Part shown: piece by piece, positions 1 through 24,446 of the stretch | How positions within the stretch are numbered: position 1 is the stretch's first letter | How the letters are laid out: each line of letters opens with the position of its first letter | DNA from: a virus | Length of the DNA: 24,446 bases | IMG/VR virus record: IMGVR_UViG_3300031787_000804 | Location: 1-24,446 of that record | Reading direction: 5' to 3' (one strand) | Notes under the pieces: model-generated | What the model saw: the letters and a program-made list of their open reading frames with translations, nothing else | What the model was told of the DNA's origin: nothing | The model's database searches: none | Program-made: the position numbers and the translations under genes

Positions 1-283
1 CCGACTTAAATTCTCCACTTTCTTCAACTGCTTGTGCTATGACAATATCTGGAAACTTTATTTTACAATCAAGAACAAATTGTTTAAACGCTTTGAATGT
101 AAATGGTATTTCAGATCCTTCAGGAGTTTCAGTAATAACCGTTACCTCTTTCTCATATTTAATTTCTTTATCACTTCCTTTCATAGAAACAAAGATAAAT
201 CCACACAACAATAATACAACGTAAGGATATATCCTTACTCTCTCCATTTGGAGAGTCTCTTGATTCATTTTATATAACTTCAT
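1..283 (-). CDS. Putative secreted glucosaminidase-type peptidoglycan hydrolase (N-terminal part)
   Basis: Partial gene; the 3' end lies beyond base 1. The reading frame is open from an ATG at 283; in-frame ATGs also occur at 268 and 247. The N-terminus carries a short hydrophobic stretch (VVLLLCGFIFVS), which looks like a signal or lipoprotein-type leader. It is followed by a charged linker and the segment FPDIVIAQAVEESGEF. That segment resembles the start of glucosaminidase (GH73-like) lysins, where an AQAxxESG motif carries the catalytic glutamate. I infer a cell-wall hydrolase acting in the periplasm or on peptidoglycan at lysis or entry. Only about 94 residues are visible, so the family call rests on one motif. 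The start is uncertain: the ATG at 247 sits in the loop of a 6-bp hairpin (240-255), which may favour the upstream ATGs. Confidence 0.5.
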   Translation of the reverse strand, partial: MKLYKMNQETLQMERVRIYPYVVLLLCGFIFVSMKGSDKEIKYEKEVTVITETPEGSEIPFTFKAFKQFVLDCKIKFPDIVIAQAVEESGEFKS

Positions 284-303
284 TTGATTTGATTTAGTAA
301 TAG

Positions 304-406
304 CACCTGGAGCAGGACTCGAACCTGCACTTCTTTAGGAAACCTTTTTATAAGCAAGCTTATGCAGCCCACTGTCCTTGCGTATAACCAATTCCGCCAT
401 CCAGGT
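304..406 (-). tRNA. tRNA-like gene with normal acceptor, D and T arms but abnormal anticodon region
   Basis: Read on the minus strand, a perfect 7-bp acceptor stem (ACCTGGA/TCCAGGT, discriminator G) encloses a D arm (GCG...CGC with GG in the loop) and a perfect T arm (GCAGG, loop TTCGAGT, CCTGC). CCA is not encoded. The central 50 nt do not form a normal 5-bp/7-nt anticodon arm. The expected 27-31 strand AGGAC has no partner at the standard distance; AGGA can pair with TCCT only 33 nt downstream. The same stretch holds a small palindrome (ATAAGC-TT-GCTTAT). At 103 nt it is longer than usual even for class II tRNAs. The D arm resembles tRNA-Leu, but I cannot assign an anticodon. It could be a degenerate tRNA, one with an insertion in the anticodon arm, or a tRNA with an odd long variable arm. 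Confidence 0.7.
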
Positions 407-410
407 ATAT

Positions 411-426
411 GCCGGTCTTTCCCGGC
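411..426 (-). other. GC hairpin between the DUF932-like gene and the tRNA
   Basis: GCCGG (411-415) pairs with CCGGC (422-426) around a 6-nt loop in an otherwise AT-rich stretch. On the minus strand it lies between the stop codon at 436 and the tRNA 5' end at 406. There is no U-tract, so it fits an RNA-processing or transcript-stabilising hairpin better than a classical terminator. Confidence 0.4.
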
Positions 427-435
427 TGTCAAGGT

Positions 436-2184
436 TTAACCTATAATTGAGTTGATATATGCTGCAGATAATACTACACTTTCTCCTGATTCTAGTATGA
501 TATTATACTGATCTCCGGATTCTTTAAATGTAAACTTTGGTTTATAACCATAAAGTTCTTCTAGCTCAGAGGCAATAGCAGATTCAACTGCTGTATCAAT
601 AGTTTCTTCTACTTCAACTTCTTCTATTTCTAGACTTTGTTGCGCAGCTTGTGATTTTTGTTTTGCTTCTTCAGGTGACATAATTTGAACAGGCTCATCA
701 AGACCTACTACTGGTTTTATTCCTGGTTCATATCCTTCTTCCAAATCAAACAATACACCTGTAGATTCTACAATAGTTTCTTTTTCTATGACTTCTTCAG
801 TAACTTCTGATTCTTCATCTTCAATCCAAGGAACTTCTATTTCTTCTTCAAGTATTTCTTCTTCTACTTCTTCTGCTTTGATTTCAATAGGGGTGATTAC
901 ACCTTGAGCTTCAAGTTGTTCCCACTCCTCATCTTCTTCTGCGTCAAGATCACTAGTGTCACTCATAGTGTTTCCGTTTGGAATACCTGTTATTTCAGGA
1001 AAATCATTAATAGGTTCTTCGTCATCCTCTATGATTTCTTGTTCAATAATTTCCTCTTCAATAATCTCTTCCTCTTCTATAGGAATCAATTCTTCTTCAG
1101 TGAGATCTACTGCAAACTTTACACGTTCCGGAGCTGTTTCAGGAACCTCTGCAACATCTCCTCCCCATGCAAGTTCTTCAAGAACTTTAGCATCTTCTTC
1201 TGCTTGTTCAATCATCTTTTCTTCTAAAGCTTCTACAAATGTTTTTTCAGAATCTAAGATAGTTTCTTCTTCATCAATCTCTTCAGGCTCAGTAAGAATT
1301 ACTTCTTCCTCATCATCCCAATCTTCTTCAGCTTCAAATTGTACAGCTTCCGGTAATGGTTCTGGAGAGTTTGTTGGAGCATAACCAGGAAGGAACATTG
1401 AAAGATTACCTTGACTATTTGAAGATAAAACAGATTGTTTTTTATCAAGCGCCTCCTCTTCAGAATCAAATGCTATAAGGCCGAAGTCCACAGCAAGTTT
1501 TAAGTGAATCATTGTTTGTTGTTCCATCCATGTTCTAGGATGACTTATTTTAAGTGCAACTAGTATGTGATTGTAAAGCGTCCAAAGATTTAATGGAGAT
1601 GTCTCATACTTATAAGAGGGCTTTTCAAACTCTCTTTTAACAATAGAAAGTTGCTCACCTGTTATGAGTTTACTAAAGTATAGTTCTCCCATTAGACGGT
1701 GGAACTGTTTAGCTTCTAACTCTATTAACATCATAGCTTCTTTTTGCTCTTTCAGTTCTCTAAAGTATTCCCCGGCGTTTTGAATTTGATTCTCAATTGT
1801 TTCTTGAGTTTCTTGGTCAGCTGTACCGGTATGCTTTCTATTCCAGTCACTCATCTTGCTTATCAGGGACGCTTGATTCTTATACAAGTATGCTCCAATA
1901 GCACACTTAAATCGCATTGATTTATCATATGAATTGCCAAATGCGAAGATCATTCCCATGTCAGGATCATTATCATAATTAATCCTATAAATACCAGACG
2001 CTACTTGAGCATCTTTTGTACATCTGTATAGTTCTTCATTTACTTCAAACCCATTATCTTCAAGGGTTTTAAGAATTTTTGTAATAACAAAGTTATGTGA
2101 TATAACTGTGTATGTATCCGTTGCTTCAGGCAACGGCGCATTTACTAGAATACTTCTAGCAACTCCTCCTATTTTTCTAGGCAT
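436..2184 (-). CDS. DUF932-like phage protein with long acidic C-terminal tail
   Basis: 582 residues. The N-terminal part (about 1-245) resembles the DUF932/TIGR03299 phage-plasmid family, most clearly in the segment LNLWTLYNHILVALK (residues 198-212) and the following SHPRTWMEQQ. From about residue 282 to 500 the protein is almost continuous Glu/Asp-rich low-complexity sequence (runs such as EEEEIIEEEIIEQEI). A short folded-looking C-terminus follows (about 530-582, with YGYKPKFTF and SVVLSAAYINSIIG). The molecular role of DUF932 proteins is not established. The acidic tail could mimic DNA or dock basic partners; that is inference. It lies 12 bp downstream of PolB with an A/T-only leader before the ATG, so it is probably co-transcribed with the polymerase. 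Confidence 0.65.
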   Translation of the reverse strand: MPRKIGGVARSILVNAPLPEATDTYTVISHNFVITKILKTLEDNGFEVNEELYRCTKDAQVASGIYRINYDNDPDMGMIFAFGNSYDKSMRFKCAIGAYLYKNQASLISKMSDWNRKHTGTADQETQETIENQIQNAGEYFRELKEQKEAMMLIELEAKQFHRLMGELYFSKLITGEQLSIVKREFEKPSYKYETSPLNLWTLYNHILVALKISHPRTWMEQQTMIHLKLAVDFGLIAFDSEEEALDKKQSVLSSNSQGNLSMFLPGYAPTNSPEPLPEAVQFEAEEDWDDEEEVILTEPEEIDEEETILDSEKTFVEALEEKMIEQAEEDAKVLEELAWGGDVAEVPETAPERVKFAVDLTEEELIPIEEEEIIEEEIIEQEIIEDDEEPINDFPEITGIPNGNTMSDTSDLDAEEDEEWEQLEAQGVITPIEIKAEEVEEEILEEEIEVPWIEDEESEVTEEVIEKETIVESTGVLFDLEEGYEPGIKPVVGLDEPVQIMSPEEAKQKSQAAQQSLEIEEVEVEETIDTAVESAIASELEELYGYKPKFTFKESGDQYNIILESGESVVLSAAYINSIIG

Positions 2185-2196
2185 AACTAATTTAAT

Positions 2197-4188
2197 TTAA
2201 AAGTTTAAGGATAATTGATTTTTAAAAATCTCTGGGGACATTGCTTTGATTTCCTGGTTGACTTTTTCAAGATAGAATTTTGTATTAATATTGTAATCTT
2301 CCCATGTCTGCTCTTCATATTGGTTGAATATAACCTGCATCCATTCTCCAGAAATTACATTTATCTTTCTCTGATCTTCTAAGTTTTCTTTAATAATTTT
2401 ACAACCTGATTTAGACACATAGTAGCGGAGAGTTTTCTGAAGATCTTCTTCATAATATTGTCCACTATTTACACCTGTCTTTACAAATTTCCAGTTCCCC
2501 TTTATTTTACTTTGTCCACAAAAATCAAGAATATCTTTATTCTTTTCAAGTGTAATTTTAGGATCTACATTGTGTACAAAATAATAATATAAAGCTTTAG
2601 TTATAGCAAGAAAACTATGGTTCTTATGTAAGGCTTTGTCAATTTCAAAGCGTCCCTTACATTTTGTTTTAGCATAGTAATACTTACCATTTTCTTTTTT
2701 GAATAGATCTCTTGGATTTTCTTCTTGCAGTTTAAAGAAGGCTTCTTTATCTACCTCTTTAAACTTATAAATGCCAATGTAATTATTGACATCTGGTACA
2801 ATTAATTTTTGATACTCATCATGTTCTAGCTGTAGCTGTGTTAGCTTTTCCCATTCACTACATATCTCAAAATACTTTTCCTTGTAACGTTTAGGAATCA
2901 TCATTTCTAAACCATCTGTATTCTGCATTATAGGAATGGATCCTGGAACATTTTCTGCAAGCATTTCATACAATAACATCAGACTTAGCTGACCATTAAT
3001 TGTGATACGCATTGTCATTTCCGGATCATACAGAAAAGAGTTTTCCTCATTTGTTAAACCGTAGGTTGAATTAAGTATAATCTTATACACATAGTTTCTT
3101 GGATCTGATTTAGGAATCTTCTTTCTTTCTTCAAAGAACCATTCATACAACTGACAGAACTCTTCTCTTGGAAGATGTGCAGGGGCCCATTTATTTCTAA
3201 TGGCAAGATTTGGATAGAAGCTTGTTACATCTGATGATATAATCATCATATGCTCTTCAGGTTCATATATACCACGCTTTGCACCATGAACTCCGCCTAA
3301 GCCAAAGTCTGTAGTTACACCGCGATATTTAACAGAGGCCTTAAACTGTCCCTTTAGATTTAAAGGATCTAGTACAAGCTTGCTAAAGTTTTCTTTAAGC
3401 TTTTGAAATTCCGGTGTTTTGAATTGGATATATGGAAGAATCAAATCTTTTACTACTAGGGCTTCTCTTCTAGTTCTTAACTCTTTAAGTTCCCATTTGT
3501 TTATTCCGGTACTCTTCTGTAAAAAGTGTAAGAATAAGTCTTTAGATATCTTTGGTTCAGACGCACTATAAAGATTGATACCATATTCTTTTGTTAGTGT
3601 ACCTCTCAGCTGTATTTCTTTTGCACTAAGCTTCATTATATTCTTAGTACTAGCTACATCATTTCTACAATATTTAGCTATCTCTTTGAGTTGTTCTACA
3701 GTTTCAATTGGTGTTGTGTAATGTATTGGCATATCTTGTACGTTGTGCCACCGCATTGAACATTGGATCCATTTAAGAGAAGATCTCTTTGCTTTGTTGT
3801 CCCAATGGTTTAATTTGAATACATCAATTTGTTTTATGTGTAAATCTTTTTCAGACCACTCCTGCCACTCTTCCTTCTCTTGTCTCTGGATGCAGTCTTG
3901 TGCTTTTCTATAGATGGCTTTACCTACGGCTTCACCATCTAGCATTAGCAATCTTTCTCTATTTCTGATTATAAATTCTGTAATTTGCGAATCAAATCCT
4001 AATCCATTAAATGATATATGAAACTCATTATGTTTAACGTTCTGCTCAAAGAATTCTAAGAGTTGCGGTAAATCATTGCGTAGTTTACCTATTGTAAACA
4101 CATGAGTCTCATCATCTTTTTTATAGTGTTCAAAGACACCTAAAAAACAATTGACTAATGTTTCATAGTCCATTACGTAGTGATTCAT
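2197..4188 (-). CDS. DNA polymerase family B with 3'-5' proofreading exonuclease
   Basis: 663 residues, the likely replicative polymerase. The exonuclease domain shows Exo I MDYET (D7, E9), Exo II NGLGFD (61-66) and Exo III YCRND (Y173, D177). The polymerase domain shows motif A SSDVTSFYP (D320), motif B KIILNSTYG (K369-G377) and motif C QNTDG (423-426). Motif C is NTD rather than the usual DTD: the second, essential Asp (D425) is kept and the first is Asn. Only about 49 residues separate motifs A and B, so there is no room for a TPR1 insertion, and protein-primed synthesis is unlikely. The encoded primase and DnaB-type helicase fit this. The start overlaps nothing and follows the 42-residue ORF by one base. 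Confident call; specific subfamily not assigned. Confidence 0.95.
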   Translation of the reverse strand: MNHYVMDYETLVNCFLGVFEHYKKDDETHVFTIGKLRNDLPQLLEFFEQNVKHNEFHISFNGLGFDSQITEFIIRNRERLLMLDGEAVGKAIYRKAQDCIQRQEKEEWQEWSEKDLHIKQIDVFKLNHWDNKAKRSSLKWIQCSMRWHNVQDMPIHYTTPIETVEQLKEIAKYCRNDVASTKNIMKLSAKEIQLRGTLTKEYGINLYSASEPKISKDLFLHFLQKSTGINKWELKELRTRREALVVKDLILPYIQFKTPEFQKLKENFSKLVLDPLNLKGQFKASVKYRGVTTDFGLGGVHGAKRGIYEPEEHMMIISSDVTSFYPNLAIRNKWAPAHLPREEFCQLYEWFFEERKKIPKSDPRNYVYKIILNSTYGLTNEENSFLYDPEMTMRITINGQLSLMLLYEMLAENVPGSIPIMQNTDGLEMMIPKRYKEKYFEICSEWEKLTQLQLEHDEYQKLIVPDVNNYIGIYKFKEVDKEAFFKLQEENPRDLFKKENGKYYYAKTKCKGRFEIDKALHKNHSFLAITKALYYYFVHNVDPKITLEKNKDILDFCGQSKIKGNWKFVKTGVNSGQYYEEDLQKTLRYYVSKSGCKIIKENLEDQRKINVISGEWMQVIFNQYEEQTWEDYNINTKFYLEKVNQEIKAMSPEIFKNQLSLNF

Positions 4189-4189
4189 A

Positions 4190-4318
4190 CTACCCTTCTT
4201 CTTGAAATTCTTTGATTAATTTACGTATTGCATTACCAAGTTCCTGATCATTTGGAAGCTCTTCTGTTAGTCTAATCACTTCTATGAAGTAATCAATTAT
4301 TGAATCAGTCTCATTCAT
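4190..4318 (-). CDS. Small acidic helical protein, 42 residues
   Basis: A short open frame that starts with ATG at 4318 and ends with TAG at 4192-4190, one base before the PolB start codon. It encodes MNETDSIIDYFIEVIRLTEE followed by LPNDQELGNAIRKLIKEFQE and EG. The pattern is amphipathic with two likely helices, strongly acidic. No family recognised. It fills the space between the upstream hairpin (4329-4361) and PolB exactly, which supports its being real and translationally coupled to PolB. It might be a small partner of the polymerase, but nothing in the sequence proves that. Confidence 0.55.
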   Translation of the reverse strand: MNETDSIIDYFIEVIRLTEELPNDQELGNAIRKLIKEFQEEG

Positions 4319-4328
4319 ATGGCATAAA

Positions 4329-4361
4329 TAAAGGGAGAGCTAATATACAGCTCCCCCTTTA
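4329..4361 (-). terminator. Intrinsic terminator-like hairpin after the 4381-4836 gene
   Basis: TAAAGGGAGAGCT (4329-4341) pairs with AGCTCCCCCTTTA (4349-4361), 12 of 13 positions, around a 7-nt loop. On the minus strand the stem ends CCCTTTA and continues TTTATGCC, a short U-rich run. It shares the AAAGGG/CCCTTT base design with hairpins at 7539-7564 and 12717-12752. Confidence 0.7.
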
Positions 4362-4380
4362 CATACCAAAATGATTTTGA

Positions 4381-4836
4381 TTATTTTACTAGAGGCATTC
4401 CGTTTTCATCAACTAAAGAAAGCTTCTCTACTTTATGAATAGATGGTTCAGATTTATTACCTGCTTCTATAAACTTTTCATAGTCATAAGATTCACTGTT
4501 AGTAGCGAACATTTTGATGAAGTTTCGTTGTTCTTCTGCATTTGGAAGATAATATTCTTGCAGTGTATTAAGTCTGCTACGTTGTTCAGCAAAAGGTTTT
4601 CCATTAGTCTTTGGACTTTTTGCTTTTACTAAGTTGCCATCTTTGTCTAGTGTAGGAACCATTTGAAAGTTCTCTTTCACAATTTTACTGATGACTACTA
4701 GTAACGTTGTAGCAGGATCATAAATTACTTCTGCATAAGGACAATCCTCTGTTAGAGGAATCATCTTAAATGTATCTGCATTTCCCCAATATGAGGTAAC
4801 AAGCAGCATGTTTTGGCCGATTTCTTTTTTTGCCAT
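4381..4836 (-). CDS. Conserved phage protein of unknown function
   Basis: 151 residues, no recognised domain. It has no membrane segment and no signal peptide. The first half is beta-like with hydrophobic alternation (TLLVVISKIVKENFQMV). The second half is charged and polar, including KAKSPKTNGKPFAEQRSRLN and a helix-like segment around EEQRNFIKMF. It is the last gene before the hairpin at 4329-4361 and sits between the PD-(D/E)XK nuclease operon and PolB, so a DNA-replication accessory role is plausible but not shown. ATG at 4836, preceded by an AT-rich leader. Confidence 0.75.
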   Translation of the reverse strand: MAKKEIGQNMLLVTSYWGNADTFKMIPLTEDCPYAEVIYDPATTLLVVISKIVKENFQMVPTLDKDGNLVKAKSPKTNGKPFAEQRSRLNTLQEYYLPNAEEQRNFIKMFATNSESYDYEKFIEAGNKSEPSIHKVEKLSLVDENGMPLVK

Positions 4837-4847
4837 AATAAGTTGGT

Positions 4848-5432
4848 TTAATTATCTAGTTCAAATGTAATAACTTTTGCTTTAACCTCTAGCTTTTCTT
4901 GCTCTAAATCTGGAAGTGAACATAATTCACCTACTTTTTCTAACAATTTTTTCATTGGATATTTATCCACAGCTTCCGTAATAAGTAACTCTGCATAATT
5001 ATCAAAGTACTTTTCCGGATATAGGTAGCTTTCAATATAGCTATGATGTCTACTATGGTCTTTAAAGAAACTCAAAATAGTTCTTTTATATTCATCCGAT
5101 ATTTTTGAATATTTTCCGTGCAAAATCTTTTTATAGTCAGATTTATAAGCACCAAAGTCAAAGATATACGCGCCGGTATTATCTTCTAATTCATAAAAAT
5201 CTTCAAACAACGGATTGTTGAGCAGCTTTTCTTGCTCAAAAACTTTGAATTCCTTGTCTTCTCTTAAATGGTATGTCACTATAAACTTGCAATCTTGGAG
5301 TGTGTATTTGTCTTCCCAGGTTATGTATGTTTGGATTGGTGTAATACTTACACCTCTGCGGATTCTTAGAATAGGATAGAAAAATATCCTACTCTTTTGA
5401 ATATATTTGGGCCATAAAGATTGCAGTCTCAT
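4848..5432 (-). CDS. Conserved phage protein of unknown function (RLQSLWPKYIQKSR family)
   Basis: 194 residues from the ATG at 5432; a TTG six bases upstream (5438) is also in frame but I prefer the ATG. The N-terminus MRLQSLWPKYIQKSRIFFYP, the RGVSITPIQTYITW segment, the FDFGAYKSDY region and the SYLYPEKYF motif are, from memory, a recurring combination in phage genomes of this kind; function is unknown to me. No transmembrane segment or nucleotide-binding motif. It lies 11 bp downstream of the nuclease gene and 11 bp upstream of the next gene, so it is part of the same transcript. Confidence 0.75.
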   Translation of the reverse strand: MRLQSLWPKYIQKSRIFFYPILRIRRGVSITPIQTYITWEDKYTLQDCKFIVTYHLREDKEFKVFEQEKLLNNPLFEDFYELEDNTGAYIFDFGAYKSDYKKILHGKYSKISDEYKRTILSFFKDHSRHHSYIESYLYPEKYFDNYAELLITEAVDKYPMKKLLEKVGELCSLPDLEQEKLEVKAKVITFELDN

Positions 5433-5443
5433 ATACAAGTATA

Positions 5444-6478
5444 TTAAAGTTTTACGTTACCTACAATAAAATCATAAGGCAATGTATAATCTTTTGCATT
5501 GTAATGATAAGACGCATGCTTAATAACTTCGTTGTATCTCTCTAACCAAACTGATAAAGTTTCAGATGTTACAGGGAATGCGTAGAGCTGATCATACTTG
5601 TCAAACACAACAAAATTAAATTCAATACGCCATGTATTATCAATGTGTGACTCTAGGAATTTAGTGGCAAGCTTGATGTAAATAATTGCTTGTAACCAAT
5701 AGTTCCATTTTTCTACAGATTCTGAAAACTCTTTAAGTGTTTTACTGGTTGTCTTGAAGTCATTGATAATTATCTTCTTATCCCTAACATCAACAACCAT
5801 GTTGTCAAGTATTCCCTTTAGACCAAACGGAACTCCTTCTTCTTTCTCCATTTCTAATGCTAGTTCATTGTAGATTCCTAAATGAACTCCATCTGTTGTT
5901 AGATCCATACCTAAAAGATTTCTCATCTGAGGATTTTCTTTTACGATATCCGCACGCCTTGTAGATTTTTCTAGTAATGCAGAATCAATAATAGTTCTTC
6001 CCTGACGTTTCTTCAAAAACTTAAAGTACTCTTCAGTCTTAGGTTCAATAATTTTGGCAGCTCTTTTATCTTCATCTTTTACTGCTTGCCATAGATCTCT
6101 TTGTAATAAACTTGCAAGTATCTCTTCTCTAAAGTCAGAGAACTCTAAGTTTTCATTCAAAGGATCTTCTTCTACTTTACGTTTGTAAAGCTCAAACATT
6201 TCCTCAGCAATGCTGATATTGTTTTCACTTGGTAACGCATCTGTAGCTACTAGGAATTTATCATCAAATCCCTGGTGATCTAAAATCAAATAATGAATCA
6301 GAGTACCTTCTATTAAATACTTCTTTGATTCATCTTCTCTTTCTTTTAGCACATACTCTTTGTAGAATACTGAGGGTGCTGATAATAATTTGTTTAGCCC
6401 GCTATAGCTAAACTTCTGCTCTCCATTATAGAAAGCAGCCTCCAATAGATTTACATCCATTTCTTTTGTTTCAATCAT
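5444..6478 (-). CDS. PD-(D/E)XK nuclease, RecB/RecE-like exonuclease
   Basis: 344 residues. The order of motifs matches RecB-type (Cas4/RecE/lambda-exonuclease-like) nucleases: GTLIH with H62 early, then GILD (D225), then the catalytic DFKT (D240, K242), then QAIIY (Q263-Y267). These families degrade DNA ends 5' to 3' using two metals. In a phage this fits generation of 3' single strands for annealing or strand exchange, and the Sak4-like ATPase and putative SSB encoded upstream are the obvious partners. No helicase domain is fused. It begins 17 bp after the preceding gene, with the leader AATCTAAATTACATTAGTT before the ATG. Confident on fold; substrate inferred. Confidence 0.85.
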   Translation of the reverse strand: MIETKEMDVNLLEAAFYNGEQKFSYSGLNKLLSAPSVFYKEYVLKEREDESKKYLIEGTLIHYLILDHQGFDDKFLVATDALPSENNISIAEEMFELYKRKVEEDPLNENLEFSDFREEILASLLQRDLWQAVKDEDKRAAKIIEPKTEEYFKFLKKRQGRTIIDSALLEKSTRRADIVKENPQMRNLLGMDLTTDGVHLGIYNELALEMEKEEGVPFGLKGILDNMVVDVRDKKIIINDFKTTSKTLKEFSESVEKWNYWLQAIIYIKLATKFLESHIDNTWRIEFNFVVFDKYDQLYAFPVTSETLSVWLERYNEVIKHASYHYNAKDYTLPYDFIVGNVKL

Positions 6479-6495
6479 AACTAATGTAATTTAGA

Positions 6496-7524
6496 TTATT
6501 CAACATCAATTTCTAGTTCTGTTTCATCCAGCACATATCCTTCACGGTAGTATCTTAACACTTCGCTTTTTACGTTTTGGTCATACTGATCATATGCACA
6601 AAGAGATGTTATGCGTTGAACGTTTGATCTTGTAAATTTGTTATGCTTCTTTAGTGCTGCTGTAAGAGCTAACAGATTGATGCTGTTTAGCTGCTTAACA
6701 TTTAAGCCAAAATAGATAAGTAAACTTTTGAAATTAACGTGATGGGCTTCTTTGATTGTAACAATTTTGTTACCAAATTCTTTCAATAGGAATAGCAAAT
6801 ATATAAAACTTTTTTCAAAATCTGAATTAGCCATAAGCTCCATCATCAAAATTAAATTTTCATTATCACCGCTTAATCCAAAAGCACGTAGTTCCTCATA
6901 TTTGTTTTCATCAATGATGATACGATTGTTATTAAGACACTTAAGAATTTCTGTTTCCAAATATATTGGACACTTGAGTTGATTAATTTTTGATTCTGGA
7001 GTAACAGCATACAGATCTTGCTTAAGATCTCGCATACCCCATTTGCTATATCCAATAAGATCATTAATAGCATAATTAGTATTTAAGAACACCGTATGCC
7101 AATTACTTATTAGACGTTCACTAACAAATACTTTTGCAACTTGATCTCTTAGCATAAAGTATCTTATGTATAGTTTATCACTTGGTGAAAAATTACTTGT
7201 AATGTAATTGCTTATTTCTCCTGGTTCTAAAGGTGCACAATACTTTATTACATTAACAAAAGAACCTTCTTTGATTCCATTTAAAGATGCAAAAGCTACA
7301 GTTGCATTATCAGGTTTAATAGTACGAGTGTATTCTTCTTTTACTTTAAACCTAGGAACGGAACATCCTGGCAAGAAATATAACACATCATTAGGTTGTG
7401 GCTGCCAATCCTTTTGTATGTTTAAAGCCTTTTCTAAATTTTCTTTTTCAAATCCTGTTACTAGAGATAACGTCAATTCATTATTTAACGATACATCTAA
7501 GTAAAGATATTTAGTTAATTTCAT
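6496..7524 (-). CDS. Hypothetical phage protein, 342 residues
   Basis: I do not recognise this protein. It has no signal peptide, no transmembrane helix and no obvious nucleotide-binding loop. The N-terminal third is beta-rich (MKLTKYLYLDVSLNNELTLS...), with a proline-containing stretch around FLPGCSVPRF. The C-terminal half looks helical and Leu/Asn-rich, with FIYLLFLLKEFGNKIV and NLLALTAALKKHNKFTR. It is the first gene after the hairpin at 7539-7564 and so may be the promoter-proximal gene of the nuclease unit. ATG at 7524, preceded by CTTTTAATTTAATTCAAA. Confidence 0.75.
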   Translation of the reverse strand: MKLTKYLYLDVSLNNELTLSLVTGFEKENLEKALNIQKDWQPQPNDVLYFLPGCSVPRFKVKEEYTRTIKPDNATVAFASLNGIKEGSFVNVIKYCAPLEPGEISNYITSNFSPSDKLYIRYFMLRDQVAKVFVSERLISNWHTVFLNTNYAINDLIGYSKWGMRDLKQDLYAVTPESKINQLKCPIYLETEILKCLNNNRIIIDENKYEELRAFGLSGDNENLILMMELMANSDFEKSFIYLLFLLKEFGNKIVTIKEAHHVNFKSLLIYFGLNVKQLNSINLLALTAALKKHNKFTRSNVQRITSLCAYDQYDQNVKSEVLRYYREGYVLDETELEIDVE

Positions 7525-7538
7525 TTTGAATTAAATTA

Positions 7539-7564
7539 AAAGGGAGGCTGTTACACCTCCCTTT
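7539..7564 (-). terminator. Intrinsic terminator-like hairpin after the MoxR ATPase gene
   Basis: AAAGGGAGG (7539-7547) pairs perfectly with CCTCCCTTT (7556-7564) around an 8-nt loop. On the minus strand it is followed by TAATTTAATTC, an AT-rich but imperfect U-tract, and it lies just after the stop of the 7569-8825 gene. Confidence 0.75.
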
Positions 7565-7568
7565 ATTA

Positions 7569-8825
7569 TTATTTTGTTGCCAAGTCTTGGACTTCCGGAT
7601 CAAACAAAAGCTTTTGGAACTTCTGCTTATTACCATTAAGTATTTTCTTTACAATGTGATATTTCAAATCATCTGTAAAGATATCAGGATGCTTGATTAG
7701 GAATAAAAGTCTATCAATAATCTCTGGTGTAATAGGATTGCTATTAGAATAGTATACAGTCCAGTTAACTAATCGTGTGCTTAACAAACTTGCAATGTCA
7801 GCTCTGTAGTTGTTCAAACCATTTTCAGCAATTGCTTCCAATAGTTTTTCTGCAACTACTTCATGTTCTTTTTCAGTGATCATTTCTTTTGGACTGATTA
7901 ATTTATCTAGTCTGTTGTTAATGAACATGCTAAAAAGTGTTGCTACTTCTGGGCCCACAGTACCTTCACCAATCATTTGAATCATTGGTATTCTTTGGTT
8001 AAAGTTTTGGAAAGAACTAATAGCATTAAAGAATGTGGTAATAGATCTTGGGTTAACACTCTTGCTTATGATTTCAGGATGCATCAAAATAAAGTTAATA
8101 CATCTGCCATCAATACCATCTTGCTCAGCCCATTCAGCCCATACTTCATGATTCCATTTCATTACTACAGAAATAAATCTTGTTCGTTGAGCTACGTCAA
8201 TTGAATTAACTAGATACTCTCCATCATCAGGGTTTGCTGTTAATAGAATATGCCAGTTCTTTGGAAGCTTCCAAGAAATATATTCCTGTCTGTCAACTAA
8301 TTCCATTACAGCTTGAATGAATCTAATATCTGCACGGTTCCAGTCATCTAATAATAGGATCCCACCACCTTGCTTATCTGCAATCCATTCAGGCGGACAG
8401 TAAGACATTCTCTTTTGTCCTGTAAATTCATATCCATTTTTGATATACTGATCAACAGCATTCTCATCAACCCATTCTTTTTTGCTTTCGCCTTCTGTAG
8501 GTTGGACAAGTTTTTCTATGATAGTTCCATCAGCAGTACGAAACTTCTTGAGTTCAGCTTTTGGTTTTTTCTCTAGTTGAAATTGTCTTACCGGGAAGCC
8601 TATCAAATCACCTAGTTCTTCTATCTGAGCTAGATTTAATTTGACAAAGTTTAGGTTATGTTCTTCAGCAATCTGAATTGCTACACTGGTTTTACCTAAA
8701 CCAGACTCTCCAATAATCTCAGTAGCTACAGGTTTCTTTCCCTGCTCTTGTATGTACTGATTGTTCTCAATAATGTGTGCGAGAAATTCTTTCATTTCTC
8801 TTGCGTTCAAACTTACTTGATTCAT
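7569..8825 (-). CDS. MoxR-type AAA+ ATPase
   Basis: 418 residues. Walker A GESGLGKT (residues 39-46), Walker B ILLLDD (156-161) followed by WNRAD, sensor 1 LLTANPD (194-200) and a candidate arginine finger in RTRF (214-217). This is the MoxR/AAA_5 arrangement. Such ATPases usually work as chaperone-like rings with a VWA-domain partner, and the very next gene upstream (8831-10051, 5 bp away) encodes a VWA protein. I therefore infer a MoxR-VWA pair that remodels a protein complex; the target is unknown. The gene ends at a terminator-like hairpin, so the pair forms the end of its transcript. Confidence 0.9.
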   Translation of the reverse strand: MNQVSLNAREMKEFLAHIIENNQYIQEQGKKPVATEIIGESGLGKTSVAIQIAEEHNLNFVKLNLAQIEELGDLIGFPVRQFQLEKKPKAELKKFRTADGTIIEKLVQPTEGESKKEWVDENAVDQYIKNGYEFTGQKRMSYCPPEWIADKQGGGILLLDDWNRADIRFIQAVMELVDRQEYISWKLPKNWHILLTANPDDGEYLVNSIDVAQRTRFISVVMKWNHEVWAEWAEQDGIDGRCINFILMHPEIISKSVNPRSITTFFNAISSFQNFNQRIPMIQMIGEGTVGPEVATLFSMFINNRLDKLISPKEMITEKEHEVVAEKLLEAIAENGLNNYRADIASLLSTRLVNWTVYYSNSNPITPEIIDRLLFLIKHPDIFTDDLKYHIVKKILNGNKQKFQKLLFDPEVQDLATK

Positions 8826-8830
8826 TTTTT

Positions 8831-10051
8831 TTAATCTTCTAATTTAATTACTTTACCTGTTTCTTTTAAGTGATCCCCATTACCTCTGGATGATATAACC
8901 CATACTGTATTTTTAGGAACGTTTTCGGGTGCAGGACATTCACCATCTGTAAAATAGAATAAACAACTGTACTTTGGATTATGCTCATTGAAATAATCTA
9001 TAACTGGTTGAAATTCTGTACCACCTCTTCCGTGGATCTCAACATCTTTTCTGGAGTTAAACTTTCCAACATAAGATATTGAGACATCACATTCAATTAG
9101 TGTTACATCAGATCCTGTCTTTTCTAGATGTGTCATCTCTTGAATAAACTCTTTTAGTTCTGATGTACTTACAGAACCAGAGGTATCAATTGCTGCTAAG
9201 ATATGTTTATGTCTTTTGAATTTAAGTCCTGGGTTTTCTTCTAGTCTTTTGTTGAGTTTACGTCTTGATTTTTTGGTGTATATTCTTGTAGATTTTCCAG
9301 CAAATCTTCTTAGATATCCTTTCCAATCAAACTTAGGTGGCTCAACTATTTTAAGCCGTTCAATTATTTCTGCAAACTCTCCTGGAATATCGCCTTTCAT
9401 TTTTGCAATCTGATCTGCAACTTGCTCTAATATATGTTTGGTTTGGTTTTCTAGTAGACGTTTAGTTGCTTCAGGAAGATCCTCAATTTCATCCCATAAT
9501 GTGTGATCTGGTATTTCTATTTCTTCACCATTTGGTAATTCACATGTAGTATTACCTTGTTGTTCATCTTGTTGTTCATCTTGACCAACTTCCATAATAC
9601 ATTTAACTGTACTCTGTGCTTTACTATTATCAGACATTAACTTGTCATAATAATAAAATGTACCCTTCTTTGGTTCAAGATTCAGATCTGGAAACTTACT
9701 CAGTTTACAAACCCCCTCCGGTAAATCTTGCTCCTCAATGTATTGATTAATTTCAAGGTCCATTGCTATGTTGCGAATAGTTTTGTTCCGCAAGTGTTCA
9801 TAGTTTGTCAAATGAAAGAATCCAATGTGAAGCAACTCATGTTTTAAGACACCAATTTTCATATTAGGTTCTAAAGATTCCCAGAAATCAGGATTAATAG
9901 CTAACTCATAGCTAATATCTTTAACTCGGACACCCGCTGTTGGAATGTCCTTTCTCCATACTTTATTTAGCGACATCAAAAGCAGTCCATAGAATGGTTC
10001 TTTTAACATCAACTCTTTACTAGCTTTAGCTAGCGTTTCCTGATTTGTCAT
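8831..10051 (-). CDS. VWA-like protein with N-terminal HExxH metallopeptidase-like domain
   Basis: 406 residues. The N-terminal part has HELLH (71-75) in the helix KIGVLKHELLHIGFFHL, followed by AMDLEIN (96-102), which matches the putative metallopeptidase domain found in DUF2201 proteins. A polar linker contains a short DEQQDEQQ repeat (about 158-165). The C-terminal VWA domain shows a complete MIDAS: DTSGS (289-293), a Thr in GGTEF (T345) and FTDGE (D369). VWA domains bind proteins through a metal at the MIDAS. The HELLH suggests proteolytic or structural zinc. Coupled with the MoxR ATPase next to it. The 5' end overlaps the preceding gene by 26 bp, which suggests translational coupling. 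Partner and substrate unknown. Confidence 0.9.
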   Translation of the reverse strand: MTNQETLAKASKELMLKEPFYGLLLMSLNKVWRKDIPTAGVRVKDISYELAINPDFWESLEPNMKIGVLKHELLHIGFFHLTNYEHLRNKTIRNIAMDLEINQYIEEQDLPEGVCKLSKFPDLNLEPKKGTFYYYDKLMSDNSKAQSTVKCIMEVGQDEQQDEQQGNTTCELPNGEEIEIPDHTLWDEIEDLPEATKRLLENQTKHILEQVADQIAKMKGDIPGEFAEIIERLKIVEPPKFDWKGYLRRFAGKSTRIYTKKSRRKLNKRLEENPGLKFKRHKHILAAIDTSGSVSTSELKEFIQEMTHLEKTGSDVTLIECDVSISYVGKFNSRKDVEIHGRGGTEFQPVIDYFNEHNPKYSCLFYFTDGECPAPENVPKNTVWVISSRGNGDHLKETGKVIKLED

Positions 10052-10454
10052 TTAGAGCTTTTGTTTTAATTTTTATTTCTAACTCATCAATAAAATCATA
10101 ACCTAATGACTTACACTGTTCTGCTAGATACTTGCTAAAGTATTCAAGAAAGAATTGCATCTGTTCTATATTTACTTTGTATTTACCTAGCATCTCAAAT
10201 ATAGTTTTGTATGTAATTGTTCTTTGCAAATCTACAATACTTTTGAGTTTTCTATAAGTCTTTGGAGCATGCTCTATCCATAGCTTATCATCTATTTTAC
10301 AGAGCTTTTTAAATAGTAAAACATATACTAAATGCTCTTTTAAATCTACACTTTCCACTAACATTAAAGCCAAAGTGCGATCCTCAATATTAATTGAGGA
10401 TCCCATTTGGATAAGGTTATAAAACTGTTCTGGTTTAAACTTAGTTTCAGTCAT
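10026..10454 (-). CDS. Hypothetical helical phage protein, 142 residues
   Basis: Not recognised. It is predicted all-helical by eye, with amphipathic stretches such as IFEMLGKYKVNIEQMQFFLE and FIDELEIKIKTKALNDKSG, and no membrane segment. Its 3' end overlaps the VWA gene start by 26 bp and its 5' end overlaps the upstream gene by 8 bp. It is therefore tightly embedded in the primase-to-MoxR unit and could be a third member of the MoxR-VWA set, but there is no direct evidence. Confidence 0.75.
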   Translation of the reverse strand: MTETKFKPEQFYNLIQMGSSINIEDRTLALMLVESVDLKEHLVYVLLFKKLCKIDDKLWIEHAPKTYRKLKSIVDLQRTITYKTIFEMLGKYKVNIEQMQFFLEYFSKYLAEQCKSLGYDFIDELEIKIKTKALNDKSGNAS

Positions 10455-10788
10455 TTATTTTCATTGTTTTTAACATCCATAACGGAGGTGTCTCAAGATT
10501 ATCCAACCACTCCTTAGCGGTAGGTATATAACCATTGCAATCCTCTTTTACGTGTTGTTCTCCAATATAGCGCACGTATACATCTTTATTGTCAGAATTA
10601 GTAATTACCATACCAAATCTTTTCTCACATTCAAATATCCCTTCACTGTGATGACGGAACATTCTATGTTTACTATGTCCTACCCATGCCTTAGTTTCAT
10701 CAAACCAGTTATGGATATCAAGATAATCTAATGGAGATCCTCCAAATTTTTTAGCAGAAGATCTCGCGTGGTCCCAAGGATGTGCCAT
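10447..10788 (-). CDS. Small conserved phage protein, DUF6915-like
   Basis: 113 residues beginning MAHPWDHARSSAKKFGG. The segments DIHNWFDETKAW, RMFRHHSEGIFECEKRFG and VRYIGEQHVKEDCNGYIPT form a pattern I associate with the DUF6915 family, found in phages and some bacteria; function unknown. The clustered His residues (RHHSEG, EQHVKED) could bind metal. Start and stop overlap with neighbours (1 bp at 10788 as TAATG, 8 bp at 10447), giving translational coupling on both sides. Confidence 0.75.
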   Translation of the reverse strand: MAHPWDHARSSAKKFGGSPLDYLDIHNWFDETKAWVGHSKHRMFRHHSEGIFECEKRFGMVITNSDNKDVYVRYIGEQHVKEDCNGYIPTAKEWLDNLETPPLWMLKTMKIND

Positions 10789-11204
10789 TATTCTTCTGAT
10801 TGAAATTTACCGGTAAGCGTTTGACAATTTGATTCTGTATAATAGGTTGTATTATCAATTAGATAATCACCTGTATTGGTATCTAGGATAATAGTTCCAG
10901 ATCCTCCATCATTATTGTACCAATCATCTACATCACCACGCTCAAGAATTTTATAGGAGATATCTTCTATTGTATTTTTAAGCATAGTATATTCATCTGG
11001 AGCTAGTGTTGCTTCTTCCGCATTAGTTGGAATATTATATTCATCATCCTCTACATTCACATACATATCTGGATGTTCATTGTAAAAGGAAATAGTATCA
11101 ATAGCTCCGCTATCTCCACTACCTGAGTATTCAGTTACAACATAACGAATACCATAATCTTGGAGTTTCAGTAAAACTCCGTCTGCTGTTAAACTACTTT
11201 TCAT
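10788..11204 (-). CDS. Small acidic protein, DUF6878-like
   Basis: 138 residues, strongly acidic. It contains VVTEYSGSGDSGAID early and DDWYNNDGGSGTIILD near the C-terminus, a combination I associate with DUF6878. Function unknown. In this region it sits directly upstream of the DUF6915-like gene with TAATG coupling, and 4 bp downstream of RuvC. The two DUF proteins may act together; that is only an inference from adjacency. Confidence 0.7.
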   Translation of the reverse strand: MKSSLTADGVLLKLQDYGIRYVVTEYSGSGDSGAIDTISFYNEHPDMYVNVEDDEYNIPTNAEEATLAPDEYTMLKNTIEDISYKILERGDVDDWYNNDGGSGTIILDTNTGDYLIDNTTYYTESNCQTLTGKFQSEE

Positions 11205-11208
11205 AATT

Positions 11209-11703
11209 CTAAAATTTACGTTTTGCGTATTCTGCCATAAGAACTGCGTCTATCAAGCCGTCATTTGGCTTTGTGGCTGTGTTTCCAAAGGTTAGCTTTA
11301 GTCCAGGCAATAACCTCTTAATAGCTATAAGGGCCATTGCTTTTGTATCTCTTTTTGTTTTACCGGTAATCTTTACTTCTTCAACTCCCTGAAACATTTC
11401 ATCCTGCCATTTCTTTGCAGGTACTTTTACATAAGGTAGTGCTAAGGATATGCAAAGCATTTCTATTGCACCTGCTTGATAGCCCATTGAAAAGGCTGTT
11501 GTTTTACTGGATCCAAAGATGACACCAAGCTTTTCAAATACTACTATACCATTGAATCCTTCAAAATCTTGAAGTAAAAAATGTAATGCTTGGTAATCAA
11601 CTTCATTTTTAATCATAGGAATTGGCCATGTGTGATACTTTTCACCATCCCATATAGCTATTGCTCCTTTTTTTCCAATATCAATTCCAATATATTTTTT
11701 CAT
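11209..11703 (-). CDS. RuvC-like Holliday-junction resolvase
   Basis: 164 residues, the usual RuvC length. An RNase H-fold acidic quartet is visible: D8 in YIGIDIG, E57 in IVVFEKLG, and D148 and D152 in KPNDGLIDAVLMAEY. Also typical are the GYQAGAIE and VPAKKWQ segments between them. Such enzymes resolve four-way or branched DNA, needed before packaging and after recombination-dependent replication. The start codon overlaps the primase stop as ATGA (4 bp), so it is translationally coupled to the primase. Confidence 0.9.
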   Translation of the reverse strand: MKKYIGIDIGKKGAIAIWDGEKYHTWPIPMIKNEVDYQALHFLLQDFEGFNGIVVFEKLGVIFGSSKTTAFSMGYQAGAIEMLCISLALPYVKVPAKKWQDEMFQGVEEVKITGKTKRDTKAMALIAIKRLLPGLKLTFGNTATKPNDGLIDAVLMAEYAKRKF

Positions 11704-12698
11704 ACTACAAGTTCTTTTTTGATTCCTGTTAGAGCTTTGGTTAACACTGGGTACAATGTAATTCTTGTGTTAGCGATACCGTGTTGTTCTACACAGTCAG
11801 CAATGTCTTTCTCAAGATTTAGATGAGCATAGGGTAGGCCATACAATTCTTTGTACTTAAGCATTGCTTTTATACCAGCTTCATCATTATCAAAGATGGT
11901 ACACACGGCTTTATACTTTTCCTTATAGGCAAGGATAATGTGTTCAGGAATTGTAGTGTTCTCACTATCTGGAGCGACAGCTTCCGCATTTCCAAAACCT
12001 AACTTAGTAAATGCCATTACATCTTTTAATGAACTGCATATAACTAAATACGGTTTGTCAAATTGTAGTTGATCAGTCCCCTGAATATAGTCTTGAATCT
12101 TTATGAATTTCTTATTCTTTACGAGAGGTTGATAGATTTTATACAAGGATCCATCTTTTCTAAAGAAACCATAGATACCTATTCCTTTAATGTCTACTTT
12201 TTCATCTCCTCTTTTAAATGTGAATTGATCAAGAGGATGTATGTTGAAGTGTTCTAATACTTTAGAACCTATCTGATACCTCATCCAATATTTTTGGTCA
12301 AACTCTGTCCAGTTACGTAAAATGTAGGCATCAACTTTATACTTATCTTGAACGATAAAGTTTTCAAGCTGATAATTCCCATCCGTTTTACTAAGAAATT
12401 CATTATAGTCGTTTATGATCTTGAGTACAGCATCCAATCTTTTGGACATGTTAAATAGCTCTTTGACTAATTCAACACAATCTCCTTGTCTATCTGTAGA
12501 AAAGTCTTTAAACTTATATCTATCCGAGCTTCTAGAATAGTACACAAAGAATGATGGGTTGCTGTCTTTTGGATTAAATATAGATTTGATTTTTACATCT
12601 TGTCCATTAAGTCTTTCTGGCAAGTTCAGGTAATGTTCATACACCCACGTATGGGGGACCTCACTGAAGTCGCTTATTAATGTTTTAGTTCTGAGCAT
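11700..12698 (-). CDS. DNA primase with Toprim domain, lacking zinc-binding cysteines
   Basis: 332 residues. The N-terminal part has SIFNPKDSNPSFFVYY (39-54) and FKDFSTDRQGDCVELV (63-78), the pattern of DnaG-type primases around the CHC2/RNA-polymerase domain. No CHC2 zinc-ribbon cysteines precede it. The C-terminal Toprim domain has FDNDEAG (269-275; D270, D272). The first Toprim motif reads VICSSLKDVMA, so the usual catalytic Glu is replaced by Ser. The protein would make primers for PolB at the fork together with the separately encoded DnaB-type helicase; there is no fused helicase as in T7 gp4. First gene after the hairpin at 12717-12752. Confidence 0.85.
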   Translation of the reverse strand: MLRTKTLISDFSEVPHTWVYEHYLNLPERLNGQDVKIKSIFNPKDSNPSFFVYYSRSSDRYKFKDFSTDRQGDCVELVKELFNMSKRLDAVLKIINDYNEFLSKTDGNYQLENFIVQDKYKVDAYILRNWTEFDQKYWMRYQIGSKVLEHFNIHPLDQFTFKRGDEKVDIKGIGIYGFFRKDGSLYKIYQPLVKNKKFIKIQDYIQGTDQLQFDKPYLVICSSLKDVMAFTKLGFGNAEAVAPDSENTTIPEHIILAYKEKYKAVCTIFDNDEAGIKAMLKYKELYGLPYAHLNLEKDIADCVEQHGIANTRITLYPVLTKALTGIKKELVV

Positions 12699-12716
12699 AC
12701 AATTTTAGATTAATAA

Positions 12717-12752
12717 ATAAAGGGGGCAGTGCTTGGCACCTACCCCCTTTAT
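12717..12752 (-). terminator. Intrinsic terminator-like hairpin after the putative SSB gene
   Basis: ATAAAGGGGG (12717-12726) pairs with CCCCCTTTAT (12743-12752). An inner GTGC-TTG-GCAC hairpin (12729-12739) stacks above an internal loop. On the minus strand the stem ends CCCTTTAT and continues TTATTAATC. The same design as the other two hairpins on this strand. Confidence 0.75.
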
Positions 12753-12795
12753 CTAAGTTGACTGCTTTAGTGCAGAACAAAATAAGAATTGTTTT

Positions 12796-13491
12796 TTACA
12801 ATTCAAATTCAGTTTGACCAGAAACATCTGTTCCTGTTGAAAAGTCATCATCACCACCAAAGTTAGATACCTCTTTAGGATCTGCTTTGATTAAGTGCTC
12901 TGCTTCTGAATAAGGAAGTACCTTATCTTTTGCTTTAAAAGCAATAGGCTTAAATGGATTTTTTGGTTTTGGTAAGTACATATCATATCCTAAATAACCA
13001 TTTTGTCTATGATATTCTTTACCGGCAACACAAAAGTCTGCATACTTACCTCTAAATGGAGCATCAGTATTGAATGCATCAACAAAATCCTCAATAGTTT
13101 CATACTTATTGTCTGCCTTTGTGAACCAATCTTGCATATCTAAATATTCACAGAGACTCTTGATCATCTTCAGAATTTCAGCATCTCTGTAAACAGGAGT
13201 ACCACCTTTGGTTGTACCATCCGCATAATAATAACGGTTAGTCTTTATCTGACCTACCTGCCCTTGATATCTTCCTTTTGACTCATCATTTGGATCAATA
13301 AAGAATCCTTCAAAGTCAGCAATAGGTTCTGTTTCCACATTAAGAATTAAATGATAAGCTTTCTTATCCACCATGAATGGATACTGCTTCAGCTCTACGC
13401 TGTGAATCATTAATCTGTGATTACCTGGAGTAATAGTTTTAGCTGTTCCTCCACCTTCATTTCCTCCTTTTACGTCTTTTGTACTTAACAT
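12796..13491 (-). CDS. Putative single-stranded DNA-binding protein
   Basis: 231 residues. The first two thirds look like a beta-rich domain (GNHRLMIHSVELKQYPFM and YHLILNVETEPIADFEGFF). The C-terminus is an acidic, Gly/Ser-containing tail that ends in an aromatic/hydrophobic tip (DDDFSTGTDVSGQTEFEL), as in many SSBs that recruit partners through the tail. It lies directly downstream of the Sak4-like ATPase, and Sak4 genes are commonly paired with an SSB. Role inferred: coating of single-stranded DNA in replication and recombination. No OB-fold signature can be proven by eye. Followed by a terminator-like hairpin. Confidence 0.6.
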   Translation of the reverse strand: MLSTKDVKGGNEGGGTAKTITPGNHRLMIHSVELKQYPFMVDKKAYHLILNVETEPIADFEGFFIDPNDESKGRYQGQVGQIKTNRYYYADGTTKGGTPVYRDAEILKMIKSLCEYLDMQDWFTKADNKYETIEDFVDAFNTDAPFRGKYADFCVAGKEYHRQNGYLGYDMYLPKPKNPFKPIAFKAKDKVLPYSEAEHLIKADPKEVSNFGGDDDFSTGTDVSGQTEFEL

Positions 13492-13507
13492 ACTTTTTTA
13501 AATTAAA

Positions 13508-14287
13508 TTAATCAATGTAAACTTTATCCCAATTTGTAACTAACCCTTCATCTGTCATTTCACTAATAACAATTTCCTTATTTCTGAGATGCTCTGGACG
13601 AGCACCGCATGCTACTGAATCGCTTGTTGTAAAACTCAAAATGTTTTGGTTATTACCTTTTCTGTAAAGGTATCCGATTGCATCTGATTGAGATGTAAGG
13701 ATCCTCTTTATTTTACCTGTAAGGTCAAGGTCAGAACTTGAAAATTCTGCACCGGATTTCTCTAATAGAGTGTCTTTGATATGGCCTACGAGTATAATTC
13801 TTGGGGCTAATGTTTTGACGTACTCAATTACTTTAGTCATAGCTTCTCTTAAATAAGGATAGCCTGCACCATTTGGTAGGTTTAATATGTTTCCATACTG
13901 AGCCTTACCGCTTTCAGAAGATAAACTTTTTCCATCTGCAGCTTTCTTAAACCAACTTTTACCCATAGGTTTATTGGAATAAATTTTTTCAGCATAAGGA
14001 ATGCATAGCTCTTCAAGTTTTGTAATGGTGTCTAAAGCAATATACTTGTAAGGATAATTTGCTTTTTTGATTTCTTCACCGATTGCTTTGATTGCTTCAA
14101 TTGAATCTGCTTTTAGCTTTAACGCATCTACATAATCAGATCCATCTTCTAGGTCTATAATCAGACAGTCTTCTAACTCCGCCAACATACTTGTCTTGCC
14201 AACTTTAGGCTTAGCAAAGATGATCAAGTTCTTTGGACTTTTAGATTCCGCCTTTACTTTTTTTGTAGGTAATTTAATCCCTTCCAT
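13508..14287 (-). CDS. Sak4-like RecA-fold ATPase (AAA_24)
   Basis: 259 residues from the ATG at 14287; a TTG at 14293 is in frame but less likely. Walker A is IFAKPKVGKTS near the N-terminus; a Walker B-like strand YKYIALDTIT follows at about residue 85, and a sensor-like RIILVGHIKD strand comes later. This is the compact RecA core seen in Sak4-type phage recombinases, which anneal or exchange single strands with help from an SSB. The neighbouring putative SSB gene and the RecB-type nuclease further along fit this. It overlaps the upstream gene by 14 bp, which suggests coupling. Confidence 0.85.
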   Translation of the reverse strand: MEGIKLPTKKVKAESKSPKNLIIFAKPKVGKTSMLAELEDCLIIDLEDGSDYVDALKLKADSIEAIKAIGEEIKKANYPYKYIALDTITKLEELCIPYAEKIYSNKPMGKSWFKKAADGKSLSSESGKAQYGNILNLPNGAGYPYLREAMTKVIEYVKTLAPRIILVGHIKDTLLEKSGAEFSSSDLDLTGKIKRILTSQSDAIGYLYRKGNNQNILSFTTSDSVACGARPEHLRNKEIVISEMTDEGLVTNWDKVYID

Positions 14288-14837
14288 TTCCAAATTGTTT
14301 AATTATTAATTCATTTAACCATTTTTTGTGACTCACTGGTCTTTTCCATTGGATAGCTGCATAATCTCTCATTGTGAGATTTGCATATGACTGATCAGAG
14401 TTGCCATCAGGTGCTTCAAGTAAGTTAAAAACATCTAGTTGACCTGTCTGCTCTTGTTCTTTTTGAAGTATGTCTTTGGCAACATCAATGAGTTCATCAA
14501 CTGGTACTAAAAATCTACGATCTCCTGTTGAAGGATGAGGTTCTGACATTCTATACTCTCTTGCATATTCAGGATTGTAAACCCATTTCCAAAGCCTACG
14601 CTCTGAATCTTCTGGTTCAAAATCTCTGCTTACAAACTCAGTATATACGTCTTGACCTGCATTAATTTCTTTAGGATAAAATCCAATGATTATTTCTCCG
14701 TTATCCGGATAGGCCATCTTTGGAATAAACGTTGGATTTGAAATACCAATTTTTTCAAATAACGGTTTGTGTTTTTCTAGGAGACTAGCAATTTTATTTC
14801 TTTTGCTACCTGCTCCATCTACTGTACTTAATGCCAT
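14274..14837 (-). CDS. Conserved phage replication-module protein of unknown function
   Basis: 187 residues, no recognised domain. Notable segments are ALSTVDGAGSKRNKIASLL at the N-terminus, EDSERRLWKWVYNPEY in the middle and WKRPVSHKKWLNELIIKQF near the end. It carries many charged and aromatic residues but no transmembrane helix, nucleotide-binding loop or cysteine cluster. It lies between the DnaB-type helicase (3 bp gap) and the Sak4-like ATPase (14 bp overlap). A role with one of these two, such as helicase loading or recombination mediation, is possible but not shown. Confidence 0.75.
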   Translation of the reverse strand: MALSTVDGAGSKRNKIASLLEKHKPLFEKIGISNPTFIPKMAYPDNGEIIIGFYPKEINAGQDVYTEFVSRDFEPEDSERRLWKWVYNPEYAREYRMSEPHPSTGDRRFLVPVDELIDVAKDILQKEQEQTGQLDVFNLLEAPDGNSDQSYANLTMRDYAAIQWKRPVSHKKWLNELIIKQFGNGRD

Positions 14838-14840
14838 TAC

Positions 14841-15848
14841 TTATTGTGTTGATATTCTTTTTTCTTGTCTTGCGGGGGGAACAGTCATTTCTTCTATACA
14901 CATCTTATCATAATGAGATTTAAAGAAACTCATTCTTGTATCACCATTTCTACATTTAAGAAAGTGAAATACTAAAATGTTCTCATCATCAATAATGTAT
15001 CTATCTGGACCATAGAATTGGATATATTTTAGAGATGGTCTATTGATACCTATAACGAGATCCGCATGCTGAAATAACGCATCACCACCAAATAAATCTG
15101 TTGGAAGAATATAGTTTCCATATTTCCCATCTTGATTTCTTTCTGGTGTTTCTACATTTCTGCCTAGTTGAGATAAGACAATAAACGCGATTGGAAATCT
15201 TCGTTTTAAATCTGTAAGTATCTCACCTAATTCATATAGCATATCTGTTTTACTGTTATGTCCGGCGGATAGTTTAAAAAGGTTTGCGTGATCTATTGTT
15301 ATAACTGTCTTAGTGTATATTTTCTTTCCTCCCTCAACTCTTACTGAATGCTTTTCCATATACCATTCAATAATCTTTTGGAATGTATCAATGTCAACTG
15401 GAATATTGCATGAGTCAATAGGATAACCTTCATTAGCTAAAACGTCTTTTGCATAGAGAAAACATTTAGCCAGATCTTCCTCTGTAATTTTCATTCCGCT
15501 AGAACTTTTAACATACTTGTATGGCTGCTTGATATGAGCTGAGAATTCACGTTGTTTTTGAACTTTACCTAACATCTCAAAGTTAAACTCATAGATGCGC
15601 ATTGTTTGTCCAGGATTATTTTTTTCTCTTTCTCTTATGAGTTGGTCTTTGATTAATGTTTTACCTGTTCCAGGTCTTCCACCGATTACAGTGAGTGAAT
15701 TCCATTCAAACCCATCTGTACCGGCATCATCTACTTTTGGCCAGGGTGTACGGAAACTAGTAATTGTTCCATTTTTACGCCCTACCATTTCGTCAAGAGC
15801 TTCCTGAAAAGCCTGCTTTTGGCCTATACAATATTTGCTATAATCCAT
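14841..15848 (-). CDS. Replicative DNA helicase, DnaB C-terminal domain type
   Basis: 335 residues, containing only the RecA-like motor domain of DnaB. Walker A GRPGTGKT (57-64), Walker B VITIDHANL (D186), and the SQLGR motif (226-230) after FIVL. A typical DnaB loop region follows (PTDLFGGDALFQHADLVI), with FLKCRNGDTRMSFF near the C-terminus. The N-terminal DnaB domain that contacts DnaG is absent, so primase interaction must occur in another way. It would unwind DNA ahead of PolB as a hexameric ring. Its start overlaps the small membrane protein gene by 11 bp. Confidence 0.9.
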   Translation of the reverse strand: MDYSKYCIGQKQAFQEALDEMVGRKNGTITSFRTPWPKVDDAGTDGFEWNSLTVIGGRPGTGKTLIKDQLIREREKNNPGQTMRIYEFNFEMLGKVQKQREFSAHIKQPYKYVKSSSGMKITEEDLAKCFLYAKDVLANEGYPIDSCNIPVDIDTFQKIIEWYMEKHSVRVEGGKKIYTKTVITIDHANLFKLSAGHNSKTDMLYELGEILTDLKRRFPIAFIVLSQLGRNVETPERNQDGKYGNYILPTDLFGGDALFQHADLVIGINRPSLKYIQFYGPDRYIIDDENILVFHFLKCRNGDTRMSFFKSHYDKMCIEEMTVPPARQEKRISTQ

Positions 15849-16071
15849 TTTCTGATCTTTCTTTTTCTTCGCTTAAAAACTTGATGCTGTCCGGGTTAAG
15901 GATACCAAATTTGTCTTTAACAAAGATACTAAAAAGTTCTCCAATTCCAATAAAAATTTCAATAACAACAAACTGCCAAAAGCTTATTGGAATGATGAAA
16001 TAATCAACGATTGACCATACTAATAAGGACATTAACACATTGATTAATGCCCTATGAATTCTACCTTTCAT
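15838..16071 (-). CDS. Small membrane protein, 77 residues
   Basis: Contains two adjacent hydrophobic segments, roughly residues 8-30 (ALINVLMSLLVWSIVDYFII) and 32-50 (FWQFVVIEIFIGIGELFSIF), separated by Pro-Ile-Ser. A charged C-terminal tail (LSEEKERSENGL) follows. Basic residues at the N-terminus suggest it faces the cytoplasm. Function unknown. It is coupled on both sides, with TAATG to the upstream gene at 16071 and an 11-bp overlap with the helicase gene. The position raises the idea of a membrane tether for the replisome, which is speculation. Confidence 0.7.
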   Translation of the reverse strand: MKGRIHRALINVLMSLLVWSIVDYFIIPISFWQFVVIEIFIGIGELFSIFVKDKFGILNPDSIKFLSEEKERSENGL

Positions 16072-16670
16072 TATACTACTTTTTGTGTTGTGTATCTTGG
16101 CTTTTCTTCTTCATCTCCACCTGTCATTGCTATTTCACAATAGTCTGCTAAGTCACTTAGATTATCCTTCCGGATAAAGTATTGTGATGTCCGCATAAAC
16201 TTCCAGTTTTGTTCCTGGTGATCATTTATGTATTTAGCTGTGGCTTGAAAAATTATTGGCCATTTGTATTCATAATTTTCAAAGAACCATCTAAAGTTCT
16301 TTTCAAGATTTCCTGTAGCTGCTCTAGCAGCTTTACCACTTGGTAACTTTATATTAGGGAACATCTCTTTGTATTTTACAATATTGTCTTTAAAATCCTT
16401 TGTCATTAGCTGACTACTTGTTTTGGTCTTCTGGATTTTAAAGAGCTTTTCAATCTGATCTATCAACGTCATTGCTTCAGGTGAAAGTTTGTTATCTTCT
16501 TTAATCCACCCATTTTGTTTTAGGTTTCTTAATTCAAGATGCATATTCATCCTAAGCGGAGATATAGAATCTCTCATACAACATAATAGATAATACTGAT
16601 TTGGTGTTAATCCTGCAGATGTCATTTCATTGAACATCTCCATTTGTTGAAGCATCTCCTTTTTTACCAT
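16071..16670 (-). CDS. Conserved phage protein near the helicase, possible winged-helix DNA-binding protein
   Basis: 199 residues from the ATG at 16670. A later ATG at 16625 (MTSAGLTPNQYYLLCC) may be the true start, because the longer version overlaps the upstream gene by 44 bp. The N-terminal part (LTPNQYYLLCCMRDSISPL ... LRNLKQNGWIKED) looks like a winged helix. The rest is helical with FPNIKLPSGKAARAAT and KFMRTSQYFIRKDNLSDLAD. From memory, proteins of this pattern sit beside DnaB-type helicases in several phages and may serve as replication-initiation or loader factors; this is not proven here. TAATG coupling to the membrane protein gene. Confidence 0.65.
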   Translation of the reverse strand: MVKKEMLQQMEMFNEMTSAGLTPNQYYLLCCMRDSISPLRMNMHLELRNLKQNGWIKEDNKLSPEAMTLIDQIEKLFKIQKTKTSSQLMTKDFKDNIVKYKEMFPNIKLPSGKAARAATGNLEKNFRWFFENYEYKWPIIFQATAKYINDHQEQNWKFMRTSQYFIRKDNLSDLADYCEIAMTGGDEEEKPRYTTQKVV

Positions 16671-17124
16671 TGCTTATGTCAATTATTTCAAATTTAGGAG
16701 AATTTGGATCAAACGTGTATCTTTCTTCCTCTTCATATTCTGATTTGAATTTGAAACACCATCCACCTGCTGACTTTCTTTCTCCTCTACAAACAGATCC
16801 TATATGGGAATTATTTATTCCTAAACATTTACCAGCTAGTGCTGCTGAAGAGAAATGATATATTCTCATGTAGCCTTGCTCTATGTCTGGATTGTTAAGC
16901 TCCCATCCTACTACCGGTACTTCAGATCCTGTTCCAGAGTAGATCTGCTTGAGGATATCTATAGCCATAGAGATATATGCTATCTCATGTAGTAGTTTGT
17001 TTTGTAAACGGCTATCTATGTCTTTCTGAAATTCTGCAGTGTCTGTATAACGGATTAACCCATATAAGTATTGCTCTAGCTGTTGTAGCTGATCTCTATT
17101 GATAGGAGGTCTGTATGTTGGCAT
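16627..17124 (-). CDS. NUMOD1-like DNA-binding protein without a nuclease domain
   Basis: 165 residues. The stretch from about 89 to 126 (YHFSSAALAGKCLGINNSHI, then GSVCRGERKSAGGWCFKF) matches the NUMOD1 pattern, a helix-turn-helix module usually attached to GIY-YIG or HNH homing endonucleases. No catalytic GIY, HNH or LAGLIDADG motif is present. The N-terminal 60 residues are helical and polar (RDQLQQLEQYLYGLIR). It may be a free-standing DNA-binding protein or a remnant of a homing endonuclease. It overlaps the following gene by up to 44 bp. Confidence 0.65.
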   Translation of the reverse strand: MPTYRPPINRDQLQQLEQYLYGLIRYTDTAEFQKDIDSRLQNKLLHEIAYISMAIDILKQIYSGTGSEVPVVGWELNNPDIEQGYMRIYHFSSAALAGKCLGINNSHIGSVCRGERKSAGGWCFKFKSEYEEEERYTFDPNSPKFEIIDISNGKKGDASTNGDVQ

Positions 17125-17207
17125 ATGTTTGTTTATTGTGAACGTGTGCTTGTGATGATAGTAAGGACAGTCTGTGAGGCGTTGAGAATGTAAGTCTTGT
17201 TAGCAAG

Positions 17208-17825
17208 TTATTCATTACTCATAAACTTCCTTATTCCTGTCACTGCGTTGTTGTGGTAGCCATCAAAGTCTTTTGTAAATTCTAAAGATATTGACATTTG
17301 TCCACTTTGCTCATCAGGTCTTGAATGATTCATAAATATAATTATGATATCTCTTTTGAATTTCTTAACCGAATTAACATCATTATATACCGGTAGATGT
17401 TTATACCATTTCTGATGTTCATATACGTATACAGTTTTGTTTGAAAAATTTCTTATGAATATTACTTCAGCTCCTAACTTATCGCCGCACTTACTTATTG
17501 CAATGTTTGCTTCTCTATTATTTGAATAAGATCCAGGATCCGCATTCTTTTCTGCGCCAATTGTAAAATAACCTTTGTCTTTAAAATAATCAAAGAAGGT
17601 ATGTGAGGTCATTTTAAAGTCTGGATAATGAAAGTATTTTTCATTGTATTGCAAAACTTTAAACGCATAGTCATGCTCATCATCCGCCTTCAACAAATCT
17701 ATAAGCAAATCATCAAACTCTGGTGTATCCGGAAGCATTGTTCCATGAAATACATCAGACTCAGATATGCATAAATTATCTCCATCATTATACAAACACA
17801 TTACTTTTCCTCTTGCAAATGTCAT
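17208..17825 (-). CDS. Hypothetical protein, 205 residues
   Basis: Not recognised. It mixes beta-like and aromatic-rich segments such as FKMTSHTFFDYFKDKGYFTI, TVYVYEHQKWYKHLPVYND and FKRDIIIIFMNHSR. There is no signal peptide and no nucleotide-binding loop. Its start overlaps the winged-helix gene stop as ATGA (4 bp). The pair lies downstream of the NADAR gene, which makes this stretch an accessory-looking cluster between helicase genes. Confidence 0.65.
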   Translation of the reverse strand: MTFARGKVMCLYNDGDNLCISESDVFHGTMLPDTPEFDDLLIDLLKADDEHDYAFKVLQYNEKYFHYPDFKMTSHTFFDYFKDKGYFTIGAEKNADPGSYSNNREANIAISKCGDKLGAEVIFIRNFSNKTVYVYEHQKWYKHLPVYNDVNSVKKFKRDIIIIFMNHSRPDEQSGQMSISLEFTKDFDGYHNNAVTGIRKFMSNE

Positions 17826-18088
17826 AGCTCTATGTTAAAATATTCAACTACTTTATCTACAAAATCTACCTCATCTGCTAATACATAACCTCTTCTAGAT
17901 GAAATAAATTCTACATCAAAATCCATTTTGAGTTTGAATAAATCTTTCTCTATAGTTGATTTACATACTGGCCGGTCTACAATTGAATTAACTTTACTGT
18001 GTAGATGCTTACACGTAACAGGACCTCTATTCTTTATCTCCCGATAAATTATTGACATCCTCTGCATCTGTTCTCTCAGTATCGGCAT
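17822..18088 (-). CDS. Small winged-helix (HTH_11-like) DNA-binding protein
   Basis: 88 residues. The order RMSIIYREIKNRGPVTCKHL, STIEKDLFKLKMDFDVEF, then ISSRRGYVL matches the N-terminal winged helix of DeoR/WYL-type regulators: a first helix, a recognition helix (STIEKDLFKL) and a wing ending in GYVL. The WYL or effector domain is missing, so this is a DNA-binding domain only. A phage regulator of the local operon is likely. It overlaps the following gene by 4 bp (ATGA). Confidence 0.75.
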   Translation of the reverse strand: MPILREQMQRMSIIYREIKNRGPVTCKHLHSKVNSIVDRPVCKSTIEKDLFKLKMDFDVEFISSRRGYVLADEVDFVDKVVEYFNIEL

Positions 18089-18100
18089 TGAATTCTATGT

Positions 18101-18607
18101 TTAGCTAATAGAGTAAATTGGAACTTCATCTTCTATTAATTTTTGTTGTACTTCTTTTATAGCACAACCTAATAAATTCTGACCATTCCATTTTGATTGA
18201 TCTTCTAGATAAGGGAAAGATAAATCTCTACCAATACCCCAGATTGTATCTGTAGGCGAAGCCTCTACAAACATTTTGTCTTTGTGCTTAATCAGGAATG
18301 TATCAAGTAGATCAGGGTTCTGCGAAAACTTTAAATAGTTTCCTTGATAAACCACTTGATACTTAATCAGATCCCATCTTTCATCATTGAATCCTTTTAC
18401 TTTTCTTCCTATTGCCTTTTGTTCTGCAGGATTATAGGTTTCCATAATCCTTTCTGCACTTTTCAAATCACCAAAGGCCAGGGCTTTCCAATACATCATA
18501 TACTGTTCTGTACAATTGAACTTTACATCTCCTTCCTGAAAAGGTATACCGGCCCATTGCGAATACATTCCTCCAAAGAAGAATACATAGTTTGCTGTTT
18601 CTTTCAT
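18101..18607 (-). CDS. NADAR (YbiA/DUF1768) family protein, probable ADP-ribose glycosidase
   Basis: 168 residues covering the whole NADAR fold. Characteristic blocks are FFGGMYSQWAGIPF (9-23), CTEQYMMYWKA (32-42, with E34 and K41), AIGRKVKGF (65-73), YLKFSQNPDLLDT (91-103) and TIWGIGRD (121-128). NADAR proteins cleave N-glycosidic bonds of ADP-ribose-like compounds, and some reverse guanine ADP-ribosylation of DNA. In a phage it could undo DNA ADP-ribosylation by host DarT-type toxins, or process NAD-derived signals; that is inference. It lies two bases after the small membrane protein stop and 12 bp before the winged-helix gene. Confidence 0.88.
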   Translation of the reverse strand: MKETANYVFFFGGMYSQWAGIPFQEGDVKFNCTEQYMMYWKALAFGDLKSAERIMETYNPAEQKAIGRKVKGFNDERWDLIKYQVVYQGNYLKFSQNPDLLDTFLIKHKDKMFVEASPTDTIWGIGRDLSFPYLEDQSKWNGQNLLGCAIKEVQQKLIEDEVPIYSIS

Positions 18608-18608
18608 A

Positions 18609-18791
18609 TTAATACCAACATGTTATCATTGACAAACCTGGAAGGAGTCCAATGAAATGAATAAATTCTTGTTTATAAGGTTCTGCAAAATCACAACCAA
18701 ATAGTTTGACTATGTTTACAACCCATGATATCATCATGTATGCTAAAACAATAAAGTGCATATAGTCTCCAAATGTCCACCAATTTTTCAT
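18609..18791 (-). CDS. Small membrane protein, 60 residues
   Basis: One clear hydrophobic segment (about residues 12-30, HFIVLAYMMISWVVNIVKLF) and a weaker one near the C-terminus (FIHFIGLLPGLSMITCWY), with a short charged loop between them (DFAEPYKQE). Function unknown. It is wedged between the SF1 helicase (4 bp away) and NADAR genes with no spare bases, which supports its being a real gene. It may be a membrane-acting accessory protein. Confidence 0.65.
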   Translation of the reverse strand: MKNWWTFGDYMHFIVLAYMMISWVVNIVKLFGCDFAEPYKQEFIHFIGLLPGLSMITCWY

Positions 18792-18795
18792 ACTT

Positions 18796-20208
18796 CTATC
18801 TTAAAATAAATAATCTGTGTTTAGCACGGGTGTATGCCGTGTACTTAATACGATTACGCTCTACAACTTTCCTATTAAAGTCCAGGTCTTCTTCTAGTAG
18901 GATTACATTGCTGTATGTACTACCTTGAGATTTGTGTGCTGTTATTGCGTAATTGTATGCAAGATTAGCGGACCATTTCATTATGTTGAAATAGTTTACC
19001 CAATAGCTTTTCTTCTTTTGTTTTAATGCCTGAGATCTAGCTTGAGAAAGTAATTCTTTGTAGCTCTCCTGTGAGTCTTCATGTACTACATAAAGACAGT
19101 CAAACTTATCTTCTAACTCTAGTTCCCAGAACGTACCTGACCAACTTATTAACGGCGCATCTTTATACTTCTCTTCAAATTGGAGCTGCACAATTCTGAC
19201 GGCTGATATTTTAAATTCATCAGAGGTGTTATAGTTTACACGATACTTATACCCATTGTTCCAAGGATCATAGCTTCTTGCGAATATGGGACCGTTTGCA
19301 ATAAGATTTTCACCTGGCTCAAATCTTTTTACATCTGAACCATAAAGAGCTTCTCTTACTAACTTATTCATGTAATCTACAGTCTTATTACGCCAAGCGA
19401 TTACTTTTATGTAATCCGGATCTTGTTCATAGTACGAAGACTTAAAGAATTCTTTTACACAATCTTTTACCAACTGCCGTTGATTTTGCGAATTGAACCA
19501 GATGATTCCGTGATCATTGCTATTTACCATAGTTCTTAAATTAGTAATAGGCTGTGCCATATCTAAGTTATCACGTATTGTAAAGGAAGCTTTGATAATA
19601 GGATTACCATTCTTTTGCCTCATGATTTCTTTAAGCTCTAACACTTTGAAATTATATCCGCCCTGGTCTACCGTAAACGGCAGGCATTCCTCTTTATTAA
19701 CAGGTGGAATTTGCGCGGGATCTCCCATGAAAACAATCTTTAATTTGTCTTTGTACTTAAGTAATTCAATACATAGATCATCATTCAGCATTGAGACTTC
19801 ATCTACAATTAGATATTTGAATTCACTAATCATATTTTCCTCATTGCTTGCAATAAACTTTTGCCTACCATTGACATCAATATCTTCTTTTAGTCCTAAC
19901 AATTTATGGACTGTGATATATGTAGCTTTAGTTTCCTTGCTACATGTTTCACTTAAGACTTTAACGGCTTTATTTGTTGGTGCAGTAGCTGCGACTTTAC
20001 GCGCTGTATATCGCCGGTTTATGTATTGAATTACTTTGTTGACTAAGTATGTTTTACCTGTACCCGCATAGCCTTTCAAAACTATAGCGTCTGGCTGGTC
20101 AATATCTGCGTAACTACTATTTACAAAGTCAACTAACTCTTCAAATGCTGAGAGCTGATCACTGTTTAAACTTTCTTTTAATGCTTCTTTTAATTCATCT
20201 GTTACCAT
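18796..20208 (-). CDS. SF1B DNA helicase, Dda/RecD2-like
   Basis: 470 residues. All main SF1 motifs are visible: motif I GYAGTGKT (46-53), Ia-like ATAPTNKAVK (74-83), motif II IVDEVSML (134-141; D136, E137), motif III FMGDPAQIPPV (160-170), motif V ITAHKSQGST near the C-terminus and motif VI YTAYTRAKHRLFIL at the very end. The size and order match T4 Dda-type 5'-3' helicases. It would clear proteins from DNA, restart forks or help origin melting. It overlaps the uracil-DNA glycosylase gene by 7 bp. Confidence 0.92.
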   Translation of the reverse strand: MVTDELKEALKESLNSDQLSAFEELVDFVNSSYADIDQPDAIVLKGYAGTGKTYLVNKVIQYINRRYTARKVAATAPTNKAVKVLSETCSKETKATYITVHKLLGLKEDIDVNGRQKFIASNEENMISEFKYLIVDEVSMLNDDLCIELLKYKDKLKIVFMGDPAQIPPVNKEECLPFTVDQGGYNFKVLELKEIMRQKNGNPIIKASFTIRDNLDMAQPITNLRTMVNSNDHGIIWFNSQNQRQLVKDCVKEFFKSSYYEQDPDYIKVIAWRNKTVDYMNKLVREALYGSDVKRFEPGENLIANGPIFARSYDPWNNGYKYRVNYNTSDEFKISAVRIVQLQFEEKYKDAPLISWSGTFWELELEDKFDCLYVVHEDSQESYKELLSQARSQALKQKKKSYWVNYFNIMKWSANLAYNYAITAHKSQGSTYSNVILLEEDLDFNRKVVERNRIKYTAYTRAKHRLFILR

Positions 20209-20900
20209 TTGATTTCTGTATTTCCACTACCTACTAAGACTTTGTTTATATTATTGAATAAGTCTCCGCTGTCCCATCTGCTATCTTTCTTATAGGCAGC
20301 TGAGGCAGGATGTGTTGTAAAGAATTTATAATTAAGATTTGGTATATGAGTATGCCACTCTTTGGCTTTATTACCTAAGAATACATACGCTATACCAGAG
20401 TTGTTATGTGCTAACACATCCATCAGATACACAATAAAAGGTTTCCATAGTTCTATATGGGATCCTATCTTACCTATCTGACATGTCAATGCTGTGTTTA
20501 ACATTAAGACTCCTTGATTAGACCATCTCTTTAGATCCACATCACCATCATATCCTTCAGGATAAACGGTTGATTCAATTTCTTTAAAGATGTAACGTAA
20601 CGATGGCTGTAGTTTTCCTGTATAACTACAAGAAAAAGATATACCATCCGCTACGCCAGCTTGAGGATAAGGATCTTGCCCTATGACGACAACCTTAAGC
20701 TGATCATAGGGACACTCCTGAAATGCTTTAAATAAATCTTTTATTACTGGAGTAAATTTATTTCCTGCTTGGGATTCATTATACAGAGTCTCTAGTATTT
20801 CATAGAACTGTTGACTCATGATAAACATCTTAAGTTTATCTCCCCACCCTGATTCTTTCAGGTTCTCATACAATTTTTGTTGTATCTCTTTTAATGTCAT
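20202..20900 (-). CDS. ung: Uracil-DNA glycosylase, family 1
   Basis: 232 residues, the usual UNG length. Contains VVIGQDPYPQAGVADG (catalytic D76), LMLNTALTC (N135 region), YVFLGNKAKEW and the HPASAAY loop (H197). The family consensus is GQDPYH and HPSP; here the residue after Tyr is Pro and the loop reads HPAS. The catalytic Asp and His are kept. It removes uracil from DNA before or during phage replication. It is the first gene of the SF1 helicase unit; its start lies 24 bp from the divergent plus-strand gene. Confidence 0.93.
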   Translation of the reverse strand: MTLKEIQQKLYENLKESGWGDKLKMFIMSQQFYEILETLYNESQAGNKFTPVIKDLFKAFQECPYDQLKVVVIGQDPYPQAGVADGISFSCSYTGKLQPSLRYIFKEIESTVYPEGYDGDVDLKRWSNQGVLMLNTALTCQIGKIGSHIELWKPFIVYLMDVLAHNNSGIAYVFLGNKAKEWHTHIPNLNYKFFTTHPASAAYKKDSRWDSGDLFNNINKVLVGSGNTEIKW

Positions 20901-20912
20901 AATTTAAAATGC

Positions 20913-20920
20913 TATATTTG
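20913..20920 (+). promoter_or_regulatory. Bacteroidota-type -7 promoter box for the plus-strand gene
   Basis: TATATTTG matches the TAnnTTTG -7 consensus of the Bacteroidota primary sigma factor. It lies 4 bases before the ATG at 20925, so transcription starting about 5 nt downstream would give a leaderless or nearly leaderless mRNA. I see no good -33 TTTG at the usual distance (the region reads TTTTAATG), so the call is moderate. Confidence 0.45.
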
Positions 20921-20924
20921 ACTT

Positions 20925-21236
20925 ATGGAAAAATCAGTTAAAGTACCTTATCTTGAGGAACATATCACCGTTAATTTGGAGATCGGAACCTACTTCTATC
21001 AGAGAATGAAATCTTTATTTCATTACTTGCTCAAGGATAAAGAATCAGAAGACATAGTTAAACTAATGGCTGAAGCTTTACAACTGTCTGAAGAAGAAAT
21101 CAAAGATAAGGAAAACGCGGTAGAGATTTATCATTTACAAACAGTAATGATATTTCTAAGAGACATGGAACAAGAGTTTAGTAATAAAGATTTGATTAAG
21201 TATAAGGATGTTGAGTATCCTAAAACGACAGATTAA
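20925..21236 (+). CDS. Plus-strand conserved helical phage protein, 103 residues
   Basis: The only plus-strand gene in the window. It begins MEKSVKVPYLEEHITVNLEI and continues with GTYFYQRMKSLFHYLLKDKE, then an acidic helical body (LQLSEEEIKDKENAVEIYHL and TVMIFLRDMEQEF). I have a weak impression of similarity to small proteins in Bacteroidota phages with an IPYLDKEI-type N-terminus, but cannot name a function. It is transcribed divergently from ung with a 24-bp gap. Its stop codon overlaps the end of the convergent 21220-21609 gene by 17 bp, so both transcripts read into each other. Confidence 0.7.
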   Translation: MEKSVKVPYLEEHITVNLEIGTYFYQRMKSLFHYLLKDKESEDIVKLMAEALQLSEEEIKDKENAVEIYHLQTVMIFLRDMEQEFSNKDLIKYKDVEYPKTTD

Positions 21237-21609
21237 CTTGCTGTCCAATTTCATTCAACACTTCAATCACTAATCCTAATTCTTCTTTAGAACAATCTGC
21301 AAATGATTTGCAGTAATCTTTTTCTTTAGCCTTCCAGCATAATCCTGCTGCTTCTTTAACATATTGTTTTAGTTCTAGAAAGGTATGTCCTGTTTCCATG
21401 GATAACTTCCTAATAGATGCGTGGATCATTGCCAATTGTGGGTTTGTTCCATCATCTTTATAGGCTTCAAAGAAGGCCTCTACTACCTGGCCTTCTTCTA
21501 AACCTTTTACAAATTCATTGTACATTGCCAGATCTCCTTGTAATTGATGCATTAATTTTCCATTTTTCTTTACAAGGCGGACGCTAAATATGTTATCCTT
21601 CTGACTCAT
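21220..21609 (-). CDS. Conserved phage protein of unknown function (KSFADCSKEEL motif)
   Basis: 129 residues. An N-terminal beta-like half (FSVRLVKKNGKLMHQL) is followed by a helical half with IHASIRKLSMETGHTFLELK, AAGLCWKAK and a C-terminal YCKSFADCSKEELGLVIEVL. The C-terminal pattern recurs, from memory, in uncharacterised phage proteins located with recombination genes; a recombination-mediator role (NinB-like) is possible but unproven. The 3' end overlaps the convergent plus-strand gene by 17 bp and the 5' end overlaps the WGR-like gene by 17 bp. Confidence 0.75.
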   Translation of the reverse strand: MSQKDNIFSVRLVKKNGKLMHQLQGDLAMYNEFVKGLEEGQVVEAFFEAYKDDGTNPQLAMIHASIRKLSMETGHTFLELKQYVKEAAGLCWKAKEKDYCKSFADCSKEELGLVIEVLNEIGQQVNLSF

Positions 21610-21868
21610 GCTGATATGCTATTTCATATCCCTTCTTTACCTTTTCATGTAGAAGGTTATGGTAAATCTCATTTGCTTGAGAATAATTAACCGGACCATC
21701 TGTTTTTTTATGTACTGTTTGGTGGCCGTGCTTTCTACCATACGTAGATATTACCTCAAATCCTGCACCATTATGATGCTTAATGAGTCTAAGGTTATAT
21801 ACCTTGTCTACATTGTTACGCCAGTCTTGCATCGCAAGCTGTGTTTCTTTTTCTTTACCTAGTACCAT
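21593..21868 (-). CDS. WGR-like small DNA-binding protein
   Basis: 91 residues. The order VYNLRLIKHHNGAGFEV, TYGRKHGHQTVHKK (YGR at 43-45), then YSQANEIYHNLLHEKVKKGY (KGY at 79-81) matches the WGR domain: a strand with YNL, the WGR motif (here YGR) and a helix ending in KxKKGY. WGR domains occur in PARPs and in MolR-like proteins and are thought to bind DNA ends or nucleic acid. The domain stands alone here. It overlaps both neighbours (17 bp at 21593, 14 bp at 21855), so it is translationally coupled. Confidence 0.7.
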   Translation of the reverse strand: MVLGKEKETQLAMQDWRNNVDKVYNLRLIKHHNGAGFEVISTYGRKHGHQTVHKKTDGPVNYSQANEIYHNLLHEKVKKGYEIAYQHESEG

Positions 21869-22109
21869 CTAATTCTTTTTTTAATTCATCAAGTATTCCA
21901 AGCTCATATGCATAACGCGGATCTAATTCTTCCATCTCTCTGGAGTAACCAAATTGTTCTTCAAAGTTTTTTATCAGCGCTTGCTTTACATTCACCGCTT
22001 GTTCAATAGTTCCGTATGTTGTAGTTGCTATATGTTTGATCATACCTTTAGCAGCCCATACACCTTCGCTATATGAAAAATTGTTTTCAAGATTATTCAA
22101 ATTGTCCAT
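21855..22109 (-). CDS. Small hypothetical protein, 84 residues
   Basis: Not recognised. It is acidic and helix-rich (SEGVWAAKGMIKHIATTTYG, then TIEQAVNVKQALIKNFEEQF, then ELGILDELKKEL). It has no membrane segment and no cysteines. It begins 40 bp after the long hairpin at 22151-22210, and its 3' end overlaps the WGR-like gene by 14 bp, so it is likely the first gene of this small unit. The ATG at 22109 is preceded by TTAGCTTTATAAT, an AT-rich leader. Confidence 0.65.
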   Translation of the reverse strand: MDNLNNLENNFSYSEGVWAAKGMIKHIATTTYGTIEQAVNVKQALIKNFEEQFGYSREMEELDPRYAYELGILDELKKELDGTR

Positions 22110-22150
22110 ATTATAAAGCTAATAAATCTTTCTTAGTTTGAAAAAACGAA

Positions 22151-22210
22151 ACTGCATTCAACTTAATATCCTACGCGAAGCGTTGTTTTGGATATGTGAT
22201 TGAGTGCAGT
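22151..22210 (-). terminator. Long composite hairpin, probable terminator of the radical-SAM gene
   Basis: ACTGCATTCAA (22151-22161) pairs with TTGAGTGCAGT (22200-22210) over 11 positions, one of them G-T. An inner ATATCC/GGATAT stem (22166-22171 with 22190-22195) and an apical ACGC-GAA-GCGT (22173-22183) complete the structure. On the minus strand the hairpin is followed by TTCGTTTTTTC, a U-tract that supports termination. The length, nested stems and position in a 123-bp gene-free gap would also fit a structured regulatory RNA. Confidence 0.7.
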
Positions 22211-22232
22211 GTGAGTTGGTATGGGGTATACA

Positions 22233-23093
22233 TTAAAAGATGTATCTGATTTGGTTCCATGGAATAATCTCATTGTGTAACATTTTAAAGGAACGTATGT
22301 ACTTGTCCTTTATATTACATCTGTATCTGAGATTATGTCCTCCGTATTGGGATATTTTAGGTTGTTGCAGAGTAGGATTCCAGAGTAAATTTTCTCCAGG
22401 TAAATTATTTTCAACGTTGTGCTTGTGCTTGTCTTCATTATGGGTAAGGAATATAACTTCTGATAATACATCTGTTTTATATTCTTTCTCTACAATTGAA
22501 TCAACAAGTTTAAAGAGTTCTTTGTATTCATTTAGCCATCCGTCAAATACTACAACTGGAGAGAAATTGATATGGACATCATAGCCTGCTCTCTTAAAGT
22601 CATTGATAGCTTCAATACGTTTTTGAATTGGTGGTGTGTTAGGTTCTAGCTGGTCCGCAATTACTTGTGGCATTAAACTAAATCTAATTCTTACCTTACC
22701 TTTTGGATTAAAGGAAAGGAATTCGTGAGGGATTATCTTTGTAGCAAATGTTGCTTTTGCATGAGGATGTTTTACAAACACCTCAAAGATTTGTTCCCAA
22801 TCATAATACTTTCTATGAAGAGCAAAGTCTTCATTGCATGCTATATCATAAGTGATATATTCTGGATCTGTTTGATTAGGTTTCTCAACCTCTGTGAACC
22901 AAGCATGATTGCTTATCTCTGTAAGAATACTTCCTATATTCTTTGAGACATCTAAACCTTCAGGCTTATGTCTTTTCATGTAACAATATGTACAATTTAA
23001 AAGACAGCCATAACCAAAAGAAGGAGCAATAAAATCACTGCTCCTTCCACTTGGTCTTATAAGCATAGATTTCCTATTGGACTTTGTAACCAT
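22233..23093 (-). CDS. Radical SAM protein, spore photoproduct lyase (SPL)-like
   Basis: 286 residues. CLLNCTYC (C30, C34, C37) gives the CxxxCxxC ligand set for a 4Fe-4S cluster that binds S-adenosylmethionine. It is preceded by PSFGYG and followed by YMKRH, the local pattern of SPL-family proteins. Later segments such as YITYDIACNEDFALH, FATKIIPHEFLSF and VRIRFSLMPQVIADQLEPNT also fit that family. SPL repairs 5-thyminyl-dihydrothymine photoproducts in DNA. In a phage it may repair UV lesions or act on another nucleic-acid substrate; I cannot confirm a hydrogen-donor Cys by eye. The 5' end overlaps the upstream gene by 20 bp. Followed by the long hairpin. Confidence 0.85.
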   Translation of the reverse strand: MVTKSNRKSMLIRPSGRSSDFIAPSFGYGCLLNCTYCYMKRHKPEGLDVSKNIGSILTEISNHAWFTEVEKPNQTDPEYITYDIACNEDFALHRKYYDWEQIFEVFVKHPHAKATFATKIIPHEFLSFNPKGKVRIRFSLMPQVIADQLEPNTPPIQKRIEAINDFKRAGYDVHINFSPVVVFDGWLNEYKELFKLVDSIVEKEYKTDVLSEVIFLTHNEDKHKHNVENNLPGENLLWNPTLQQPKISQYGGHNLRYRCNIKDKYIRSFKMLHNEIIPWNQIRYIF

Positions 23094-23277
23094 CCCCTTT
23101 TTGTGGTGTAATTACTAATCCATCCTGGATAACTTTATCTAGAATCTGTGTGTGCTGAGTAATAACTGTTGCATCTACACCGCCTACCGCAATTTGTTTT
23201 ACAATTGCTGTTTCAATTTCATTCTCTGGAATAAGTACAATTTTAACTGTACCATTCATTAAAATTTCTACTTTCAT
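23074..23277 (-). CDS. Small hypothetical protein, 67 residues
   Basis: I place the start at the ATG at 23277 (MKVEILMNGTVKIVLIPENE), preceded by the AT-rich leader AATTTAATCATC. A TTG at 23298 is in frame but would overlap the upstream gene. It looks like a compact beta-rich domain (KVEILMNGTVKIVLIP, then KQIAVGGVDATVI). No family recognised. Its 3' end overlaps the radical-SAM gene by 20 bp, so it is probably translated with it. Confidence 0.6.
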   Translation of the reverse strand: MKVEILMNGTVKIVLIPENEIETAIVKQIAVGGVDATVITQHTQILDKVIQDGLVITPQKGDGYKVQ

Positions 23278-23282
23278 GATGA

Positions 23283-23834
23283 TTAAATTGCAGCCCAACC
23301 TACAAATACATACTTACCAAGACGTTCATTGGTAGCCTTTTTGTATTGTACTTTAGCACATTTTTGATTACCTGCTTCTAATACTTTAGCAATTTTAATT
23401 ACTAAATTAATATCAGGATTCTTTTCTACGTAAGCCCTAGCTTTCTTTATACATTCTGTTTGAGAATCAGCTGTAGCTTTTACATCTCCACCCCATTCAT
23501 CTACTGCTTGGTAGATAGTCTTCCACTTTCTAGTGCCGTGCTGAGGATAATTCTCTACAACACTCTTAACCTTATTATTGTTAGACTTAGGTTCTTCAAT
23601 ACAGAATCCCCAGACTTCACGTTTGCCTGTATTATCTATGATATGGCTTTCTAGTTTGTCACGGCCCATCTTTTTATACAAATCTGTAACATCTTTACTA
23701 AGGTGGCAGGTATTAATTGCTCCGGAATAACCTTCCTGATGACCATAATAATCATCTGCATCTTTTACAGCATTATCAAATGCTTCGCGCATGTTTCTAC
23801 CACGTGCTCCTGTGATAATAGTTGTTGCTCCCAT
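23283..23834 (-). CDS. Conserved phage protein of unknown function, 183 residues
   Basis: Start chosen at the ATG at 23834 (MGATTIITGARGRNMREAFD), which shares its A with the TAA stop of the upstream gene. An in-frame ATG at 23873 would add 13 residues and a larger overlap. The segment REAFDNAVKDADDYYGHQEG then YSGAI is a pattern seen, from memory, in small uncharacterised phage proteins. A second half (QTECIKKARAYVEKNPDINL ... KYVFVGWAAI) looks alpha-beta. No catalytic motif can be named. Confidence 0.7.
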   Translation of the reverse strand: MGATTIITGARGRNMREAFDNAVKDADDYYGHQEGYSGAINTCHLSKDVTDLYKKMGRDKLESHIIDNTGKREVWGFCIEEPKSNNNKVKSVVENYPQHGTRKWKTIYQAVDEWGGDVKATADSQTECIKKARAYVEKNPDINLVIKIAKVLEAGNQKCAKVQYKKATNERLGKYVFVGWAAI

Positions 23835-24142
23835 TATATTTCTATGATTTTTGTGTAGCCTTCCGGTGTCCATTCAGGATTAGAAGACCAATTAGTTACT
23901 AGATGTTCATTTTCTACAGCGTGTACTCTGAGATCTTTATGAAAAGTTTCCTCTGTCATTTTAAATACATTGACAACCGGATCTCCTTTGTGTGTGAGAT
24001 CATCTTCAACAGGTTGCCATTCAATTAAAACGCCGTCTATTTCACCTTCCTCATCATCCACTTCTGCTGTAAATGGTTTACTATATACCAGCATATTATG
24101 TATACCATCTGCTTGTTCAATTTTAAGTCCTGTAATAGCCAT
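23834..24142 (-). CDS. Small acidic hypothetical protein, 102 residues
   Basis: Not recognised. It is acidic with alternating beta-like stretches (GIHNMLVYSKPFTAEVDD, GVLIEWQPVEDD) and ends TNWSSNPEWTPEGYTKIIEI. No membrane segment or cysteines. The start overlaps the preceding gene by 20 bp and the stop overlaps the next start by one base (TAATG), so it is embedded in a translationally coupled string. Confidence 0.65.
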   Translation of the reverse strand: MAITGLKIEQADGIHNMLVYSKPFTAEVDDEEGEIDGVLIEWQPVEDDLTHKGDPVVNVFKMTEETFHKDLRVHAVENEHLVTNWSSNPEWTPEGYTKIIEI

Positions 24143-24446
24143 TTTCTAATTTAGTTTTAAGTTCTTTCATCATTTCACTAAAGGGAATCTCCTTTGTACC
24201 TGCAAGATAAGCTTCTTTGATGATAATATCCATAACAACTGGACTTATTAATCTAGGTCTTTTCTTTTTGGTTTCTTCAAAGCTGTTTGTAAGACTACCA
24301 AATGCTAGTTCTTCACAACAACCTTTGCAATTGGGTTGTGATGGAGATCCTATAAAATGTGAGTAGCATCTACTACAAGTCTTTGGGGACTTACCCTCTT
24401 TAAATTTAAGAGGAGTGATATACCAATCTCGCTCCCTATCTATAGG
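24123..24446 (-). CDS. Partial protein with a cysteine cluster (zinc-ribbon-like), C-terminal part
   Basis: The frame is open from the right edge of the window (24446) to a TAA at 24125-24123, giving the last 107 residues; the start is outside. It contains KTCSRCYSHFI and NCKGCCEEL, four to five cysteines in two CxxC-type pairs that could bind zinc. A basic helix-like region (ETKKKRPRLISPVVMDIIIK) and an acidic amphipathic end (FSEMMKELKTKLENG) follow. This suggests a small nucleic-acid-binding protein; the family is unknown. It overlaps the next gene by 20 bp. Confidence 0.65.
   Translation of the reverse strand, partial: PIDRERDWYITPLKFKEGKSPKTCSRCYSHFIGSPSQPNCKGCCEELAFGSLTNSFEETKKKRPRLISPVVMDIIIKEAYLAGTKEIPFSEMMKELKTKLENGYYRT

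Follow-up and report, generated by a model that had tools for sequence, protein, structure and literature searches.

An intact YbiA-type NADAR gene at a variable replication-region site of a probable distant crAss-like phage

The locus described here lies in a window of 24,446 bases, which is an entire viral contig and a fragment of a phage genome. Its NADAR gene is embedded in a series of minus-strand genes, which are listed below together with the borders of the site that they occupy.

16071-16670, minus strand: conserved protein, function not assigned; one border of the variable site
16627-17124, minus strand: NUMOD/HNH-like DNA-binding protein, between this border and the island
17208-17825, minus strand: 205-aa orphan protein, relatives not found
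17822-18088, minus strand: 88-aa probable winged-helix protein, downstream of NADAR
18101-18607, minus strand: NADAR protein, YbiA-type by domain matches, alignment, AlphaFold and Foldseek; ATG start, 168 aa
18609-18791, minus strand: 60-aa probable small membrane protein with one clear hydrophobic stretch, upstream of NADAR across a 1-nt gap; without family match
18796-20208, minus strand: Dda-like SF1 helicase
20202-20900, minus strand: uracil-DNA glycosylase (UDG); second border of the variable site
22233-23093, minus strand: spore photoproduct lyase-like radical SAM protein

The replication genes of the window indicate its origin. For the DnaB-like helicase, all matches fall in records of crAss-like or unclassified gut phages; the primase resembles, at 27-30% identity, those of Bacteroides, Cellulophaga and cr-phages; and the best match of the DNA polymerase is Cellulophaga phage phi14:2. 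Since these identities are about 30%, the lineage is a distant one, and the source virus is probably a distant crAss-like phage, presumably with a Bacteroidota host.

The reading frame at 18101-18607 belongs, on its sequence matches, beyond doubt to the NADAR superfamily. It is matched by the Pfam NADAR family PF08719 (6.8e-43; 147.2 bits against a curated cut-off of 35.1) over profile positions 11-162 of 163, by phrog_1017 (5.9e-47), by TIGR02464 (1.7e-40; 138.8 bits against a cut-off of 73.7), and by a PADLOC candidate family. With tblastn, 673 of the 50,697 phage records searched contained a relative, in no case reaching 60% identity. A chance reading frame was ruled out by the Pfam, phrog_1017 and TIGR02464 matches and by these relatives. 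The AlphaFold model, built from a 65-sequence alignment, has a pLDDT of 95.6, and its comparison with the PDB by Foldseek returned the NADAR structures 8bau (TM 0.84, E 7e-10) and 2b3w (TM 0.78), with no significant match beyond these two. The first-pass annotation had described a complete NADAR fold at exactly these coordinates, and the near-full profile coverage, the model and the structural matches bear it out.

The neighbours of this gene had been described as a small membrane protein, a lone winged helix and a 205-residue protein, with no toxin gene alongside. This description is correct, although the winged helix is better said to look like one, its WYL match being non-significant (E 0.048), and the neighbours gave zero matches to ART or DarT families. 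The predicted model of the 205-aa protein has a pLDDT of 33. When viral contigs were scanned with the NADAR, the helicase or the 205-aa protein as single sequences, zero relatives were returned, and profile scans were needed; the syntenic relatives came from one such scan, run with the spore photoproduct lyase-like protein. The window's gene order is common to L256, L302, L277/L279, L314, L289 and L295, none of which carries a NADAR at the matching site, so the NADAR was rejected as a core phage gene. The site extends from the UDG to the 16071 gene (16071-20900 in the window), where it holds the helicase, the small membrane protein, the NADAR, the winged helix, the 205-aa orphan and the NUMOD-like protein. 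It is empty in L314, with a 1-nt gap between the UDG and the 16071 homologue (5234-5236), and in L295, where the two genes overlap slightly (9354-9360). Small unrelated genes fill it in L302 and L279, a lyase-like gene and others in L289, and a helicase, a lyase-like gene and others in L256; the window's helicase has its counterpart at the same place in L256 and was not found in L289, L302, L314 or L295. Within this phage group, the site thus ranges from empty to several kilobases with differing genes, as expected for the accessory cluster between replication genes that had been proposed from the window. Accessory cargo is the likely status of the NADAR gene, because no toxin lies beside it and the variable replication-region site is empty in some relatives.

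Of 40 records from the phage group, 3 contain a NADAR, always within a very large open frame: the NADAR-like segments of the crAss-like L332, L333 and L334 lie in frames of 3912, 2245 and 4080 residues, respectively, and the segment in L334 scores below the curated cut-off. These giant proteins are possibly packaged in the virion.

Several other genes of the window deserve mention in their own right. The spore photoproduct lyase-like protein has homologues encoded in at least 565 stretches of uncultured viral contigs (L252-L331) and one weak match in 50,697 named phage records, and is, judged by its sequence, a widespread, little-noticed phage enzyme of DNA-repair-like type. At 20925-21236, the sole likely plus-strand gene stands amid minus-strand genes, and similar-looking frames of opposite orientation lie beside the UDG in L256 (6989-7318) and L289 (2585-2920). 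A MoxR-like AAA ATPase adjoins a DUF2201 metallopeptidase/VWA protein (7569-10051, minus strand). A small stand-alone WGR-domain protein is encoded at 21593-21868 (minus strand; E 3e-5); WGR domains occur in PARP enzymes, and the protein might be tied to nucleic-acid or ADP-ribose biology.

The active site was compared with that of the NADAR of Phytophthora nicotianae, whose ADP-ribose-site residues are E43, K50, R79, D86, W89, R93, E125, D130 and W133, with K75 close to the site (PMC11543638). By alignment, the equivalents in the phage protein are E34, K41, R68, D75, W78, K82, E115, D120 and W123, plus K64, so that nine of the ten mapped residues are identical and K82 replaces R93; the numbering of 8bau is offset by two, as judged from the residue pattern. 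Among the 65 aligned NADAR sequences, E34, K41, D120 and W123 are invariant, K64, R68, W78 and E115 nearly so, and D75 and K82 variable. The key blocks that had been read as intact are therefore present, and the alignment reveals no loss of catalytic residues.

NADARs are classed by the residue in the last strand: YbiA has Glu there, the DarT1-linked BC4488 family has Asp, and phage gp30.3 has His (PMC11125620). The charged residue of the phage protein at this strand is E115, and Glu occupies the position in 64 of the 65 aligned sequences. The NADAR domain begins near residue 1, with no fold extension. Being of Glu type and without such an extension, the protein is assigned by alignment to the YbiA subfamily. 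Every NADAR type tested, YbiA and a phage NADAR included, hydrolyses guanine-ADP-ribose in vitro (PMC11125620), and the phage protein, with its intact site, is therefore probably biochemically competent as well.

Whether this competence would extend to DarT1 in cells is a separate matter. The first-pass annotation had proposed an anti-DarT role, in which a dedicated orphan antitoxin would strip ADP-ribose from guanine in phage DNA in DarTG1 hosts. The intact site argues for it: E34 aligns with E88 of the DarT1-linked NADAR C7 as well as with E43 of P. nicotianae, and K64 corresponds to lysine K115 of C7, which is needed for rescue. The comparison with DarT1-linked NADARs, which relies on published residue numbers, turns the other way at two points. 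The site of D171 of C7, two residues before the conserved Glu, is occupied by F113 in the phage protein and by one of L, I, F, Y and M in each of the 65 aligned sequences, the position having been deduced from PMC11543638. The basic N-terminal extension of DarT1-linked NADARs, a proposed DNA-binding element, is likewise absent from the reading frame. In cells, rescue from DarT1 was obtained only with the C7 and EPEC NADARs, while YbiA and T4 gp30.3, the latter despite its activity on guanine-ADP-ribose in vitro, failed to rescue E. coli (PMC11125620), and protection by the phage NADAR is accordingly not a given. Orphan phage NADARs acting against DarTG1 nevertheless have published precedent (Johannesman et al. 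2025, Nat Commun 16:1598).

Genomic co-occurrence was assessed in 395 Bacteroidota genomes with the DarT model PF14487, a Pfam model that may miss DarT1. DarT was present in 38 genomes and NADAR in 39, with both in a single genome, where the genes lie unlinked on different contigs. No NADAR reading frame stood beside DarT at any of 69 loci (about 3.4 kb each) that were sampled from Bacteroidota and from the classes to which G401 and G404 belong, nor was a PF14487 match found in 50 records carrying query-like NADARs. The expected association with host DarT1 systems thus failed to appear, which argues only weakly against DarT1 pressure, since PF14487 may not recognise DarT1 and the host assignment is itself indirect.

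The relatives of the gene point in a different direction. The nearest NADAR, in L018 (56% identity), pairs with the phage protein in the tree (99/95) and adjoins a homologue of the spore photoproduct lyase-like gene and a UDG homologue, while the window's winged helix, 205-aa and membrane neighbours are missing beside it; a toxin-antitoxin partner set among these neighbours therefore finds no support. Such DNA-repair-like company would fit a nucleic-acid substrate, which favours an anti-DarT1 antitoxin and counts against the broader reading preferred below. Among the 74 loci of nearest viral relatives with usable gene calls, NAMPT lies within four genes of the NADAR in 24, Macro in 17 and NadM-Nudix in 15. 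NAMPT was found in 30 of the 50 records with query-like NADARs; 23 of the 30 pairs are at most 5 kb apart against 3.6 expected at random placement, and 17 are at most 2 kb apart against 1.7, in a record set that includes near-duplicates (L022, L023). The NAD+ salvage label is spread over the tree, with 16 changes, at least 11 of them forced. In Synechococcus phage B23 (L009 2956-5093), the NADAR lies between a nicotinamide-nucleotide adenylyltransferase and a nicotinamide phosphoribosyltransferase. A position beside NadM and NadV has been described independently in PMC9503650, where phage NADARs are proposed to process mainly soluble ADP-ribose derivatives. No NAD+ salvage gene was recognised in the 24.4-kb window or found in the 12.4-kb contig of L018, so the NAD+ link is drawn from the genomes of relatives and not from this phage's own contig. 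A tentative extension is that YbiA-type phage NADARs, NAD+ salvage genes and Macro could form a recurrent module that destroys ADP-ribose immune products and feeds NAD+ synthesis, its substrate being something other than DarT1-modified guanine.

Taken with the missing Asp and N-terminal extension, the failure of T4 gp30.3 to rescue and the rarity of Bacteroidota genomes with both DarT and NADAR, this proximity to NAD+ salvage leaves DarT1-specificity unsupported. What stands of the original proposal is its wider part, since counter-defence by orphan NADARs is published and the gene sits in a cargo position. Anti-DarT1 action is possible, and a dedicated antitoxin is the leading competitor, a less likely but live reading.

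The same enzyme might instead be a metabolic N-glycosidase that clears reactive riboflavin-pathway intermediates or leftovers of NAD+ recycling, with no anti-defence role. TIGR02464 is a riboflavin N-glycosidase family, and its cut-off is far exceeded; the YbiA-type residue agrees with this, as do the stand-alone NADARs of bacterial chromosomes, which are about as similar to the phage protein. This score cannot by itself identify the substrate, however, because the family appears to cover YbiA-type NADARs broadly. Moreover, no riboflavin gene was recognised in the 24.4-kb window, and the sporadic cargo position suggests conflict over housekeeping, so a purely metabolic role is improbable. Less probable still is phage-side regulation, in which the NADAR would reverse ADP-ribosylation by the phage's own ADP-ribosyltransferases. 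It draws on T4, where the ART alt is close to gene 30.3, and on the description of NADAR and ARTs as early genes in T4-like phages (PMC9503650), but no ART was found among the genes of the window, itself a genome fragment.

The explanation preferred here, with a probability of roughly 0.55, is that of a general phage ADP-ribosyl hydrolase, an intact YbiA-type NADAR carried as cargo for NAD+/ADP-ribose counter-defence and not dedicated to DarT1. The protein would act as a stand-alone, ADP-ribose-binding N-glycosidase that cleaves the bond linking a base to ADP-ribose, its gene being optional cargo in the variable replication-region site of a putative distant crAss-like phage. Its likeliest role would be counter-defence or protection in NAD+/ADP-ribose conflict, which the cargo position and the company kept by its relatives fit, and its substrates may be ADP-ribosylated nucleic acids or small ADP-ribose derivatives produced by host immune enzymes. 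The analysis shows the fold, the active-site residues, the subfamily, the variability of the site and the genomic association of close viral relatives with NAD+ salvage, whereas the protein's enzymatic activity, its cellular substrate, its counter-defence role and the Bacteroidota host are inferred from these.

Such a general hydrolase can be set against the known NADARs. The P. nicotianae protein (8bau, ADP-ribose-bound, not DarT-linked) is the best match in both sequence (2e-11) and structure, shares the ADP-ribose-contacting residues and the Glu in the last strand, and is active on guanine-ADP-ribose (PMC11543638); it differs in its N-terminal and internal fold extensions, which the phage protein lacks, and in R93. 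E. coli YbiA (2b3w) shares the naked, Glu-type fold at 22% identity in the structural alignment, yet lies in a chromosomal dinG-rhlE neighbourhood, unlike the phage-borne gene. The DarT1-associated NADARs (DarG1, BC4488) belong to the same superfamily, with E88, K95 and K115 matched by equivalents, whereas the phage protein lacks the Asp at the D171 site, the DNA-binding extension and the DarT partner. T4 gp30.3 is similarly phage-encoded and stand-alone, but it is a highly diverged His-type protein that aligns poorly, with KHS where the phage protein has E115, while the latter is closer to bacterial and eukaryotic NADARs. The placement beside NadM and NadV occurs among homologues of the phage protein and is not seen on its own contig. 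Counter-defence by orphan phage NADARs was already proposed in the Discussion of PMC11125620.

Phage NADARs, their removal of ADP-ribose from bases and their use against DarTG1 are thus already published. Johannesman et al. 2025 reportedly describe divergent phage NADARs with anti-DarTG1 activity. AdfN, an orphan phage NADAR directed against DarTG1 from that study, resembles the protein described here in standing alone and embodies the mechanism proposed in the first-pass annotation, but is reportedly DarG1-like rather than YbiA-type.

With this locus, a probable crAss-like phage joins the list of NADAR carriers, and a testable split emerges in which phage NADARs of the YbiA type go with NAD+ salvage genes and not with DarT. 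If this is confirmed, the in-cell substrate of YbiA-type phage NADARs would be directly assayable, and most of these proteins would serve NAD+/ADP-ribose counter-defence rather than act as dedicated DarT1 antidotes.
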